Source of the DNA: Natrononativus amylolyticus
Lineage (GTDB): Archaea > Halobacteriota > Halobacteria > Halobacteriales > Natrialbaceae
Direction of reading: 5' to 3'
Length of the DNA stretch: 64,000 bases
Assembly (NCBI RefSeq): GCF_024362525.1
Contig: NZ_CP101458.1
Coordinates: 1,860,001-1,924,000, forward strand
Positions within the stretch are counted from its first letter, which is position 1; each line of letters opens with the position of its first letter. The notes beneath the pieces were generated by a model. That model did no database searches and had not been told where the DNA came from. It worked only from the letters and a program-made list of their open reading frames with translations. Positions 1-64,000 of this stretch are shown one piece after another. The position numbers were made by a program, and so were the translations under genes.

Positions 1-753
1 ACGGTTGCGATGAGCCACGGTGAGTACCCCGTCCCGGCGCCGGCGGTCGTCGAACTCGCCGAGCGAGCCGACTGGTCGCTCTCCGGCGGTCCCGTGGAGG
101 CCGAACTGCTCACCCCCACGGGAGCCGCTATTCTGGCACACGTCGCCGAGGGCGTCGAAACGCTCCCGGCGCTCTCGGTCGAGGCCTCGGGCTACGGCGC
201 GGGCGGCTACGATCTCGATCCCCACCCGAACGTGCTCCGGGCGCTCGTCGGCGCCGACGCGGGGACGCTCCGTCGCGAGGAGATTTCGGTGCTCGAGACG
301 AACCTCGACGACGCGACACCGGAGGTGCTGGGCGGACTCCAGGAGACCCTCTCGCGCGTGGGCGCACGAGACGTCTCGATCCTCCCGGCGACGATGAAGA
401 AGTCCCGCCCGGGCCACCTCGTGAAGGTGATCTGCCGCCCCGAGGACGCCGAACGGGTCGCCCGCCGGCTCGCGGAGGAAACGGGGACGCTCGGGGTTCG
501 AGACGCCGGCGCGACGCACCGCTGGGTCGCCGACCGGGAGTTCGAAACCGTCGCGATCGAACTCGAGGGCGAGTGCTACGAGGTCGCAGTGAAAATCGCG
601 AGCGATACCGACGGCGAGGTGTACGACGCGAGCGCGGAGTACGATGACGCGGCGCGTGTGGCTCGAGAGACCGGGCGATCGGTTCGAGACGTCCTCGAGC
701 GAGCCGAAAGAGCGGTTCGGGAATCCTCGAAATCCACGGACGCGTCGCAGTAG
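1..753 (+). CDS. larC: LarC-type nickel insertion protein (5' truncated by window)
   Basis: The reading frame is open from the first base, so the true start lies outside the window; 250 residues are visible. The HGEYPVPAPA segment near the visible start and the LETNLDDATPE motif around residue 100 are hallmarks of the LarC family. LarC inserts nickel into the pyridinium dithiocarboxylate pincer nucleotide, the cofactor of lactate racemase and related enzymes. Only the C-terminal two-thirds is visible. No larA, larB or larE is seen here, so the client enzyme must lie upstream or elsewhere. The next gene is convergent, with a gap of 18 bases. Confidence 0.88.
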   Translation, partial: TVAMSHGEYPVPAPAVVELAERADWSLSGGPVEAELLTPTGAAILAHVAEGVETLPALSVEASGYGAGGYDLDPHPNVLRALVGADAGTLRREEISVLETNLDDATPEVLGGLQETLSRVGARDVSILPATMKKSRPGHLVKVICRPEDAERVARRLAEETGTLGVRDAGATHRWVADREFETVAIELEGECYEVAVKIASDTDGEVYDASAEYDDAARVARETGRSVRDVLERAERAVRESSKSTDASQ

Positions 754-771
754 GTTCGCGACGACCGTCGG

Positions 772-1164
772 TTACTCGTCGTCGCCGGGCAGCGAAATCG
801 TGACGTTCGCGGTTCCGTCGGTTCCGTCGGCCCCGTCGCTACCGATCGACGTCGCGTTCACCGACGTCGAGTGGGAACTCGAGGACGTGGTCGACTCGTT
901 GACGTCCGCACCGTCGGAGGCGGTCTGGGTGGATACCGTAACGGTGCCGTTCGTCTGCGAGGCGTTCTGTGCGACGGAGACGGACGTGCCGGCGTCGCTC
1001 GAGGCGTTCTGAGTTATCGTGACGTTCCGGTCGGCGATCGAGTCGTTCACGACCACCGACTCGCCGTCCTCGCCGTCGGTTCCGGTGTCGGCGGCGATCG
1101 ACCCGAACCAGACGAGGCTACTCAACACGACGATCGACAGAACGGCTGCTGTGAGTTGTTTCAT
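772..1164 (-). CDS. Secreted Q/N-repeat protein, possible curlin-like fibre component
   Basis: This is a 130-residue protein with an N-terminal hydrophobic signal (residues 1-25, MKQLTAAVLSIVVLSSL). The mature part is rich in Ser, Thr, Asn, Asp and Gly, with repeated VTITQNAS, VSVAQNAS and VTVSTQTA strands about 12-14 residues apart. That alternating pattern with a fixed Gln resembles short beta-solenoid or curlin-type repeats. The C-terminus carries DGADGTDGTA. The chosen Met starts directly with a signal peptide; the longer frame upstream is unlikely. It is the end member of a group of five secreted Q/N-rich genes. Function unknown; the fibre idea is inference from the repeat pattern and its neighbours. 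Confidence 0.6.
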   Translation of the reverse strand: MKQLTAAVLSIVVLSSLVWFGSIAADTGTDGEDGESVVVNDSIADRNVTITQNASSDAGTSVSVAQNASQTNGTVTVSTQTASDGADVNESTTSSSSHSTSVNATSIGSDGADGTDGTANVTISLPGDDE

Positions 1165-1372
1165 GTGTGTAGCGGGTGAGAAAAGGCAACCATACACAGC
1201 CATTTGAACACGTAGAACTGTTACAGCTGTAGCCCGTGGCTTATTGGTTCTCGAGGTTGCAAGCGATTGGACCCACTCGTCGCCAAACGCCCACGCGTCA
1301 CAAGTAGAGACGGTGTCTACACTCGAAGGCCGGTAACACAAAAAAGAACGACTCCGTGATTACAGGATTCGA

Positions 1373-1762
1373 CTAGTCGTCGAAGCCAATGCTGAAGTTG
1401 AAGTCACCGCCGTCGCCACCGTCACCGCCGAACGCGTACTGATCGACGTCGGCGTAGTTGGTCTGCTCAACTGCCTGGCCCTGGTCCACGATCGACGCGG
1501 CAGCAGCACCGCCGCTATCGTAGCCCTTCTTGTGGTCGTCGCCGTCACCGACCGCGACCGCGGAGGATGCGCCGACCTGCGCGTTGTTGTTCTGCTGGTT
1601 CACCTCCGCTGCGTTGACCGCGTCGCCGCCGTCGCCGCCGTCACCGCCGAGATCGATGTCGATCTCGGTGTGGCTGTCCGCCGCCGCTGTTCCGGCGAAT
1701 CCCATGAACATGAGACTGCCAACCATTGCTACCGTCAGCATAACCGTGATTGTGCGTTTCAT
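1373..1762 (-). CDS. Small secreted Q/N-rich repeat protein, paralogue 1 of 3
   Basis: The product has 129 residues. A Sec signal peptide (about residues 1-28, ending GTAAADS) is followed by an acidic alternating segment TEIDIDL, a GGDGGDGGD block, the core VNQQNNNAQVG, a linker DGDDHKKGYD, a second core QGQAVEQTNYADVDQ, another GGDGGDGGD, and a tail FNFSIGFDD. The two cores match the two halves of the repeat unit of the large protein encoded at 3924-5534, and the DDHKKG linker also occurs there. It is nearly identical to the next two paralogues in the signal peptide and first core. Predicted to be exported and to assemble with its neighbours; this is inference, as no function is known. Confidence 0.75.
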   Translation of the reverse strand: MKRTITVMLTVAMVGSLMFMGFAGTAAADSHTEIDIDLGGDGGDGGDAVNAAEVNQQNNNAQVGASSAVAVGDGDDHKKGYDSGGAAAASIVDQGQAVEQTNYADVDQYAFGGDGGDGGDFNFSIGFDD

Positions 1763-1763
1763 T

Positions 1764-1950
1764 TGTGATCATCGGGCACGTCGTACGGGTGAGCGGGTAC
1801 GGCCGTCGCTACGGATCAGATCCGTAGCGAAGCCGCCGCTCGAGGCCGAATGGCGCGGTCAACCCGTTGTGGCACGGTGCCCACTCACCACTCAGCACGG
1901 AGTTTGACTTGAACCCAAAGGGCAGTTTCAGGACACATCAACCGATTAGA
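1764..1950 (-). repeat. Duplicated upstream region, copy A (upstream of paralogue 1)
   Basis: The DNA upstream of this paralogue is repeated upstream of the second paralogue. Shared parts are a GTGATCA-GGGCACG segment next to the start codon, a CGGTCAACCCGTTGTGGCACGG segment near the middle, and, on the gene's strand, CTAATC-N14-GAAACTGCCCTTTGGGTT about 150 bases before the start codon. The outer block probably holds the promoter and regulator site, leaving a long 5' leader; no standard TATA box was found near the ATG. The remaining 215 bases up to the next gene are AT-richer and show no gene. Confidence 0.6.
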
Positions 1951-2165
1951 GCGCGAAAAGCATGGCCCTGACTCGAGTTACGTATTCCTACAGCGGTATG
2001 AGAGGTTACGATATATGTTCTAAAAATATCTTTCCAGTAGATGGTCTGGGGCACAACATCTCCCGGAATATACGACGTTCAGAACGGAGGCTTCTCGACG
2101 ACTGGACGACCGGCTACGATGCTCGCTTCGCCACAAAAATTGGAAACCGGTCGAACTACTACCGC

Positions 2166-2528
2166 TTAGGCTAAGAATCCGAGGTCAATGTCGATGTCGA
2201 CGGCACCGCCGTCGCCGCCGTCACCGCCGACAGCGACCTGGTCGACGTCAGCCTCGTTGTACTGGGAGACGTACTGTCCCTGGTACACTCCTGACGAGGC
2301 GGCGCTGTCGTCACCGTAGCTGGCTGCCGACGATTCGCCGATCTGTGCGTTGTTGTTCTGCTGGTTCACCTCAGCCACGTTGACCGCGTCGCCGCCGTCG
2401 CCGCCATCGCCGCCGAGGTCGACGTCGATTTCGGTGTGGCTGTCCGCTGCAGCTGTTCCCGCGAGCCCCATGAACATGAGACTGCCAACCATTGCTACCG
2501 TCAGCATGACCGTGATTGTGCGTTTCAT
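2166..2528 (-). CDS. Small secreted Q/N-rich repeat protein, paralogue 2 of 3
   Basis: The product has 120 residues and the same layout as its neighbour: Sec signal peptide ending AAADS, TEIDVDL, GGDGGDGGD, the core VNQQNNNAQIG, a Ser/Ala-rich linker, the second core QGQYVSQYNEADVDQ, GGDGGDGGA and the tail VDIDIDLGFLA. The N- and C-terminal parts mirror each other (acidic strand, then Gly-Asp block, then Q/N core). DNA identity with paralogue 1 is highest over the signal peptide and first core and extends into the upstream region, so gene and promoter were duplicated together. Probably an extracellular, self-assembling protein; function inferred only. Confidence 0.75.
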   Translation of the reverse strand: MKRTITVMLTVAMVGSLMFMGLAGTAAADSHTEIDVDLGGDGGDGGDAVNVAEVNQQNNNAQIGESSAASYGDDSAASSGVYQGQYVSQYNEADVDQVAVGGDGGDGGAVDIDIDLGFLA

Positions 2529-2529
2529 T

Positions 2530-2714
2530 TGTGATCAGTGGGCACGTTGTATGGGTGCGAGCACAGCCATCGCTCGAGGATCATTCCCTCACGTGACTGC
2601 CGCTCGCCGCCGAATGGAGCGGTCAACCCGTTGTGGCACGGTGCCCGCTCTTCACTCTGCACGGAGTTCGACTTGAACCCAAAGGGCAGTTTCGAAGCTC
2701 ACTTGTGGATTAGA
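2530..2714 (-). repeat. Duplicated upstream region, copy B (upstream of paralogue 2)
   Basis: This is the second copy of the upstream block. The CTAATC-N14-GAAACTGCCCTTTGGGTT element lies about 150 bases before the start codon, as in copy A, and the CGGTCAACCCGTTGTGGCACGG segment is also kept. Sequence between the conserved parts has drifted. Conservation of spacing as well as sequence argues for a functional promoter or operator rather than a passive duplicate. Confidence 0.6.
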
Positions 2715-2943
2715 CGGAGAAACGGACGGTCCTACTTCCGGTCATCTATTGCTACATGTGAATAACCAGTGGAGATATTCAATTGCGATATGTGGTTGAT
2801 GAGTAGCTATCAATGCTGTGTATTTGTCAGCCAGTACTAACAGTAGTGAAAAATAACAACGCTGGCACTATACCAGTCTAACCACCAAAGTATCACCCCA
2901 TCTTTCGTCAATCTAGAAAATAATTAAAAATCAATCGATGGTG
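2715..2943. other. AT-rich spacer between paralogues 2 and 3
   Basis: This spacer is clearly richer in A and T than the surrounding DNA, with runs such as GAAAAATAACAAC and AATAATTAAAAATC. No open frame with coding character and no clear hairpin were seen. It may hold the terminator of the third paralogue and spacer DNA before the promoter block of the second. The base composition suggests either weak selection or an inserted fragment. Confidence 0.4.
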
Positions 2944-3315
2944 TCAGAGGCCAAAGACAAAGACTGGAAGGTCGATCTCAATCTCGGAATCGCCACCGTC
3001 GCCACCGTCGCCGCCGACAGCGAGCTGGTTCACGTTAGCGGCGTTCGTCTGGGAGACGGACTGCCACTGGTTCACCGAGGACGCTGCAGCACTGTGGTGT
3101 CCGACCGAACTCGCCGAGGAGTACCCGACCTGCGCGTTGTTGTTCTGCTGGTTCACTTGAGCGAAGTTGACTGCGTCGCCGCCGTCGCCGCCGTCACCGC
3201 CGAGTTGAACGTCGATTTCGGTGTGACTGTCTGCCGCCGCCGTTCCAGCCAGCCCCATGAACATGAGGCTGCCGACCAGTGCTACCGTCAGCATGAGTGT
3301 GAGTGCGCGTTTCAT
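2944..3315 (-). CDS. Small secreted Q/N-rich repeat protein, paralogue 3 of 3
   Basis: The product has 123 residues. The order is again Sec signal peptide, TEIDVQL, GGDGGDGGD, core VNQQNNNAQVG, linker GHHSAAASS, second core QWQSVSQTNAANVNQ, GGDGGDGGD and tail SEIEIDLPVFVFGL. It is the most diverged of the three: the linker has His instead of Asp/Lys and the tail is more hydrophobic. About 92 bases upstream, AACCC-AAG-N4-GTTTC partly matches the conserved upstream element of the other two. It is divergent from the large repeat protein. Presumed co-subunit of the same surface material; this is inference. Confidence 0.73.
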   Translation of the reverse strand: MKRALTLMLTVALVGSLMFMGLAGTAAADSHTEIDVQLGGDGGDGGDAVNFAQVNQQNNNAQVGYSSASSVGHHSAAASSVNQWQSVSQTNAANVNQLAVGGDGGDGGDSEIEIDLPVFVFGL

Positions 3316-3923
3316 TTCGTACCACAGGCACTACCCCTGAAATCGGTGTTAGATGGCTCCAGGGGCTGTTTGTGCCCAGATTGGTGGGACAGTGGGGTTC
3401 GGTATTAACCCGAAGTATCGTTTCTCCATCACTATCTCGAATTGGTCCTGAAACGGTCGACAGGGGTTCCGGAAACGACGACCGGCGCTCGAGGAGTCGG
3501 CAATTTCGCCTCGGCTGAACGACGGATTCGGCCGTCCTGTCGCCCGTACGAAGTGCGTATTTTTTCGAGACGGTCCCGTTCGGCCGCCGTAATTTCGGCC
3601 GTGGAACGGTTGGCGTTCGTGAGCGCCACGGAGCTGTGACCGAGACGGCGGTCGGACGGTCGATCGAGTCGGTCAGTGTTCGCCTCGAGTCAGTGTTCGA
3701 CGCGAAAACGATCGACGCCGCCACTGTAGCCAATGGCTAGAACGGTCTGGGGACCCACTCTTTCCGGGCCGAAATCACCGCATACCGCTCGAGTAGCACC
3801 CTCGTTCCGCCGTTCAACCCACAGATAACAAAGACTGTCTTCGGGATACGACCGTTTGCGCCGCATAGATTTCACACCAACGCGACCTTCACAGGAAACA
3901 GAACACAGGAACCAACGCACAGG
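3316..3923. other. Long intergenic region between divergent repeat-protein genes
   Basis: This region separates the minus-strand small paralogue from the plus-strand 536-residue protein and must hold both promoters. Several short open frames are present, but none has a signal peptide, a recognisable domain or coding-like composition, so none is called. AACCCGAAGTATCGTTTC, near 3407-3424, resembles the element upstream of the other two paralogues. Stretches with GATAAC and GCATAGAT lie near the large gene, but I cannot assign a firm TATA box. The length is unusual for this gene-dense window and suggests complex regulation. Confidence 0.5.
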
Positions 3924-5534
3924 ATGTTAGCACGATCACAGATCACGACAGTACTCGTCGTCGGGATGCTCATGCTCTCGATGGTAGCAATCGCGACGCC
4001 GGTCGCTGGCGACGACGCGAACGGCGCGACCGTACAGACGCTCGAGAACGGTGAAGACCTCTATCTGGTCTTCGGCGTCGATATCGGCGATCAGACGCTC
4101 GAGGAGTTCCTCGACGATCACCTGACCGACAACCCGGGCCACCCGGCCGAGGGACAGGACGCCGTTAGCGAGGTCATCCAGTACCAGGACGTCGAGCAGG
4201 TGAACCTCAACGAGGAGGGTGCCGCGGTCTCGATTTCGATCGACGGCGGCAACGCGACGGCGATCCAGGAGGTCAGCCAGCAGAACAACAACGCGCAGGT
4301 CGGCGAAGCGGTCGCCGAGAACCAGGCGTTCGACTCCCAGAGCACCCAGTTCGAGAACGTCGGCACCGTCCACATCGTGATGGGCAACGGTGACGGCCAG
4401 CAGTTCTCCGGCTGGGGCGTCGCTGACTCGAAGACGGGCGAGCCGACGGTGACCCAGAGCGCCGAAGCGGCGGTCTCCCAGTACCAGGACGTCACCCAGG
4501 TCAACTACGCGGAACAGACGACCGCGTTCGCGTTCGCGGAGAACGAGAGCGAGGCCGTCGCCTTCCAGCAGATCTCCCAGGCGAACCAGAACCTCCAGGA
4601 GGGAGCGGCGAACGCGACCAACGTCTACGAGGCGCCCGCGACCGCAGCCCCGACGAACGAACACTACAAGAAAGACCCCGGCATCTCGCCGAAGTACGAC
4701 TACAACGGCGACGACGGTGACGGCGTCTCGCAGGATGCAGCCGCGTCCGTCGAACAGGGCCAGGACGTCGAGCAGGCGAACGTCAACGAGGCGGGCGCCG
4801 CGGTCGCCATCGCGGTCGGCGACGGCTCGAGCGCGACCGCAGTCCAGCTCACCGAACAGACCAACATCAACGAACAGCTCGCGAGCGCGGACGCGGTGAA
4901 CGTCCTCGCCGCGATGCCAGGCATGAACGTTGCAACCGCGGACATGGACGACAACGACGTCGTCTCGACGCAGACGGAACGCGTCGACGGCGACGACCAC
5001 GACAAGAAGGGCGACAAGAAAGGCGACGACGGCGTGAGCCAGGCTGCCGACGCGAGCGTCGCCCAGTACCAGGAAGCCGACCAGTTCAACATCAACGTCC
5101 AGAGCTCCGCCGTGGCCGTCGCCACGAACGAGAGCACCGCCACGGCCATCCAGCTGATGTACCAGACCAACTACAACGCGCAGGTCGGCGCCGCCGACGC
5201 CTGGAACGTCTACCAGGGAGGCGCCACCCACGGCGGACTCGTCTACACCGAGGAGACCACGGTCACCCTCGGCGGCGACGAACTCACCGACAACTCGATG
5301 ATCGCGTTCGACTACGACGGCACCGACAGCCAGCTCAACGACGTCGAACAGCACTCGAGCGCCACGATCGAACAGGCGCAGTTCGTCGGTCAGCAGAACT
5401 TCGTCGAGCAGTCCGCGGCGATCGCCGTCGCCGACGACGGCGGAGACGCGACCTCGAGCCAGATCATCATGCAGGAGAACCGCAACGTCCAGTACACGGC
5501 CGTCGGCTCCGGCGGCGTGTTCGCGGCGCCGTAA
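3924..5534 (+). CDS. Large secreted protein with five Q/N-rich curlin-like repeats
   Basis: The product has 536 residues. Residues 1-29 form a signal peptide (cleavage probably after TPVAG). Residues 30-79 are a unique acidic head. Five repeat units of about 55-60 residues follow, near 80-138, 180-235, 270-330, 373-430 and 478-530. Each has the form Q-x-Q-x-V-x-Q-x-N, an Ala-rich alternating strand, then A-T-A-x-Q-x3-Q-x-N-x-N-x-Q. Regular Gln and Asn at strand turns resemble curlin repeats and predict a stacked beta structure. Linkers are acidic with Lys pairs (DDHDKKGDKKGDDG). No membrane anchor or sorting signal is seen. It is likely the major or nucleating subunit of an extracellular fibre with the small neighbours; that role is inferred. 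Confidence 0.75.
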   Translation: MLARSQITTVLVVGMLMLSMVAIATPVAGDDANGATVQTLENGEDLYLVFGVDIGDQTLEEFLDDHLTDNPGHPAEGQDAVSEVIQYQDVEQVNLNEEGAAVSISIDGGNATAIQEVSQQNNNAQVGEAVAENQAFDSQSTQFENVGTVHIVMGNGDGQQFSGWGVADSKTGEPTVTQSAEAAVSQYQDVTQVNYAEQTTAFAFAENESEAVAFQQISQANQNLQEGAANATNVYEAPATAAPTNEHYKKDPGISPKYDYNGDDGDGVSQDAAASVEQGQDVEQANVNEAGAAVAIAVGDGSSATAVQLTEQTNINEQLASADAVNVLAAMPGMNVATADMDDNDVVSTQTERVDGDDHDKKGDKKGDDGVSQAADASVAQYQEADQFNINVQSSAVAVATNESTATAIQLMYQTNYNAQVGAADAWNVYQGGATHGGLVYTEETTVTLGGDELTDNSMIAFDYDGTDSQLNDVEQHSSATIEQAQFVGQQNFVEQSAAIAVADDGGDATSSQIIMQENRNVQYTAVGSGGVFAAP

Positions 5535-5616
5535 CGACTCGGGAACCGCCTCGACTGCAACCGATTTTCTCCATTATTCGCCGCCCGTAGCGACGCGGCC
5601 GGTCGTCGACCGACCG

Positions 5617-6366
5617 TCAGTCCGTCGTCTCACCGGGCGCGTCGTCACGGTGGACGGCGAGGGCCTCGTCGATCGTCAACTCGCCGGCGGCCACGCGCCG
5701 GGCGAGCAGTTCGTCGATCGCTCGGTTCGTCTCGCTCCGTTCGCGCGAGCGGTCCTTGATCACCTGTAGCTCGCCGGCCGTCGGCTCGATCTCGCGGTTG
5801 TCGACTACCTCGCCCTCGAGTCTGGCGATGTTGACCGCGGCGAGGACGTCGCCCATCCCCCGCGAGCCCGTTCCGAGGTAGGGGGTCGTCCCCGTCTCGT
5901 CGACGAGTTCGACGCGGACGTCCTCGAGATCGTTGATCAGCGTCGCCCCCTCGAGGCGGGCGCCGTCGCCGATGCGGACGACCGGATCGGCGGCTTCGGC
6001 CGCCTCGCGCTGGATCACGTCGACCGTGTCGGCCAGCGGGACGTGGAAGGCGGCGACGACCATCTCCCCGGAGAGGATCGCGACGCCCGGCTTCCGGCCG
6101 GGGTCGACGCCGATGATCGTTCGTCCGTCGTCCCCGCGAAGGGCGGTGAGCGCGCGGTCGACGCTGCGTCGGGGCTCGCCGGGTTCGGCGACGACCGTCA
6201 CGACGTCGTCGAACGCCCCGGCGTGTGCCGCGCCGGTGACGACGACGGACGTCGCCCCGGGGAGGTCCTCGCCCGGTTCGACGGTCGTGAACTCGACGCC
6301 GCGCTCGCGCAGTTCGGTGACGACCTCGTGGTACACTTCGAAATCTTCCGTCGCGACGACGATCAC
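5617..6366 (-). CDS. RuvC/RNase H-fold protein, putative nuclease divergent from radB
   Basis: The product has 249 residues. Residues 1-80 look like a small Rossmann-like alpha/beta region. Residues 83-185 look like a RuvC-type RNase H fold: IIGVDPGRKPG gives the first catalytic Asp (D88), LVDETGTT gives an acidic residue in the second position (E157), and GMGDVLAAVNIA gives the last Asp with the D-x3-A-x3-A spacing of RuvC-like enzymes (D173). The C-terminal 60 residues are charged and helical. It is divergent from the RecA-family gene radB, with only 98 bases between the starts, which fits a recombination or repair role. I know no assigned function; nuclease activity is inferred from the residues. 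Confidence 0.65.
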   Translation of the reverse strand: MIVVATEDFEVYHEVVTELRERGVEFTTVEPGEDLPGATSVVVTGAAHAGAFDDVVTVVAEPGEPRRSVDRALTALRGDDGRTIIGVDPGRKPGVAILSGEMVVAAFHVPLADTVDVIQREAAEAADPVVRIGDGARLEGATLINDLEDVRVELVDETGTTPYLGTGSRGMGDVLAAVNIARLEGEVVDNREIEPTAGELQVIKDRSRERSETNRAIDELLARRVAAGELTIDEALAVHRDDAPGETTD

Positions 6367-6464
6367 GCAGGGAGTTGGGTACCCGACGGAATAAGCGTGT
6401 TCGCCCGCCGCCGGGGAACCGATCGTTTCGGGAGGTTTTTCCTCACCACAGCCGAAGGACGACC

Positions 6465-7163
6465 GTGAACGACGAGCCGATTTCGACCGGCTGTCCGCCG
6501 GTCGACGAGCTGCTGGGTGGGGGAGTCGACCGCGGGACAGTGACGCAGCTGTACGGGCCGCCTGCGGCGGGGAAGACCAACCTCGCGCTCTCGCTCGCCG
6601 TCGAGACGGCGATCAGCGGCGGAACGGCCGTCTACATCGACACCGAGGGGGTCTCGGTCGACCGGTTCCACCAGCTGCTGTCGGCGCGAACGGACGACGT
6701 CGAAGACGTCGCCTCGCGCATCGTCATCGAGGACGCGCTGGATTTCGACGAGCAGGCCGAAGCCGTCCGCGACGCAGAGGAGTTCGCCGAGCGCGCCGAT
6801 CTGATCGTTCTCGACAGCGCGACGGGGTTCTATCGCCTCGAGCGCGGCGACGGCGACGACGGCGAGGCGCTGCGGCGGATGACCCGGCAGGTGACACACC
6901 TGCTCTCGCTCGCTCGAAAACACGATCTCGCGGTCGTCCTCACCAACCAGGTGTTCGCCGATCCGGACTCCGATCGGACGCGGGGGCTCGGCGGTAACAC
7001 GCTGGAGCACTGGACCGGCGTCGTGGTTCGAGTCGACCGCTTCCGGGGCGGCAACCGGCGGGCGACCCTCGAGAAACACCGCTCGAAACCCGCGGGCGAG
7101 ACGGTCCAGTTCCGGATCACCGACTCGGGACTGGTCGGCGGCGACGAGCCGGCACAGCTGTAA
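6465..7163 (+). CDS. radB: DNA repair and recombination protein RadB
   Basis: The product has 232 residues, the normal length for archaeal RadB, a RecA-family paralogue of RadA lacking the N-terminal helix-hairpin-helix domain. Walker A is GPPAAGKTN at residues 31-39; the Walker B strand is LIVLDSATG. ISTGCPPVDELLGGGVDRG is the typical RecA-family entry. The GTG start was chosen because the family begins about 20 residues before Walker A; the longer upstream frame is Arg-rich and overlaps the divergent promoter. RadB is a recombination mediator working with RadA and Holliday-junction enzymes. Confidence 0.93.
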   Translation: MNDEPISTGCPPVDELLGGGVDRGTVTQLYGPPAAGKTNLALSLAVETAISGGTAVYIDTEGVSVDRFHQLLSARTDDVEDVASRIVIEDALDFDEQAEAVRDAEEFAERADLIVLDSATGFYRLERGDGDDGEALRRMTRQVTHLLSLARKHDLAVVLTNQVFADPDSDRTRGLGGNTLEHWTGVVVRVDRFRGGNRRATLEKHRSKPAGETVQFRITDSGLVGGDEPAQL

Positions 7164-7187
7164 CCCGGCCGGCGAAAAGAGGGGGCG

Positions 7188-8345
7188 CTACAGTTCGTTG
7201 AGCTTCCGGAGCAGCTGGCCGCGGTACTCCTCGTCGCTGGTGACGCCCTTGAGCTCCAGGACGTTTCGCTCGAGTTTGTCCAGCGCGACGCGGAAGGCGT
7301 TCTCGGAGCCGTACCCCTCGCCGGAGCCGGCGATCTGTCCCTTGTTCGTCCGGAGGCGGATCTGACACTGGATCAGTGGGGTGCCACGGAGTTTCTCCTT
7401 GTGCTCGTGGAACCGCACGTGGGCGTGGAGCACCTGCATGTCGGCGTACTTGTCGGCGACGTCCTCGATGCTCTGGACGATCGACTCGCGCGTGATGGTG
7501 TCGAGCAGCGAGACGTTCGTGATCTGGACGTCCATGTGCTCCTCCTCGGTGTAGGTGAGCGCGCGCAGGACGTCCGTCTTGGTGACGACCCCCTGGACGA
7601 CGCGGTCGTCGTGGTCGGGGGTGACGACCAGTCCGGCGTAGTCGTCGCCGAGCATCTCCTCGACGGCCTCGCGGGCGGTGGCCTCGAGGGTGATCGTCGA
7701 GACGGGACTGTTCATGATGTCGTAGATCGGGACGTCGAGCATCCGGTCGTTGTCGCCGACGCGGTCCCCGGTCGTCATGCGGTCGTTCTCGCGGATGACG
7801 AAGTCGGCGATGTCGTGGGTCGTGACGACGCCCGTGAGGTAGCCGTTCTCGTTTACCACCGGCAGCCGGGAGATGCCGTGTTCGCGCAGGTGGTTGATCG
7901 CCTTGCCGACGCCGTCGTCCTCACGGAGGGTGATGGGGTTGTCCGTGTAGATGTCGGCGACGGTGAGCGCGTCCAGGTTCTCGAGGACGGCCTCGAGGAT
8001 GGCGTCCCCGCTGATGACGCCCCACAGCGAGTCGTTCTCGAAGACGGGAGCGACCTTGGCGTTCCCCTCGATGAGCATTCGGGCGGCCTCGCGGACGTTC
8101 TCGTGGCGGTCGAGTTTCGGCACCGGGTCGTTCCGACTCGGTTTGATCAGCGCCGCCACCTTGGCGTCGTCTTCGACGTGAGACTGGAGCACCTCACGCT
8201 CGCTGATCACGCTCCGATACTCGCCGTCGTCGGTGACGATCAGCCCCTTGGGGTTCTCGTTCTCGAAGGTAGAACGAACCTTCCCCATTCGCATTCCAAC
8301 GTCGACTTCGATGTAGTCCTTGGTAGCGATGTCAGCGATATCCAT
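7188..8345 (-). CDS. Four-CBS-domain protein with HPF/S30AE-like C-terminal domain
   Basis: The product has 385 residues. Four CBS motifs are visible at about 1-60, 65-122, 127-185 and 206-265, seen from repeated VSTITLEATAREAVEEM and GVVTKTDVL type segments. Residues 271-366 (DVQITNVSLLDTITRES to the RVALDKLERNVLELKG helix) resemble the ribosome hibernation or sigma-54 modulation fold, with the beta-alpha-beta layout and a basic patch HEHKEKLRG. CBS modules bind adenine nucleotides or related ligands, so the protein could couple energy state to ribosome activity. The start at MDIADIATKD fits the first CBS domain; a longer frame would overlap the next gene. It is convergent with radB. CBS part certain, tail assignment moderate. 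Confidence 0.85.
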   Translation of the reverse strand: MDIADIATKDYIEVDVGMRMGKVRSTFENENPKGLIVTDDGEYRSVISEREVLQSHVEDDAKVAALIKPSRNDPVPKLDRHENVREAARMLIEGNAKVAPVFENDSLWGVISGDAILEAVLENLDALTVADIYTDNPITLREDDGVGKAINHLREHGISRLPVVNENGYLTGVVTTHDIADFVIRENDRMTTGDRVGDNDRMLDVPIYDIMNSPVSTITLEATAREAVEEMLGDDYAGLVVTPDHDDRVVQGVVTKTDVLRALTYTEEEHMDVQITNVSLLDTITRESIVQSIEDVADKYADMQVLHAHVRFHEHKEKLRGTPLIQCQIRLRTNKGQIAGSGEGYGSENAFRVALDKLERNVLELKGVTSDEEYRGQLLRKLNEL

Positions 8346-8447
8346 CGTTCTGGGCGGCCCTACTCCCGCGACGGTATTTAACGTACCGCCCGCGACGGGC
8401 ATCTCCGGGGCAAACGCCTTTTTCACGTCCGCGGTCGTACCGGGGGC

Positions 8448-8759
8448 ATGGCTCCGGATATCAGCGTCTTCGGGCGATACACGTATCTCCTCACCGAGCT
8501 GTTCTGGGGCGCGATCGCGTTCGCGTTGCTTCGCCGGGCGGGCGCGCTCCGGAAGGCCGCCGTCACGATCCTCGTGCTGTACCCGATCGCCTACGTCTGG
8601 GACCGGTACACGCTCGCCGTCGGCGTCTTCGACATCAAGCTCCGCACCGGGATCGACGTCGCTGGAATCCCCCTCGAGGAGCACCTCTTCATGGCGGTCG
8701 TCCCCGGCCTCGTCCTCGGGGTCCACGAGACGCTGTTCGGCGAGGCGACACCAGAGTAA
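8448..8759 (+). CDS. Lone lycopene cyclase domain membrane protein
   Basis: The product has 103 residues with three predicted membrane helices. YTYLLTELFW near the N-terminus, the RR-x5-L-x2-A segment, YPIAYVWDRYTL and the PLEEHLFMAVVPG motif match a single lycopene cyclase domain of the CrtYc/CrtYd heterodimer type. Known archaeal cyclases fuse two such halves in about 230 residues, so this half-size protein would need to dimerise or work with another half. No other carotenoid gene is close. It may instead have a different membrane role. The next gene lies 40 bases downstream in the same direction. Confidence 0.75.
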   Translation: MAPDISVFGRYTYLLTELFWGAIAFALLRRAGALRKAAVTILVLYPIAYVWDRYTLAVGVFDIKLRTGIDVAGIPLEEHLFMAVVPGLVLGVHETLFGEATPE

Positions 8760-8799
8760 CCGCGACTGTCTTATCGCTGGAGGCCGACTCTCAGCACGA

Positions 8800-9648
8800 A
8801 TGGCAGGTCACTCGAGCGACGAGTCCGGCCGTCAGGGGCCGAGCGACACCGCCGCCCCGTCCCGTCGCCCCCGCGACCGCCCCTCCCGCAGAGCGCTGCG
8901 CGAAGACCGCGCCAGCCTCGTCGGCGTCGTCCGATTCCTCGTCGTCGCACTCGTCGTCTGTTCGCTCGCCGTCGGCGTCGCGCTGGTCGGCCCGCAGCTC
9001 GCGGGCGAACTCGAGGAACTCGACGGGTTCGATCGACTCGAGGAGATCGACCGACTCGACGGCATCGACCGCCAGCCGTCGATCTCTCCCAGCGCCGATC
9101 CGCCGCCGGCCGGCGAGCGAAACCCCGAACTGACCGACCCCGACGACCCCGGCGTATCGGCGTACGAAACCGACGTCGAGCGGATCACCTCGGAAGCCGT
9201 CGAGGACTTCGTCCACGCGGGCGTCAACGACCGCCGGGCGGAACACGGCCTCGAACCGATCGAGTGGGACGGGACGGTCGCCTCCGTCTCTCGAGCCCAC
9301 AGCGTCGACATGGCCGCCCAGGAGGGGATCTCCCACGTCAACAGCGAGGGGGAGTCGCCCTACGACCGGTTCAACGACGTTGCCGACTACTGTCGCGCCT
9401 ACGGCGAGAACGTCGCGATGACCTGGGTCGACAGGCCGGTCCGGCAGTCCTCGGATGGGGAGACGGTCAGCTACTACACGGCCGAGGAGCTGGCGGACGG
9501 GCTGGTCGAGCAGTGGATGAACTCCCCGGACCACCGCGCGGCGATCCTCGAGGAGGACGTCGAGGGCTGGGATCGCGGCGGCGTCGGCGTCTACGTCACC
9601 GAGGAGGGCCAGGTGTTCGCGACGCACAACTTCTGTACCGAGTGGTAG
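8800..9648 (+). CDS. Membrane-anchored CAP (SCP/PR1) domain protein
   Basis: The product has 282 residues. A charged N-terminus (1-38) is followed by one membrane helix (about 40-63) acting as signal anchor, a low-complexity acidic linker with repeated Asp-Arg-Leu units (65-95), a Pro-rich stretch, and a C-terminal CAP domain (about 133-282). CAP markers are VNDRRAEHGLEPIEWD, the RAHSVDMA helix, SHVN, YGENVAM and the terminal ATHNFCTEW. The domain should sit outside the cell. CAP proteins have diverse extracellular roles; the archaeal function is unknown. The start was chosen at the ATG just before the charged cytoplasmic tail. Confidence 0.85.
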   Translation: MAGHSSDESGRQGPSDTAAPSRRPRDRPSRRALREDRASLVGVVRFLVVALVVCSLAVGVALVGPQLAGELEELDGFDRLEEIDRLDGIDRQPSISPSADPPPAGERNPELTDPDDPGVSAYETDVERITSEAVEDFVHAGVNDRRAEHGLEPIEWDGTVASVSRAHSVDMAAQEGISHVNSEGESPYDRFNDVADYCRAYGENVAMTWVDRPVRQSSDGETVSYYTAEELADGLVEQWMNSPDHRAAILEEDVEGWDRGGVGVYVTEEGQVFATHNFCTEW

Positions 9649-9722
9649 CCCCGCGCCGACGGACAGTACAGTCGATTCGAACGACTCCCACACTCATATG
9701 ACCGATCGTGGTACGGCGGGCT

Positions 9723-10505
9723 ATGGACGTTGCTGCGACGACGGCGTCGGTAGTTCGTACGGCACGAGACCGCAACGTTTCGTTTCTCGCCGCCGGATTC
9801 GCCTACTACGCGTTCGTCTCGCTCATCCCGCTCGTGTTGCTCGCGCTCGTCGTCGGGTCGATCCTCGGCGGCGAACAGGTCGCACAGCGACTCGTCCTCG
9901 TCGCCGGCGACTTCCTGCCCGAAGCCGGCGAAGACCTCGTCACCGAGGCGTTGATGACCGAGTCGGGGCGGGCGGAGGCGACCGTCGTCGCACTCGCCGT
10001 CTCGGCGTGGGGCGCACTCAAGGTCTTTCGCGGTCTCAGCCTCGCGTTCGATACGGTCTACGACGCGGCCGACGAGGACTCCCTGCTCGAGCAGATTCGC
10101 GACGGTGTCGCGGTGATCCTCGCGGCCGCCGGCGCCCTCTCGCTGATGGTCGTTCTCGGGGCCGTTCTCGGACTCGTCGCCGACGCCATCCCCTTCGGCG
10201 GCCTGCTCGGATGGGGCGTGCTGTTGCTCGGGCTGTTTCTCGTCTTCCTCCCGATCTACTACGTGCTCCCGCCGGTGGCCGTCGAGTTCGTGGAGATCGT
10301 TCCGGGGGCGGCGTTCGCCGCGATCGGCTGGACGGTCCTGCAGGTCGGCTTTCAGCTCTACACCGCACACGCCGGGCAGTACGAGGCCTACGGCGCGGTC
10401 GGCGTCGTGATCCTGTTCGTCACCTGGCTCTACTTCGCCGGCATGCTGCTTCTGGTCGGCGCCGTCATCAACGTCGTCCTCTCGCACCCGCATGTCGCCG
10501 AGTGA
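9723..10505 (+). CDS. YihY/BrkB family membrane protein
   Basis: The product has 260 residues with about six membrane helices. The N-terminal RDRNVSFLAAGFAYYAFVSL segment, the central GAVLGLVADAI helix pair, and the GQYEAYGAVGVVILFVTWLY motif near the C-terminus are typical of the YihY/BrkB family (once wrongly called ribonuclease BN). The molecular function is not settled; a transporter or flippase-like role is often proposed. ATG was preferred over an in-frame GTG five codons earlier. It is followed closely by an acidic protein of unknown function that may be co-transcribed. Confidence 0.85.
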   Translation: MDVAATTASVVRTARDRNVSFLAAGFAYYAFVSLIPLVLLALVVGSILGGEQVAQRLVLVAGDFLPEAGEDLVTEALMTESGRAEATVVALAVSAWGALKVFRGLSLAFDTVYDAADEDSLLEQIRDGVAVILAAAGALSLMVVLGAVLGLVADAIPFGGLLGWGVLLLGLFLVFLPIYYVLPPVAVEFVEIVPGAAFAAIGWTVLQVGFQLYTAHAGQYEAYGAVGVVILFVTWLYFAGMLLLVGAVINVVLSHPHVAE

Positions 10506-10552
10506 TCGATCGACGGGGAAGCTTATGGTTTCGCGGGCGACACACGCGTACC

Positions 10553-11152
10553 ATGACCGACAACGGATCGTCCGCCGACGCGAACGAGGAGCCGTCGACC
10601 GGAGGGGATACCGACGCCGAGGGGCGCATGCGGGCCCCCGGCGGCGGTCCCACCCGCGTCGTCTCGAATCAGAGCGTCGACGACATCCTCGACTCCCTCG
10701 AGTCGACGCCGCGAACCGGCGACGCCGAAACCGAGAGCGCGACCGACCTGGCTGGAGAGACGCGTTCGAGAGCCGACGACGCCGAAAACGCCGGTACGGC
10801 GCGCGAGCCGGCGAGGGCGGTCGAAAGCGAGAACGCACGAGTCGAAAGCGAGTCCGGAACCGCGCTCGAGGACGACGAGACGAGCGCCGACCTCTCGGCT
10901 CGCGTCGAGGCGGGAACCGTCACGGGCGCCGACGTCCGCGCCGCGGAGGCCGGCGACGGCCGCGAGGAGACGCCCGACATCGACGAGATCGACCTCTCGC
11001 TCGACGACCTCGAGACGGCGACCGGCGAGGGCGACGCGGTCTCGGACGGGGAGCCACCGACCGAACTGGACGACCGAACCGACGACGAGTCTCCCGAGGA
11101 AACGCCCTCCGCCGGACTACTGGGGCGGCTCACGCGATTGTTCTCCCGATAA
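10553..11152 (+). CDS. Acidic, largely disordered haloarchaeal protein
   Basis: The product has 199 residues and I do not recognise a domain. It is very rich in Asp, Glu, Ser, Thr and Ala and probably mostly unstructured. Two short segments look conserved: GGGPTRVVSNQSVDDILDSL near residue 30-50, which could form a helix, and a basic amphipathic C-terminus LLGRLTRLFSR that could touch a membrane or a partner. A central DIDEIDLSLDDLE resembles an acidic docking motif. It starts 47 bases after the BrkB-type gene and may be translated from the same transcript. Confidence 0.65.
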   Translation: MTDNGSSADANEEPSTGGDTDAEGRMRAPGGGPTRVVSNQSVDDILDSLESTPRTGDAETESATDLAGETRSRADDAENAGTAREPARAVESENARVESESGTALEDDETSADLSARVEAGTVTGADVRAAEAGDGREETPDIDEIDLSLDDLETATGEGDAVSDGEPPTELDDRTDDESPEETPSAGLLGRLTRLFSR

Positions 11153-11420
11153 CCGCCGTTCCGACGACGCTCCAGACTCCGTTCCGGTCGTTCACGGGCC
11201 CCTCGCGGGGGTTGTAATCTCGCTACGGGAGTGGACCACAGTGAACCGTATCCGCAGGCATCACTGCGACGATGAGCCTGTGCCACTGGTAACAGAAATA
11301 GTCTGTAATTATATCCTTGTAATAATGAGATAGTACTAACACTTCTCAGCAGTGAGAACTGATGAGTCGTGGGGACGTGACAAGCTGCACTGGGACACAG
11401 TAACACGGCTCTGAAAATCA

Positions 11421-14246
11421 ATGACTGAATACACTCACAACGCTGTGAACGGGAGTCAAATCGACAGGCGAACTGCGCTGAAACTCGCCGGCGCCGTCGG
11501 TCTCGGCACCGTCTTCTCCGGAACGGCCCTCGCCGACGACGGAGCGTCGGCCGTCGATCGAATCCGACCCGAGAGTCCCCCGCCGTGGGAGGGGAGCGGC
11601 GACGCCCCCGACCAGTGGGCGCGAAACCGGTGGTTCGTCGAGTTCGCGGCGGCGCCGACCGCTCGAGGGGGGAGCCCGTCCGACCACGCGAACGAGCGCG
11701 CCCACCTGCGCTCGGAGGCCCGTCAGGAGGGCGTCTCGTTCAGCCAGCGACTGGACTTCACGACGCTGTGGAACGGCCTCTCGGTGCGCGCGGAGCTGGC
11801 CGACGCGGTGGCGCTGACCGCCCTCGACAGCGTCAGCGCCGTCTATCCGGTGGCGATCGTCGACCGACCCGAACCGGCGGACGCAGCGCCGGCGCTCGAC
11901 ACCGCGCTCGCGATGACCGGCACGGACGCCGCGCAGTCGGAACTCGGGCTGACCGGCGACGGACTGAGCGTGGCGACCGTCGACACCGGCATCGACTACA
12001 ACCACCCGGATCTCGGCGGCAGCGGCGACGAGGACGTCGAGTACACCGCCACGAGCGACGGCGATCGGACGCTGACCGACCCCGACGGTGAAACCCACCC
12101 CCGTATCACGCACGGCTGGGACTACGTCGGGGAAGGCTTCGACAGCGGCGATCCGGACGCCGAACCGAACCCGAACCCCGATCCGATGGACCCGCAGGGA
12201 CACGGCACCCACGTCGCTGGCATCACCGGCGCCGAGGCAGCCGACGAGGACGGCGTCACCGGCGTCGCGCCCGGAACGTCCCTCGGCGCCTACAAGGTGT
12301 TCGACATCGGATCGACCAGCGCCGACGTCATCGTCGCGGCGCTGGAGGACGCCTACGAGGACGGGATGGACATCGTCAACATGTCCCTCGGGGCGAGCCT
12401 GGCGTGGGGCCAGGCGTACCCGACTACCGCGGCGAGCAACGAACTCGCCGACCAGGGCGTCGTCGTCGTCAACTCCGCCGGGAACGACGGCGCGCTGGGG
12501 GCGTGGAGCCTGAGCGCGCCCGCGAACGCCCACGACATCATCAGCGTCGCGAGCGCGGAGAACACACACCTGCAGGCGCTCGCGTTCGACGTCGACCAGC
12601 TCGAGGAGCCGGTGCCCTACCTCGAGATGACCGGCGCCGAAGCGCCGCCGACCGACGGCGAGTCGGCGCCGCTGGCGCTCCCCTCGAGTTCCGTGATCGA
12701 CGACGAAGACGGCTACTTCGGCTGCGACCCCGATGACTTCGCGGACTTCCCGGAGGGCCACGTCGCGCTCATCGAGCGCGGCCACTGTTCGTTCGCGGAG
12801 AAGTACGTACACGCCGTCGACGCGGGCGCGGTCGGCGTCGTAATCTACAACAACATTCCCGGCCTGTTCAGCGGAACGATCGAGGACGCCGGGGTCGAAG
12901 GGGTCTGGGGTGCGGGTATCGGCCAGGCCGACGGCGAGGCGCTCGTCGACCTCGTCGAAGCCGGCGAGGAGGTCACCCTCGAGTTCACCGACGAGATGGT
13001 CGATTCGCCGAACCCCGAGGGCGGACTGCTCTCGAGTTTCACCTCCTACGGACAGGACGTCGAACTCGCGTTCGGTCCGAGCGTCACCGCCCCCGGCGGA
13101 ATGATCACCTCGACGTACCCGCTGGCGCTCGAGGGGTACGCGATGCTGTCGGGGACCTCGATGGCCGCACCCCACGTCGCGGGCGCGGTCGCGCTGCTGT
13201 TAGAGGAGGAGGACCTCGATCCGCTCGAGGTGCGCGACCGGTTGCAGAACACCGCCGACCCGCTCCCGTGGTCGCTCGCTCCCGATGCCGGGCTCCTCGA
13301 CCACAGCTTCCGACAGGGCGCCGGAATGGTCCAGATAGATCGGGCGATCACCGCAGAAGGGCGCGTCGAACCCGGTCAGATCGCGCTCGCAGACAGGGAG
13401 ACGACCGAGGTCACGCTGACCGTCTCGAACGACGCGGACCACGACGTTGCGTACGCGGTCGATCACGTGGCGGCGCTCGGAACGGGGATCAACACGTTCG
13501 CGCCGACGTTCCTGAATCCGGGTGGTGGTATTGCAGCGCCCGAGACCGTGACCGTTCCCGCAGGCGACTCGGTCGAGGTCGACGTAACGATCGAAGCGCC
13601 CGCATTCGGGTTACCGAACCACCAGTACGGCGGCTACGTCGAGCTGACGCCCGACGACGACGACCTCGAGACGCTTCGCGTCCCGTACGCGGGGTACGCG
13701 GGTGACTATCAGGAGCTGGACCTGTTCGGCTACTTCGTCCTCGAGGATGATGTGCCCGACTTCGTCGAGCAAGAGCCCCGTCTGTCGGAAATCGTCTACG
13801 ACGAGGACGGCGAGATCGCGGGCTACGAGCCCGTCGAGGACGGCCACACCTTCGCGCTCCGGGACGACGACGTTCCGGTGCTCGAGGCGTTCTTCGGTCA
13901 CTTCCCCCAGGAGATGCGCGTCTACGCCGTCCACCAGCAGAGCGGCCGGGAGTGGCTCGCGATGTCGGATCAGTACCTGCCGCGCAGTTCGGGCCCGGAC
14001 GTCTACTACGCGTTCCCGTGGCCGGGCACGACGCAGGCCGGTCGGAGCGACAACGTTCGGCCGGTTCCGGGCGGTACGTACACGCTCCGCGTGGAGGCGC
14101 TTCGGACGCTCGGCGACCCCGACGCCGACGAGCACTGGGACACGTGGGAATCCCCCGAGTTCGAACTGGAAACCCAGCAGGGCCGCGGGCGGGCGGGTGA
14201 ATCGCAGGGCGCTCGCGGCGGCGCGCCGGCGCACTCCACCGACTGA
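11421..14246 (+). CDS. Tat-exported subtilisin-like serine protease with PA domain
   Basis: The product has 941 residues. A twin-arginine signal (IDRRTALKLAG, residues 14-24, then a hydrophobic stretch ending in ALA) indicates folded export. A pro-region or inhibitor-like domain covers about 68-150. The peptidase S8 triad is Asp188 (VDTGID), His261 (GHGTHVAG) and Ser580 (SGTSMAAPHVAG), with oxyanion Asn355 (NSAGNDG). A PA (protease-associated) domain is inserted at about 430-520 (HVALIERGHCSF). The last 280 residues form beta-rich, Fn3-like domains. The enzyme should degrade proteins or process surface proteins outside the cell. The 268 bases upstream contain TGTAATTATATCC, a likely promoter. 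Confidence 0.92.
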   Translation: MTEYTHNAVNGSQIDRRTALKLAGAVGLGTVFSGTALADDGASAVDRIRPESPPPWEGSGDAPDQWARNRWFVEFAAAPTARGGSPSDHANERAHLRSEARQEGVSFSQRLDFTTLWNGLSVRAELADAVALTALDSVSAVYPVAIVDRPEPADAAPALDTALAMTGTDAAQSELGLTGDGLSVATVDTGIDYNHPDLGGSGDEDVEYTATSDGDRTLTDPDGETHPRITHGWDYVGEGFDSGDPDAEPNPNPDPMDPQGHGTHVAGITGAEAADEDGVTGVAPGTSLGAYKVFDIGSTSADVIVAALEDAYEDGMDIVNMSLGASLAWGQAYPTTAASNELADQGVVVVNSAGNDGALGAWSLSAPANAHDIISVASAENTHLQALAFDVDQLEEPVPYLEMTGAEAPPTDGESAPLALPSSSVIDDEDGYFGCDPDDFADFPEGHVALIERGHCSFAEKYVHAVDAGAVGVVIYNNIPGLFSGTIEDAGVEGVWGAGIGQADGEALVDLVEAGEEVTLEFTDEMVDSPNPEGGLLSSFTSYGQDVELAFGPSVTAPGGMITSTYPLALEGYAMLSGTSMAAPHVAGAVALLLEEEDLDPLEVRDRLQNTADPLPWSLAPDAGLLDHSFRQGAGMVQIDRAITAEGRVEPGQIALADRETTEVTLTVSNDADHDVAYAVDHVAALGTGINTFAPTFLNPGGGIAAPETVTVPAGDSVEVDVTIEAPAFGLPNHQYGGYVELTPDDDDLETLRVPYAGYAGDYQELDLFGYFVLEDDVPDFVEQEPRLSEIVYDEDGEIAGYEPVEDGHTFALRDDDVPVLEAFFGHFPQEMRVYAVHQQSGREWLAMSDQYLPRSSGPDVYYAFPWPGTTQAGRSDNVRPVPGGTYTLRVEALRTLGDPDADEHWDTWESPEFELETQQGRGRAGESQGARGGAPAHSTD

Positions 14247-14325
14247 TACGGATCGTTGTAACGTATTCCCGGTCATCGCTGCCCCGGTCGAGCGATGACC
14301 GGGAAAGAATTACAACAGATCGTAT
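14246..14325. repeat. Long inverted repeat after the protease gene
   Basis: Two 35-base arms (14246-14280 and 14291-14325) separated by 10 bases match at 27 of 35 positions in inverted orientation. The inner 15 bases of each arm, ending CCCGGTCATCGCT, are perfect, and the outer part keeps ATACG and GTTGTAA. The hairpin starts at the stop codon. It could be a strong transcription terminator, or a small palindromic mobile repeat of the MITE or REP kind. Confidence 0.6.
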
Positions 14326-14384
14326 GAGTTCCCGGTCTCGAGCCGATTTTTCAGACCGGTTGTTCCCGGATCGAGTACTCACAG

Positions 14385-14501
14385 GTAGTGGGGTAGGGCA
14401 GATTTGAACCACGATCGTTCCGCTCACTCCGCTCGCTCCACTCCCTGATTCAAATCTGCCCAACGTCACAGTCCTGTCGCTCGCGGGTTTGCTCGCGACA
14501 G
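14385..14501 (-). repeat. tRNA-Val 3'-end copies and hairpin downstream of tRNA-Val
   Basis: Read along the tRNA strand, the gene is followed by a 7-base inverted repeat (CTGTCGC arms at 14474-14480 and 14495-14501), then a T-arm fragment in inverted orientation (14446-14464), then a direct copy of the tRNA 3' end (14385-14410) that matches 14504-14529 at about 23 of 26 positions. The copy lies 119 bases from the original. Tandem-like short words rich in GCTC and GAGC lie between. It looks like a remnant of integration or of a tRNA-derived repeat. Confidence 0.6.
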
Positions 14502-14507
14502 AAGTAG

Positions 14508-14582
14508 TGGGTTGGGGCAGATTTGAACTGCCGGCCTCCTCCATGTCAAGGAGGTGTCATAACCAGACTAGACCACCAACCC
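14508..14582 (-). tRNA. tRNA-Val (GAC)
   Basis: The gene has 75 bases. The acceptor stem GGGTTGG pairs with CCAACCC, the anticodon stem CCTCC pairs with GGAGG, and the seven-base loop TTGACAT gives the anticodon GAC. The T-arm is GGCAG-TTCAAAT-CTGCC. No CCA is encoded, as is usual in archaea. No intron. It lies upstream of the trp promoter on the opposite strand. Confidence 0.95.
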
Positions 14583-14699
14583 GCCTGGGACCTCCCGCGG
14601 CGCGTCACCGCGTCGGTGTGCAGTCGTTCGTTGCCCGCCCCCGTAATTGAAGGTTTCGAATCGGGCGCCCTGCGCCAGTCCGGCGCACTCGGCGATACG

Positions 14700-14749
14700 T
14701 TTAAGTCGATGTACTCATTTGGACATTGTAAGACAAACCAGTACACTGG
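14700..14749 (+). promoter_or_regulatory. trp operon promoter and possible operator
   Basis: A TATA-like TTTAAG sits at 14700-14705, so transcription should begin near 14730, leaving a leader of roughly 30 bases before trpD. A small palindrome CCAGTACACTGG (14738-14749) lies in the leader, in a good place for a repressor. Haloarchaeal trp promoters are known to respond to tryptophan; this site is a candidate only. Confidence 0.5.
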
Positions 14750-14758
14750 TGTTCCCCT

Positions 14759-15772
14759 ATGCAAGCATACGTCGAACGAGTCACGGACAGGCAGGATCTC
14801 TCACAATCGGACGCTCGAGCCGCCTCGGCGGCGGTATTCGAGGAGGCGACGGAGGCCCAGATCGGCGCGCTGCTGGCGGGGCTGCGCGCGAAGGGCGAAA
14901 CCGAAGCCGAGATCGCGGGCTTCGCCGAGGGAATGCGCGCGGCCGCCCGAACGATCGAGCCCGACCGCGAACCGCTCGTCGACACCTGCGGCACCGGCGG
15001 CGACGACTACGACACGATCAACGTCTCGACGACGAGCGCGATCGTCGCCGCCGGCGCCGGCGTCCCGGTCGCCAAACACGGAAACTACTCCGTCTCCTCC
15101 TCCTCGGGAAGTGCGGACGTCCTCGAGGAGGTCGGCGTCGACGTACGAGCCGAACCCGCGGCCGTCGAGCGTGCCATCGAGCGCGACGGCATCGGGTTCA
15201 TGCTCGCGCCGGTGTTTCACCCCGCGATGAAGGCCGTTATCGGCCCGCGCAAGGAGCTCGGAATGCGGACGGTGTTCAACGTCCTCGGGCCGCTAACGAA
15301 CCCCGCCGGCGCCGACGCACAGGTCGTCGGCGTCTACGACCCGGAGCTGGTGCCGGTCCTCGCCCGCGCGCTCGCACGGATGGACGTCGAGCGCGCGCTG
15401 GTCGTCCACGGCGCGGGCACCGACGAGATCGCGATCCACGGCGAGACGACCGCCGCCGAGGTGACCGGCTCCGACGTCGAGACGTACACGCTCGAGCCCG
15501 CCGATCTCGGGCTCGAGACCCACGCCATCGGCGCCATCGCGGGCGGCACCCCGGCGGAGAACGCCGCCGCCCTTCGCGGGATCGTCGCCGGGGAGACCGG
15601 CGGTGCGAAGCGGGACGTGATCCTCGCGAACGCCGGCGCGGCGATCTACGTCGCCGGTGACGTAGACAGCCTCGAAGCCGGCGTTGGCGCCGCTCGAGAG
15701 GCGATCGAATCCGGTGCCGCCGCGGCGAAACTCGAGTCGCTGTGCGGACTCCGAGCAGGGGTACAGCGATGA
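14759..15772 (+). CDS. trpD: Anthranilate phosphoribosyltransferase TrpD
   Basis: The product has 337 residues, the family length. It transfers phosphoribose from PRPP to anthranilate, the second committed step of tryptophan synthesis. The glycine-rich PRPP loop DTCGTGGDDYDTINVST is at residues 75-91, KHGNYSVSS follows, and GPLTNPA is the anthranilate-site motif. First gene of trpDFEG; its stop codon overlaps the trpF start by four bases (ATGA), indicating translational coupling. The order matches other haloarchaeal trp operons; trpCBA is not in the window. Confidence 0.96.
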   Translation: MQAYVERVTDRQDLSQSDARAASAAVFEEATEAQIGALLAGLRAKGETEAEIAGFAEGMRAAARTIEPDREPLVDTCGTGGDDYDTINVSTTSAIVAAGAGVPVAKHGNYSVSSSSGSADVLEEVGVDVRAEPAAVERAIERDGIGFMLAPVFHPAMKAVIGPRKELGMRTVFNVLGPLTNPAGADAQVVGVYDPELVPVLARALARMDVERALVVHGAGTDEIAIHGETTAAEVTGSDVETYTLEPADLGLETHAIGAIAGGTPAENAAALRGIVAGETGGAKRDVILANAGAAIYVAGDVDSLEAGVGAAREAIESGAAAAKLESLCGLRAGVQR

Positions 15773-16419
15773 CGCGGGTCAAGATCTGCGGGATCACCCG
15801 CGAGCGGGACCTCGAGCGCGCCGTCGACGCCGGCGCCGACGCGGTCGGCGTCGTCTGTGACGTCCCGATCGAGACGCCGCGCTCGGTCTCGACCGCGCGG
15901 GCAACTGAGCTCGTCGCGGCGACGCCGCCGTTCGTGACGGCCGTGCTCGTGACCATGCCGGCAGGACCGGAACGCGCGATCGAACTGGTCGAGGCGGTCG
16001 AACCCGACGCCGTACAGATCCACGGCGAGATGCGACCGGGCGACCTCGCGTACGTCCGGGCGAAGGTCGACGCGCGCGTCATGCTCGCGGTCGGGGCGGA
16101 CCGCGTCGACACCGCCGGGATCTACGACGACGTCGTCGACGCGCTCGTCGTCGACAGCGTCGGCGACGACGGCGGCGGCGGAACGGGCGAGACCCACGAC
16201 TGGGAGCGAACGCACGCCGCGACGGCGTCGCTCTCCTCGCCGGTCGTGCTCGCCGGCGGACTCACGCCGGAGAACGTCTCGGGCGCCGTCGAGACCGTCT
16301 CGCCGTTCGCCGTCGACGTCGCGAGCGGCGTCGAAGCCGAAGGCGGCGTCAAGGACGGGGCCGCGGTCAGGTCGTTCGTCGCCCGCGCGAAACGGGGTCG
16401 CCACCCCGTCGAACCGTGA
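15769..16419 (+). CDS. trpF: Phosphoribosylanthranilate isomerase TrpF
   Basis: The product has 216 residues. It catalyses the Amadori rearrangement of phosphoribosylanthranilate in tryptophan synthesis. The N-terminal VKICGIT strand holds the catalytic Cys; VQIHGE and the phosphate-binding LAGGLTPENV and VDVASGVE motifs complete the TIM barrel, with a catalytic Asp in VDSVG. Its start overlaps the end of trpD and its end overlaps the GTG start of trpE by four bases. An insertion of Gly and Asp around residues 124-140 is typical haloarchaeal surface adaptation. Confidence 0.95.
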   Translation: MTRVKICGITRERDLERAVDAGADAVGVVCDVPIETPRSVSTARATELVAATPPFVTAVLVTMPAGPERAIELVEAVEPDAVQIHGEMRPGDLAYVRAKVDARVMLAVGADRVDTAGIYDDVVDALVVDSVGDDGGGGTGETHDWERTHAATASLSSPVVLAGGLTPENVSGAVETVSPFAVDVASGVEAEGGVKDGAAVRSFVARAKRGRHPVEP

Positions 16420-18134
16420 CCGACGCGGCCGCTGAGACGGGAGTCGACCGCCCCGAACTCGACATCTCCCGCCAGCATTTCCTCGAGCTGGCAGCAGGTG
16501 CCGCGAGCGACGCCGACGTCCCACTCCCGGAACCAGCAGCCGAAGTCCGCCCGACCGTCGTTCGCGCCGTCGCCACGCTCGAGGTCGAGACGACCCCGCT
16601 CGACGCCTACGCCGCGCTCACGGGCCGATCCGGTCCGGCTGACGAGCCGTCGTCTCCGTACTCGTTCCTGCTCGAGAGCGCCGAGAAGACCGCCTCGAGC
16701 GATCCCGACGGCGCGTTTCGGCCGAACGCGGCTCAGGCGGACCGTCACGCCCGCTTCTCCTACGTGGGCTACGACCCGGAGGCCGTCGTCACGATCGGCC
16801 CCGACGGGGCGGCCGTCGAGGCGCTGACGCCGGCGGCACCCCTCGAGTCGATGTCCCTCGACGGCGCGTCCGACGCAGACGTCCTCGACGTGCTCAGGCG
16901 GGCGCTGCCGGACGTTCGCCTCGAGAACGTCCCCGATCACGACCGCCAGCACCTCGAGGGCGGACTGGTCGGCTTTCTCGCCTACGATGCCGTCTACGAC
17001 CTCTGGCTCGAGGAGGTCGGCTGTGAACGTCCCGACTCTCGCTTCCCGGACGCCCAGTTCGTCCTGACGACGAAGACCCTCGCGTTCGACGAGCGCGACG
17101 GAACGGTTTCGCTCGTCTTCACGCCGGTGATCGAAGCCGACGACGACCCCGCGGAGGTGTACGACCGCCTCGAGCGGGAGGCCGAGCGGGTCCGGCGGCG
17201 GCTCGAGGAGGCGGGGCCGGTCGAAACCGGCGGCTTCGTCCGGCGCGGGGAGACCGCCGGCTCGCGCGAAGCCTACGAGGAGAGCGTCCGCCGGGCGAAA
17301 GAGCACGTCCTGGACGGCGACATCTACCAGGGCGTGATCTCTCGACGGCGCGAACTCGCCGGCGAGATCGACCCGCTCGGGCTGTACGAGGCGCTGCGGG
17401 CGGTCAACCCCTCGCCGTACATGTACCTGCTCGATCACGACGACCTGACCGTCGTGGGCGCGAGCCCCGAAACGCTGGTCTCCGTGCGCGGGCGGGAGGT
17501 GATGGCGAATCCGATCGCGGGCACCTGCGGGCGGGGAGCGAGTCCCGTCGAGGACCGACGGCTGGCCGGTGAGATGCTGGCGGACGGGAAGGAACGCGCC
17601 GAGCACACGATGCTCGTCGACCTCGCTCGAAACGACGTGCGGCGGGTTTGCGAGCCGGGATCGGTCAGGGTCGACGAGTTCATGAACGTCCTCAAGTACA
17701 GCCACGTCCAGCACATCGAGTCGACGGTGACGGGCGAACTCGCGGCCGAGACCGACGCGTTCGACGCGACGCGAGCCGCCTTCCCCGCCGGGACCCTCTC
17801 GGGGGCGCCGAAGGTGCGAGCGATGGAGATCATCGACGAGCTGGAGGCCGAGCCCAGGGGGTTGTACGGCGGCGGCGTCGGCTACTACTCCTGGTCCGGC
17901 GACGCCGACTTCGCGATCGTGATCCGGACGGCGACCGTCGAGGCGGACGTCGATCGCGGAACGGGTCCCGTCGACGAGGCCGACCGGCTGATCACCGTTC
18001 GCGCCGGCGCGGGGCTGGTCGCCGACAGCGACCCCGCCGCGGAGTACGAGGAGACCGAACAGAAGATGAACGGCGTCCTCGCGGCGCTCGAGGCGCTCGA
18101 GGCCGACACCACGGCCTCGGAGGCGTCCCGATGA
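16416..18134 (+). CDS. trpE: Anthranilate synthase component I TrpE
   Basis: The product has 572 residues, slightly long for the family because of acidic loops. It converts chorismate and ammonia to anthranilate. Chorismate-binding motifs are visible: DGDIYQGVISRR, NPSPYMYLLD, GASPETLVSV, PIAGTCGRG, the ERAEHTMLVDLARND helix and the C-terminal TLSGAPKVRAMEIIDELE and GGVGYYSW. The first 60 residues are poorly conserved. The GTG start overlaps the trpF stop; the end overlaps the trpG start. It forms a complex with TrpG, which supplies ammonia from glutamine. Confidence 0.95.
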   Translation: MTDAAAETGVDRPELDISRQHFLELAAGAASDADVPLPEPAAEVRPTVVRAVATLEVETTPLDAYAALTGRSGPADEPSSPYSFLLESAEKTASSDPDGAFRPNAAQADRHARFSYVGYDPEAVVTIGPDGAAVEALTPAAPLESMSLDGASDADVLDVLRRALPDVRLENVPDHDRQHLEGGLVGFLAYDAVYDLWLEEVGCERPDSRFPDAQFVLTTKTLAFDERDGTVSLVFTPVIEADDDPAEVYDRLEREAERVRRRLEEAGPVETGGFVRRGETAGSREAYEESVRRAKEHVLDGDIYQGVISRRRELAGEIDPLGLYEALRAVNPSPYMYLLDHDDLTVVGASPETLVSVRGREVMANPIAGTCGRGASPVEDRRLAGEMLADGKERAEHTMLVDLARNDVRRVCEPGSVRVDEFMNVLKYSHVQHIESTVTGELAAETDAFDATRAAFPAGTLSGAPKVRAMEIIDELEAEPRGLYGGGVGYYSWSGDADFAIVIRTATVEADVDRGTGPVDEADRLITVRAGAGLVADSDPAAEYEETEQKMNGVLAALEALEADTTASEASR

Positions 18135-18799
18135 GCGCGACGCCGACGCCCGCGACAGGTTCGCTGCCGCACGTCCTGTTCGTCGACAACTTCGACTCGT
18201 TCACCTACAACCTCGTCGAGTACGTGAGCGAGCGCGCCGAGACGACTGTGGTGAAGAACACCGCCTCGCTCGCCGACGTGCGGGCGGCAGAGCCGGACGC
18301 GATCGTCCTCAGTCCGGGGCCGGGCCATCCGAAGAACGAGCGGGACGTGGGCGTAACGACGGACGTGCTCCGCGAACTGACGCCGACGGTGCCGACGTTC
18401 GGCGTGTGTCTGGGTCTCGAGGCCGCCGTCTACGAGTTCGGCGGCGAGATCGGTCGTGCACCCGATCCGGTCCACGGGAAGGCCTCGGCCGTCGACCACG
18501 ACGGCCGGGGCGTGTTCGCCGGCCTCGAGCAGGGCTTTCGGGCCGGGCGGTACCACTCGCTGGTCGCGACGTCGGTGCCGCCGTGTTTCGACGTGTCGGC
18601 GACGGCCGAACACGGCGTCGAGGACCGTTCACGGACCGAGAACGGCGGTGAGACGCTGGTCATGGGCGTCCGCCATCGGGAGTACCCACTCGAGTGCGTG
18701 CAGTTTCACCCCGAGAGCGTGCTCACGGCCGTCGGTCACGACGTGATCGAGAACTTTCTGTCGCTGGCACAGGCCGCCGGTTCGGCGCCGAGGGATTAG
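18131..18799 (+). CDS. trpG: Anthranilate synthase component II TrpG (glutamine amidotransferase)
   Basis: The product has 222 residues. It is a class I glutamine amidotransferase feeding ammonia to TrpE. The nucleophile is Cys93 in FGVCLG, and the His-Glu pair is in QFHPES near the C-terminus. The usual GVCLGHQ is GVCLGLEA here, so His and Gln next to the nucleophile elbow are replaced. DNFDSFTYNL at the N-terminus and the SPGPGHP loop fit the TrpG/PabA branch. Last gene of trpDFEG; its stop overlaps the stop of a convergent small membrane gene. Confidence 0.94.
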   Translation: MSATPTPATGSLPHVLFVDNFDSFTYNLVEYVSERAETTVVKNTASLADVRAAEPDAIVLSPGPGHPKNERDVGVTTDVLRELTPTVPTFGVCLGLEAAVYEFGGEIGRAPDPVHGKASAVDHDGRGVFAGLEQGFRAGRYHSLVATSVPPCFDVSATAEHGVEDRSRTENGGETLVMGVRHREYPLECVQFHPESVLTAVGHDVIENFLSLAQAAGSAPRD

Positions 18800-18966
18800 C
18801 CGATGACGCCGACCGCGTAGAGGCTCGCGAGGACGACGGCGGCCACGACGCCGACGCGAATCGCCATCTTGACGGCGAACTTGACGGCCATGATCACGAC
18901 GACGATTCCGGCGAGAACCGTAAGCGCGGCGAGGAGGGTCGTTCCGGTCAGGAGTGATCCGATCAT
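18796..18966 (-). CDS. Small hydrophobic membrane protein
   Basis: The product has 56 residues with two predicted membrane helices (about 7-27 and 36-53) separated by a short basic turn containing KFAVKMAIR. I do not recognise a family. The start ATG lies 25-30 bases downstream of a TATA-like CTATATACAT (18984-18994), consistent with a leaderless transcript, and this decides the start over a longer upstream frame. It is convergent with trpG and overlaps its stop by four bases. Function unknown. Confidence 0.6.
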   Translation of the reverse strand: MIGSLLTGTTLLAALTVLAGIVVVIMAVKFAVKMAIRVGVVAAVVLASLYAVGVIG

Positions 18967-19336
18967 AGAGTGAAAGAGAAGTCTATGTATATAGTCTTTC
19001 AGGGTACGGTGAAAGAATAAATCGACAACAGGTCGGCGGATACGCTCGGTAGAGATTACTTTCAGTCTCCTCTGATAATCGTTAAGGCGGTCGCCCCCGT
19101 AGGTCTCACTGGCCGCTGGCACGCCCGCTCGGGTACGCTGGCAGGAACCGGAAACGACAGATGACAGAGTCATCTATGAAAGTAAAATTGTATTAGTGCA
19201 ATGTTAGAAGCACAAGACCACACGTTTTATGTGTATGGCTCGATACCGAACCTTCGTCACGAATGATGCGAATTACCACCTGGACAGAACGAAGAATCGG
19301 AAGGGGGCGTGGGGATGCGCCTGAGGTGACGCGCGC
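18967..19336. other. Divergent promoter region before nrdJ
   Basis: The 370 bases between the small membrane gene and nrdJ have no credible coding frame. The TATA box of the minus-strand gene is at 18984-18994. For nrdJ, CGTTTTATG near 19223-19231 is a likely TATA box, which would leave a leader of about 85 bases. The middle is AT-richer. I did not find a cobalamin riboswitch fold, though a B12-dependent enzyme is encoded downstream. Confidence 0.45.
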
Positions 19337-22300
19337 ATGAGCGACTCGGACATCGGTGCGGACGAGCTCACCCTGCCGATCAAGCGCACCGAGGGCGACA
19401 CCCTCGCAGAGCGCATGACCGACAACGCCTACCAGAACATCCTCCCGGCCCGCTACCTCCGGCGGGACGCCGACGGCGAGCTCGTCGAGAGTCAAGAGGA
19501 GCTCTTCACTCGCGTCGGTCGGAACATCGCGCTCGCGGAGGCCGTCTACGAGGCCGAAAAACGCGGCCGCGAGATCACGGTCACGCCCGACCAGCTCAAG
19601 CCCGATCACCCGCGCCGGGACGAGCTGGCCGCGGAGGTTTTCGGCAGCGAGGCGCGAAGCGCCTCGGACCGGTCGAGCGAGCAGAGCCCGCGAGACGACG
19701 CCGAAACCGTTCTCACCGAAGAAAACGTCAACAAGTTCGCCTACGACACGGTCGTCCCCGAGCTTCCCGCGGAGATCCGCGATCACGTCGAGGACGTCGC
19801 CGAGACGTTCATCGAGGGGATGGAAACGCTCTCGTTCATGCCGAACTCGCCGACGCTGATGAACGCCGGCGACGAACTCCAGCAGCTCTCGGCGTGTTTC
19901 GTCATGAGCCCCGACGACGACCTCTCGGACATCCACGAGACGGCCAAGAAGGCCGCCGAGGTGTTCCAGAGCGGCGGCGGCGTCGGCTACGGTTTCTGGC
20001 AGCTGCGCCCCTTCGGGGACTCGGTCGGCTCTACGGGCGGCATCGCCTCGGGTCCGATCACCTTCATGCGGACCTACGACCAGCTCTGTGAGACTATCGC
20101 CCAGGGCGGCACCCGGCGCGGCGCCCAGATGGGGATCATGCGCGTCTCCCACCCGGACGTCATCGAGTTCATCCACGCGAAGAACAAGGACGTCTCGCTC
20201 GCCCACACGCTCCGGCTCAACGACCCCGACGACTACACCTACACCACGTTCTCGGAGGCCCTCGAGGAAGCCCGCGAGCTCATCGACGAGGACGGTCGCG
20301 TCCCGAAGCACCTCCGGAACGCCGTCGAAGGCCACCTCTCTAACTTCAACATCTCGGTCGGCGTCACGGACGACTTCATGGAAGCCCTCCGGAACGGGGA
20401 GGAGTACACCTTTACGAACCCGCGGACCGGCGAGCCACACGTCGCCACCGCCGAGACGAAGGAGATGTACGGCCGGTACGACCTCGACGAGCACGTCGAA
20501 GTCGGCGAGGAGCTGTCGATTCCAGCGGAACTCATCTGGGAGCGCATCGTCGAGGGCGCCCACGAGAACGGCGAACCCGGCGTGATCTACCTAGAGCGGG
20601 TGAACAAGGAACACTCGTTCGACGTCGAGAAACACCCCGACCACCGCATCCTGGCAACGAATCCCTGCGGCGAGCAGCCCCTCGAGGAACACGAGGCCTG
20701 CAACCTCGGACACATCAACCTCTCGACGCTCGCCGACCTCGAGGCGCCCGACTGGCGCGTCTGGTCGGCCGAACACGCCGACGAGTACGACTCTCAGGAG
20801 GCGGCGATTTCCGCGTTCCTCGAGGAGGCAATCGACTACGAGGAGTTCGACGAGCGCATCGCCTACGGGACCCGGTTCCTCGAGAACGTCGTCACGATGT
20901 CCGACTTCCCCGTCGAGGAGATCGAGCGGACTGTCCGCGATATGCGCAAGATCGGTCTGGGAATCATGGGCCTCGCCCAGCTGTACATTCAGCTCGGCGT
21001 GAAGTACGGAAGCGAGGAGGGCAACGAAATCGCCCGCCAGCTGATGACTCACATCAACCACGAGGCCAAGTGGACGAGCCACGAGCTCGCAGAGGAGCGT
21101 GGCTCCTTCAACGACTGGGACGATTCGAAGTACGCCGACCCGCTCGAGTACCGCGAGTGGTTCGAACACCAGACCGGCCTCGACGCCGAGAAGTTCCCGG
21201 ACGGCTTCCCGATCCGTAACCACAACGTGACGACAATCGCCCCGACCGGGACGACCTCGATGGTCGGCAATACGACCGGCGGCTGCGAGCCGATCTACAA
21301 CGTCGCTTACTACAAGAACGTCACCGACGACGTCCAGGGCGACGAGATGCTCGTCGAGTTCGACGACTACTTCCTCCGGGTGCTCGAGGCCAACGACATC
21401 GACGTCGACACGGTCAAAGAGGAGGCTCAGGAGCAGATGGCCACGAACCGGTTCGACGGCGTCGAAGGGCTCGAGAGCGTACCGAACGCCATCGGCGAAC
21501 TGTTCGTCGTCACCGCAGACGTCACCGCCAAACAGCACGCGGCGGTCCAGTGTGCCTGCCAGGCCGGCGTCGACTCCGCGATCTCGAAGACGGTCAACGC
21601 GCCCAACGACTCCACGCTCGAGGACGCGAAGGAGGTCTTCGAGTGGGTGTACGACCACGGCGGCAAGGGCGTCACCTACTACCGCGACGGCACCCGCTCG
21701 AAGCAGGTGCTGACGACCCGGGCCGACAACGCCGAGTTCGCCGACGAGGCAGAAGCCGCCGAGGCCCTGCTCGAACAGATCGACGAGATCTTCGGCGGCC
21801 TCGAGGCGTTCCTCGAGAGCGAAGACGTCCGCGACGTACTCGGCGAGGGGACCGACGCCCTGCCACGCGACGAGCCCGTACAGGTCGACTTCACCGAGAA
21901 GCGCGAGCGACCCGATTCGCTCCAGGGTGTCAGCCAGCGCATTGACACCGGCTACGGCAAGGTGTACGTGACGATCAACGAGGACCCCGAGACGGGCCAG
22001 CCGTTCGAACTGTTCGCGAACATCGGCCACTCCGGCGGCTTCACGAACTCCTTTACTGAGGCGCTGGCCAAGGTCATCTCGACCTCGCTGCGCTCGGGCG
22101 TCGACCCCGAGGAGATCGTCGACGAACTCTGCGGGACGCGCTCGCCGAAGGTCGCCTGGGACAAGGGCGAACAGATCCAGTCGATCCCCGACGCGATCGG
22201 CACCGCGATGCGCCGCTACCTCGAGGGCGAGATCGACAAGCCGTACCCGAAACAGCAGACGCTCGAGGACGCAGCCGACGCGGAGGAGGCGATCGAGTAC

Positions 22301-22480
22301 GAGGGCCACGAAACCGACGGCGGAGCGGCCGCGGGGACGCCGACCGAAGCCGACCGGGACGCCACCCAGGATCTCATCGACGCCGGCGAGTCCCCGGAGT
22401 GTCCCTCCTGTGGCTCGCTGTCGCTGTACTTCTCGGAGGGCTGTAAGAGCTGCGAGTCCTGCGGCTGGTCGGAGTGCTGA
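19337..22480 (+). CDS. nrdJ: Adenosylcobalamin-dependent ribonucleotide reductase (class II)
   Basis: The product has 1047 residues. It reduces ribonucleotides to deoxyribonucleotides using a thiyl radical made from adenosylcobalamin. Active-site features are Cys187 in LSACFVM, the Asn442-Cys444-Glu446 cluster in NPCGEQPL, CNLGHINLS, and the PTGTTSMVGNTTGGCEP loop. The C-terminus ends in a Cys-rich tail (CPSCG-x9-CKSC-x2-CGWSEC) that serves as zinc site or redox relay. A low-complexity acidic/Ser insertion sits around residues 112-128. No intein is present, though class II reductases of haloarchaea often carry them. Single gene, no obvious operon. Confidence 0.95.
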   Translation: MSDSDIGADELTLPIKRTEGDTLAERMTDNAYQNILPARYLRRDADGELVESQEELFTRVGRNIALAEAVYEAEKRGREITVTPDQLKPDHPRRDELAAEVFGSEARSASDRSSEQSPRDDAETVLTEENVNKFAYDTVVPELPAEIRDHVEDVAETFIEGMETLSFMPNSPTLMNAGDELQQLSACFVMSPDDDLSDIHETAKKAAEVFQSGGGVGYGFWQLRPFGDSVGSTGGIASGPITFMRTYDQLCETIAQGGTRRGAQMGIMRVSHPDVIEFIHAKNKDVSLAHTLRLNDPDDYTYTTFSEALEEARELIDEDGRVPKHLRNAVEGHLSNFNISVGVTDDFMEALRNGEEYTFTNPRTGEPHVATAETKEMYGRYDLDEHVEVGEELSIPAELIWERIVEGAHENGEPGVIYLERVNKEHSFDVEKHPDHRILATNPCGEQPLEEHEACNLGHINLSTLADLEAPDWRVWSAEHADEYDSQEAAISAFLEEAIDYEEFDERIAYGTRFLENVVTMSDFPVEEIERTVRDMRKIGLGIMGLAQLYIQLGVKYGSEEGNEIARQLMTHINHEAKWTSHELAEERGSFNDWDDSKYADPLEYREWFEHQTGLDAEKFPDGFPIRNHNVTTIAPTGTTSMVGNTTGGCEPIYNVAYYKNVTDDVQGDEMLVEFDDYFLRVLEANDIDVDTVKEEAQEQMATNRFDGVEGLESVPNAIGELFVVTADVTAKQHAAVQCACQAGVDSAISKTVNAPNDSTLEDAKEVFEWVYDHGGKGVTYYRDGTRSKQVLTTRADNAEFADEAEAAEALLEQIDEIFGGLEAFLESEDVRDVLGEGTDALPRDEPVQVDFTEKRERPDSLQGVSQRIDTGYGKVYVTINEDPETGQPFELFANIGHSGGFTNSFTEALAKVISTSLRSGVDPEEIVDELCGTRSPKVAWDKGEQIQSIPDAIGTAMRRYLEGEIDKPYPKQQTLEDAADAEEAIEYEGHETDGGAAAGTPTEADRDATQDLIDAGESPECPSCGSLSLYFSEGCKSCESCGWSEC

Positions 22481-22578
22481 GCGACTAGCGCCACACCGCC
22501 GCCCCCGACCGGGCGCTACGGAACGACCCCTCACCTTCAGGTGTCAGCTTTTTCACCGCTCCGATGCTATTCGATAGC

Positions 22579-22893
22579 ATGATCGATCAGCGCCCGCTCG
22601 TTCTCGAGGCGGACACCGACGAGCCGGTCGTCGGCGAACCCGTCACGATACGGGCTCGAGACTGGAACAAGCCGGTCGAAGGTGTCACCGTCAGCAGCCA
22701 CACGGAGACGGCCGTCACCGACGAGTCCGGGCGGTGTCAACTCACGCTTCGCGCGCCCGGCTTCTGGAAGATTACGGCGATCAAATCGCCCGACGAGTAC
22801 GTCGCGTACAGGCCGACGACCGTACTCGTACGCGCGATCAGCAAGGCCGCCTCGAGAGGCCGAGTCCAACGGCTGGCGACACACTACGGGTGA
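22579..22893 (+). CDS. Small Ig-like (carboxypeptidase-regulatory type) domain protein
   Basis: The product has 104 residues. LEADTDEPVVGEPVTIRARDWNKPVEGVTV, TAVTDESGRCQLTLRAPGFWKITA is the classic pattern of a small beta-sandwich of the Ig-like or carboxypeptidase-regulatory type: strand, VGEPVTI, PVEGVTV, then TDESG turn. There is no signal peptide, so it is presumably cytoplasmic or exported by an unknown route. ATG at MIDQRP was chosen; an in-frame ATG five codons earlier is possible. Function unknown; homologues are common in haloarchaea. Confidence 0.7.
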   Translation: MIDQRPLVLEADTDEPVVGEPVTIRARDWNKPVEGVTVSSHTETAVTDESGRCQLTLRAPGFWKITAIKSPDEYVAYRPTTVLVRAISKAASRGRVQRLATHYG

Positions 22894-22957
22894 GATGCGA
22901 CGGCGCGTCGGTCGACCGACCGTAACCCCTTAGCGCGTGGTGGCGAAAGGAGACGGC

Positions 22958-23125
22958 ATGAGTGACGGTGGGGAGAACGGGCGTCGGACGTCGACCGCTC
23001 GATCCGATCGGCCGACGGGCGCGCCGACGTGTCCGCACTGCCGGGCGCCGATGTACAAGCGCCACTGCAAGTACGTCTGCCCGCAGCACGGCGTCATCAT
23101 CGACTGTAGCGATCCGTTTCGCTAG
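22958..23125 (+). CDS. Small zinc-ribbon protein
   Basis: The product has 55 residues. A basic, flexible N-terminus precedes a zinc-binding motif C-P-H-C-x6-H-C-K-Y-V-C-P-x-H-G with a tail IIDCSDPFR. The ATG is preceded by a good ribosome-binding site AAAGGAG six bases away, which decides the start over the GTG seven codons upstream. Its TAG stop and the stop of the convergent membrane gene share one CTAG. Small zinc fingers like this are common in haloarchaea and mostly of unknown function. Confidence 0.75.
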   Translation: MSDGGENGRRTSTARSDRPTGAPTCPHCRAPMYKRHCKYVCPQHGVIIDCSDPFR

Positions 23126-23835
23126 TGCGACCCCGGTCCGGAGGCGGGCGCGGGCTCGCCGGCGTCGGTGACGAGGAGCCGGTAGACGGGACCGGCGAGT
23201 AAAAGCACGGCCCCGACACCCCCGGCGACGGCGAGCAGGCCGCCGAAATCGGCGATCCCCTCCGTCGTGATCGTCGCCGCGGAGGCGCCCACGGCGACGG
23301 CCGCAACCGTCCACGGAAGTTCGCCGAGGGCCGTTCCGAACAGGAGGTGTCGGAGTTTGATACCGCTGGCAGCGGCCGCGGCCGTCGAGACGTCCGAGGG
23401 AATCGGCGCCAGCCGCGAAGCGACGACGCCCCTGACCGGACCGGTCGCCTCGTAGTACCGCTCTGAGACGTCGACAGCTCGCTCGAGGTAGCCTCGAGAG
23501 GCCGAGTCGACCGCGGGCCGCCGGCCGTTCTCGAGCCAGCGGACGGCGACGTACGTCGGAACGACCGTGAGGCACACCCCGCCGAGTGCGACCGGAACCC
23601 CGACGGCGACCCCGTAACCGTAGCCGACGATAACCGCGAGCGGCGTCGTCGGCCACGCGACGAGCGGCCGGAGGAGGTACAGTCCGAGGACGACGAGGCC
23701 GAACAGGAACGGGTCGTCGACCACCGCCTCGACGGCCGGTCCCGCCGCCGTCGGAGAGACGAACAGTCCGGCCGCGACGACCGATCCCAGGATCGCCACC
23801 CCCGCGAGTGCACGCACCGACGTCGACGGAGCCAT
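23122..23835 (-). CDS. TVP38/TMEM64-type (VTT/DedA-like) membrane protein
   Basis: The product has 237 residues with about six membrane helices. GYGYGVAVGVPVALGG followed by an amphipathic region and RLAPIPSDVSTAAAAASGIKLRHLLFGTALGELPW match the VTT domain of the TVP38/TMEM64/DedA group, re-entrant-loop proteins linked to lipid scrambling or proton-dependent transport in other organisms. The MAPSTSVRALAG start places the first helix right after the Met. It shares a CTAG stop with the upstream zinc-ribbon gene. Substrate unknown. Confidence 0.85.
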   Translation of the reverse strand: MAPSTSVRALAGVAILGSVVAAGLFVSPTAAGPAVEAVVDDPFLFGLVVLGLYLLRPLVAWPTTPLAVIVGYGYGVAVGVPVALGGVCLTVVPTYVAVRWLENGRRPAVDSASRGYLERAVDVSERYYEATGPVRGVVASRLAPIPSDVSTAAAAASGIKLRHLLFGTALGELPWTVAAVAVGASAATITTEGIADFGGLLAVAGGVGAVLLLAGPVYRLLVTDAGEPAPASGPGSH

Positions 23836-23928
23836 CGACCGCGATTCGAACTCGAGTACCGAAGCCTTTGTGCTCGTTCGCCGCCGCTGGCGCAACGTTT
23901 ATCCGGGTTGCCGGGGCAGCACCCACCG

Positions 23929-24285
23929 ATGGACGACCGCGTCGAACTGGGACTGGCCCTGCTCGAGCGACTCGAACACGAGTCGCTCTCGCTGGCGGCA
24001 GCCGTCGACCGGATCGAGACGGTGACGAGCGACCCCACGGTGACCCGCACGATCCTCGACGAGGCTGAACTCCGCGGGATAATCGAGCGCGAGGACGGGA
24101 TCGTCCGGCCGAAGAGTCGGCTCTACGTCCGCTACGAGCAGGACGTGGTGACCAGAGAGGGCGAGTTCTCGTGTCGGCGCTGCGGGTCGGGGCTCTCGAC
24201 GGGCCACTTCATCAAACTCGAGGCCGGCGAGCTCGGCCCGTTCGGCTCGTCGTGTATCCGAAAAGTGACCGGCAGGGAGGAGTGA
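23929..24285 (+). CDS. Winged-helix-like protein with C-terminal zinc ribbon (DUF5830 type)
   Basis: The product has 118 residues. The first 70 residues predict a helical bundle or winged helix (LALLERLEHESLSLAAAVDRIETV, TRTILDEAELRGIIERE). Residues 84-118 have FSCRRCGSGLSTGHFIKL and FGSSCIRKVTG, three or four Cys of a zinc ribbon. I recall a haloarchaeal family called DUF5830 with these motifs. A transcriptional or RNA-related role is plausible but not shown. The stop is seven bases from the convergent PH-like gene. Confidence 0.75.
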   Translation: MDDRVELGLALLERLEHESLSLAAAVDRIETVTSDPTVTRTILDEAELRGIIEREDGIVRPKSRLYVRYEQDVVTREGEFSCRRCGSGLSTGHFIKLEAGELGPFGSSCIRKVTGREE

Positions 24286-24292
24286 ACGGCGA

Positions 24293-25342
24293 TCAGCGGC
24301 CCTGTCGGAGTTCCTCGATCAGCTGTTCGATCGTGCGCTGCTGGCGCTCGAGGAGTTCCGTCTGTCGCTCGACGGTCGCCTCGAGCGCCTCGAGGCGCGC
24401 CGCGAGTTCCGCGTCGGAGTCCGACGTCGCCGGGGTAAACTCGCTGTGTTCGAAGCCGTCCTCGGCCGGTCGCGTTTCGGTTTCCGACTCGGCGGCCGCG
24501 GACTCGCCTTCGCGATCCGGCGTGTGTGCGGGCGCCACCGCGGCTGCGGACGACGGTCGCGTCTCGCCGACGGAGGTGGCGCGTTCGGCGTCACGGTCGG
24601 AGGCTGTCGCCCCGTCCTCGGGAGCCGGCGGATCCGCGTCGAGCGGGTCGACGCCCTCACCGAAGGCCGCGGCCGGATCGTCCTGTGGGTCCTCGGCCTC
24701 CTCGACGCCGATCCGCTCGTTGAGCGCCGCGAGGGAGTCGACGTCGTAGTAGGCGAACAGCGCCCGTTTGAGCCGCTCGCTGAGATCGCCCGCCTGGTCG
24801 TTGGGCGCTTTGATCCGCTGCTGGCGGCCGTCGACCTCGAGGACGACCTGGGTCGCAACCGCCCCGTCCTCGAAGGAGAGCTTCGTGACGTCATCGAAGT
24901 GATACCCCTCGAAGTCGCCGTCCCAGACCGCCTCGCCGACGTGCTTGAGGAGTCGCTGGCTGGTGACGATCACGGTGAGTTCGCTGAAGCGGTACGTCTG
25001 GACGACGGTCTCGCCGGGATCGGTGATGCCGTTACCGCTCAGGACGCCCGCCAGAACCGGGTGAAGCGCCGCTTCGGTCTTCCGCGCCGGGATCGCGAAC
25101 TCGTCCGTGTCCCCGAGTGCGTACTCGAGCGAAAAGCGGGTCTTGCGCCGCCCTTCGGAGAGGGTGAGGCGGTCCGCGTCGTGGGGGTACGTTTCGACGG
25201 ACTCGTCGCTCAGCAGACCGTCAGCACGGTAGATAACGGATTTCGTCGGCGTGACGTAGAGTTCGTCCTCGCCGCCGAGAGACACCTGCGCCGAGATCTC
25301 CTCGCCATCGAGCGTGGACTGGACGATGCCGGGAACGTTCAT
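24293..25342 (-). CDS. PH-like domain protein with C-terminal coiled coil
   Basis: The product has 349 residues. Residues 1-95 and 105-200 are beta-rich and resemble two PH-like or bacterial-PH modules (VTPTKSVIYRADGLL; VIVTSQRLLKHVGEAVWDG, YHFDDVTKLSFE). Residues 205-310 are an acidic, disordered linker. The last 40 residues form a coiled coil (LAARLEALEATVERQTELLERQ). No membrane helix. Such proteins probably make homo-oligomers and dock to a membrane or protein partner; the function is unknown. It is the last gene before tRNA-Met and divergent from it. Confidence 0.7.
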   Translation of the reverse strand: MNVPGIVQSTLDGEEISAQVSLGGEDELYVTPTKSVIYRADGLLSDESVETYPHDADRLTLSEGRRKTRFSLEYALGDTDEFAIPARKTEAALHPVLAGVLSGNGITDPGETVVQTYRFSELTVIVTSQRLLKHVGEAVWDGDFEGYHFDDVTKLSFEDGAVATQVVLEVDGRQQRIKAPNDQAGDLSERLKRALFAYYDVDSLAALNERIGVEEAEDPQDDPAAAFGEGVDPLDADPPAPEDGATASDRDAERATSVGETRPSSAAAVAPAHTPDREGESAAAESETETRPAEDGFEHSEFTPATSDSDAELAARLEALEATVERQTELLERQQRTIEQLIEELRQGR

Positions 25343-25444
25343 GCACCGCAGTTAGTAATACCGTGTGATAAATCCGTGGGTCGTCATTGCACGGCGGTTT
25401 CGAATGAGAAGCTTAATGAAACACACCGCACAACCGGAGAGTGA

Positions 25445-25598
25445 GCCCGGGTGGCTTAGCTGGACATAGCGCCGCACTCATAGGGTTCAGAGATTCGGTG
25501 CGGTTTCGCCTTGGAAGCCTCCGTGTCCCCTCGAGGACTCTGCCGAGCCTCGGACCTGGGACATGCGGAGATCGAGGGTTCGGAGCCCTCCCCGGGCA
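25445..25598 (+). tRNA. Elongator tRNA-Met (CAT) with intron
   Basis: The mature tRNA has 74 bases, with an 80-base intron at 25483-25562 after position 37. The acceptor stem is GCCCGGG/CCCGGGC, the anticodon stem CCGCA/TGCGG, with anticodon CAT at 25479-25481 and T-arm GAGGG-TTCGGAG-CCCTC. Haloarchaeal elongator tRNA-Met genes are known to hold an intron here, cut by the archaeal splicing endonuclease at a bulge-helix-bulge. The intron boundary is inferred from stem pairing. A TATA-like GCTTAATG lies upstream. Confidence 0.92.
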
Positions 25599-25752
25599 CT
25601 TCCGTTCTACGCGACCTCACGAGCGCAGTGAGTGACGAGTCTGAACGGAAGTGCTCGAATGGGGCGACGAACCCGGTGGTCTTCGTGAGCGAGTGTAACG
25701 AGCGAACGAAGGCTCGAGAGAGCGGAGCTCTCTCGTAGGTTCGGAGCCCTCC
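25597..25752 (+). repeat. Hairpins and T-arm copy downstream of tRNA-Met
   Basis: Right at the tRNA end is a perfect 11-base inverted repeat (25597-25607 with 25643-25653). After more short palindromes (CTTCGT/ACGAAG and GAGAGAGC/GCTCTCTC) a 15-base perfect copy of the tRNA T-arm, GGTTCGGAGCCCTCC, occurs at 25738-25752, 161 bases from the original at 25577-25591. The acceptor part of the copy is degenerate. The rest of the 391-base gap up to 25989 shows no gene; it holds TATA-like and AT-rich DNA before the next start. Confidence 0.6.
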
Positions 25753-25989
25753 TCTAGCCCCTATTTACCGTACCAGCGAACGGTCACCGAACGACAAGGT
25801 GTGAGAGGTGTTCCGTCCGAAATCTCCGCGCTGTCTCGCGGCACTTCGACTCCAACTCCCGTAACGTATTCTGTAGCCGTACACTCAGCGTTTGCCGAGT
25901 GTCAGTACACGAAGATAGTCTATGAAACATGGTAGCGGGAATGACTACCGGAAACGGAACGAGTCTATACAGGGTTGTGGTTGGTATCG

Positions 25990-26652
25990 ATGATGACGAC
26001 AGTCGTCGAACTCGAAAGTCCGGCCGATCGCCTCGGTGTCTCTGAAACGTTCGAGCGCCTGCCGACGTTCGAATTCCAGATCGCCGGTATGATCGGCGCG
26101 TCGCCGCCGCTCGTCTGGGTCTCCGGACCCGATCGGCACGCGGTCGAGGCGGCGCTCGAGGCCGATCCCACGGTCGACGTGATCGCGAGCCTGGCGGACG
26201 CGAGCGACGACCGGTGGCTGTTCCGCCTCGAGTTCGGCCCGGAACTCGAGGAGTTCCACGAGATCGTCTCCGAGAACAACGGCGCGGTTCTCGAGGCCGC
26301 AGCCCAGGACGGAACGTGGTCGCTCAAGTTGCTCTTTCACGACCGGGACTCGCTTTCTGCGGCTCACTCCGTGTTCGAAGACCGCGAGTTCCAGGTGTCG
26401 ATCAAGCGCGTGACGTCGCTCGACGATCCCTCGGGCGGTACGAGTCCGCTAACGTCGACCCAGTACGAGACGATCGTCAAGGCGAACGAACTCGGCTACT
26501 TCGACGTTCCCCGGAAAGTGACGCTCCAGGAACTCGCTTCCGAACTCGACATCTCTCACCAGGCGCTCTCGGAGCGGCTTCGTCGGAGCCACGCCGCGCT
26601 CGTGAGCGAGGAGCTCTCGAATCGGATGACGCCGACCGGGATCGACTCCTGA
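25990..26652 (+). CDS. Bacterio-opsin activator-like HTH regulator
   Basis: The product has 220 residues. Residues 1-150 form an alpha/beta sensor-like region typical of the Bat/HTH-10 family. Residues 160-215 hold a helix-turn-helix: LTSTQYETIVKANELGYFDVPRKVTLQELASELDISHQALSERLRR, the diagnostic HTH-10 sequence. Such proteins are haloarchaeal transcription regulators, some controlling bacterio-opsin or gas vesicle-like genes. The target is unknown. ATG was preferred over an upstream in-frame TTG. The next gene lies 359 bases downstream. Confidence 0.85.
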   Translation: MMTTVVELESPADRLGVSETFERLPTFEFQIAGMIGASPPLVWVSGPDRHAVEAALEADPTVDVIASLADASDDRWLFRLEFGPELEEFHEIVSENNGAVLEAAAQDGTWSLKLLFHDRDSLSAAHSVFEDREFQVSIKRVTSLDDPSGGTSPLTSTQYETIVKANELGYFDVPRKVTLQELASELDISHQALSERLRRSHAALVSEELSNRMTPTGIDS

Positions 26653-27011
26653 CCAGCCCCTGTGGGTGAGCTCCGGTGTGCACTGTCCCACCCGCGGCTG
26701 ACGGGCGCGCTGAACGGATCACTCGTGCTCGATCAGCGCTCATCGGTCACACAGGCTGTGTGACCGCTGTCGATTCGCCGGGACCTCGAGCGAGTGTGCG
26801 ACCCCGGCGGTTCCCGTCCTATAAACGAGTGAACTATCTGCAACAGTTCGTCACTGGCGAGCCAATGGTTCGGGTCGGGGCGTCACCTCGAGTCGTGAAC
26901 TCGGCGGAGAGAGCGGCCGAACGCGGCGGTAATATATTGTTTCCCGCGGAAACGGTTCCGGGATAGTGCCGATACTTTATACTCGGCCCATTCTTCCCTC
27001 GCTTCGTGAAT
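26653..27011. other. Intergenic region with palindrome and promoter
   Basis: This 359-base gap contains no convincing gene. A perfect 10-base inverted repeat with a 3-base loop sits at 26744-26766. TCCTATAAACG near 26818-26828 is TATA-like, but the nearest start codon downstream is about 190 bases away, so a leader or small RNA is possible. ATACTTTATACTC just before the next ATG (about 26971-26983) is the likely promoter of that gene, about 30-40 bases from it. Confidence 0.5.
26744..26766. repeat. Perfect 10-base palindrome with GGC loop
   Basis: CGGTCACACA and TGTGTGACCG flank a GGC loop. There is no following T-run, so a protein-binding operator is at least as likely as a terminator. It lies about 90 bases after the HTH-10 regulator's stop codon. 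Confidence 0.6.
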
Positions 27012-27608
27012 ATGAGTGTCTCTGATACCGTTTCGAACGGGCTCGGCGGTCTGCAGCGGACGCGGGCGACGGAAACCGACGACGATCGGCCGCCGATCGC
27101 GACCGACGACGTCTTTCATCTCCTGCAGACGAAACGTCGCCGGGACGTCCTTCGATACCTTCGGGAGGCGGAGACCGCAGTCGGAATGCGAGAACTCGCC
27201 GAACAGGTCGCCGCGTGGGAACAGGACACCAGCGTCGCCGCCCTCTCCTCGAGCGAGCGCCAGCGGGTCTACATCTCGTTGTACCAGTCACACCTGCCCA
27301 AACTCGAGGACGCGGGCGTCATCGAGTACCGGAAGAATCGCGGGATCGTCGAACGAACGCCGCGGGCGGCACAGCTCGACCCGTTTCTCGAGGAGCCGAC
27401 TTCGGCGGGGATGGCACCGGAAAGGCGGTGGGCCCGCCGGTACGCCGCCGTCGCGGTCGTCTCCGGTCTCCTGTTGGTCGCGACCGCACTCGGCGCCCCG
27501 TCGCCGGGCGGGCTCGCCGTCGCGACGGCCGTCGTCTGTGCGTTCTCGCTTCTCGCTCTCGTCCACCTTCGCTCGGCCGACTCACCACTCCGAGTCGTCG
27601 AGCAGTGA
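27012..27608 (+). CDS. Winged-helix protein with two C-terminal membrane helices
   Basis: The product has 198 residues. Residues 30-115 form a DUF7344-type winged helix found throughout haloarchaea: DDVFHLLQTKRRRDVLRYLRE, then MRELAEQVAAWEQ, RQRVYISLYQSHLPKLEDAGVIEY. Residues 140-190 contain two membrane helices. The layout suggests a membrane-tethered DNA-binding protein, or a regulator with a membrane sensor. The start ATG follows the TATA-like ATACTTTATACTC. It is convergent with a small membrane gene and overlaps its end by 27 bases. Confidence 0.8.
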   Translation: MSVSDTVSNGLGGLQRTRATETDDDRPPIATDDVFHLLQTKRRRDVLRYLREAETAVGMRELAEQVAAWEQDTSVAALSSSERQRVYISLYQSHLPKLEDAGVIEYRKNRGIVERTPRAAQLDPFLEEPTSAGMAPERRWARRYAAVAVVSGLLLVATALGAPSPGGLAVATAVVCAFSLLALVHLRSADSPLRVVEQ

Positions 27609-27884
27609 GCGGTCGACCGGCCGGAGGACGACCGTCCGGTAGAGGACGGCGGCGAACGTCAACAGGAGCGACCCCCCGAGAATGCCGATCCAGCCGCGCT
27701 CGGTCGTCGTCATACTGCCGAGCGAGCCGCCGGCGAGGTGCTCGAGGTACCACTCCGGGGCGGTGGCGGCCGCAGCGCCCGTGAGCGCCAGCCAGAGGCC
27801 GGCGCCCGCGAGAACGACACCCAGCGCGCGGGCCTGCTGTTCGATGCCGACCTCACCGAACCAGCCGGTGCGTTCGGATCCCAT
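27582..27884 (-). CDS. Small two-helix membrane protein
   Basis: The product has 100 residues with two predicted membrane helices (about 20-42 and 65-85). The segments RALGVVLAGAGLWLALTG and RGWIGILGGSLLLTFAAVLYRTVVLRPVD resemble small haloarchaeal membrane proteins of unknown function. MGSERTGWFGEVGIEQQARALG was chosen as the start; another in-frame Met lies nine codons upstream. It is convergent with, and overlaps, the DUF7344 gene. Confidence 0.65.
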   Translation of the reverse strand: MGSERTGWFGEVGIEQQARALGVVLAGAGLWLALTGAAAATAPEWYLEHLAGGSLGSMTTTERGWIGILGGSLLLTFAAVLYRTVVLRPVDRSLLDDSEW

Positions 27885-28011
27885 TGGTCGGAGTCGGGAC
27901 TCGAGACACATCAACGTTCCCGACTCGTGGTGAACGCTTTTTAGGCCGTCCGTCGCCGGCGCTGCAGTTGCTGGCACAGCGGTTACGTGTCCGTTCGTCG
28001 ACGCCCCGTCC

Positions 28012-28482
28012 ATGAGCGATTCGGAGACCAGGTACGACGAGGGGGACGTCGTGGCAACGCCCGACGGGACCGGCGTCGTCGCCGCCGTCCTGGCCGAGGA
28101 CTTCGAGTTTCCACGCGGGACCGACGAGCTCACCGAGGTGGACGCGAGCGACGACCGGCCGGCGTACGTCGTCGGCCTCGAGTCGGTCGGCTCGGCGGTC
28201 TACCGCGCCTCTGCGCTGCGGTCGTCGTCGTTCGACGAGGAGACGACCGTCGACGGCGAGGCGCTCACGGAACTCGTCGACGAGGAGGTCGACGCGCTCG
28301 ACTCGCTACCGGAGGGGTGGGACAGAGAGAGCGTCCTCGAGTACTGGTCGTCGATCGGCGGCTCCTGGGAGTCCTGCGTCGACGACATGAGCGACGAGTT
28401 CGAAGGCGAGCGCGCGAAAGAACACTGCTCGGCGATGAAAGACGAGGTCCTGCGGACCGAGCGCTGGCGAAACCGGTTCTAG
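28012..28482 (+). CDS. Conserved haloarchaeal protein, C-terminal W-x2-C ... C-x2-K motif
   Basis: The product has 156 residues. The first 65 residues have a small beta-barrel look (GDVVATPDGTGVVAAVL), as in KOW- or Tudor-like folds. The C-terminus GGSWESCVDDMSDEFEGERAKEHCSAMKDE resembles short helical segments seen after phage head maturation proteases and in other halophilic proteins, with a W-x2-C and a C-x2-M-K pair. Function unknown. The stop overlaps the convergent phoU stop by four bases. Confidence 0.7.
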   Translation: MSDSETRYDEGDVVATPDGTGVVAAVLAEDFEFPRGTDELTEVDASDDRPAYVVGLESVGSAVYRASALRSSSFDEETTVDGEALTELVDEEVDALDSLPEGWDRESVLEYWSSIGGSWESCVDDMSDEFEGERAKEHCSAMKDEVLRTERWRNRF

Positions 28483-29150
28483 TAGATGAGTTCGTCGTCG
28501 TTTTCGACCATGTACAGCGTTCGCGCGGCGATGTTGACGGCGTGATCGCCGACCCGCTCCAGGTCGCGGATCGTCAGCAGGAGCCGCGAGACGTCCTGGA
28601 GGAGCTCCTCGATCTCGTCCGCCGACTCGAGTTCCCGCTCGATCAGGTCGCGGACGACGATCTCGCTGGCGCGCTCGGCGAAGTGATCGAGGTCGTCGTC
28701 GCGGGCGGCGAGTTCGCGGCAGGCGTCGACGTCCTCGGTGTCGTAAGCCTGCATCGCGTCGTCGACCATCTCGAGGGTCAGTTCGCCCATCGCCTGGACG
28801 TCGACGTCCGGAAAGAGGTCACGCTCGGCGTCGATGGTGTACTCGCCGAGGTTCGTCGCGAGGTCGCCGATCCGCTCCAGGTCGGTGATGATCTTGAACG
28901 AGGCGGCGATGAACCGGAGGTCGCTCGCGACGGGCTGCTGGAGGGCGAGGAGGTTGATACACTGTTGCTCGAGGTCGAGGTACATATCGTTGACCTCGGC
29001 GTCACCCCGAATGACCTCGAGTGCGAGCTCGTTGTCCTTCTGCTCGAGCGCGTCGAGACCCATGCGAAGTCGCTCCATCACGACCTCGCTCATGTAGCAG
29101 ACGTCCTCGCGAAGCCCCGCGAGTTGCTGCTGGTAGGATTTTCTCGCCAT
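28479..29150 (-). CDS. phoU: Phosphate signalling regulator PhoU
   Basis: The product has 223 residues, two PhoU three-helix repeats. Metal-binding helix motifs ERIGDLATN (around residue 92-100) and ERVGDHAVNIA (around 198-208) are the typical E-x3-D-x3-N patterns. PhoU binds the Pst transporter and controls phosphate uptake. Last gene of the minus-strand pstSCAB-phoU cluster, 87 bases after pstB. A second PhoU-like protein is encoded on the other side of the cluster. Confidence 0.95.
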   Translation of the reverse strand: MARKSYQQQLAGLREDVCYMSEVVMERLRMGLDALEQKDNELALEVIRGDAEVNDMYLDLEQQCINLLALQQPVASDLRFIAASFKIITDLERIGDLATNLGEYTIDAERDLFPDVDVQAMGELTLEMVDDAMQAYDTEDVDACRELAARDDDLDHFAERASEIVVRDLIERELESADEIEELLQDVSRLLLTIRDLERVGDHAVNIAARTLYMVENDDELIY

Positions 29151-29237
29151 AACTGAAAGACCGCGTCGGGATTGATGTAGCTTGCGCTCGAGCGGGTGTA
29201 CGGAACGGTTTCGCGGCGGGACGGGTTCTCGTCGAGC

Positions 29238-30173
29238 CTACCCGAACTTGCCGGTGATGTACTCCTCGACGCGCTTGTGTTCGGGGTTCTCGAAGATCTT
29301 GTCGGTGTTGTCGAACTCGACGAGCTTGCCGCCGGTGAGGAACACGGCCGTTTTGTCGGAGATACGGGCCGCCTGCTGCATGTTGTGGGTGACGATGACC
29401 ACGGTGTACTCCTCCGCGAGCTCCTCGACCAGATCCTCGATCTGGGAGGTCGCGACCGGATCGAGCGCGCTCGCGGGCTCGTCCATCAGGATCACCTCGG
29501 GGTCGGTGGCGATGGCGCGGGCGATGCAGAGTCGCTGCTGTTGGCCGCCGGAGAGTTCGAGGCCGCTCTCGTCTAAGCGGTCTTCGACCTCGTCTAGGAT
29601 GGCCGCCCGCTCTAAGGCGCGGTGGACCGTCTCCTCGAGGTCGTCGTCTTTCCCCTGGACGCGCAGGCCGTAGGCGACGTTGTCGAAGATGCTCTTCGGG
29701 AAGGGGTTGGGTTTCTGGAACACCATCCCGATCTTCCGGCGGAGCGCGACGGGGTCGACGTCGTCGTCGTAGACGTTCTTGCCGTGAAAGCGCAGTTCCC
29801 CCTCGACGCGGGCGACGTCGATCAGGTCGTTCATCCGGTTGATCGAGCGCAGGAACGTCGATTTCCCACAGCCCGACGGGCCGATCAGCGCCGTGACCTG
29901 GTGTTCGGGGATGTCCATGTCGATCCCCTGGAGCGCCTGCGTGTCCCCGTAGAACACGTCCAGGTCGCGGGACTCGATTACGATCTCCTCGCCTCGCGCG
30001 TCCGCAGGCGCCGACGTGCGCCCGTCCTCGGACTCCGACGGTCGGTATCGCGACGCAGAGCTCTCCCCGTCCATCGTCCGTGTATCGGTCTCGAGGGAGG
30101 TACCTGTTGTGGAACGCCGTTCCTCGTCGCTCGTCGAACCGCGGGTTTCGGAGTGGGTGTCTTGTCGTGTCAT
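29238..30173 (-). CDS. pstB: Phosphate ABC transporter ATP-binding protein PstB
   Basis: The product has 311 residues with a disordered charged N-terminus of about 60 residues. It powers phosphate import with PstA and PstC. Walker A is GPSGCGKST, the Q-loop [11 protein letters not shown] is PstB-specific, the signature is LSGGQQQRL and Walker B is [12 protein letters not shown]; the switch His is in VTHNMQQ. The longer ATG start is used, giving the N-terminal extension; an internal ATG 33 codons later would give the usual bacterial length. The gene starts two bases after the pstA stop. Confidence 0.95.
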
Positions 30174-30175
30174 GG

Positions 30176-31081
30176 TCAGGATCGTGGATCGTATCGGTTG
30201 CGGATGAAGATCGCCACCGCGTTCATCGCGAGCAGGATCGTCAGCAGGACGACGATTCCCGCCGCGGCGATGTGCTGGAACTCCGCCTCGGGAAGGGTCG
30301 CCCACTCGAAGATCGTCATCGGCATCGCGCTGAACGGACTGCGAAGGCCGTCGGGGGCGACGAACAGCGACGTCGCCGCGCCGACCATCAGGATCGGCGC
30401 CGTCTCGCCGATCGCCCGCGACAGCGAGAGAATCGTCCCCGTCATGATCCCCGGCAGCGCCCGCGGCAGCACGACGTCGCGGATCACCTGCCACTGGGTC
30501 GCGCCGACGCCGTAGGCCGCCTGGCGCTGGGAGTCGGGCACCGCTCGCAGCGCCTCCTGGGTCGAGACGATGACGATCGGCAGGATCAACAGGGTGAGCG
30601 TCAGCGCGCCGGCGATGAGACTCGAGCCGAGCTGGAACGCCCGGACGAAGATCGCAAGTCCCAGCAGGCCGTAGACGATCGAGGGCACCCCCGCGAGGTT
30701 GGCGATGTTCGCCTCGATGAACGACTTCAGCCGGCTCTCGGGGGCGTACTCCTCGAGGTAGACCGCCGCGCCGACGCCCAGGAAGATCGTGAACACCGCC
30801 GTCAGCGCGATGAGGAACACCGAGCCGACGATCGCGGGATACATACCGGCGCCGCGCCCGCCGGGCAGGTAGTTCTCGACGCTCTGGGAGGGCGGATAGG
30901 TGAGGAACTCCCAGGTGATCCAGCCCCAGGACTCGTAGAGGACGTCCGCGACGAGCGCGACGAGCGCGACGATGCCGACGAGCGTCGAGGCGAAGCAGAC
31001 GGCGACGAAGACGCGTCCGATCGTCCGCTTTCGCTCGATGTCCTCGGCTCCGCCGAACGGCGTGCCGGTGTCGGTGCTCAT
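30176..31081 (-). CDS. pstA: Phosphate ABC transporter permease PstA
   Basis: The product has 301 residues with six predicted membrane helices and a cytoplasmic start. The EAA-type loop [31 protein letters not shown] contacts PstB. The [14 protein letters not shown] segment is diagnostic for PstA. It overlaps pstC by four bases. Works with PstC as the membrane channel for phosphate. Confidence 0.95.
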
Positions 31082-32001
31082 TGGTACTCCTCCCGGTAGC
31101 GCGAGCGAACCCACATACTGAACAGGTTCATCGTGAGCGTCATCGCGAACAGCGTGAGGCCGACGGCGAACAGGCTCTGGTAGCCGATCGAGCCGACGGA
31201 GACGTCGCTGATCCCGATCTGGACCATGTATGCCGTCATCGTCTGAATCGGCTCGAGCGGGTTCCCCGTGATCTGGGGGTGCATTCCGGCGGCGAGCGTG
31301 ACGGCCATCGTCTCGCCGATCGCCCGCGACAGCGCGAGGATGTAGGCGGCGATCACGCCCGAGAGCGACGCCGGGAAGACGACGCTCGTCGACACCTCGA
31401 ACTTCGTCGCGCCGAGGCCGTAGGCGGCGTTCCTGAGGTCGTCCGGCACCGCCGACATAGCGTCCTCGCTGAGACTCGAGACCATCGGGATGATCATGAT
31501 GCCGACGACGATCGCCCCCGCGGCCGCGTTGAACGTCCCGGTCTCGGGGAAGAATAGCTGGATGATCGGCGTGATCAGCGAGAGCGCGAAGAAGCCGTAG
31601 ACGATCGTCGGGATCCCGGCGAGGATCTCGAGGGTCGGTTTGATCGTCTTTCGGACCTGGGGGTCGGCGTACTCGGAGAGGTAGATCGCGGTGGCCGTTC
31701 CGACCGGAATCGCGATCGCCGCCGAGCCGACGGTGATGAGTAACGTCCCCCAGATCAGGGGCAACACGCCGTAGCTCTGTGGTCTGATCACCGGGGACCA
31801 CTCGGTACCCGTGACGTACTCGACGATCGAAACGTGCCGGAAGAACTCCACCGAGCCCTGGACGAGCACGAGGATGATCGCGAGCGTCGTGAGCACGGTG
31901 ACGAGCGCACACGAGAAGAACACGTACCGGATCGCCGCGTTCTTGCGGTCGGCGAGTTCGCTGCCCCCGCTCGTGATCGCTGCCGCGGTCGCGTCGCTCA
32001 C
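31078..32001 (-). CDS. pstC: Phosphate ABC transporter permease PstC
   Basis: The product has 307 residues with six membrane helices. The EAA loop [30 protein letters not shown] and [15 protein letters not shown] are PstC motifs. The GTG start overlaps the pstS stop (GTGA), so translation is coupled; upstream codons in frame are out-of-frame sequence of pstS, so the GTG is the start. The pair PstA/PstC forms the phosphate pathway. Confidence 0.94.
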
Positions 32002-33032
32002 GCGACCACCTCGTCGATCGCGTCCTCGAGCTTCGCGACGTCGGCCTCGATCGTCTCGTCGGGCACCGCGTAGTAGCCGACCCGGCGGGCGGCCCACTGG
32101 GTCCAGGTCAGCGTCTCCCCGTCCTCGACGACGTCGGACTCGGCCGCCTCACCGTCGATCTCCTCGAAGTAGAACCGGGCGAACTGCCGAACCTCCTCGC
32201 GCTCGAACCCGTCGACCCGGAAGTAGGTGTACAGCGAGCGGGTCAGCGGCGTGTACTCGCCGCTCTCGATCGTCTCGCGGGTCGGCTTCTCACGGTTGTC
32301 GCCGTCGTCGACCTCGAGGAGTGTCAGGTCGTCCTCGTTCTCGTAGTAGTAGCCCGCTCCGCCGAACCCGAGGCCGTACAGGCTCCCCCTGACGCCGCGG
32401 ACGATGACGTTCGTGTCGGCGCTCGCCGAATAGTCCGATCGGATGTCGCCGATCTCGCCGGTGATCGCCTCCGTGAAGTAGTCGAACGTTCCCGAGGCCG
32501 CGTCTCGGCCGTACAGTTCGATCTCCTCGTCCGGCCACTCCTCGCGGACGTCCCGCCACGTTTCGACGTCGGAACCAGACTCCCATATCGACTCGAGTTC
32601 TTCGACGGTGAGGTACTCACACCAGTCGTTTTGCTCGTGGACGAAGACCGCGATACCGTCGAGTGCGGTCTCGAGTTCGACGTACTCGACGTCGTTTTCG
32701 ACGCAGAGAGCCTCCTCGTCCTCGAGGATCGTCCGGCTGGCGTTCTGGGCGTGGGTTTCGCCGGTACAGAACCGCTGGAACCCCGCTCCGGTCCCGGAGC
32801 CCCGAACCGGGATCACGACCCGGTTGTTTCGCCACTGAAACTCCTCGGAGACGACCGCACCGTGTGGCAGCACGGTGTTGCTCCCGTCCATTCGGACCTC
32901 GCCGGAGAGGCCGCTGTCCTCGCCGCGAGCGAGACACCCCGAAAGCCCCGTCAGAACGGTACCCGCGCCGCCGAGCAGCACGCGACGGCGCGAGCACGCG
33001 TCGTCGCGGCCTGAGGTCGGCTCGTTTCCCAT
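31998..33032 (-). CDS. pstS: Phosphate-binding lipoprotein PstS
   Basis: The product has 344 residues. A Tat signal with SRRRVLLGG (residues 14-22) ends in a lipobox LSGC with Cys33 as likely lipid anchor. The mature part is a type-II periplasmic-binding fold: [29 protein letters not shown] and [12 protein letters not shown] line the phosphate pocket. It captures phosphate outside the cell for PstCAB. First gene of the operon; promoter in the shared gap with the AbrB-PhoU gene. Confidence 0.94.
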
Positions 33033-33237
33033 TACCGACTATGTAGCAGATCGGCTCTAAGTACCCTACTATGTCCTCTATATAGAACTATGTGAGACAA
33101 CCGTTGACTGAGGATTAGTTCACAGTTTCGAGTGAGTATCCAACGTGTAAACCGGCAGACTGCGCCCGCTATCCGGTGGTCGAATTTCGCGGTCTATAGA
33201 TCCGAGATGATTTATAGTATCAGCCGAAAGATCCGAT
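33033..33237. promoter_or_regulatory. Divergent pst / AbrB-PhoU regulatory region
   Basis: For pstS, a TATA box TCTATATAGAGG lies at about 33077-33088 on the minus strand. Heptamers ACTATGT occur at 33038-33044, 33068-33074 and 33087-33093 (plus-strand reading), one upstream of the TATA, one just after it, and one next to the start codon. For the plus-strand PhoU-like gene, GATTTATAGTAT at about 33210-33220 lies about 25 bases before the ATG, so the transcript is probably leaderless. The heptamers are candidates for the phosphate-response operator. Confidence 0.6.
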
Positions 33238-34233
33238 ATGGAGACGCGCAAGGTCCAGGTGACCGGTGGGTCGACGTACACCGTGTCACTGCCGAAGACC
33301 TGGGCGACCGACAACGACGTCAGCGCCGGGACGACCGTCGAGTTCTACCCCGAGGACGACGCGCTGTTGTTGACGCCCCAGAGCGACACCCACCGCCAGG
33401 AGGGAACCCTCGACGTGACCAACCTCGAGGGCGAGCGGCTCACCCGCGCGGTGATGACGATGTACGTGAGCGGCTTCGACATCATCACCCTCGAGGCGAG
33501 CCGGATCACGACCGATCAGCGCCGGGCGATCCGCGACGCCACCCAGAGCCTCGTCGGCGTCGAGGTGTTAGAGGAGACGACCGACAGCGTCGTCATCCAG
33601 GACTTACTCGACTCCTCGGAGCTGTCGATCGTCAACGCCGTCACCCGCATGCGCCTGATCGCCCAGTCGATGCTCGAGGACGCCATGACCGCGCTGCTCG
33701 AGAACGACGACGACATCGCCCGCGACGTCATCGAGCGCGACGACGACGTCGACCGCCTCTGGCTCGTCGTCTCCCGGATCTTCCGGGCGACGCTTCGCTC
33801 GCCGCGGGCGGCCGAGGAACTCGGCGTCCCCCGCGAGGACTGCTTCGACTACCACTCGAGCGCCCGGCAGTTAGAGCGCGTCGCCGACCACGCGGTGAAG
33901 ATCAGCACGCTCGCGCTCAAACTCGGGGAGATTCCCGACGACGTCGCCGAGGGGCTGACGGCGCTTCACGACGACGCCTACGACGTCCTCGAGAAGTCGA
34001 TGGACGCGCTGTTCGCAGAGGAGAGCGAGGAGGCGAACCGGCTGGGCCACGCCGCCCGCGAGGCGATCCTCGACATCGACGAACACACGCGGGCGATCGA
34101 CGACATTCTCAGGGAGCTCGATCCGGTTCAGGCTCAGTCGCTCGGACTGATCGTCGACTCGCTCTCGCGCACCGCGGACTACGGCGGCAACATCGCGGAG
34201 ACGGCGTTACAGAAGGCCGCACCGCGACCCTGA
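33238..34233 (+). CDS. AbrB-domain PhoU regulator
   Basis: The product has 331 residues. Residues 1-45 form an AbrB/SpoVT-type swapped-hairpin DNA-binding domain (VQVTGGSTYTVSLPKTWA). The rest holds two PhoU-like helical repeats (DDVDRLWLVVSRI; QLERVADHAVKIS; SRTADYGGNIAET). It joins a DNA-binding head to a phosphate-sensing body, so it likely represses or activates pst genes according to phosphate status. It is divergent from pstS and shares the regulatory gap. Regulation of its own promoter is likely. Confidence 0.9.
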   Translation: METRKVQVTGGSTYTVSLPKTWATDNDVSAGTTVEFYPEDDALLLTPQSDTHRQEGTLDVTNLEGERLTRAVMTMYVSGFDIITLEASRITTDQRRAIRDATQSLVGVEVLEETTDSVVIQDLLDSSELSIVNAVTRMRLIAQSMLEDAMTALLENDDDIARDVIERDDDVDRLWLVVSRIFRATLRSPRAAEELGVPREDCFDYHSSARQLERVADHAVKISTLALKLGEIPDDVAEGLTALHDDAYDVLEKSMDALFAEESEEANRLGHAAREAILDIDEHTRAIDDILRELDPVQAQSLGLIVDSLSRTADYGGNIAETALQKAAPRP

Positions 34234-34323
34234 GCGGCCGATCGGGTTTCCCGGCCGAGAGACCGGACGTCTCTCCGTCGTCGTCACTCCGCGCTCGTGG
34301 CGGTTTCAGAAATCAGGTCCGAG

Positions 34324-34695
34324 TTACTCGAGCAGAACCGCGTTGACCTGGCCGGTCTGGCCGGGGCGGGAGGTGACGCGGGCGCGTCCCTCGCCGGTCT
34401 CGATGACGGCGCCCTTCGTGATGATGTTCCGGCGGACGTAGTTGGGGTTGGCGTCGTTCTCGACGACGTCCTCGATCTCGGTAGTAACGGTTTCGCCGCC
34501 GGTGTTGACGTTCGCGACGTTGGTCGCGAGCGCGCGGGTCTTCTCCGCGTTGCCGCGGACGCCGACGGTCCGGAAGCGGGGTTCGCCGACCTGCGTCTCG
34601 GTCGGGGACCGGCCGAGTTCGTGTTTCTTGCGGTTTCGGGTGTGCTTCAGTCGACCGCCGGTTCGCTTGCGGGTAGAGCGTCCCTGATCTTGCAT
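34324..34695 (-). CDS. rps8e: Ribosomal protein S8e
   Basis: The product has 123 residues, the archaeal length. The basic start QGRSTRKRTGGRLKHTRNRKK and the VRGNAEKTRALA, YVRRNIITKGAVIET and SRPGQTGQVNAVLLE segments are family signatures. It is part of the small ribosomal subunit. It stands alone with a convergent upstream gene. ATG is preceded by a purine-rich stretch. Confidence 0.97.
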   Translation of the reverse strand: MQDQGRSTRKRTGGRLKHTRNRKKHELGRSPTETQVGEPRFRTVGVRGNAEKTRALATNVANVNTGGETVTTEIEDVVENDANPNYVRRNIITKGAVIETGEGRARVTSRPGQTGQVNAVLLE

Positions 34696-34748
34696 ACCCG
34701 GGAGAAGTCGTGGCGGCTACTTGAATGCACGCTTTCGAATCGCGCCGG

Positions 34749-36161
34749 TCACTCGTCTTCGACGAGACAGTAGGCGTGGCCGGGCTCCTCGAGGACCGGC
34801 TCCTCCCCGTTGGAGAAGACACCGCGCTCGGCGTAGTAGATGCGGCCGTCGCGAGGGATCGCGCCGCCGGTGACGTGGCCGCGATTCTGGACCCGCCAAC
34901 GGCGCGTCCCGGTCGCCCTGTCGAGGGCGTACAGGTGCGCGTCGTAGGAGCCGACGAGGATCGAGTCGGCGGTCGCGGTGAGCGAGCCGATGACGCGGCC
35001 GCCAACTAGCGCCGACCAGCGCTCCTCGCCGGTCGCGGCGTCGAGCGCGTACACCCGATTGTCGTCGCTGCCGACGTACACGACGCCCGCCTCGGGGTCG
35101 ACGGCGGGGTTCGACATGATAACGCGTCCGGTCTCGAACGACCACTCCTCGCTGCCGTCTGCGAGGTCGAGGCGGTAGAACCGGCCGTCCCAGGAGCCGA
35201 CGAACGCCGCCCCGTCGTAGGTCGGAATCGTCCCCTTGATCTCCGCGCCCAGGCGGAACGCGCCGCCGGCCTGTGCGTCGCCGTCGGGACCGGCCGGCCC
35301 GCCCGCCTGGAACGACCAGGCGAACTCGAGGGAGGGGAACTCCCAGCAGTAGACGACGCCGTCGTTCGAGCCGGCGACGAGCCGTCCGGCCTCGCAGTCG
35401 ATCGCCGGCGAGGGGTGGGGCATCCCCCAGAGGCGGTCGTCGCTCCACAGCGGCGTCCCGGTGGCGGCGTCGACCGCCCACAGCGCCCCGCTGGGCGGGT
35501 CGTTATACTCCGCCAGGAGGTAGAGCACGCCGTCGAGGTAGGCCGGACTCGAGCCGATGGCGATGGCGCCGCCGAACTCCGCCGGCGACGTTCGCCAGCG
35601 CAGGCTACCGGCGTCGACGTCGACGGCGTACAGCGCGCCGTCGTAGCCGCCGACGTACGCAGTCCCGTGGGCGATTGCGGGCGTTCCGTGAAAACCCAGG
35701 CTCCGAGCGGCGCCCGTCTCGAGGCGCCAGCGGCGCTCGCCGGTGGGCGAGAGGGCGTGAATCAGGCCGGTGTCCCCCGCGACGAGGATCGTCTCGCCGT
35801 CGGGGGTCGGTCTCGGCGTCGACTTGGCCGCGGTGTGGCTGCGACGATTGACCGGGATCGACCAGTCGACGCGGACGGCCGAGGGAACCGTCGCCTCGGG
35901 GTAGTAGCCGTACCGGCGCAGCCCGCGGCGGAACATCGACACCGCCTCGTCCGGCGGCTGCGGGGCGTACCCCCCTGACGCCTCCGCTGCGAGCGACCGA
36001 CAGTCCGGTTTCGGCCGGTGCCAGCGCTGAGTCGCCCCGCCGAGACCGATCGCGCCGATGGCGCCGGCGCCGCAGAGAAACCGTCGCCTCCCGAACCCGG
36101 TACGCGCGTCCCACTCCGGCCGAGAGCCGTCTGTCCCGGCATCCCCCACCCGGTCGTCCAC
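34749..36161 (-). CDS. Tat-exported PQQ-like beta-propeller protein
   Basis: The product has 470 residues. A twin-arginine signal GRRRFLCGAGAIGA (about 24-40) directs export; a Cys inside it may be lipidated. Residues 95-470 form an eight-blade propeller of PQQ/BamB type, with repeated blade ends such as LYAVDVDAGSLRW, LWAVDAATGTPLW, VYALDAATGEERW and LYALDRATGTRRW. No PQQ enzyme active-site residues are evident, so it is probably a binding or scaffold protein outside the cell. It ends four bases from the malic enzyme gene on the same strand. Confidence 0.85.
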   Translation of the reverse strand: MDDRVGDAGTDGSRPEWDARTGFGRRRFLCGAGAIGAIGLGGATQRWHRPKPDCRSLAAEASGGYAPQPPDEAVSMFRRGLRRYGYYPEATVPSAVRVDWSIPVNRRSHTAAKSTPRPTPDGETILVAGDTGLIHALSPTGERRWRLETGAARSLGFHGTPAIAHGTAYVGGYDGALYAVDVDAGSLRWRTSPAEFGGAIAIGSSPAYLDGVLYLLAEYNDPPSGALWAVDAATGTPLWSDDRLWGMPHPSPAIDCEAGRLVAGSNDGVVYCWEFPSLEFAWSFQAGGPAGPDGDAQAGGAFRLGAEIKGTIPTYDGAAFVGSWDGRFYRLDLADGSEEWSFETGRVIMSNPAVDPEAGVVYVGSDDNRVYALDAATGEERWSALVGGRVIGSLTATADSILVGSYDAHLYALDRATGTRRWRVQNRGHVTGGAIPRDGRIYYAERGVFSNGEEPVLEEPGHAYCLVEDE

Positions 36162-36164
36162 GGC

Positions 36165-38420
<2,256 letters not shown>

Positions 38421-38592
38421 ACCACAGCCACTGCCGTCGATCACTAAAAACGATGCGAAGGGGAGTTTCGACGGCCGTCGAAACTCCGACCGCCGGTGCG
38501 AGCCGCCGGGCACCGCCGAAGCGGGCGAGGCTGTGCCGACCCGCGAATCCTCGATTCGACCCTTTTATACGCGGCGCCCCTGTGGATGTGGT

Positions 38593-39087
38593 ATGGACGT
38601 CGCGCTTGGTGGGACGTTCGACCCCGTTCACGACGGTCACCGCCAACTCTTCGAACGGGCGTTCGAACTCGGAGACGTAACCGTCGGACTGACGAGCGAC
38701 GAACTCGCGCCGAAGACGCGCCACGTCGACCGGTACGTCCGCCCGTACGACGAACGCGAACGCGACCTCGCCGCCTGTCTCGAGACCTATGCCGACGAAC
38801 ACGACCGGGAGTTCGAGATCCGGACGCTCTCGGAGCCCACCGGGATCGCAACCGAACCGCAGTTCGACTACCTGATCGTCTCGCCGGAGACCGTCGACGG
38901 CGGCAAGCGGATCAACGAGATCCGGCGCGAACGGGGGTACGACCCGCTCGAGATCGTCGTCGTTCCGCACGTGCTGGCCGACGACGGCGAGATCATCTCG
39001 AGCACCCGAATCGTCGAAGGCGAGATCGACGAGCACGGAACCCTGACGCCCGACGCAGAGGGCCGAAGCAGCACTCGAGGCGCGTAA
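38593..39087 (+). CDS. coaD: Phosphopantetheine adenylyltransferase CoaD (archaeal type)
   Basis: The product has 164 residues. It makes dephospho-CoA from 4'-phosphopantetheine and ATP. The nucleotidyltransferase HxGH motif appears as GGTFDPVHDGH, and the second motif is ISSTRI near the C-terminus. The last 25 residues are a short acidic/Arg-rich tail. The ATG follows a CTTTTATACGCGG box about 27 bases upstream, so it is probably leaderless. It is divergent from maeB. Confidence 0.92.
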   Translation: MDVALGGTFDPVHDGHRQLFERAFELGDVTVGLTSDELAPKTRHVDRYVRPYDERERDLAACLETYADEHDREFEIRTLSEPTGIATEPQFDYLIVSPETVDGGKRINEIRRERGYDPLEIVVVPHVLADDGEIISSTRIVEGEIDEHGTLTPDAEGRSSTRGA

Positions 39088-39331
39088 CCGTCTCGAACGG
39101 GGACGTCTCGGGGCACCGGTGGTCGACCCGGACGCACCACCGGCTACCGCTTCTGAAAATCCGGAGCGGAGAGTACCATCCGCGTGGAGACGCGCCGGCC
39201 ATCGCGACACTCACACCGCTGCACCTGTGCATCGAATTTCGTCGTTGTCGCCGGATTTCGCCGGTGTAGCGTACACTTACGTTAGAACAGGGATCGGATG
39301 CGATCCGGAAACGGTGGTCTGGTCGTGACAG

Positions 39332-39640
39332 TCACCAGCTCGGCGCCTCGAGACCCGCGCGCTCGAGAACGTCCTTCCAGTGTTGCTGGATCGACAGCCG
39401 CGAGACGTCGGCCGCGTCGGCGACCTCGCCCTGCGTTCGGCCGTCACCGGCGACCAGCGAACCGGCGTACACGCTCGCTGCGAGCATCGTCCGCTTCGAT
39501 CGGTCCGCCTCCGGCACGTCGGAGAGAAAGAGATCCGCCGCACAACTTCGCGCCTCCGCCGTCAACTCGAGGCGATCCCCGACCCGTTCCAGTTGCTCGA
39601 GCCACTCCGCGTGCTCGACGCGTTCTCGCGCGCTGTACAT
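39332..39640 (-). CDS. Single-cyclin-fold TFB-like protein
   Basis: The product has 102 residues, all-helical. It resembles one cyclin repeat of transcription factor B: SCAADLFLSDVPEADRSKRTMLAASVYAGSLVAGD and a helix-turn-helix RTQGEVADAADVSRLSIQQHWKDVLERAG. There is no zinc ribbon and no second repeat. It could bind BRE-like DNA or modulate TFB. The Met begins the first predicted helix. It is separated by 244 bases from coaD. Confidence 0.8.
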   Translation of the reverse strand: MYSARERVEHAEWLEQLERVGDRLELTAEARSCAADLFLSDVPEADRSKRTMLAASVYAGSLVAGDGRTQGEVADAADVSRLSIQQHWKDVLERAGLEAPSW

Positions 39641-39894
39641 GCCTCGTCGTTACTGCCCGAACCGGTATAAACTCACGGCTCACCCGTCCTGGTGCGTCAG
39701 CGACGGATACTCTCTCGACAACAGGGGGCTACGGAACACAACGTTCAGCTACGAATAGCTAGGGAAACTGGCCGTTGCGCCCCGAATTCGTAGGTGCCGA
39801 TTACTAAAGCACTCCGCTCGCAAAGCGTCTTTCGACGCCTGTCGCCGGCTCTCCGGGGGGAACACCCGCTGTGTGCGACCCGCGTCGTCCGCCT

Positions 39895-40068
39895 ATGAAC
39901 GAACCCACCTGCAAACTCGTCTGTACCGGCTGCGGCCTCGAGATGCCGTACCGGGACCGTGCCCTCGCGGAACAAGCGGCGGAGCTCCACCAGCTTCGCG
40001 ACGCGGAGCACGTGACGTTCATCGTGCCGCCGGACTGGTCGCCCGAGGAGCCGGTGACCCACGAATAG
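39895..40068 (+). CDS. Small zinc-binding protein
   Basis: The product has 57 residues. NEPTCKLVCTGCGLEMPYRD has a C-x3-C-x2-C arrangement, and DRALAEQAAELHQLRDAEHVTF looks like a helix with a second His pair, so a C-C-H-H zinc site is possible. Function unknown. It ends 46 bases before tRNA-Leu. The ATG was chosen because the longer frame begins with Arg/Pro-rich out-of-character residues. Confidence 0.65.
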   Translation: MNEPTCKLVCTGCGLEMPYRDRALAEQAAELHQLRDAEHVTFIVPPDWSPEEPVTHE

Positions 40069-40114
40069 TGCGGACCGACAGGTTCTTACTCGATTCGCCG
40101 AAACTCGAGACTGC

Positions 40115-40196
40115 GCGCGGGTAGCCAAGTGGTAACGGCGCAGCGCTTAGGACGCTGTCTCGTAGGAGTCCGCAGGTTCGAATCCTGTCCCGCGCA
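40115..40196 (+). tRNA. tRNA-Leu (TAG)
   Basis: The gene has 82 bases with the long variable arm of class II tRNAs. The acceptor stem GCGCGGG pairs with CCCGCGC, the anticodon stem CAGCG with CGCTG, and the loop CTTAGGA gives TAG. The T-arm is CAGG-TTCGAAT-CCTG. No intron, no encoded CCA. Confidence 0.95.
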
Positions 40197-40296
40197 TTTT
40201 CACGGCGAACACGTCCGTGAGCCGTGAAAATCGTCCAAAGGATTCGAATCAGGGAGCAGCTTCGCTGCGACCGTGGTTCGAATCCTGTCCCGCGCA
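40197..40296 (+). repeat. Hairpin, inverted T-arm and direct 3'-end copy of tRNA-Leu
   Basis: Directly after the tRNA is a perfect 10-base inverted repeat (TTTTCACGGC at 40197-40206 and its partner at 40221-40230). An inverted T-arm fragment AGGATTCGAA lies near 40239-40248. A perfect 22-base direct copy of the tRNA 3' end is at 40275-40296, exactly 100 bases after the original at 40175-40196. From 40297 to 40513 there is no gene, only low-complexity intergenic DNA. Confidence 0.7.
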
Positions 40297-40513
40297 CCCA
40301 GCTTTTGCCGAGGGCTCCGCGCTCGGTGAACGGCTTCGCTCGGGTTCTCCGGGCCGCTCGCTTGCCAATAGTACACCCAATTCCAGTTCGGAGCCCGAAA
40401 CGAATCACAAACGGAATCGCGTCTTCGACTGTGTATCAATCGACTCGGTCCCGAGATCACCTCCCATCGGAGCCGGTCCCGAGGCGATTCGAAACAACCC
40501 CGTTGTGGAGCGA

Positions 40514-41044
40514 TCAGCTATCGGCAGACCCGATCCGCAGCTCGCCGCCGCACTCCGGACACACCAGTTCCGAGTCCGGGTCCGACGAGACCCGCATGTT
40601 GTCGTGACCGCAGTCGGGACACTCGACGTCCCTGTCCAGGACGGGGATGCTCGAGATCCGAACCTCCTCGCTGTCCCGCGGCGCCCCTAGCGCGAGCGCG
40701 ACGACCTCGCGGGCGGACTCGTTCGCCCCCGACTGGAACTCGCCGGGTTCGAAGCGGACCGCCTCGTTCGGGCCGACCGCAACCGTCTCGCGGGTCGCCG
40801 GTGGCTCACCGTCCGTCGAACGCTGTCGCACCGTGAACGTCGCCTCGCCCTCGAGAACGACGAACACCTCCTCCTGGTCCATGTGGGCGTGGACGGAGCC
40901 GCTGAAGCGCTCGCCGGGCGCGAGTCTGTAGTACGCGATGGCGAGGTGGTTCGTGTTCAGCCGGTCCGTCAACACGCGCCGGTCGGCGTGGATGTGGCGG
41001 TCGTACTCGTCCGGATCGACCTCGTCGATCGCGACAGTCTCCAT
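40514..41044 (-). CDS. Cupin protein with C-terminal zinc ribbon
   Basis: The product has 176 residues. Residues 35-130 form a cupin barrel (LAPGERFSGSVHAHMDQEEVFVVLEGEATFTV with the metal-binding H-x-H and E). Residues 135-170 hold a zinc ribbon C-P-D-C-G-x16-C-P-E-C-G-G. The ligand or substrate is unknown; such pairs occur in haloarchaea and may sense a metal or small molecule. Start ATG METVAIDEVDPDEYD is the first plausible Met near the barrel; the upstream frame is Arg-rich. Confidence 0.85.
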   Translation of the reverse strand: METVAIDEVDPDEYDRHIHADRRVLTDRLNTNHLAIAYYRLAPGERFSGSVHAHMDQEEVFVVLEGEATFTVRQRSTDGEPPATRETVAVGPNEAVRFEPGEFQSGANESAREVVALALGAPRDSEEVRISSIPVLDRDVECPDCGHDNMRVSSDPDSELVCPECGGELRIGSADS

Positions 41045-41287
41045 GCGCCTCCGTTCTCGCGCGCTTACAAACATCAGTTTCGGCCGGTTTCGTATCGTTC
41101 CATCGCAGTGAACGATTCGAGACCACCCGTTCGTTTCGACGGGAGGTCGCCGACGGCGGCCGGATTCGGCCGGTTCGGCCCGAAATTGGGCGTAACCTAA
41201 TTGCACCGGAACGAACTCGAAACGAGAGACAGACGCGCGTCAGACGGTCCAAAACGCTTATTCGAGCGGCGATGGCTTATAGGGGTA

Positions 41288-42103
41288 ATGGCCGGAATTG
41301 ACGACGTCTTCGGGGACATTTTCTCGGACGTCGACGCCGTCGTCCTCTTCTCTCCGAGCGGTTCGTACTACGAGCAGTTTATCGAACTCGACGAGGAGCT
41401 CGAACTGATCGTCGTCGGGACGGAGAACGCGGTCGGTTCCGACGCGTTCGTCGAACTGCCGATCGAGTTCGAGAACGTCGCGGACCGCATTCGGTTCGGA
41501 CTCGAGGGAGCCCTCGAGCGGGGCGTGATCGACGACGGCGACGTACTCGCCTGTGCGACGAGCGTCTTCGGGGACGGCACCGATACGGTCTCGCGCGTTC
41601 GCGCCGACGCTGACTCTCACACCGGGATCTTCGATCTGTTCGCGAAGTCGCGCGCGGAGCCGGAGGTGATCCGGGCGGTGCTCGAGCTCGCGATCGAACT
41701 CGGGAAGAAAGGACAGAAGGGAAAGCCCGTCGGCGCGCTGTTCGTCGTCGGCGACGCCGGCAAGGTGATGAACAAGTCCCGGCCGCTGTCGTACAACCCG
41801 TTCGAGAAGTCCCACGTCCACGTCGGCGATCCGATCGTGAACGTCATGTTAAAGGAGTTCTCCCGGCTCGACGGCGCGTTCGTCATCTCCGACTCCGGGA
41901 AACTCGTCTCGGCGTATCGCTACCTCGAGCCCTCCGCGGAGGGCGTGGACATCCCGAAGGGGCTGGGTGCGCGACACATGGCCGGCGGGGCCATCAGTCG
42001 CGACACGAACGCCGTGTCGATCGTTCTCTCCGAGAGCGACGGGCTCGTCAGGGCGTTCAAGGGAGGAGAGATCGTTCTGGAGGTCGATCCGGAGGAGTAC
42101 TGA
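41288..42103 (+). CDS. dacZ: Diadenylate cyclase DacZ
   Basis: The product has 271 residues. It makes the second messenger c-di-AMP from ATP. The diadenylate cyclase core is at about 145-265: RLDGAFVI (DGA at 195-197) and LGARHMAGGAISRDTNAV (RHxxA at 229-233). The N-terminal half is an alpha/beta sensor-like domain. CGCTTATTC near 41253-41260 is a likely TATA box about 28 bases before the ATG. It is followed one base after its stop by an MscS-like channel, pointing to an osmotic stress role, as reported for haloarchaeal c-di-AMP. Confidence 0.93.
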   Translation: MAGIDDVFGDIFSDVDAVVLFSPSGSYYEQFIELDEELELIVVGTENAVGSDAFVELPIEFENVADRIRFGLEGALERGVIDDGDVLACATSVFGDGTDTVSRVRADADSHTGIFDLFAKSRAEPEVIRAVLELAIELGKKGQKGKPVGALFVVGDAGKVMNKSRPLSYNPFEKSHVHVGDPIVNVMLKEFSRLDGAFVISDSGKLVSAYRYLEPSAEGVDIPKGLGARHMAGGAISRDTNAVSIVLSESDGLVRAFKGGEIVLEVDPEEY

Positions 42104-42104
42104 C

Positions 42105-42869
42105 ATGGAGTGGCAGACGCTCATCGACGAGCCGGCGGTCATAGCGACGGCGGTACTCGCACTCGGCTTCGTCGTGGGCTACCTCGTCGGCCGGTTGAAC
42201 AGCGAGCTGCTGACTGCCGCGGGGGTTCCGGAGGCCGTCGAGGGGACGCCCTTCGAGCGGACCGCCCAGTCGCTCGGCACCTCGACGGTCGACATCGTCG
42301 CCCGCATCAGTTCGTGGTTCATCTACGGCATCGCGGTGCTGACCGCGATCCACATCGCCCAGCTGCTCGAGACCGACGAGTTCTGGACGGCGATCATCGG
42401 TTTCGTCCCGCAGGTGTTCGTCGCGGTCCTGGTGCTCATCCTCGGGTTCATCGTCGCCGACAAGATCGAGCTGATCGTCAGCGAGTACTTCCGGGGCGTC
42501 AAACTCCCCGAGATCTCGATCATCCCGAAGGTGGTGAAGTACTCGGTGCTGTACGTTGCCTTCCTGATCGCGCTCGCACAGGTCGGCGTCGAGGTGCTGG
42601 CGCTGTTGATCCTCCTGACCGTCTACGCCGCCGGCATCGTCGTCGTCGGAGCGTTCGCGTTCAAGGACTTCCTCGTCTCGAGCGCCGCCGGCATCTACCT
42701 CCTGCTCAACCAGCCCTACGGGATCGGCGACCGGGTGCAGATCGGCGAGCAGACGGGAATCGTCCAGGAGGTCGATCTGTTCGTGACGAAGATCGAAGAC
42801 GACTCCGAGGAGTACATCGTCCCGAACCGGAAGGTGTTCGAGGAGGGCATCGTCCGGATCAGGGACTGA
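42105..42869 (+). CDS. MscS-family mechanosensitive channel
   Basis: The product has 254 residues with about five membrane helices, then an MscS-type core: the pore helix AGIVVVGAFAFKDFLVSSAAGIYLLL and the beta domain QPYGIGDRVQIGEQTGIVQEVDLFVTKI, VPNRKVFEEG. It lacks the long C-terminal vestibule of bacterial MscS, so it is a short form. The ATG follows the dacZ stop by one base, so it is co-translated. It may be the effector or release valve in c-di-AMP osmoregulation; the link is inferred from the operon. Confidence 0.9.
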   Translation: MEWQTLIDEPAVIATAVLALGFVVGYLVGRLNSELLTAAGVPEAVEGTPFERTAQSLGTSTVDIVARISSWFIYGIAVLTAIHIAQLLETDEFWTAIIGFVPQVFVAVLVLILGFIVADKIELIVSEYFRGVKLPEISIIPKVVKYSVLYVAFLIALAQVGVEVLALLILLTVYAAGIVVVGAFAFKDFLVSSAAGIYLLLNQPYGIGDRVQIGEQTGIVQEVDLFVTKIEDDSEEYIVPNRKVFEEGIVRIRD

Positions 42870-42895
42870 CGCCGCGAGCCGACCCTCGCGTCCCG

Positions 42896-43717
42896 CTACT
42901 CGAGTGACAGTCCGGCGTGCCACCGGTCCGCGCCCGCCTCGCGTTTGACCGCGTCCATCCGTGCGAGCAGGTGCGTCGCGAGCGAGGCCGTTTCGGCCGC
43001 TCGAGACTCGCCTTCGGTGCGGAACTCGCCGGTTTCGCGGTTAGCGTAGACGGTGCAGACGGCGCCCGCCCGGAGGCCGTAGATGCCGGCGATCGTCATG
43101 ATCGCGCTGGCTTCCATCTCGATGTTCTTGACGTTGGCCTCCCGGAGCTGGTCGACCAGCTCGTCGGCGCCGGCGGCTTCGAACCCCTCGAAGCCGGGGC
43201 GTCCCTGGCCGGCGTAGAATGAGTCGGCGCTCATCGTGACTCCGGTGTGGTAGTCGTAACCGAGGCGCTCTGCGGCAGCGACGAGCGCGCAGACGACCTC
43301 GTAGTCCGCCGCCGCGGGGTAGTCCTCGCGGACGTACTCGTCGCTCGTTCCCTCCTGGCGCACCCCACCGGTGGTGATGACGAGGTCGCCGACGTTCATT
43401 TCGGGCTGGATCGCCCCGCAAGACCCCACGCGGATGAACGTGTCGACACCCACGCGCGCGAGTTCCTCGACCGCGATTGCCGCCGAGGGGCCGCCGATTC
43501 CCGTCGAGGTGACCGAAATCGGCGTCCCCTCGTACGTCCCGGTCGCCGTGCGGTACTCGCGGTGGTGGGCCCGCTCCTCCGAGTCGTCCCAGCACTCGAC
43601 GATCTTCTCGACGCGCTCGGGGTTTCCCGGCAGCAGAACCGTTTCGGCGACGTCCTCGGCCCCGACCTCGAGGTGGTACTGTACGTCCGCGTTCGGGTCT
43701 TCGCTGTGTCCCGCCAT
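42896..43717 (-). CDS. udp: Nucleoside (uridine) phosphorylase
   Basis: The product has 273 residues of the PNP/UDP phosphorylase fold. It splits uridine or a related nucleoside with phosphate to base and ribose 1-phosphate. Motifs: VLLPGNPERV, TSTGIGGPSAAI, RVGSCGAIQ, and IEMEASAIMTIAG in the ribose/base site. The ATG follows a TATA-like stretch; a CCGTATATAAATGC box lies in the divergent gap. It lies near cytidine deaminase and a nucleoside transporter, which supports a salvage role. Confidence 0.92.
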   Translation of the reverse strand: MAGHSEDPNADVQYHLEVGAEDVAETVLLPGNPERVEKIVECWDDSEERAHHREYRTATGTYEGTPISVTSTGIGGPSAAIAVEELARVGVDTFIRVGSCGAIQPEMNVGDLVITTGGVRQEGTSDEYVREDYPAAADYEVVCALVAAAERLGYDYHTGVTMSADSFYAGQGRPGFEGFEAAGADELVDQLREANVKNIEMEASAIMTIAGIYGLRAGAVCTVYANRETGEFRTEGESRAAETASLATHLLARMDAVKREAGADRWHAGLSLE

Positions 43718-43777
43718 CTGAGACTCGAGGGTTCGAACCGCCGCCGTATATAAATGCTGGACCGCCGTACCACCGGT

Positions 43778-44200
43778 ATGGCTCGAGGCTCGCTCGCCGA
43801 CACCTACGTCGCGGCGCTCCAGCACGACCTCGCGGAACTCCCACCGGAGGCGACGCTCGTGGGCGTCGTCCGCAGCCCGACGCGGTGGTTCCACGCCGCC
43901 GTCGACGAGAACGTCCCGGAGCTGGGGCCGCCGCGGGCGCTGCTCGAGGAGGTGCAGACGGCGGCGGAAGACCTCAAGATGCAGGGGCTGTGCGACGAGG
44001 GCGCTCACAACGCCGCCTGGGAGCAAGTCGGCTTCGGCGAGCGGTATCAACGGTATCTCGAGGAGTCGGCCGACGCCCGGGAGGCGGTGACTTCGCTCGA
44101 GGACCGCCTCGAGGCCGGCGAGTCGCTGGCGCTCGTCTGTTACGAGAACACCGCGAAGAAGCGGTGCCACCGGACGATCCTGCGGGACCGGCTCGAGTGA
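43778..44200 (+). CDS. DUF488-family protein
   Basis: The product has 140 residues. VGVVRSPTRWFHAAVDE and the terminal LVCYENTAKKRCHRTILRDRL (C-H-R motif) match the DUF488 family, which holds a phosphate-binding-like site. Function unknown; family members are often near DNA or nucleotide genes. The start ATG is about 30 bases after TATATAAATG, so leaderless transcription is likely. It is divergent from udp. Confidence 0.8.
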   Translation: MARGSLADTYVAALQHDLAELPPEATLVGVVRSPTRWFHAAVDENVPELGPPRALLEEVQTAAEDLKMQGLCDEGAHNAAWEQVGFGERYQRYLEESADAREAVTSLEDRLEAGESLALVCYENTAKKRCHRTILRDRLE

Positions 44201-44246
44201 ATCCGCACCAGTCGACAGGCCCTGCTCGAGACGAGCGGACCGCGCT

Positions 44247-44633
44247 CTACTCGAGCATCTCCTCGGTGATCGTGTTCGGCAGCAGTTCGCCGAGGCTGTA
44301 CTCGGTGACGCCGTCACCCTCGTCGCAGAGCACGCGGAGGTCGTCCTCGCAGAACTCTGCGAGCGTCTGGCGGCACATCCCGCAGGGGGTGACGCCGTCG
44401 CGGCGACCCGAACTCACCGCGATCCGGGAGAACTCGCGGTGGCCTTCCTTGACCGCCTCGGCGATCGCGACCTCCTCGGCGTGGAGGCTGTTGCTGTAGT
44501 TCGCGTTCTCTATGTTGCAGCCGACGAACACGTCGCCGTCGGCGGTCTCGAGGGCGGCGCCGACCCGGTACTCCGAGTAGGGGACGTGTGCCTGCGACTG
44601 GATCTCGCGGGCGGCCTCGATCAGCTCGTTCAT
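44247..44633 (-). CDS. cdd: Cytidine deaminase
   Basis: The product has 128 residues, tetrameric type. It converts cytidine or deoxycytidine to uridine. The zinc and proton-shuttle motifs are visible: HAEEVAIAEA and PCGMCRQ, with the substrate loop GCNIENANYSNS. It follows the transporter operon by 73 bases on the same strand and feeds uridine to the phosphorylase nearby. Confidence 0.96.
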   Translation of the reverse strand: MNELIEAAREIQSQAHVPYSEYRVGAALETADGDVFVGCNIENANYSNSLHAEEVAIAEAVKEGHREFSRIAVSSGRRDGVTPCGMCRQTLAEFCEDDLRVLCDEGDGVTEYSLGELLPNTITEEMLE

Positions 44634-44706
44634 GGGTGGCGTTTCTCGGAGTGACTGTAAGAAGACGTCGAAGCGGCGACTGCTGGGACGCCGGGACGGA
44701 GACCGG

Positions 44707-45783
44707 TCAGTCGTCGCCGGACTCGTAGGACTCCCCGGCAGCGTCGGGCAGCCGCGTCTTGCCGACGAACACCAGCACGACGATCACCGTCAGGTACGGG
44801 ATCGTCCGGATGAGTTCCGTCGGGACGGCGTAGCCGTAGGCCTGAAGCCGGATCTGCATGGCGTCGAGGCCGGCGAAGAGGAACGAGCCGCCGAGAGCGC
44901 CGATGGGGTGGTAGTTGGCGAACAGGTAGGTCGCGATGGCGATGAACCCGCGGCCCTGCATATCGGTCTCGCCGCCGCCGGCGAAGACGCCGAGCTGGCC
45001 GAGTGCGAATCCGGCGCCGCCGAGGCCCGCGAAGACGCCCGAGAGAAGAACCGCCGCGTAGCGGACCCTTCGAACGTCGATGCCGGCGGTGTCGAGCGCC
45101 TTTGGGTTCTCTCCGCTGGCCTCGATCCAGCGTCCGAACGCGGTCTGGGTGAGGACGTACCACCCCACAGCGACCGCCGCCAGCATGATGTACACCTCCG
45201 GACTCGTGTCGAACAGCAGGTAACCGAGCAACGGAATCTCGGAGAGCCCGGGGACGGTGATCCTGCTGAACGTCCCGACCTGGGCGGTGTTCGGGCTGTC
45301 GAAGACGATTCGCGAGGCGAACGGCGCGAGTCCGAGGGCGATCAGCCACACCGCCAGGCCGGCGATGATCTGATCGGCTTTGAACTCGATACAGACGACC
45401 GCGAACAGCAGGGCGAACAGCGTGCTCGCGAGCACGCCGACGAAGAAGCCCCACCAGTGGTTCGAGACGAGGTAGGTCGACTCGCCCGAGCCGAGCCAGT
45501 AGGTGACGATGATCGCGCTGAACGCCGAGACGATCAACAGCCCCTCGAGTCCGATGTTGATGACGCCGCTCTTCTCGGCGAAGATGCCGCCGATGGCGGC
45601 CAGCGCGATCGGGACGGCGAGGCGCAACATCGCGGTGTGGGTGCTCGGGCTGGCCGCAACCGAGAGGAGCACGCCCGGCCACGACTCGGGGAAGGCGAGG
45701 CCGACGCCGATCCACAGGGCGACGGCCGCAGCCAGAACGGCGGCGATCGCGCGCCGCGGGATCGAACGAACGCTCTCAATCAT
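44707..45783 (-). CDS. Nucleoside ABC transporter permease (second subunit)
   Basis: The product has 358 residues with about eight to ten membrane helices of the branched-chain/BMP-type permease family. Segments GIFAEKSGVINIGLEGLL and SGVFAGLGGAGFALG are typical. The first ATG after an upstream in-frame GTG was chosen; either start overlaps the preceding permease. It is the last transporter gene, before cdd. Imports nucleosides with the co-encoded ATPase and lipoprotein. Confidence 0.88.
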   Translation of the reverse strand: MIESVRSIPRRAIAAVLAAAVALWIGVGLAFPESWPGVLLSVAASPSTHTAMLRLAVPIALAAIGGIFAEKSGVINIGLEGLLIVSAFSAIIVTYWLGSGESTYLVSNHWWGFFVGVLASTLFALLFAVVCIEFKADQIIAGLAVWLIALGLAPFASRIVFDSPNTAQVGTFSRITVPGLSEIPLLGYLLFDTSPEVYIMLAAVAVGWYVLTQTAFGRWIEASGENPKALDTAGIDVRRVRYAAVLLSGVFAGLGGAGFALGQLGVFAGGGETDMQGRGFIAIATYLFANYHPIGALGGSFLFAGLDAMQIRLQAYGYAVPTELIRTIPYLTVIVVLVFVGKTRLPDAAGESYESGDD

Positions 45784-47014
45784 CGCCGTCACCTCCGCCC
45801 CCGTCGGCTCGAACCGGTCGCCTCGCCCCGACGTCCAGATACCGGCGGCCGATCATCCGGAAGAACTCCGGCATCGCCACGAAGAGGATGATGAGCCCCG
45901 AGAGGATGCCGACGAGTTCGGGCGGAACGTCCGTCGCGGTATTGATCGACCGCGAGCCGCTCTGGAGCACGCCGAAGAGGAGCGCGGCGGCGCCGACGCC
46001 GAGGGGGTTGTTCCCCGCCAGGATCGAGACGGCGATGCCGTCGAACCCAAGCGGGGGCACGTTCTCGAGCCAGCGACCGTGTTGCATTAGCACCCAGAAG
46101 GCGCCCGCGATGCCGCCGAGAGCGCCCGAGAGCGTCATGCTCGCGACGGTCATGCGCTTCTCGTCGACCCCGCCGTAGGCCGCGGCCTCCGGCTGGACGC
46201 CGCTCGTCCGGAGCTCGTAGCCGAAGGAGGTCCGGGCGAGCAGCCACGCGATACCAACCGCGAGCGCGAGCGCGAACCCGAGTGCGAGCAGCGAGAAGTT
46301 CATCCGGGGGCTGAACCCGACCAGCGGAAGGTTGGGAATCTCCGCGTACTCCGGAATCGGCTCCGTCTGGGGATTGCTACTGTCTGGGTCCTGGAATCGC
46401 CAGGAGAGAAGCGTCGAGGTGACGCCGATCGCGACGAAGTTGAGCATGATCGTCGTGATCACCTCGTTCGCGTCGGCGTACGCCTTGAGCGCCCCCGGGA
46501 TCGCTCCGTAGAGGCCGCCTCCCACGGCGCCGGCGAGGACGCCGAGCGGGACGAGAACGAGCGTGCCGACGATCCCGCCGGGAACGACCGCGGCGGCGTA
46601 GAGGACCGTGACGGCGGTCACGAGCCCGCCGACGATGAGCTGCCCCTGGGTTCCGATGTTGAACAGCCCCGCACGGAACGCGACCGCCACGGAGAGGCCC
46701 GCGAAGATCAACAGCGTCGTCTGCTGGAGCGTCGTCGCGAGGCTGAAGTTCACCGGGCTCCAGCCGCCCTCGAGCGGGTGGCCGAGCGCGCCGAGGAACA
46801 GCTCGTAGTACACCTGCATCGGGTTGTAACAGAACGTGACGCCGGCGAGATCGAGCCCGACGCGACAGCTCGCGAAGCCGCCCGACACGAACACGAGCAC
46901 GCCGCCGACGAGGATCGCGGCGAACAGCGCGGCGAAGCTGATCGCGACGCGCTCGAGCACCGACGCGTGGACGAGTCGTTCGAGCAGGCGCTCGAGTTCC
47001 TGTCGGCGCGTCAT
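45776..47014 (-). CDS. Nucleoside ABC transporter permease (first subunit)
   Basis: The product has 412 residues with about nine or ten membrane helices. GLFNIGTQGQLIVGGL and ANEVITTIMLNFVAIGVTSTLL and the SGALGGIAGAFWVL segment match the BMP-family nucleoside permease group. It is translated in overlap with both the ATPase gene before it and the second permease after it. The acidic Gly-rich tail GGGGDGDD is haloarchaeal in style. Confidence 0.9.
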   Translation of the reverse strand: MTRRQELERLLERLVHASVLERVAISFAALFAAILVGGVLVFVSGGFASCRVGLDLAGVTFCYNPMQVYYELFLGALGHPLEGGWSPVNFSLATTLQQTTLLIFAGLSVAVAFRAGLFNIGTQGQLIVGGLVTAVTVLYAAAVVPGGIVGTLVLVPLGVLAGAVGGGLYGAIPGALKAYADANEVITTIMLNFVAIGVTSTLLSWRFQDPDSSNPQTEPIPEYAEIPNLPLVGFSPRMNFSLLALGFALALAVGIAWLLARTSFGYELRTSGVQPEAAAYGGVDEKRMTVASMTLSGALGGIAGAFWVLMQHGRWLENVPPLGFDGIAVSILAGNNPLGVGAAALLFGVLQSGSRSINTATDVPPELVGILSGLIILFVAMPEFFRMIGRRYLDVGARRPVRADGGGGDGDD

Positions 47015-48630
47015 CGGTCGTCACCCCTGAACGCGTCCTCGGTCGCCACCGCCTCCGGGTCGGCGGTCTCCGGCCGTTCGCCCGCCATCAGAAGCCCGAG
47101 TTCCTCCTCGGTGACGTCGCCGGGATCGGTGACGTCGACGAACTCGCCCTCGTGGATGACCGCGAGCCGGTCGGAGAGCCCCTGTACCTCGTCGAGGTTC
47201 GACGAGACCAGCAAGATCGCCGTCCCGTCCCGGCGGAGTTCGAGCAGGCGGTCGTGGATGAACTCCGTCGAGCCGATGTCGACGCCGCGGGTCGGGTGGG
47301 TCGCGACCACGAGGTCGGGGTCGCGCTCGAACTCGCGGCCGACGATGAACTTCTGCTGATTGCCGCCGGATAACGAGCGCGCGTCGGCGTCGGCGTTCGG
47401 CGGGCGCACGTCGTAGGTGTCGATGATGTCCTCGGTTCGCTCGCGCACGCGCTTCCAGTCGATGCGTCCGCCCTCGGCGTACGTCGGGGAGCGTTGGCTC
47501 CCGAGCACGCCGTTTTCGACCAGATCGAACGGCATGACGAGGCCGCGCTCGTGGCGGTCCTCGGGGATGTAGGACATTCCGGCGGCGATCCGGCGGCGGC
47601 GGGACCACTCGGTGATCTCCCGCCCGGCGAAGTCGATCCGCCCCGCGTCGGGGACCCGGAGTCCGGTGATCGCCTCGATCAGCGGCCCCTGGCCGTTGCC
47701 GTCGACGCCTGCGATACCGAAGATCTCGCCGGCGCGCACCTCGAGGTCGATCCCGGAAACGACGTCGACGCCGCGGTCGTCCTCGACGCGCAGCCCCGTC
47801 GTTTCGAGAACGGGCTCGCCGACGTCGGGGGGCTCGCTGTCGACCTCGAGGAGTACCTCGCGGCCGACCATCAGCTCCGCGAGTTCCTCGCGGCTCGTCT
47901 CGGCGGGGGCGACGGTTCCGACGGACTCGCCGTCCCGGAGGACGGTGATCCCGTCGGCGGCGTACATCGCTTCGCCCAGTTTGTGCGTGATGAAAATGAT
48001 CGTCTTCCCCTGGTCGGTGAGTTCCTCGAGGACGTCGTAGAGTCCCTCGACTTCCTGGGGGGTGAGCACCGCCGTCGGCTCGTCGAGGATCAACACGTCG
48101 GCGCCGCGATAGAGCGCCTTGAGGATCTCGACGCGCTGCTGGACGCCTACGCTGAGTTCGTCGACCGTCGCGTCGGGGTCGACGGAGAAGCCGTACCGAT
48201 CGCAGAGGTCGCGTATCTCGCGGTCGATCCGGTCGCGGTCGACCGCCAGCCCGCCCCACTTCCGGGGCTCGTTGCCGAGCGCGATGTTCTCGGCGACGGT
48301 CATCGTATCGACCAGCATGAAGTGCTGGTGGATCATACCGACGCCGGCGTCGATCGCGTCTCGGGGCGTCGCGAACGACCGCTCCGTGCCGTCGAGAACG
48401 ACCCGCCCCTCGTTCGGCTCGTAGAGCCCGTAGAGGACGTTCATCAGCGTCGTCTTCCCGGCGCCGTTCTCGCCGAGGAGTGCGTGGACGGTGCCACGCT
48501 CGACGCGAAGGTCGACGTCGTCGTTGGCGACAACGCCCGGAAACCGCTTGGTGATGCCCTCGAGGTGAACCGCGAGCGGATCTCCCCCCGCTGCCGTTCC
48601 GCGCGTCGCTGCCGTGCCCGGATCGCTCAT
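47011..48630 (-). CDS. Nucleoside ABC transporter double ATP-binding protein
   Basis: The product has 539 residues with two ABC domains. The first has a full Walker A (GENGAGKTTLMNVLYG), signature LSVGVQQRVEILKAL and Walker B DVLILDEPTAVL. The second has a degenerate Walker A (GVDGNGQGPLIEAI) and LSGGNQQKFIVGREFE. This double-domain form is typical of sugar and nucleoside importers such as the BmpDEFG/NupNOPQ type. It starts four bases after the binding-protein gene. Confidence 0.92.
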   Translation of the reverse strand: MSDPGTAATRGTAAGGDPLAVHLEGITKRFPGVVANDDVDLRVERGTVHALLGENGAGKTTLMNVLYGLYEPNEGRVVLDGTERSFATPRDAIDAGVGMIHQHFMLVDTMTVAENIALGNEPRKWGGLAVDRDRIDREIRDLCDRYGFSVDPDATVDELSVGVQQRVEILKALYRGADVLILDEPTAVLTPQEVEGLYDVLEELTDQGKTIIFITHKLGEAMYAADGITVLRDGESVGTVAPAETSREELAELMVGREVLLEVDSEPPDVGEPVLETTGLRVEDDRGVDVVSGIDLEVRAGEIFGIAGVDGNGQGPLIEAITGLRVPDAGRIDFAGREITEWSRRRRIAAGMSYIPEDRHERGLVMPFDLVENGVLGSQRSPTYAEGGRIDWKRVRERTEDIIDTYDVRPPNADADARSLSGGNQQKFIVGREFERDPDLVVATHPTRGVDIGSTEFIHDRLLELRRDGTAILLVSSNLDEVQGLSDRLAVIHEGEFVDVTDPGDVTEEELGLLMAGERPETADPEAVATEDAFRGDDR

Positions 48631-48634
48631 ACCA

Positions 48635-49702
48635 CTATGGCTCTTCGGGGACGTCGATCTCGCCGTCGATGATCGCCTGTCTGGACTCCTCTATCTGGTC
48701 TTTGACGTCGTCGGGGATCTCGTCGCCGATCGACTCCCCGTAGACGGTCTGGACGCCGTCGTCCTCGAGGCCCAGTTCCTCGACCTCACCGCCGTCGAAC
48801 TCGTCGTTGACGACGGACTCGATCGCGGTGAACACCGCGGTGTCGACCTGCTTGACCATGCTCGCGAGGATCACGTCGGCGAAGCCCTCCTCGGTCTGGG
48901 ACTGGTCTGCGTCGACGCCGATGGCGAAGCGCCCCTCCGACTCGGCGGCCTGAAAGACGCCGACGCCGGTCGCGCCAGCGGCGTGGAAGACGATATCCGC
49001 CTCCTGGTCCTGGTACATCGAGAGCGCAGTTTCCTGGCCGCCCGCGGTGTCGTTGAAGTCGCCGACGTAGCTCGTGACGACGTCGGCGTCGCCGTCGGCG
49101 TGTTCGACGCCGGCCGCGAACCCGGCCTCGAACTTCTGGATCAACGGCGACTCGACGCCGCCGACGAAGCCCACCGTGCTCGCGTCGGTGTTCGTCTCGC
49201 TCTCGCCGGCTTCGAACTCCATGGTCGTCAGCAGCCCCGCGAGGTGACCGACCTGGAACGAGCCCTCGTGCTCGCCGAAGACGTAGCTGCGGACGTTCTC
49301 CTCCTCGAGGACGTCGTCGATGAGGATGAAGTTCTGGTCGGGGTACTCGGGGGCGTTCCCCGAGAGCGCGTCGAGCTGTGCGAAGCCGATGCAGCTGATC
49401 AGGTCGTACTCGCCGGACTCGGCGAAGTCACGCTGTGCGCCGTCGAACTCGCCTTCCGTGTCCGGCTCGGACTCGCTGAACGAGATGTCGTACTCCTCCT
49501 CGGCCTGCAGAACGCCCTCGCGGGCCATGTCGTTGAACGAGTTGTCGCCGAGTCCGCCCGTGGCATACACCATGCCGACGTTGACGCCGTCACCGTCACC
49601 GTCGCCCCCCTCTTCCTCGCCGAATCCGCCGACGCAGCCGGCCAGCGCCGCGAGTCCGGCCGCACCGGCACCGCTCAGAAACCGCCGTCTGTCACGTGCC
49701 AT
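48635..49702 (-). CDS. BMP-family nucleoside-binding lipoprotein
   Basis: The product has 355 residues. A Tat-like signal RDRRRFLSGAG with lipobox LAGC (Cys23) anchors it outside. The mature part is BMP-type: GMVYATGGLGDNSFNDMAREG, VGHLAGLLT, GFVGGVESPLIQKFEAGFAAGV. First gene of the transporter operon. CTTTAA near 49729 on the minus strand gives a TATA box about 28 bases before the ATG, so leaderless. BMP proteins of this type bind purine or pyrimidine nucleosides; the nearby cdd and udp fit. Confidence 0.92.
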   Translation of the reverse strand: MARDRRRFLSGAGAAGLAALAGCVGGFGEEEGGDGDGDGVNVGMVYATGGLGDNSFNDMAREGVLQAEEEYDISFSESEPDTEGEFDGAQRDFAESGEYDLISCIGFAQLDALSGNAPEYPDQNFILIDDVLEEENVRSYVFGEHEGSFQVGHLAGLLTTMEFEAGESETNTDASTVGFVGGVESPLIQKFEAGFAAGVEHADGDADVVTSYVGDFNDTAGGQETALSMYQDQEADIVFHAAGATGVGVFQAAESEGRFAIGVDADQSQTEEGFADVILASMVKQVDTAVFTAIESVVNDEFDGGEVEELGLEDDGVQTVYGESIGDEIPDDVKDQIEESRQAIIDGEIDVPEEP

Positions 49703-49851
49703 AGGTCGAATAGCGTGCGAGGGTCGGTTAAAGCATACGGATTCGTCGCCGAACTATGGACGAACGGTCACTATCTGCGACAGACATGTGAAGTAACGAA
49801 CCCTATCGGGTCGGAACATTCCAGCGATCGACTCGGAACGGAGACGGTACG

Positions 49852-51216
49852 TCAGCGCTGGTTCGCCACGGCGTCGTCGACGACCGACCTGGCATCGGCG
49901 ACCAGTTCGTCGACGTCCTCGCTTTCCGCGTACACCCGGACGTACGGCTCGGTCCCGCTGGGCCGGACGAGCAACCACGAGGCGTCGGGGAACTCGAGGC
50001 GCACCCCGTAGTCGGTGTCGACCGTCGCGTCCGGAAACGCCTCGGGGAGCGTCGTCTCGAGGCGTGCCATCGCCGGCGCCTTCGCCTCGTCCGGACAGTC
50101 GACGCTCACCTTCCGGTAGGGGCGTTCGGTCACCGGCTCCCGAAGGGCGTCGACGCCGCCGGCCTCGCCGACGAGCGCGCTCACGACGGCGGCGCTGGCG
50201 ACGCCGTCGATCCAGCCGCCGAACGCGGTGTGGATGTGCTTCCAGGGCTCGGCGGCGAAGACGACGGCTGTGTCGTCGGTCCCCCGATTACGCTCTCGAG
50301 CGATCCCCTCGTGGAGCGCGCCGAGGCGCACGCGCTCGACCCGCCCGCCCGCCTCGCGCACCCGCTCGTCGATTCGCGCGGAGGCGTTCGGCGTGGTGAC
50401 GACGACGGGGTCGGCGACGTCGGCCGTGCTGGTGTAGTGTTCGGCGACGACCGCGAGGACGGTGTCCTCGTGGACCACTTCGCCCTCGCCGTCGAGGACG
50501 ACCAGCCGATCGGCGTCGCCGTCGTGAGCGAGCCCGAGGTCGAACGACGACGTCTCGAGGAACGCCGAGAAGTCGGTCAGCGTCTCGGGGGTCGGCTTGC
50601 TCTCGCGGGCGGGGAAGTGGCCGTCGACGTTCGCGTTCAGCGCCACAACGTGCGCGCCGAGGCGTTCCAGGACGTGCGGGGTCGCGAGCGCGCCGACGCC
50701 GGTGCCACAGTCGACGGCGATCGAGAGCCCCTCGAGGGGCCGTTCGGCGTCGAACTCCGCGCGGGCGTAGTCGGCGACGGCCTCCCGGTAGCTGGGGAGG
50801 ACCTCGAGTCGCTCCGAGGAACCCCACTCGTCCCAGTCGGCGAGTTCGGGGGCCTCGACCAGCGCCTCGACGGCCTCCTCGGCGTCGCGGTCGTACTCGA
50901 CGCCGTCGACGAACAGTTTGATGCCGTTGTCCGCCGGCGGGTTGTGACTCGCGGTGAGCATCACGCCGCGTCGACCCTGCGAGGCGAACGCCAGCCCCGG
51001 CGTCGGCACCTGACCGACCCGGCGGACGTCCGCGCCGGCGCTCTCGAGACCCGACTCCATCGCCGCCGCGAGCGCCTGTCCCGTCTCTCTCCCGTCGCGC
51101 CCGACGACGAACGTTTCGCCCGGCTCGCCCGCGGCCTGGCCGACCGCGAGCGCGAGCGCCGGCGTCACCCGGTCTGCGACCGGCCCGCGGATTCCTGCCG
51201 TCCCGAACAGTGTCAT
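49852..51216 (-). CDS. Alpha-D-phosphohexomutase (phosphomannomutase/phosphoglucosamine mutase type)
   Basis: The product has 454 residues in four domains. Catalytic Ser90 is in MLTASHNPPADNGIK; the metal site is DGDADR (Asp232, 234 and 236); the sugar loop is FAAEPWKH and the phosphate loop RPSGTEPYVRVYAE near the C-terminus. It interconverts hexose 1- and 6-phosphates; the exact sugar (mannose, glucose, glucosamine) cannot be told from sequence alone. Likely feeds glycan or sugar nucleotide synthesis. Single gene. Confidence 0.9.
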   Translation of the reverse strand: MTLFGTAGIRGPVADRVTPALALAVGQAAGEPGETFVVGRDGRETGQALAAAMESGLESAGADVRRVGQVPTPGLAFASQGRRGVMLTASHNPPADNGIKLFVDGVEYDRDAEEAVEALVEAPELADWDEWGSSERLEVLPSYREAVADYARAEFDAERPLEGLSIAVDCGTGVGALATPHVLERLGAHVVALNANVDGHFPARESKPTPETLTDFSAFLETSSFDLGLAHDGDADRLVVLDGEGEVVHEDTVLAVVAEHYTSTADVADPVVVTTPNASARIDERVREAGGRVERVRLGALHEGIARERNRGTDDTAVVFAAEPWKHIHTAFGGWIDGVASAAVVSALVGEAGGVDALREPVTERPYRKVSVDCPDEAKAPAMARLETTLPEAFPDATVDTDYGVRLEFPDASWLLVRPSGTEPYVRVYAESEDVDELVADARSVVDDAVANQR

Positions 51217-51306
51217 AGGGAGAGGTTCCGCGAGGAGCTACTTATGAGCACTGTCCTCGACCCCGCTTCCGGGAGAGCCGTTCGAACTCCGGGAGCCGAA
51301 CCCGAC

Positions 51307-51942
51307 CTACGCGTCGGGCAACTCGTCGATCAACACGACGGCTTCGCCGTCGACGACCGTCTCGTCGGCGTCCTCGTCCCGAACCCGCGTCTCGAGGCGG
51401 TACTGGCCGTCCCCGAGGTCCTCGACGATCTCGACTCGCGCCGATACCCGGTCGCCGATCCGTACCGGTCCGCGGAACTCGAGGTCCTGGGAGAGGTAGA
51501 TCGTGAGCCCGGGCAGGCGCGCGAGTGCGGCGCTGATGAGCCCCGAGACGAGCGTCCCGTGGGCGATTCGCTCGCCGAATCGAGTCTCCGCGGCGAACGC
51601 CTCGTCCAGGTGGAGGCGGTTGGTGTCGCCGCTCACCCGCGCGAACGCGTGGACGTCGTCCTCCGAGAGCGTTTTCTCGAAGGTAACCGCATCGCCGACG
51701 CCGAGCTCCGCGCGATCGTCGACCGTTCGCTCGAACGTCCAGTCGAGGGCGGAGTACTCGAGGGAGGGGACGGCCGGTTCGACGCACCGGTTTTCGGTTT
51801 CTGCGGGTCCGTCGGTCTGCGGGAACATCGCGGAGACGGCCGCACGGTTCGCCGCGGCGGCGCTCTTGACGAACTGGCCGGTGACAGACGTCCAGGCGGC
51901 GGCCAGTTCGGCGACGTTCGTCTCCGCGCGCTGTCGTGTCAT
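51307..51942 (-). CDS. MaoC/PhaJ-like enoyl-CoA hydratase
   Basis: The product has 211 residues. Residues 1-70 are an alpha-helical extension. Residues 80-205 form a hot-dog fold with the hydratase motif SGDTNRLHLDEAFAAETRFGERIAHGTLVSGL, holding Asp and His. It is similar to (R)-specific enoyl-CoA hydratases that feed 3-hydroxyacyl-CoA to PHA synthase. It is divergent from phaR, so it likely belongs to the PHA module. Confidence 0.87.
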   Translation of the reverse strand: MTRQRAETNVAELAAAWTSVTGQFVKSAAAANRAAVSAMFPQTDGPAETENRCVEPAVPSLEYSALDWTFERTVDDRAELGVGDAVTFEKTLSEDDVHAFARVSGDTNRLHLDEAFAAETRFGERIAHGTLVSGLISAALARLPGLTIYLSQDLEFRGPVRIGDRVSARVEIVEDLGDGQYRLETRVRDEDADETVVDGEAVVLIDELPDA

Positions 51943-52111
51943 GTGCCACCACAGATGCGCCTCGCAGATATGACTCCTTTGGCTGCGCCGGACCGCGTTC
52001 GGTGCGGCCTGCAGGGTTTGGCCCCGACAGCGGAGCCACGGCGGCGCTCGCTCCCTACCGAGGAATCCTACGACATCTTGAGTATCCCGTTACCATTTAA
52101 TGCCAAAGGAT

Positions 52112-52136
52112 GGTTTCTAGTGGAAACCTTTATCTG
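52112..52136 (+). promoter_or_regulatory. phaR promoter with palindromic operator
   Basis: GGTTTC-TAGTG-GAAACC (52112-52128) is a perfect 6-base inverted repeat. Directly after it is CTTTATC, a TATA box whose spacing puts transcription start at the phaR ATG, so the transcript should be leaderless. The palindrome overlaps the BRE position. A repressor there would block TFB and TBP. The natural candidate is PhaR itself, an AbrB-type protein. Confidence 0.6.
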
Positions 52137-52159
52137 TGCGGCAGCCGACGATACTGCTG

Positions 52160-52480
52160 ATGACGGACGACTCCGGTCACCCGCCCTGGTTTACGCCCGG
52201 GATGTTCACGAAGCAGATGCAGGAGGCAGGCGAACAGGTTGCCGACTCCCAGCAGGAACTGCTCTCGCAGATGATGCAAGCGGGGATGGCGAACCCGTTC
52301 GAGGGATCGTCGGGGTTCGACCCGATGAACCTCGGGACGGCGACGTTCAAAGCCCGCGTCCAGAGCGGCGGCCGGATCAGCATTCCCGAACCCGAGCGGG
52401 ACGCCCTCGACATCGAGGAGGGTGACATCGTCCAGACGATCGTCGTTCCCGTCAAACGAACCAGAGAGGACTCACAATGA
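52160..52480 (+). CDS. phaR: PHA cluster AbrB-type regulator PhaR
   Basis: The product has 106 residues. Residues 60-106 are an AbrB/SpoVT DNA-binding fold (FKARVQSGGRISIPEPERDALDIEEGD). The N-terminal 60 residues have amphipathic helices (MFTKQMQEAGEQVADSQQELLSQMMQAG) that could bind the PHA granule or form a coil. By analogy to haloarchaeal PhaR it represses phaRP and is released when granules form. It overlaps phaP by four bases. Leaderless start decided by the TATA spacing. Confidence 0.88.
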   Translation: MTDDSGHPPWFTPGMFTKQMQEAGEQVADSQQELLSQMMQAGMANPFEGSSGFDPMNLGTATFKARVQSGGRISIPEPERDALDIEEGDIVQTIVVPVKRTREDSQ

Positions 52481-52962
52481 CACAGAACCCATTCACCCCC
52501 GTCTTCGAGGCCCAGCGCACCGCACTCGAGCAGAGTCGCACCCTAACCCACGACGCCGTGGCGGCCCAGCAGGCCACGTTCGGCGCGATCGCTGACGCTA
52601 TGTCAGCTTCGGACTCCCTCGTCGAACAGAACGCCGAACTCACTAAAGGCGCCGCCCACGCCTACATCGACGCCCTCGAGGCGACCATCCCCGAGGAATC
52701 GGTCGACTTCGACGACCTGCGCGAACTCGTCGACGAGCAGTTCGACGCCGCGACCGACGCACAGCGCGAGAGCCTCGAGTCACTGGTCGAGGCCGTCGAA
52801 GAGTCCGAAGAAGCCTACGAGCAGTTCGCCGGCCGTTACACGGAGGCCGTCGACACCTCGTTCGACTCGTTCCTCGAGGCTCACGAGCAGGCCGAAGCCA
52901 ACGTCGAGAGCGTCGTCGAGAACGTCGAGGACGCCGCCGAGGAGTTCGACACCGCCGCGTAG
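52477..52962 (+). CDS. phaP: PHA granule phasin PhaP
   Basis: The product has 161 residues, all-helical and very acidic. Segments EAQRTALEQSRTLTHDAVAAQQATFGAIA and AQRESLESLVEAVEESEEAYEQFAGRYTEAV look like phasin heptad helices. It is a structural coat protein of PHA granules. It overlaps phaR and lies 38 bases before phaE, so the genes are one operon. Assignment rests on context plus helix pattern. Confidence 0.88.
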   Translation: MTQNPFTPVFEAQRTALEQSRTLTHDAVAAQQATFGAIADAMSASDSLVEQNAELTKGAAHAYIDALEATIPEESVDFDDLRELVDEQFDAATDAQRESLESLVEAVEESEEAYEQFAGRYTEAVDTSFDSFLEAHEQAEANVESVVENVEDAAEEFDTAA

Positions 52963-53000
52963 AGAGTATCCTTTTGCCGTCACCGATTCAACAGCGACAC

Positions 53001-53546
53001 ATGACAGATTCAGGAGCAAACCCGAACGACTGGAACGCGTTCGTCGAACAGTGGAACGAGCAGTTCATGAGTGCAGTCGAACAGAACATGGAGGCGCAGG
53101 TCCAGTTCGTCGAGAGCTGGGCCGATGCGGTCGGCGAAGCCACCGAAGAAAACGAGCTCTCGGAAGGCGTCCAGGGCTACGCCCGCGCGTACGAAACCTG
53201 GATGGACGCCTCCGAACAGATGGCCGACCGGATGACCGACGCTCTCGAGGGCGAGGACGTCGACGCCGAGGAGTTCCGCGACATCTGGCTCAATACCGCC
53301 AACGACGCGTTCAAGGACGTGATGTCGACGACCGCGTTCGCCCGCATGACGGGCGAAACCGTCGGCGACGTCCTCGAAGCCCAGCAGCAGGCCGACGAGG
53401 CCGCCGAGAGTACCCTGCGAACGCTCGGCTTCGCCACCGAAAGTGACGTCGTCGAAGTCGGTGACAGACTGGTCGAACTCGAGCGCCGTCAACACGACGT
53501 CGAGCGCAAACTCGACCGCGTGCTCGATCACCTCGAGGACGAATGA
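53001..53546 (+). CDS. phaE: PHA synthase subunit PhaE
   Basis: The product has 181 residues, helical. [31 protein letters not shown] at the C-terminus is a coiled coil typical of haloarchaeal PhaE. PhaE is the partner subunit of class III PHA synthase and is needed for its activity. It overlaps phaC by four bases, consistent with a 1:1 complex. The middle Trp-rich segment [13 protein letters not shown] may contact PhaC. Confidence 0.9.
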
Positions 53547-54901
53547 AGAACCCCTACGCACTCGCGATGGACATGCAGCGACGGGCCTGGGAGAGCGCCG
53601 CCGAGGTCGCCGAGAAGAGCCGCGTCGCCCCCGAGCGCACGGAGACGTTCCACGACGTCGGGGTAGGGGAGACGCCGAGCGAGGTCGTCTACGAGGAGAA
53701 CAAGCTCCGCCTGCTCCACTACGAGTCCCAGACCGAGGAGCAACACGACGTGCCGATCCTCGTCGTTTACGCGCTGATCAACAAACCGTACATCCTCGAC
53801 CTCCAGCCCGACCGCTCGGTGGTGAAGACCTTACTCGAGTCCGGTTTCGACGTCTACCTGATCGACTGGGGCGAGCCCTCCCCGCTCGACCGCTCGCTCA
53901 CGCTCGAGGACTACGTCGACCGATACATCGACAACTGCGTCGACGTGGTTCGAGAGCGTTCGAGCCAGGAATCGATCAACCTGCTCGGCTACTGCATGGG
54001 CGGCACCATGTCGGCGATGTACGCCGCACTCCACCCCCAGAAGGTTCGCAATTTGGGCCTGATGGCCGCCGGCCTCTGCTTTACCGGCGAAGGCGGCGTC
54101 TTAGAGCAGTGGGGTGCCGAGGAGTACTACGACCCCGAAAAAGTCACCGATACGTTCGGCAACGTCCCGGCAGAGTTCCTGGACGTCGGCTTCGCGCTCA
54201 TGGACCCCGTTGCGAACAGCCTGACCAAGTACGTCCGCTTTTACGAGAACATGGACGACGAGGACTTCGTCGAGAACTTCGCCCGGATGGAGCGGTGGCT
54301 CTCGGAGGGGATCGACGTCGCCGGCGCCACCTACGACCAGTTCATCCGCGACGTCTACCAGGAGAACAGGCTGATCGAGAACGAACTCCACCTCGACGGA
54401 AAACACGTCGACATCGAGAACATCGAGATGCCGGTGCTCCAGATCGTCGCCGAGTACGACCACCTGATCCCGCCGGGCGCTTCCAAGCCGTTCAACGACG
54501 CGATTCCGAGCGAGGACACGGAGATCATGGAGTTCGCGACCGGCCACATCGGGATGTCGGTCTCCTCGAGAAGCCACGCCGAACTCTGGCCTGACGTCTG
54601 TGCGTGGTTCGAAGAGCGCTCGCAGATCGAGGAGTCGCTCGAGGCCGAACCCGATACACCGACAGCGGACGACGAGGCGGCCGACGCCGCCCTCGCCGAG
54701 GACGTCGCGGGCGACGAGACGGGCGCCGACGATCTGACGGCGATCACCGGAATCGGCGACGCCTACGCCGCCGACCTTCGCGAGGCGGGCGTCGAAACGT
54801 TCGAGGACCTCGCGACCGCCGACGCAGCCGATCTCGCCGCCGAAACCGGTCTCTCACCGTCTCGACTCGAGGACTGGATCGAGCGGGCGAGCGACCGCTG
54901 A
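53543..54901 (+). CDS. phaC: Class III PHA synthase PhaC with C-terminal HhH domain
   Basis: The product has 452 residues. The alpha/beta hydrolase core has the PHA synthase lipase-like box GYCMGG with nucleophile Cys151, Asp306 (EYDHLIPP) and His335 (TGHIGMS). It polymerises 3-hydroxyacyl-CoA into PHA. After the core, an acidic linker (about 361-396) leads to residues 398-450 that look like a helix-hairpin-helix module ([27 protein letters not shown]). That module is absent in classical PhaC. It overlaps phaE. Confidence 0.94.
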
Positions 54902-54989
54902 ACTCGCGGGTGGCGGATCCGCACCGATTCTCGGGACAGGAAAGTAACAGGTCGTTATTTATCGTCGGCCGAGCAATACGTGTACAACC

Positions 54990-55733
54990 ATGTCAATGGA
55001 CGGCCGAACGTGTGTCATTACGGGATCGGCGCGGGGGATCGGCCGCGGAATCGCAGAACACCTCGGGCGGGAGGGCGGGAACGTCGTCATCAACTACCGG
55101 TCGTCGGAGGGAGCGGCCCACGAGGTCGCCGAGGCGATCGAAGCCGCCGGGGGGCGGGCGATCACCGCACAGGGAGACGTCACGGACAGGGCGGACGTCG
55201 ATCACGTTCGAGCGGTGTGTCACGAGGCGTTCGGCCCCGCGGACGTGCTCGTCAACAACGCCGGAATCACCGCCGACACGCAGTTCACGAACATGAGCCG
55301 CGAGGAGTGGGATCGGGTGATGGACGTCAATCTCGGCGGGATGTTCAACTGCACCCGGGCGTTCTACGACGACCTCTGGAACGCCCACGAGGGGCGGCTC
55401 ATCAACATCTCGAGCATCGTCGGCAAGCAGGGGAACTTCGGCCAGGCGAACTACGCTGCCGCGAAAAGCGGGATGTTCGGGTTTACCCGGACCATCGCCC
55501 TCGAACTGGCCCAGGGTGGCTCGACCGCGAACTGCGTCGCGCCCGGTTTCACCCGCACCGAGATGCTCGAGAGCGTCCCCGAGAAGGTCCTCGATCGGAT
55601 CGTCGCGGGGATCCCCCTCGAACGGCTCGCGGAGGTCGAGGACATCGCCGCTGCCGTCCGATTTCTCGCGAGCGAGGAGTCTTCGTACATCACCGGCGAA
55701 GTGATCGACGTCAACGGCGGGATGGACCTGTAA
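54990..55733 (+). CDS. phaB: Acetoacetyl-CoA / 3-oxoacyl reductase PhaB
   Basis: The product has 247 residues, a short-chain dehydrogenase. The cofactor motif TGSARGIG is at residues 11-18, NNAG at 89-92, and the catalytic Ser142-Tyr155-Lys159 set (SSIVG, YAAAK) is complete. It reduces acetoacetyl-CoA to (R)-3-hydroxybutyryl-CoA, the monomer for PhaC. It lies 88 bases after phaC with its own TTATTTATCG box upstream, so it may be transcribed alone as well as with the operon. Confidence 0.9.
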   Translation: MSMDGRTCVITGSARGIGRGIAEHLGREGGNVVINYRSSEGAAHEVAEAIEAAGGRAITAQGDVTDRADVDHVRAVCHEAFGPADVLVNNAGITADTQFTNMSREEWDRVMDVNLGGMFNCTRAFYDDLWNAHEGRLINISSIVGKQGNFGQANYAAAKSGMFGFTRTIALELAQGGSTANCVAPGFTRTEMLESVPEKVLDRIVAGIPLERLAEVEDIAAAVRFLASEESSYITGEVIDVNGGMDL

Positions 55734-55759
55734 GATCGGTCGCACCACCTGGAGGAGCG

Positions 55760-56305
55760 TTATTCGGCCGACTGCTTCTCCTTTGCGAGCACCCGCACGT
55801 TCTCGATTCCCGTCTCGGGATACTGGCCGTCGTCGTCCTTCTCGACGGCTTTCACCATATCCCAGATCACGTTCAGCCCCGTCGTCACGCCCTCGAGCGC
55901 CTCCATCTCGCAGCCCGTTTTGCCCGTCGTTTCGACGGCGACCTCGAGTTCGATCCGATCCTCAGCGACGGCGAACTCGGTGTCGACGTTCGTAATCGGG
56001 ATCTGGTGACACATGGGGATCGTCTCCCAGGTGTGTTTGACCGCCTGTATCGCGCCGATTCGGGCGGTGGCGAGGACGTCGCCCTTGCCGACCTCGTCGG
56101 CTCGGATCGCCTCGATCGTCGTCGGCTGGAGGCGGATCTCGCCCACGGCGACCGCGCGGCGCCGCGAATCGGGTTTGTCGCCTACGTCGACCATCTGGGC
56201 GTCGCCTTCGGCCGTCGTGTGGGTGAGATCGTTGGCGGTTCCAGGCTCGTCTGCCGTGCCGGGGTCGTCGGCGTGGCGCGTCTCGGAGCGGTCGTCCTCA
56301 CTCAT
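55760..56305 (-). CDS. moaC: Cyclic pyranopterin monophosphate synthase MoaC
   Basis: The product has 181 residues. An acidic N-terminal stretch of about 30 residues precedes the MoaC core: MVDVGDKPDSRRRAVA, KGDVLATARIGAIQAVKHTWETIPMCHQIPI and KTGCEMEALEGVTTGLNVIWDMVKAVEKD. It builds the pterin ring of the molybdenum cofactor. Start overlaps the end of nnr by eight bases. Confidence 0.95.
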   Translation of the reverse strand: MSEDDRSETRHADDPGTADEPGTANDLTHTTAEGDAQMVDVGDKPDSRRRAVAVGEIRLQPTTIEAIRADEVGKGDVLATARIGAIQAVKHTWETIPMCHQIPITNVDTEFAVAEDRIELEVAVETTGKTGCEMEALEGVTTGLNVIWDMVKAVEKDDDGQYPETGIENVRVLAKEKQSAE

Positions 56306-57725
56306 CGTCACCACCCCATAGCGCCGCCGGGATCTCCTCGAGCAGGTCCGAAGCGAGCAGTCCGCCGTGTTTCGTCTCGGCCACCCGCTCGCCCGCGGTG
56401 CCGTTGACGCGGGCGGCCGCGCAGGCCGCCTCGAACGGCTCGGCGTGCTCGAGCAGTCCGGCGACGATGCCCGCGAGCAGGTCGCCGGTGCCGCCGACGG
56501 CCATTCCCGGCACCCCCGAGCGGTCGATTCTCGTCCGCTCGCCGTCGGTGATCACGTCCTCCTCGCCCTTCGCGAGGATCACGTGGCCCAGCTCAGCGGA
56601 GAGCGTCTCGATCTCCTCGAGCACCGCCCGCAGGTCGTCGACCTCCGGCCCGCCCAGATCCGCCAGTTCGCGGCGGTTGGGCGTACAGACCAGCGTCGCC
56701 TCGGTGTCGACCTCGGGGACGACCGACAGCGCGTCGGCGTCGACCACGACGGGACCGGTGTAGGACTCGAGGAACGCGCGGGCGGCCTCGAGCGTCTCCT
56801 CGGCGCTGCCGAGTCCCGGCCCCAGCACGACGACGTCGTCGTAAGACTCGGCGGTGTCGACCAGATCGGCCACCTGGTCGGGCGTCAGCCGGTCGCTCTC
56901 GTAGGGCTGGACGATGAGGTCCTCGGCGTACCCCTGGATCTCCCCGCCGACGGTGTCGGGTGCGGCGACGAACGAGAGCTCCGCTCCCGCCCGCAACGCG
57001 GCCTGGGCGGCCAGTGCGGGCGCTCCCGTATAGGGTCCGCCGCCGATGACGAACGCCCGGCCCGCCCGCTCGTCGGGTCGGGCCAGCGAGACGTCGCCCG
57101 GCCCGACGAACCGCTCTGCGGCGGCCGGGATGCCGATGTCGGCGACGGTGACGTCGGCCTCGAGGTCCTCGAGGCCCGGCTTGCTCTCGTGGAACGTCAC
57201 CACTCGATCGGCGTCGACACCGTTTGCGGCGTGGTCGCCCGCGTCCGCGTCGAACCCGGAGGGGACGTCGACGGCGACGACCGTGGCGTCGGCATCGTTT
57301 ATCGCCCGCGCGGCGGTCGCTTCCGGCTCGCGGAGCTCCCCCGAGATACCCGTACCGAGCATCGCGTCGACGATCACGTCCGCGTCCGGAATCTCGAGGG
57401 TCCGCGAGTCGGGTACCTCTCGAACGTCGTACTCGCCGGCCTCGAGGGCCTCCCAGTTCTCACGGGCGATCTCGGTCCCGACTTTCTCGGCACGGCCGAG
57501 CAGCAGGGTGGTAACGTCGTAGGCGTCCAGGAAGCGGGCGGCGACGAAGGCGTCTCCGCCGTTGTTCCCGCGACCCGAGACGATCGCGACCCGAGCGCCG
57601 GGATCGGCTATCCCGCGGACGACTCGAGCGACGGCGTTTCCGCTCGACTCCATCAGCTGCTTCTGGCTCACGCCGAGAGCGGCGGCGTTCTCGTCGACGG
57701 CGGCCATCCGTTCGCCGGTTATCAT
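56298..57725 (-). CDS. nnr: Bifunctional NAD(P)H-hydrate epimerase and dehydratase
   Basis: The product has 475 residues. The N-terminal YjeF_N domain (about 1-205; SGRGNNGGDAFVAAR, DAMLGTGISG) is the epimerase. The C-terminal YjeF_C domain (about 215-475; GGGPYTGAPALAAQAALRAGAE, GPGLGSAEETLE, VGGTGDLLAGIVAG) is the ADP- or ATP-dependent dehydratase. Together they repair hydrated NADH and NADPH. It overlaps moaC and is co-transcribed with it. Confidence 0.94.
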   Translation of the reverse strand: MITGERMAAVDENAAALGVSQKQLMESSGNAVARVVRGIADPGARVAIVSGRGNNGGDAFVAARFLDAYDVTTLLLGRAEKVGTEIARENWEALEAGEYDVREVPDSRTLEIPDADVIVDAMLGTGISGELREPEATAARAINDADATVVAVDVPSGFDADAGDHAANGVDADRVVTFHESKPGLEDLEADVTVADIGIPAAAERFVGPGDVSLARPDERAGRAFVIGGGPYTGAPALAAQAALRAGAELSFVAAPDTVGGEIQGYAEDLIVQPYESDRLTPDQVADLVDTAESYDDVVVLGPGLGSAEETLEAARAFLESYTGPVVVDADALSVVPEVDTEATLVCTPNRRELADLGGPEVDDLRAVLEEIETLSAELGHVILAKGEEDVITDGERTRIDRSGVPGMAVGGTGDLLAGIVAGLLEHAEPFEAACAAARVNGTAGERVAETKHGGLLASDLLEEIPAALWGGDDE

Positions 57726-57845
57726 ACCCGGCCGTTTGCTACCGGGCGCGAAAAACGTGTGGGAGGACGGTCGACCCCCGCAGGTCGGTACAGGCAGGGG
57801 CGGGGGGCGTCACCCTTAGGCCCGCGCGGCACCTGTCTTTCCGGT

Positions 57846-58370
57846 GTGAACGTCTTCTGGCTCGACGAGGATCCCGCGCTGGCCGCCCGCTACCACTGCG
57901 ACCAGCACGTCAACAAGCTGCTGCTCGAGGCCGCCCAGGTGCTCTGTACCGCCGCCAGGGGGAACGGCCTCGAAGCGGACTTCCTCTACCGGTCGACGCA
58001 CGCGAACCACCCGGTGACGCGGTGGGCGACGGAGTCGCGAGCGAACTGGCTGCGCCTGCGCGAACACGCCGCGGCGCTCAACGCGGAGTTCAAATCGCGG
58101 TACGGCCACGAGGACGACCACGCCAGCTGGGTGGTGATCGAGCGGATCGACCCCGACGAGATCGCGTTCCCGCAGGCGGAGCCGACGCCGCGACCGCAGG
58201 CGATGCCCGAGAGGTACAGGCGACCGGGTGACCCCGTCGCGGCCTATCGGGCGTACTACGCGGGCGAGAAGGCCGAGTGGGCGGAGTGGGCCTACACGGA
58301 CGAGCCGCCCTGGCTGGCCGACTACCGCGAGCGCGACTCGAGCGAGGGCTCCGCGTCGACCGCCGAGTGA
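57846..58370 (+). CDS. Conserved phage-family protein of unknown function
   Basis: The product has 174 residues. NVFWLDEDPALAARYHCDQH, then HVNKLLLEAAQVLCTA, HANHPVTRWATESRANWLRL, TPRPQAMPERYR and YRAYYAGEKAEW form a pattern I recall from many tailed phages and environmental genomes, with invariant His, Cys and Trp. No function is known to me. GTG is the start because the family begins with the N-V-F-W strand; the longer open frame reads antisense through nnr. It may have come from a virus. Confidence 0.75.
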   Translation: MNVFWLDEDPALAARYHCDQHVNKLLLEAAQVLCTAARGNGLEADFLYRSTHANHPVTRWATESRANWLRLREHAAALNAEFKSRYGHEDDHASWVVIERIDPDEIAFPQAEPTPRPQAMPERYRRPGDPVAAYRAYYAGEKAEWAEWAYTDEPPWLADYRERDSSEGSASTAE

Positions 58371-58376
58371 CCGGGG

Positions 58377-58655
58377 TCAGTACCGAACCTCGAACCCGTC
58401 GGCTCCCCGGGGCTCCTCGTACTCGGCTTGCACGTCCTCGACCTCGGCCGCCGGACTGCCCCCGTGACACCACTCGATCATCGAGTCGACCGCCTCCTCG
58501 GGCCCCTCGAAGACCGCCTCGACGCGGCCGTCCTCGAGGTTCCGCACCCAGCCGTCGACGCCGCGCTCCCGGGCGGTGTCACGGGTGTTCGCCCGGTAGT
58601 AAACGCCCTGTACCGTTCCCGAAACGAACACGTGCGCTCGCGTCCGATCGTTCAT
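58377..58655 (-). CDS. acyP: Acylphosphatase
   Basis: The product has 92 residues. It hydrolyses acyl phosphates. Catalytic residues appear in HVFVSGTVQGVYYRANTRDTARERGVDGWVRNLEDGRVEA: the Arg in YYRANT and the Asn in WVRNLEDG. It is convergent with the phage-family gene. The start is the first Met before the core. Confidence 0.94.
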   Translation of the reverse strand: MNDRTRAHVFVSGTVQGVYYRANTRDTARERGVDGWVRNLEDGRVEAVFEGPEEAVDSMIEWCHGGSPAAEVEDVQAEYEEPRGADGFEVRY

Positions 58656-58761
58656 ACATGAGCGCTCACCGGCGAGGTCCAAAAAATCGACGCCGCGCGA
58701 CGACAGTACGGGGACGCTGGCGCCGTGACGGTCACGATCCGATACCGCGGAGGCGGCCCTG

Positions 58762-59013
58762 ATGGGGATCATCGACCGCTTCGAGGACGAGTACGTCGAC
58801 GTCTCGAGCAGCCGCGCCTCGATCCGGGAGCTCCTCGAGCTGTTCGCCGGGTCGGTCGTGTTCGTCCTCGTCGCCGGCGGGCTGACGTGGTACCTGCTGG
58901 GCAGCACGGTCGCGTTCGGCGTCGTCGCCGTCCTCGCGGTGATCTTTTCGATTACGCTGGTTTCGCAGGCCTACTGGGCGCTGGTCGGCCGCGAGGATTA
59001 CGACGAGTCGTGA
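58762..59013 (+). CDS. Small two-helix membrane protein
   Basis: The product has 83 residues with two membrane helices (about 28-47 and 52-75) and acidic ends. No family recognised. The SSSRASIRELLELFAGSVVFVLVAGG pattern with a charged N-terminal helix is common in small haloarchaeal membrane proteins. It is divergent from acyP. Confidence 0.6.
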   Translation: MGIIDRFEDEYVDVSSSRASIRELLELFAGSVVFVLVAGGLTWYLLGSTVAFGVVAVLAVIFSITLVSQAYWALVGREDYDES

Positions 59014-59075
59014 GACGGTCCGTTGTCGTTCGGTACCGGTGATCGCCGGGAACACGCGACACCGATCCGTCCGAG

Positions 59076-60002
59076 TCACTCGCCGGTTCGGAGGTGATGG
59101 AAGACGTACGTCTGTGCGTACCCCGCGTGTTCGTCGCCGAACCGCTCGCGGATCGCCCGCGAGGTGTCCGCGTACGAACCGCGGTCGCAGTCGGGGTAGT
59201 GGTCCTCGATCGCCGTTCTGATCCACGTATCGAGCGGCACGGCCTCGTCGAAGTCGAGGGCGAACAGCAACACGCAGTCGGCAACCTTCTCGCCGACGCC
59301 GACGAACCGCGTCAGGTACTCCCGCGCCTCCTCGTACGGCAACTCCCGCGCGTCGGCCGGGTGGGCCTCGCCGCTGGCGACCATCTCCGCCGTCCGAGCC
59401 ACGTACGGGGCGCGGTAGCCGAGACCGAGGTCTCGAAGCTCGGCCTCCGTCGCAACGGCCAGTTCTTCGGGGGTCGGAAACGCGCGGTAGCGCTCGCCGT
59501 CGAACGAGACCGGTCGGCCGTACTCGTCGGCCAGCGTCTTCACCATTCCGTGGATGCGGCTCACCCGCATCTGGGCCGAACAGATGAACGAAATCAGCGT
59601 CCCGAAGGCGGGGTCCTCGACCAGCCGCATCCCGTCGTGGGCGGCGTAGGCCTCCGCGAGCAGCGGGTCCGCAGGCGCCCCGGCGGCGATCGACTCGAGG
59701 TCGTCGTCCAGTCGCAGGAGCCGTCGGACCGCGGTCTCGCCGTCGACGCCGTCGGTCGACTGCCACTCGAGGGTACCGTCGCGCTGGCGGGCGCGGATCA
59801 CCGCCGGACCGCCGTCGGAGACGTCGGCGAACGTCGGCTCCGTGCCGTTGAGGACGGTGCAGTACCACGCGACGGGGTTCGGTTCGCCGCCGTACATTCG
59901 GCCGTCCTCGCGGCGCCACAGGTAGGTCTGGCCGCTCTCGAGCGTCCGGTACAGGTCGAGGCCGCCCGACAGGTCGTCGATCGGGATCGAACCGGTCTCC
60001 AT
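59076..60002 (-). CDS. 8-oxoguanine DNA glycosylase (OGG1-like)
   Basis: The product has 308 residues. The HhH-GPD core has Lys239 (VGVGEKVADC) and Asp258 (VPLDTW), as in OGG1: LGLGYRAPYVARTAEMV, then RFVGVGEKVADCVLLFALD. The N-terminal domain (1-120) with SGQTYLWRRED is the OGG_N fold. It removes oxidised guanine and may cut the strand at the abasic site. Start METGSIPIDD fits the N-terminal domain. Probably important under strong light and oxidative stress. Confidence 0.92.
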   Translation of the reverse strand: METGSIPIDDLSGGLDLYRTLESGQTYLWRREDGRMYGGEPNPVAWYCTVLNGTEPTFADVSDGGPAVIRARQRDGTLEWQSTDGVDGETAVRRLLRLDDDLESIAAGAPADPLLAEAYAAHDGMRLVEDPAFGTLISFICSAQMRVSRIHGMVKTLADEYGRPVSFDGERYRAFPTPEELAVATEAELRDLGLGYRAPYVARTAEMVASGEAHPADARELPYEEAREYLTRFVGVGEKVADCVLLFALDFDEAVPLDTWIRTAIEDHYPDCDRGSYADTSRAIRERFGDEHAGYAQTYVFHHLRTGE

Positions 60003-60155
60003 CGGTACGTGGCTTCGGGAGCGACGGCTTGGGCCTTTCGAACCCGCGACCGGTAGTCGTCGTTCGAAGCGCGCACGGAATCGGGCGCCGTCGGCGCCGA
60101 TCCGCCCGATTTCAGCGGGCGAACCTTCATACTGTAGGCCATACAATACCTAGGT

Positions 60156-60623
60156 ATGAATTGCAGGGTTGTCGTCGAGGCTGCCGTCCCGGTGTTCGAC
60201 GTGGAGACCGAAGACGAAGCGATTCGGATCGCCATCTCGAAGACTGGCGAAATGTTGAACCCTGATCTGAACTACGTCGAGATCAACATGGGAACGCGCA
60301 CCTCGCCGTCGGGCGAGGAACTCCCCCCTGCGTTTATCGCCGCCGACGAGGCGCTGGTCGCGCTCGAACTAGAGATGACCGTTTTCAACGTCGAGCGAGA
60401 GGAACACGCCTCGAGAATCGCGCGCAAGGAGATCGGCCAGCGCCTCGAGAACATCCCGCTCGAGGTGCTCGAGGTGGTGGTTCTCGAAGACGAGGACGAA
60501 CACGAAGCGAGCGAAGACGACGAGAGCGACGAATCGTCGAACGCCGACGAGCAAGCGGAGAACCACGAGGGGGACGAGGAATCCGACGACGTTCTTCCCG
60601 AGTTCGAAGACCTCCTCGAGTAG
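60156..60623 (+). CDS. DUF555-family protein
   Basis: The product has 155 residues. The first 105 residues match the conserved archaeal DUF555/UPF0212 family (NCRVVVEAAVPVFDVETEDEAIRIAISKTGEMLNPDLNYVEI, then LEMTVFNVEREEHASRIARKEIGQRL). The rest is a very acidic disordered tail. Function unknown. The start follows the OGG1-like gene divergently; ACCTAGGTATG is just upstream. Confidence 0.85.
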   Translation: MNCRVVVEAAVPVFDVETEDEAIRIAISKTGEMLNPDLNYVEINMGTRTSPSGEELPPAFIAADEALVALELEMTVFNVEREEHASRIARKEIGQRLENIPLEVLEVVVLEDEDEHEASEDDESDESSNADEQAENHEGDEESDDVLPEFEDLLE

Positions 60624-60780
60624 GCGGACCGGTTGGACTCACTGAAACCGTCCGGGAGAGTTCGAAGAAACCCCGACGCACACAGGAACTCGGTATTGGT
60701 GACGCCTACCAGGGACCAATCTCAGCTTGGAACGGTGTGGTCACTCGTCGGTCGTTGTGTCTCGAGATGAAGTCGTCTAC

Positions 60781-61017
60781 TTAGTCTGCGGTTGCGGCGA
60801 CTGCTTCCGTCTCCTCTTCACGCATGTCATGAGTGATTCCCCCGGCGAGTGCAAAAACAGCGGCCTTGTGATCGGTTTTCGATTTGTGGATTGATGTCGG
60901 TCGAATCCCAAGCGATTCGTACTCATCGAGGTTAATCCGACAGTCGTTCCACTCTGCACACTGGTTCGATACCTCCGCAAGAAGGCCGTGAAGGTGAATG
61001 AGTTCCTGTTTCTTCAT
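60781..61017 (-). CDS. UPF0058-family protein
   Basis: The product has 78 residues. KKQELIHLHGLLAEV and YESLGIRPTSIHKSKTDHKAAVFALAGGI are the UPF0058 signatures. It is probably a small helical dimer; the function is not known. The second Met was chosen because the family begins MKKQELIHLH; a Met two codons earlier is possible. Confidence 0.88.
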   Translation of the reverse strand: MKKQELIHLHGLLAEVSNQCAEWNDCRINLDEYESLGIRPTSIHKSKTDHKAAVFALAGGITHDMREEETEAVAATAD

Positions 61018-61298
61018 AACCATCCATTCCTACCCACTGCAGGGTTATATTATTATCTTGAGTCTCGTTACCACACGACCCATGTTGGAATTATACCCTG
61101 TCTCTCTGTGAAACATATCGAAAGGGTATATTGTTGCATCGTAATCGGCCGACTGCGGTGTGGGTAAGAACCGACTAATCCGCACCGTTCCAGATTTATC
61201 TTCAAATTGTGACAGAGTCTACCCAGAGAGTTAGAAAGTACTCGGCGGAGAATCGTTAGGCGGTTCGAAATTACCGAGAAACGGGTTACTACGGCGGA

Positions 61299-61478
61299 CT
61301 ATCCGAGCTGTTTGAGCGTTCGCAGGTCGCGATCCGTTCGCGTGAACTCTGCGGTCCGCCGTGAGGCGTGACAGTTCGGGCAGTGGAACATCGCCGTCGA
61401 TTCGGGGAGATCACCCGGCGGCAGCTGCCAGTCTTTGGCACATTCGGGACACAACAGTCGAACGGTCGTTTCCTCCAT
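61299..61478 (-). CDS. Small zinc-ribbon protein
   Basis: The product has 59 residues. LLCPECAKDWQLPPGDLPESTAMFHCPNCHASR is a C-x2-C-x18-C-x2-C zinc ribbon. It lacks other domains. MEETTVRLL was chosen; an in-frame GTG five codons earlier would add VKRVV. Function unknown, possibly nucleic acid binding. The 281 bases upstream of it toward the UPF0058 gene have no further gene. Confidence 0.72.
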   Translation of the reverse strand: MEETTVRLLCPECAKDWQLPPGDLPESTAMFHCPNCHASRRTAEFTRTDRDLRTLKQLG

Positions 61479-61600
61479 GACAACCCGTTTCACACCCGAC
61501 GTGAAAAGCTTTGTCGCTACGACAGCGAGCGACTGTTGGCACTGGCGGACTGGCTGCAGGGAGAAGAATCAGAACCGGGTGAACGAGGTCGCCATCGTCA

Positions 61601-62572
61601 TCAGACCGCCGCCGCCGTCGACTCCGAGGCCTCGAGCAGCTCCTTGTACCGGTTGCGGATCGTCACTTCGGAGATGTTGGCGACCTCGCTGACGTCGTTC
61701 TGGGTGACCTTCTCGTTGGTGAGCAGCGCCGCTGCGTAGACGCCAGCGGCCGCGAGGCCGACCGGCGATTTCCCGCTGTGGACGCCCTTGCGTCGAGCGG
61801 AGTCGAGCAGTTCCCGCGCCGTCCGTTCGGTCTCGTCGGAGAGATCGAGGCCGCTGATGAACCGGGGCAGGTAGTGCTCCGGGTCGGCGGGCTGGACCTC
61901 GAGGCCGAGTTCGCGGACGATGTAGCGGTAGGTGCGGGTGAGCTCCATCCGGTCGACGCGGCTGACCGCCGAGATCTCGTCGAGGCTGCGGGGGGTGCCG
62001 GCCTGGCGGGCGGCGGCGTACAGCGACGCCGTCGCGACGCCCTCGATCGACCGCCCCGGCAGGAGGTCGTCCTCGAGCGCCCGGCGGTAGATCACGCTCG
62101 CGGTCTCGCGGACGTTCTCCGGGAGGCCGAGCGCACTGGCCATGCGGTCGATCTCGCCGAGGGCCTGCTTGAGGTTGCGCTCTTTGCTGTCGCGGGTGCG
62201 AAAGCGCTCGTTCCAGGTGCGGAGACGCTGCATCTTCTGTCGCTGGCGCGAACTCAACGCCTTGCCGTAGGCGTCTTTGTCCTGCCAGCCGATGTTCGTC
62301 GAGAGCCCCTGATCGTGCATCATGTTCGTGGTGGGGGCGCCGACGCGGCTCTTCTCGTCCTTCTCGGCCGAATCGAACGCGCGCCACTCCGGCCCGCGGT
62401 CGATCTCGTCCTCCTCGACGACGAGCCCGCAGTCGCTACAGACCGTCTCGGCGTGCTCGGTGTCGGAGACGAGTCGGCCGCCACACTCGGGGCAGTGCTC
62501 TTGCTCGTCAGTTCGGGCACTCTCGTCCCGCTCTGTCTCGCCAGTGTAGGTTCGGATTTTCGTATCTGTCAT
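61601..62572 (-). CDS. tfb: Transcription initiation factor B (TFB)
   Basis: The product has 323 residues. Zinc ribbon Cys27, Cys30, Cys45 and Cys48 (CPECGG, CSDCG) recruits RNA polymerase; the B-reader follows; two cyclin repeats start near residues 125 and 220, the second ending in the BRE-reading helix-turn-helix (VTQNDVSEVANISEVTIRNRYKEL). Haloarchaea carry many TFB paralogues with different roles. ATATAAAG near 62663-62672 on the minus strand is the TATA box, leaving about a 65-base leader with a short CTAAC/GTTAG palindrome. Confidence 0.96.
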   Translation of the reverse strand: MTDTKIRTYTGETERDESARTDEQEHCPECGGRLVSDTEHAETVCSDCGLVVEEDEIDRGPEWRAFDSAEKDEKSRVGAPTTNMMHDQGLSTNIGWQDKDAYGKALSSRQRQKMQRLRTWNERFRTRDSKERNLKQALGEIDRMASALGLPENVRETASVIYRRALEDDLLPGRSIEGVATASLYAAARQAGTPRSLDEISAVSRVDRMELTRTYRYIVRELGLEVQPADPEHYLPRFISGLDLSDETERTARELLDSARRKGVHSGKSPVGLAAAGVYAAALLTNEKVTQNDVSEVANISEVTIRNRYKELLEASESTAAAV

Positions 62573-62836
62573 GGTGGGTCGACTTCGTTACTCGGGGCTC
62601 CCGGGTGGGGGAACCAGAAGAAATCCCGGTCGCCTCGGCTAACAAATAGTTAGGGCGAAAAGCATATAAAGATTTCGGTCACTTAATAAGCTGTTCGGGG
62701 TTTCGGTTATGTACGTTTCGGTTATTACATGATCGATCATCGCACCTCCGAGACAGAATCTCTTCTCGAACAGAGCGTTTCCGGCGGCCCCGAAACCGGA
62801 GTGCGAGCAGCCGGGTCGATCGACCGTCGTCCGGGC

Positions 62837-63121
62837 TCAGACGGTAAACAGGTGTCCCTCGGACGGCACGTCGAACAGGCCGATCCGGGCGCCGGCGTCG
62901 AGCCAGGCGTGTCCGTACGAAAACGACGCCAGCGCGTTGACGAGATCGTCCTGTTCGCGAAAGTGCCGTCCGTCCTCGAAGTAGGACTCGGCCATCTCGT
63001 AACACTCGGCTGCGGCGTCGGCCATCGGCGTTTCTGCAGGCGGGGCGACCGTCGCCGCCTCGAGGGCCTCTCCGAGCAGGAGGCCGTACCGGTCGGTCTT
63101 TTCGGCGAGGTCGGCAGTCAT
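62837..63121 (-). CDS. DUF357-family protein
   Basis: The product has 94 residues, helical. YFEDGRHFREQDDLVNALASFSYGHAWLDAGARIGLF is the DUF357 signature found in most archaea. Function unknown; proposed to be a small helical dimer. The 264 bases between it and tfb contain only promoter-like DNA. Confidence 0.88.
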   Translation of the reverse strand: MTADLAEKTDRYGLLLGEALEAATVAPPAETPMADAAAECYEMAESYFEDGRHFREQDDLVNALASFSYGHAWLDAGARIGLFDVPSEGHLFTV

Positions 63122-63210
63122 ACCGGTACGTCGGGCGAGACCGTGCTAAACCCTTCGCTGTGTACCGCCGATAGGAACGCGTATCCGTCCGCTCGAGAGA
63201 GGGGTACGGA

Positions 63211-64000
63211 ATGCGGGTAATCCAGCTACGCGTCACCGACGACGAGCGGCCGTCGGTGTTCGACGTCCTCGACGACGAGGGAATCGATTACGTGGTCACT
63301 CAGGAAACCGACGACGCGTCGCTGGTGCAGTTTCCGATTCCGACGCAGGCCGTTGAGCACGTGTTTACGCGGCTCCGGGAGGCCGGATTCGACGACCAGG
63401 AGTATACGGTCGTGATGGCGGCTGAGGCCGCTCGAACGGAGCACATCGACGACCTCGAGACGCGGTACGTCCTCGGTGACGAGGGTGGCGACAACGTGGC
63501 CCACGAGGAGATCCGATCGAAAGCCCTCGAGATGACGCCCGGAAATGTCACCTATTACGCGATGACGCTGCTCTCGGCGTTCGTCGCGACCGCCGGGCTG
63601 TTGCTCGATTCGCCGGCGATCGTCGTCGGCTCGATGGTGATCGCCCCGCAGATGAGCGCCGCGTTAACGGGAACGGTCGGGACGGTGCTGAACGACCGGA
63701 AGATGATCGTCAACGGCGTCGGCTCGCTCGTCGGCGGGCTCGTCGTCGCCGTTCTCGGCTCGCTCGCGTTCGCGTGGTTCATCAGGATGACCGGGTTCAT
63801 CCCGGCGACGGTCGACATCAGCGCGATTCGACAGGTCGAACACCGCATCTCGCCGGGGCTGCTCGCGATGCTCATCGGCATCTGTGCCGGCGCCGCCGGC
63901 GCGTTCGGACTCGCGACCGCGCTCCCGGTGTCGCTGGTCGGCGTCATGATCGCCGCGGCGCTGATCCCCGCCGCGGCCGCAGTCGGCATCGGTATCGCCT
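63211..64000 (+). CDS. DUF389 membrane protein (3' truncated by window)
   Basis: An ATG preceded by a purine-rich GAGAGGGG opens a frame that stays open to the end of the window, 263 residues visible. Residues 1-110 form a soluble alpha/beta head (MRVIQLRVTDDERPSVF). From 115 on there are several membrane helices, with the DUF389 hallmark LLLDSPAIVVGSMVIAPQMS near 130-150. The family is widespread, with transport suspected but unproven. The C-terminus lies outside the window. Confidence 0.88.
   Translation, partial: MRVIQLRVTDDERPSVFDVLDDEGIDYVVTQETDDASLVQFPIPTQAVEHVFTRLREAGFDDQEYTVVMAAEAARTEHIDDLETRYVLGDEGGDNVAHEEIRSKALEMTPGNVTYYAMTLLSAFVATAGLLLDSPAIVVGSMVIAPQMSAALTGTVGTVLNDRKMIVNGVGSLVGGLVVAVLGSLAFAWFIRMTGFIPATVDISAIRQVEHRISPGLLAMLIGICAGAAGAFGLATALPVSLVGVMIAAALIPAAAAVGIGIA

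Follow-up and report, generated by a model that had tools for sequence, protein, structure and literature searches.

The locus analysed here, in a 64-kb stretch of the Natrononativus amylolyticus genome (hereafter the window), raised the question of whether five neighbouring genes, designated g1 to g5, encode the subunits of an extracellular fibre and, if so, whether that fibre is kin to curli. The coordinates and reading frames of the genes were re-checked and found to be correct; g1–g4 run divergently from g5:

772–1164, minus strand: g1, Ser/Thr/Asn-rich small secreted protein of 130 aa without the doublet repeat, a probable companion by position
1373–1762, minus strand: g2, small secreted protein of 129 aa, B half-repeat at aa 53–73 and A half-repeat at aa 89–103
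2166–2528, minus strand: g3, small secreted protein of 120 aa, B half-repeat at aa 44–71 and A half-repeat at aa 77–91
2944–3315, minus strand: g4, small secreted protein of 123 aa, B half at aa 53–71 and A half at aa 77–91, flanked by GGDGGDGG blocks
3924–5534, plus strand: g5, large secreted protein of 536 aa with five doublets of approximately 59 aa and no C-terminal anchor

Pfam and NCBIfam searches assigned g1–g5 to no family, a viral_contigs search returned no relative and an Rfam scan of positions 1–6400 of the window gave no match near a gathering score. The genes are under purifying selection, with dN/dS of about 0.1–0.26 for pairs of the large protein and 0.24–0.29 for the small paralogues in the window. 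The first-pass annotation had described five genes with signal peptides and Gln/Asn repeats. Hydrophobic N-termini of the secretion type, as read from the sequence, do open all five proteins and g2–g5 share a common repeat, but g1 does not carry it.

The repeat module is a doublet of approximately 59 aa, composed of A.V.Q.Q.V.Q.N.N.Q, an Ala-rich stretch and ATA.Q...Q.N.N.Q. The doublets of g5 were located as follows:

4161–4337, plus strand: doublet 1, aa 80–138
4461–4637, plus strand: doublet 2, aa 180–238
4737–4916, plus strand: doublet 3, aa 272–331
5046–5222, plus strand: doublet 4, aa 375–433
5355–5531, plus strand: doublet 5, aa 478–536, reaching the C-terminus

A doublet profile, from whose training the window sequence was excluded, scored g5 at 314.7 bits with five matches (aa 81–135, 180–237, 272–330, 375–432 and 479–527), while the best of 1,000 shuffles reached −0.9; the earlier description of the 536-residue protein as five units was thus borne out. 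An alignment of 38 homologues, 38–57% identical to g5, revealed invariant Gln/Asn columns and linkers between the doublets that were long, acidic and variable in length. The conserved doublet residues sit at alternate positions, as expected of β strands with one packed face, and conservation had a period of 2 (lag-2 autocorrelation 0.67 in the A half and 0.81 in the B half; lag-1 −0.77 and −0.82, respectively), for which permutation tests gave p = 0.004 in the A half and <1e-5 in the B half. All of the large homologues examined (104/104) contained exactly five doublets, and a phylum-wide search again gave five doublet matches per large copy. The last doublet of the unanchored large proteins extends to the very C-terminus, without a cap domain.

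Each small protein of approximately 120 aa carries a single doublet, with one A and one B half-repeat in either order. Half-repeat scores in g2–g4 were 9–14 bits (A) and 11–14 bits (B), compared to 95th percentiles of 1.7 and 1.9 bits for shuffled proteins. With five doublets in g5 and A and B halves in g2–g4, the locus does encode, as first proposed, a secreted, repeat-built set of Gln/Asn-ladder proteins comprising a large protein and several small ones. The g1 half-repeat scores were ≤0.3 bits; this protein is 31% Ser/Thr and has eight N-glycosylation sequons. As its two best relatives adjoin small repeat genes in other genomes, g1 probably belongs with the locus as a companion gene. Small genes were found divergently upstream of the large gene at 32 of the 54 unanchored loci and in none of the 54 in the other three orientations. 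A small-gene partner was also looked for near the PGF-CTERM and Tat-type large copies and was not detected at most of them. Two small-gene calls of the first clustering (L072, a short ORF, and L099/L100, long ones) had no convincing repeat and were left out of the evidence.

The large and small genes are preceded by different conserved upstream elements:

3815–3860, plus strand: large-gene element CAACNNACAGATAACAAAGNCTGTC.., whose core GATAACAAAG lies 100 bp before the g5 start
1898–1929, minus strand: small-gene element GAAACNG(N6)GGGTTCAAGT.. before g2
2662–2693, minus strand: small-gene element GAAACNG(N6)GGGTTCAAGT.. before g3

Of 39 regions upstream of large genes, 30 contained the GATAACAAAG core. 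Even with up to two mismatches allowed, the small-gene element matched the genome at just two sites. A sigma-70 scan of the intergenic region found nothing, and terminator-like sites there were near chance level.

Among 121 genomes from the host family (Natrialbaceae), 95 encode the large protein, which is also scattered among other haloarchaea; it exists in free, PGF-CTERM and twin-arginine-type forms. The window copy ends in ..GVFAAP and gave no match when searched for PGF-CTERM. A second copy, on the second replicon of the same genome, ends in a PGF-CTERM tail with its PGF motif, TM segment and basic end (PGF_CTERM, TIGR04126: 36.5 bits, cut-off 24.5); many homologues carry such a tail, and the genome encodes archaeosortase A (TIGR04125, 320 bits). 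The earlier statement that there is no sortase or membrane anchor therefore holds for the window copy but not for the genome. The tail itself tells only of the fixing of the anchored form to the membrane.

AlphaFold2 modelled g5 as five similar units, each of three strands of about 19, 7 and 26 residues, most of them at pLDDT 70–80; the mean pLDDT was 53 and the pTM 0.44. The stacked β architecture expected from the first reading was thus predicted at moderate local confidence. As the mean pLDDT is low and AlphaFold2 over-predicts β-solenoids for repeat sequences (PMC11795689), the model lends weak support. One small protein modelled alone had no β structure (pLDDT 56). A Foldseek search of the g5 model against solved structures gave no significant match; of the four structures listed, FapC (9u4u, first, E 0.8) and CsgA stood at the top, but at E 0.8–1.0 and TM 0.05. 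VIA-align was uninformative (best Z 3.8 for SufBD and 2.8 for CsgA of Pontibacter, rmsd near 8 Å), and nothing in a viral fold library fell under E 0.014, which is chance level. Searches of PDB sequences with g5, doublet, full and small-protein profiles returned no amyloid and no convincing match; the top hit, to the sensor domain of PhoQ at E 0.007, covered 29 residues rich in Gln/Asn and was put down to composition.

We favour the reading that the locus is a dedicated haloarchaeal cell-surface or matrix cross-β fibre system, built from one repeat module with free and anchored subunits, and put its chances at about even. The large and small proteins would then correspond to the major and minor fibre subunits that the first-pass annotation suggested. 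Each doublet probably folds as one three-strand layer, the layers stacking in register with the Gln/Asn ladders inside. Layers of separate molecules may then stack end to end, so that the proteins assemble outside the cell into a cross-β fibre or matrix as FapC and CsgA do, a step that could go either way. It is somewhat doubtful, though conceivable, that the PGF-CTERM form, once processed by archaeosortase, anchors or initiates the fibre at the membrane and that the small proteins, each a single layer, extend, cap or tune its ends. An outer membrane is not expected in a haloarchaeon, and with none to cross, general secretion routes alone would suffice for export. This reading is favoured by the beyond-chance five-fold repeat, its invariant Gln/Asn columns, period-2 conservation and fixed count, the predicted strand pattern of each unit, the FapC precedent (PMC12392863), the divergent small genes, the dedicated upstream elements and the PGF-CTERM paralogue with archaeosortase A. 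Against it stand the low mean pLDDT of the g5 model, the small protein modelled without β structure, the lack of a significant solved-fold match, a strict five-layer count that equally fits a non-polymerising rod, Bacillota relatives without signal peptides (described below) and the PGF-CTERM and Tat-type copies without a detected small partner.

The FapC amyloid of Pseudomonas resembles the haloarchaeal set more closely than CsgA does and would be the better structural analogue. FapC has imperfect repeats and variable linkers, and each repeat is one cross-β layer held by conserved Asn/Gln (PMC12392863). FapC/FapB and the haloarchaeal proteins share secretion, imperfect repeats of approximately 50–60 aa, variable linkers, a conserved Asn/Gln core and a nearly fixed repeat number. 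One layer per repeat is established for FapC and predicted here; likewise, fibres are known for FapC, whereas for the haloarchaeal set we infer them. For comparison with the Greek-key cross-β layer of FapC, the g5 model offers three predicted strands per unit. The repeat motif differs, FapC has three repeats rather than five, and PDB sequences searched by profile at E≤10 gave no match to FapC. The haloarchaeal set additionally has one-repeat proteins and a sortase-anchored form, with no outer-membrane export operon known; nothing resembling the fapA-F operon with its FapF outer-membrane channel was recognised in the flanks of the window. The Methanospirillum sheath protein SH is likewise archaeal and extracellular, with an amyloid-like stacked β architecture, but it has a cap domain and β-arches that build rings and hoops (PMC10593813).

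Of the alternatives, the one that survives best, although we consider it unlikely, is a non-polymerising surface rod, in which g5 is a monomeric five-layer β-solenoid (an adhesin, stalk or S-layer-associated spacer) and each small protein serves as a one-layer cap or as a ligand in its own right. In its favour, every large homologue has five doublets, unlike the widely varying count of CsgA (PMC3521004), and the PGF-CTERM forms are membrane-anchored single molecules. However, FapC forms fibres despite a nearly fixed repeat number (PMC12392863), the unanchored forms end in a doublet rather than a cap domain, and tandem one-layer small proteins are best explained if layers join other molecules. 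Less probable still is an intrinsically disordered, acidic, Gln/Asn-rich matrix protein acting through hydration, weak association or condensation without ordered stacking; the low mean pLDDT (53 for g5, 56 for the small protein) and the acidic, variable linkers agree with it, but strict alternate-position Gln/Asn conservation and an exact repeat number are unexpected for a disordered polymer.

The proposed kinship with curlin was not upheld. PF07012 matched neither g1–g5 at E≤10 nor the 38 homologues, nor anything in the N. amylolyticus genome, while the same search found it in E. coli. Comparison of the doublet profile with curlin repeats by hhalign gave 10.7, below the 95th percentile of column-shuffled curlin (11.7), CsgG (PF03783) had no match in the genome while controls were positive, and CsgA and CsgB did not score with the A and B half-repeat models. 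Curli likewise has secreted Gln/Asn-ladder repeats, large and small component classes and stacked β layers (predicted here), but its spacing is Q.G..N in repeats of 19–23 aa rather than Q.Q...Q.N.N.Q in doublets of 59 aa, and its repeat count is not fixed at five. A true curli system in archaea, sharing ancestry with CsgA/CsgB, to which the Gln/Asn ladders, the major- and minor-like components and a divergent layout superficially like csgBAC/csgDEFG might point, is extremely improbable, being contradicted already by these sequence comparisons.

Amyloid dyes stain biofilms of Haloferax volcanii, where the responsible gene has merely been guessed at (PMC4180959), and a literature search found no archaeal protein bearing this doublet repeat that was described as a subunit of a Fap- or curli-like fibre. 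The family offers a concrete, widely conserved candidate set in culturable genera, which includes distinct classes of subunit as well as an anchored form and has putative regulatory elements of its own. A natural Gln/Asn ladder repeat adapted to high salt and fixed at five would also be useful for probing what restricts or allows cross-β polymerisation. We propose, tentatively and at somewhat less than even chances, that haloarchaea possess their own extracellular system of cross-β fibres, which is independent of both curli and Fap and combines a brick of five layers, single-layer bricks encoded by the divergent genes and a starter anchored through archaeosortase, and that its layer module is also employed by a Bacillota lineage.

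The doublet repeat does occur in one Bacillota MAG, where the repeat genes adjoin YheC/D-type ATP-grasp genes. Their products lack a signal peptide, and assembly outside the cell is thus not a general property of the repeat. Contamination is an unlikely source of these genes, as their GC content (37%) fits that of their flanks (36–38%), is far from the haloarchaeal 61–66%, and their neighbours are Bacillota-type genes.

The five reading frames of the first-pass annotation were found as stated on the haloarchaeal chromosome (window G000:C1:1860001-1924000; 3.99 Mb genome in three contigs), g1 to g4 being encoded on the minus and g5 on the plus strand. The cluster is flanked on the left by the end of a nickel-insertion (LarC-type) gene and on the right by a 249-aa gene and a Rad51-family gene which, by its position, is radB.

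Features of the cluster (window coordinates)
772-1164 (-): g1, Ser/Thr-rich small protein
1373-1762 (-): g2, small secreted repeat protein
1898-1929: small-gene conserved upstream element
2166-2528 (-): g3, small secreted repeat protein
2662-2693: small-gene conserved upstream element
2944-3315 (-): g4, small secreted repeat protein
3815-3860: large-gene conserved upstream element
3924-5534 (+): g5, large secreted protein

Analysis of g5 confirmed five copies of a Gln/Asn doublet (an A and a B half-repeat), with a score far above shuffled controls; g2, g3 and g4 each contained a single A and a single B half-repeat, also far above shuffled controls. Alignment of 38 large proteins revealed Gln/Asn to be invariant or nearly so in every doublet, the first half following the pattern Q.Q...Q.N and the second Q...Q.N.N.Q, at a spacing of 29-30 residues. 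An Ala-rich stretch lies between the halves and after the second half, and the linkers joining the doublets are acidic and of variable length. Doublet conservation alternated with a period of two which, as a sequence pattern independent of structure prediction, is evidence for extended strands that bury one face. The doublet count was exactly five in all 104 large proteins found by profile, a phylum-wide search again matched each copy five times (ten matches in the own genome), and dN/dS was well below one. GGDGGDGGD blocks are present on both sides of the repeat in g2-g4 (1373-3315) and several relatives; these could bind cations or set the edges of the repeat unit.

AlphaFold2 modelling of the large protein with an alignment gave a mean pLDDT of 53 and a pTM of 0.44, with most doublets at pLDDT 70-80 and a recurring set of three strands in each; the small protein modelled alone showed no fold. 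Foldseek against the PDB returned only four weak matches, the top two being FapC and a CsgA (E 0.8-1.0), which is a hint rather than a result. As AlphaFold2 over-predicts beta-solenoids for repeats (PMC11795689), more weight was placed on the alternation and invariance.

By sequence comparison the repeat family is not curli. Most likely, the genes encode subunits of five layers and of one layer, plus an anchored form, for a secreted haloarchaeal cross-beta fibre or matrix. Within one chain, layer stacking is reasonably supported, and we infer that the subunits polymerise; the roles of the individual parts (five-layer, one-layer, anchored) are hypothetical. The closest system in design is FapC, in which imperfect repeats form layers with variable linkers and conserved Asn/Gln hold the core (PMC12392863); imperfect repeats, variable linkers and conserved Asn/Gln are common to both. 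Homology to FapC was not detected among PDB sequences.

In a tree of the 38 large proteins, a twin-arginine-like form with a Lys-rich tail (n=3) was a single clade, the PGF-CTERM form (n=10) fell into two supported groups and the remaining 25 were unanchored. The own genome encodes archaeosortase A and, besides the unanchored g5, a PGF-CTERM copy on the second contig (L068:4669-6525, minus strand; 53% identical), so the earlier statement that no anchor is present holds for the window but not for the genome. The large genes share an upstream element (CAACNNACAGATAACAAAGNCTGTC..) that mostly precedes the start by 86-100 bp, with its core in 30/39; the small genes share another block (TGAAACCG..GGGTTCAAGT..GGGCAACGCGTCAC), found within the own genome only before g2 and g3.

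The large protein was present in 98/199 relatives (95/121 genomes of the same taxonomic family vs 3/78 elsewhere in the order) and the small family in 83/199. The neighbours are the same in relatives, with larC plus an AAA ATPase to one side of the genes and the radB region to the other, although in some of them the small genes still adjoin larC and the large gene is some 27-34 kb away. The repeat-gene family is mostly inherited vertically at one chromosomal site. With conservative detection, a small gene was recognisable upstream on the opposite strand at 32 of 54 distinct unanchored large-gene loci having at least 4 kb of upstream sequence; none of these loci had one within 5 kb in a different orientation.

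g1, previously counted with the repeat proteins, contained neither half-repeat. It is rich in Ser and Thr, carries eight sequons and is part of a loose Ser/Thr/Val-rich secreted group that adjoins small repeat genes and shows many sequons as well as alternating SVSV.Q stretches. As its best relatives (in G057 and G012) adjoin such genes, and similar secreted Ser/Val/Gln-alternating proteins stand beside small genes at several other loci, g1 is probably a companion gene and not a member of the repeat family.

An archaeal phylum sample (393 genomes, E<=1e-5) gave no match outside the window's taxonomic family, and no viral contig encoded the repeat family. Further carriers among GTDB species genomes were Haladaptatus, Halegenticoccus, Halomicrococcus and a single Bacillota MAG (labelled Thermincola ferriacetica), which was the only match among 398 genomes of its phylum. 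This MAG encodes three tandem genes of two doublets each (L200:7998-10310, plus strand), at the GC of the host and lacking signal peptides. YheC/D-type ATP-grasp genes adjoin them on one side, which may indicate a spore-envelope context, and a PGA_cap gene on the other. In Haladaptatus salinisoli, five reading frames that each carry about one doublet lie in tandem (L201:7037-9020, plus strand), as though the five-doublet protein were split or not yet fused.

Another haloarchaeon of the window's taxonomic family encodes a genuine curlin-repeat protein (L109:1300-2037, minus strand; G027:C1, about 1.329 Mb). It matched PF07012 (E 2.1e-45) with 8 repeats and a signal-like N-terminus, and its half-repeat scores showed no tie to the g2-g5 repeat family, which the G027 genome also carries. 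A single archaeal curli-like protein is mentioned in PMC3521004, and the L109 protein may be of the same kind.

Follow-up and report, generated by a model that had tools for sequence, protein, structure and literature searches.

Why is the 3' end of a tRNA gene repeated a short distance behind that gene? The question was raised by a stretch of 64,000 nucleotides from Natrononativus amylolyticus (the window), in which a tRNA-Leu gene is followed by a hairpin, an inverted piece of its T-arm and a direct copy of its own end. An earlier note on this DNA had claimed this order, with a perfect 22-base copy 100 bases downstream. We found every part: GGTTCGAATCCTGTCCCGCGCA (40175-40196) is repeated exactly at 40275-40296, with a start-to-start distance of 100, and a repeat search of the locus recovered both the hairpin (11 perfect base pairs) and the inverted piece of the T-arm (10 perfect base pairs, 16 nt at 88%). 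The locus is made up as follows.

40115-40196, + strand: tRNA-Leu(TAG), host of the unit (ARAGORN; Rfam RF00005, 59.5 bits); its last 22 nt (40175-40196) are block A
40197-40236, + strand: h-module, a hairpin (40197-40230; 10-bp stem, tandem G.A loop) and a spacer
40237-40248, + strand: A' (AAAGGATTCGAA), the T-stem 3' strand and T-loop, inverted (10 bp perfect)
40249-40275, + strand: i-module TCAGGGAGCAGCTTCGCTGCGACCGTG, the inner hairpin
40275-40296, + strand: copy of A, right border of the unit; repeats the tRNA-Leu 3' end directly, 22 of 22 nt identical

Behind the Leu array, a hairpin-rich stretch like CGGTGAACGGCTTCGCTCGGGTTCTC (window 40323-40370) is kept at the same place in locus L095, which belongs to another genus. 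An open reading frame on the minus strand (40019-40408) runs antisense to tRNA-Leu and the copy and gives a 'DRIRTCGLL'-like peptide; such a frame probably gives rise to spurious protein annotations.

The same order was also said to follow tRNA-Val and, in weaker form, tRNA-Met.

14507-14582, - strand: tRNA-Val(GAC), second host (ARAGORN; Rfam)
14461-14507, - strand: h-module of Val
14449-14460, - strand: A' of Val (GGCAGATTTGAA)
14410-14448, - strand: i-module of Val
14389-14409, - strand: copy of A, 2 mismatches to the tRNA end
25445-25599, + strand: tRNA-Met(CAT) with an intron, third host (tRNA search permitting introns)
25600-25650, + strand: h-type hairpin of Met (TTCCGTTC...GAACGGAA)
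25738-25752, + strand: copy of A (GGTTCGGAGCCCTCC, 15 nt), which tracks the unusual T-loop of tRNA-Met

Both arrangements are present, the Val copy with its two mismatches and the Met copy reduced to 15 nt with a hairpin in between. The tRNA-Met gene, absent from the ARAGORN and Rfam lists, surfaced once introns were permitted and is real; other intron-bearing calls in the window (Asp, Trp) were taken for false. The arrangement is thus present at three of three convincing tRNA genes of the window. The same genome also has inner hairpins near-identical to TCAGGGAGCAGCTTCGCTGCGACCGTG downstream of tRNA-Met, tRNA-His and tRNA-Pro genes. Near the start of the window, two look-alike minus-strand stretches of ~70 bases (CTGCCCTTTGGGTTCAAGTC...), at ~1914 and ~2678, suggest a repeated element.

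We analyzed all 44 RF00005 matches of the whole genome as its tRNA set. An exact copy of at least 11 nt of the gene's own end was found downstream of 24 of the 44 genes and upstream of none. Dinucleotide-shuffled downstream DNA gave such a match in 2 of 880 cases (none of 880 at 12 nt or more), and a chance match was ruled out on these controls; copies after other tRNA genes thus occur far above the shuffled rate. The DNA downstream of other tRNAs matched at 11 nt or more in 174 of 1892 comparisons, above the shuffles, because the T-loop is common to tRNAs. The scan was extended to relatives, allowing at most 6 mismatches in 22. Copies recur in all four genomes, at 23/46 tRNA sites in N. amylolyticus, 9/43 in G009, 31/46 in G020 and 5/10 in G027, for which 10 of 55 tRNA loci were taken in. 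Upstream controls gave 0/46, 0/43, 1/46 and 0/10, respectively, and 1/178 in a larger set.

To describe the repeated segment, we parsed units at 249 tRNA sites with a recognisable T-loop. This yielded 230 units at 166 sites, with a median length of 118 bp and ~100-130 bases being typical, although a few parsed units (e.g., L008, L021 and L023 of G000) are probably not genuine. The order is block A (the tRNA 3' end), hairpin h (a stem with a tandem G.A loop), A' (the inverted T-stem and T-loop), hairpin i, and A again. Block A runs from the T-loop to the end of the tRNA (discriminator base) and is 21-22 nt long. The direct repeat at both borders has no mismatch in 21 nt in 114 of the 230 units and one in 44. 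The h-modules are mostly a few tens of nucleotides, and no gene fits inside a unit. Identity of the A copy to its own tRNA is 0.96 in the T-loop, 0.97 in the T-stem and 0.91 in the acceptor. For A' the values are 0.885 (loop), 0.656 (stem) and 0.324 (acceptor), compared with 0.795, 0.471 and 0.274 against another tRNA type as control. A' matches the variable T-loop purine of its own tRNA in 180 of 187 units, the variable base having been excluded from A' placement and low-scoring placements dropped; automatic placement is unreliable in some units (a score of 5-7 of 12 in 27 of 230). Together with the proximity to tRNA genes described below, these units bear out the earlier idea of a recurring tRNA-derived repeat family. 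Beyond what had been noticed from the window, the units are modular, swap parts, form arrays that reach four to six units and carry an A' that tracks the host tRNA.

The type-i core GACCGTGGTTCRAATY was found in 34 of 41 near relatives, with none for the reversed control, and in 47 of 60 haloarchaeal genomes of the same order versus 5 of 235 outside it, those five all belonging to one family. Among 31 members of the family of N. amylolyticus, 19 have the type-ii core and 15 the type-iii core. The tested core motifs lie at most 700 nt downstream of a tRNA gene at 35/37, 25/30 and 28/29 loci, one further type-iii locus being left out of this count; cores are almost only found just 3' of tRNA genes. 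Some cores away from a tRNA belong to arrays displaced by islands (8 kb at L314; 20 kb at L378/L379). Virus-borne units were also sought: a pattern scan of viral contigs returned 23 stretches, 7 in or near tRNA genes and 16 seemingly unrelated. These matches look like chance and were therefore counted as no support. In a BLAST search of plasmids and phages, the window locus had only short matches.

Comparison of genomes revealed precise empty sites. At tRNA-Leu(CAG), the flank TCACTTCT abuts the tRNA in G009, while in G020 and G000 the flank abuts the A copy of a 126-bp unit. The same precise pattern was found at tRNA-Leu(CAA) between G000 and G020, with a 111-nt unit. These are two clean cases and are compatible with gain or loss. 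At Lys(TTT) and His of G009, h-like remnants only were found.

From the observed block, empty sites, tandem arrays, modular exchange and target-matched A', we propose, with about even confidence, that the units are gene-less integrative cassettes of ~100-130 bp lying between tRNA 3'-end copies, moved in trans by an integrase and then recombined. A cassette would enter and leave by recombination within the block from the T-loop to the discriminator base; as recombination would be confined to block A, the tRNA would stay intact and the empty site would be restored exactly. The cassettes may retain the attachment arm (hairpin i plus core A) that belonged to larger elements targeting tRNA genes. 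They would be moved in trans by a tyrosine integrase, either of the SNJ2 type or related to it, presumably through a circular form. Ordinary recombination from one A block to another could then lengthen or shorten tandem arrays and exchange their parts. The hairpins probably work as folded DNA, as binding or pairing sites in a putative folded-strand step, rather than as RNA. The earlier suggestion of an att-like scar of very small elements is thus strengthened by the precise empty sites, the T-loop-to-end duplication, the tandems and the hairpin-plus-core found at some integrase elements, all of which fall short of proof.

We then considered how the arrays arise and change. The named loci came from one protein search, which gave 57 loci, apparently of Natrialbaceae. 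At least two A copies were found at 39 of 178 sites, with four in L173 and L087. Behind a tRNA-Lys, L315 carries four identical 111-bp units in a row followed by diverged ones, and near-identical repeated units were also seen in L140, L173 and L066. No clear newest-first order emerged in the arrays (9 distal, 6 proximal, 1 tie); in a set of 39 arrays, the rank-1 copy matched the tRNA better than the rank-2 copy did in 20, less well in 7 and equally well in 12. Among 87 tRNA-Leu(TAG) sites, 12 had no parsed unit, 49 had one and 26 had more. In two Natronococcus-assembly loci (L119 and L093), tandem tRNA-Leu(TAG) genes with N between them were observed, which may be an assembly artefact from repeats.

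The modules themselves are exchanged. L083 and the Haloterrigena salina locus L142 have flanks that are 97% identical and an identical i, but a different h, and the Natronococcus locus L115 equals L116 plus an inserted i-A-h-A'. Single-unit Leu(TAG) loci whose flanks are at least 80% identical formed 56 pairs, which are mutually non-independent; i alone was shared in 9 of them, h alone in 6, neither in 38 and both in 3. Hence, h and i are exchanged independently of each other while the flanks stay alike, with borders in A and A'. Clustering of the modules at 85% identity, in a set rich in Leu(TAG), gave i-clusters that span 9, 12 and 8 tRNA types (42, 30 and 9 units). The seven h-clusters with the most members are made up of Leu(TAG) units, entirely so in six of them and for 27 of 28 units in the largest. 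Because of this richness in Leu(TAG), the comparison was repeated on three whole genomes. There, with low-scoring A' placements removed, pairs across different tRNAs at least 85% identical made up 3.2% of 819 and 2.7% of 1093 for i, and 0.2% and 0% for h. The likeness of i-modules across tRNA types indicates that i moves or has moved between tRNA genes, with the T-loop as the sole common flank.

Could such changes occur without a dedicated enzyme? Unequal crossing-over or slippage at the 22-bp copies, gene conversion in polyploid cells and template switching at quasi-palindromes might together produce the units, and we regard this as possible, though on the improbable side. The four identical units of L315 and the near-identical repeats in L140, L173 and L066 are in keeping with it. 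The direct repeat alone suffices for precise loss, and the pattern of presence and absence could be mostly loss of ancestral units via the 22-bp repeats. The outward drop in A' identity from the apex (loop, stem, acceptor) is also what apex-primed template switching predicts. However, i is common to many tRNA types, and a short T-loop flank is too little for ordinary homologous recombination. In addition, a matching i-hairpin adjoins the core in elements that encode an integrase. Were repeat dynamics to act alone, the loci would still show with unusual clarity how palindromes beside essential genes are homogenised and change in concert.

SNJ2-type integrases were detected in 114 of 146 Halobacteriales genomes, with three matches in that of N. 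amylolyticus. From the 114 positive genomes, 30 integrase loci were sampled. A type-ii hairpin was present in 4 of the 30, each time directly 5' of a core resembling a tRNA 3' end, and absent from the other 26, as well as from the 64 kb window, a 241 kb viral control and 8 virus-record stretches. Some chromosomal SNJ2-type elements carry a unit-like hairpin and a longer block, while other elements of the 30-locus set have a short SNJ2-like core and no such hairpin. Because A' is only partial in the integrase-bearing elements, their hairpin may come from a host array and have been trapped at the junction. The annotated attP of Halfgib1, Humcor2 and Harhisp1 is 13-15 nt. With a 21-22-nt block and no integrase, the units fall outside the SNJ2-type attP definition of a 13-15-nt core that lies at the 3' end of the tRNA and beside the integrase stop codon.

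The element at L377, 3 kb long, encodes a tyrosine integrase (Pfam Phage_integrase) and has a near-identical unit at each end. L378/L379 (G020:C1:295000-317500) is a provirus-like island of 20 kb at tRNA-Arg(TCT); it has an integrase gene at either end, a transposase-like gene and pleolipovirus-like proteins. An integrase of the island is 41% identical to the SNJ2 integrase, and an ATPase is weakly like pleolipovirus NTPases. At the right end of the island, an i-type hairpin, which misses the type-ii pattern and was judged by eye, is directly followed by the 22-nt block and then by host units. No relative of the L379 integrase turned up when viral contigs were scanned. In Haloferax virus LSV-48N, a palindrome, also judged by eye, lies 5' of a tRNA-Pro-like end. 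L314 (G028:C1:112500-122500) is an 8-kb integrative element with an integrase-like gene, located between tRNA-Gly and a unit array. This element also encodes a 1132-aa protein that is restriction-modification-like by eye.

Folding of the units is strongly biased towards one strand. Tandem GA/GA 2x2 loops number 279 on the tRNA-sense strand and 17 on the antisense strand, GNA triloops make up 116 of 150 sense and 5 of 48 antisense triloops, and the sense-strand fold is more stable in 171 of 225 units. The A'-i-A palindrome shares this sense-strand bias. The window at large is not GNA-rich, with GNA in 3 among the 34 triloops listed (42 in total). Such a fold, conserved and sense-specific, also fits RNA: the units might be transcribed behind the tRNA, their hairpins acting in processing, termination or regulation (e.g., an L7Ae K-loop or tRNase Z ends), and tRNA-derived small RNAs are known in Haloferax (from an excerpt of PMC3544259). 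We nevertheless judge this explanation unlikely. Mismatches of the G.T and A.C kinds are about equal in the stems (9:10 in h and 40:50 in i); therefore, there is no RNA-type wobble bias, and helices biased to G.U were not seen. The acceptor copy kept in A has no conserved partner in A', where identity is close to the control. Moreover, presence varies among related genomes from 9/43 to 31/46 tRNA sites, and an Rfam gathering search of the window matched no family at the units and gave two tRNAs only.

That each copy is the attR of a decayed or lost ordinary provirus or plasmid, given that tRNA 3' ends are usual attB sites in archaea (excerpt of PMC8371274) and that real islands at the same tRNAs do displace arrays (L314, 8 kb; L377, 3 kb; L378/L379, 20 kb), is very improbable and already disfavoured by the ordered, recurring anatomy of the units, their identical tandems, the lack of space for gene remnants, and the block of the L314 element, which at ~44 nt reaches into the anticodon arm, unlike the 21-22-nt block of the units.

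The proposed cassettes resemble several known systems in part. Integron arrays consist of tandem cassettes at one anchor, bordered by palindromic attC hairpins that fold in a strand-specific manner. The units likewise stand in tandem at one anchor, with hairpin borders and a strand-specific fold, but they lack cassette ORFs, and their anchor is a tRNA whose sequence their arms match. MITEs are short, gene-less, hairpin-forming, repeated and non-autonomous. The units share the first four of these properties and were probably moved in trans, but they have no DDE-type terminal inverted repeats, are specific to tRNA ends and carry a 21-22-nt target-specific direct repeat. More speculatively, and with considerable doubt, the system may be integron-like, dispersed and tRNA-anchored: a tyrosine integrase of haloarchaea would recognise the gene-less cassettes as single, folded strands with the sense of the tRNA, and would insert, excise and recombine them at the T-loop. 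In some genomes roughly every second tRNA gene would then head an array, and proviruses would swap cassettes as attachment arms.

SNJ2-type integrases and integrated pleolipoviruses also use a tRNA 3' end as core, with a type-ii hairpin beside it in the four sampled loci described above. The units are nearly confined to Halobacteria, resembling the SNJ2-type integrase family, which is confined to that class according to the excerpted text of PMC8371274. SNJ2-type elements are, however, autonomous and kilobases long, with a 13-15-nt attP in isolated viruses, whereas the units are gene-less with a 21-22-nt block starting from the T-loop. Mycobacteriophage Ms6 has a T-loop-type tRNA attachment site with crossover in the T-loop (excerpt of PMC1762012), but it is a single large prophage, while the units are tandem gene-less cassettes. 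In haloarchaeal prophages, 22-nt and 43-nt duplications of tRNA 3' ends have been described at tRNA-Ala and tRNA-His (PMC3119063); these flank islands of 20-52 kb, compared with ~100-130 bp for the units. The tRNA-like elements of Haloferax volcanii (Holzle et al. 2012, Biochimie; cited in an excerpt of PMC7714728) are likewise tRNA-resembling sequences of a haloarchaeon. The units of the window correspond to the 3' part of a tRNA alone, and neither ARAGORN nor Rfam lists them; the two kinds of sequence may overlap. We found no description of these tRNA-anchored arrays in the open-licence literature searched, and their novelty is provisional.

If the cassette explanation is true, hundreds of haloarchaeal tRNA 3' flanks would preserve a record of integrase traffic, in cassettes small enough to be examined base by base. 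The recurrence of i, with A and A' following the local tRNA, would provide a natural setting in which to study changes of tRNA specificity in integrases. It would also account for puzzling tRNA-end duplications in haloarchaeal genomes. Separately, a stretch of 2.6 kb in one of the relatives (G027:C1:2635124-2637763) holds more than 10 tRNA matches on one strand and is possibly a mobile tRNA cluster.
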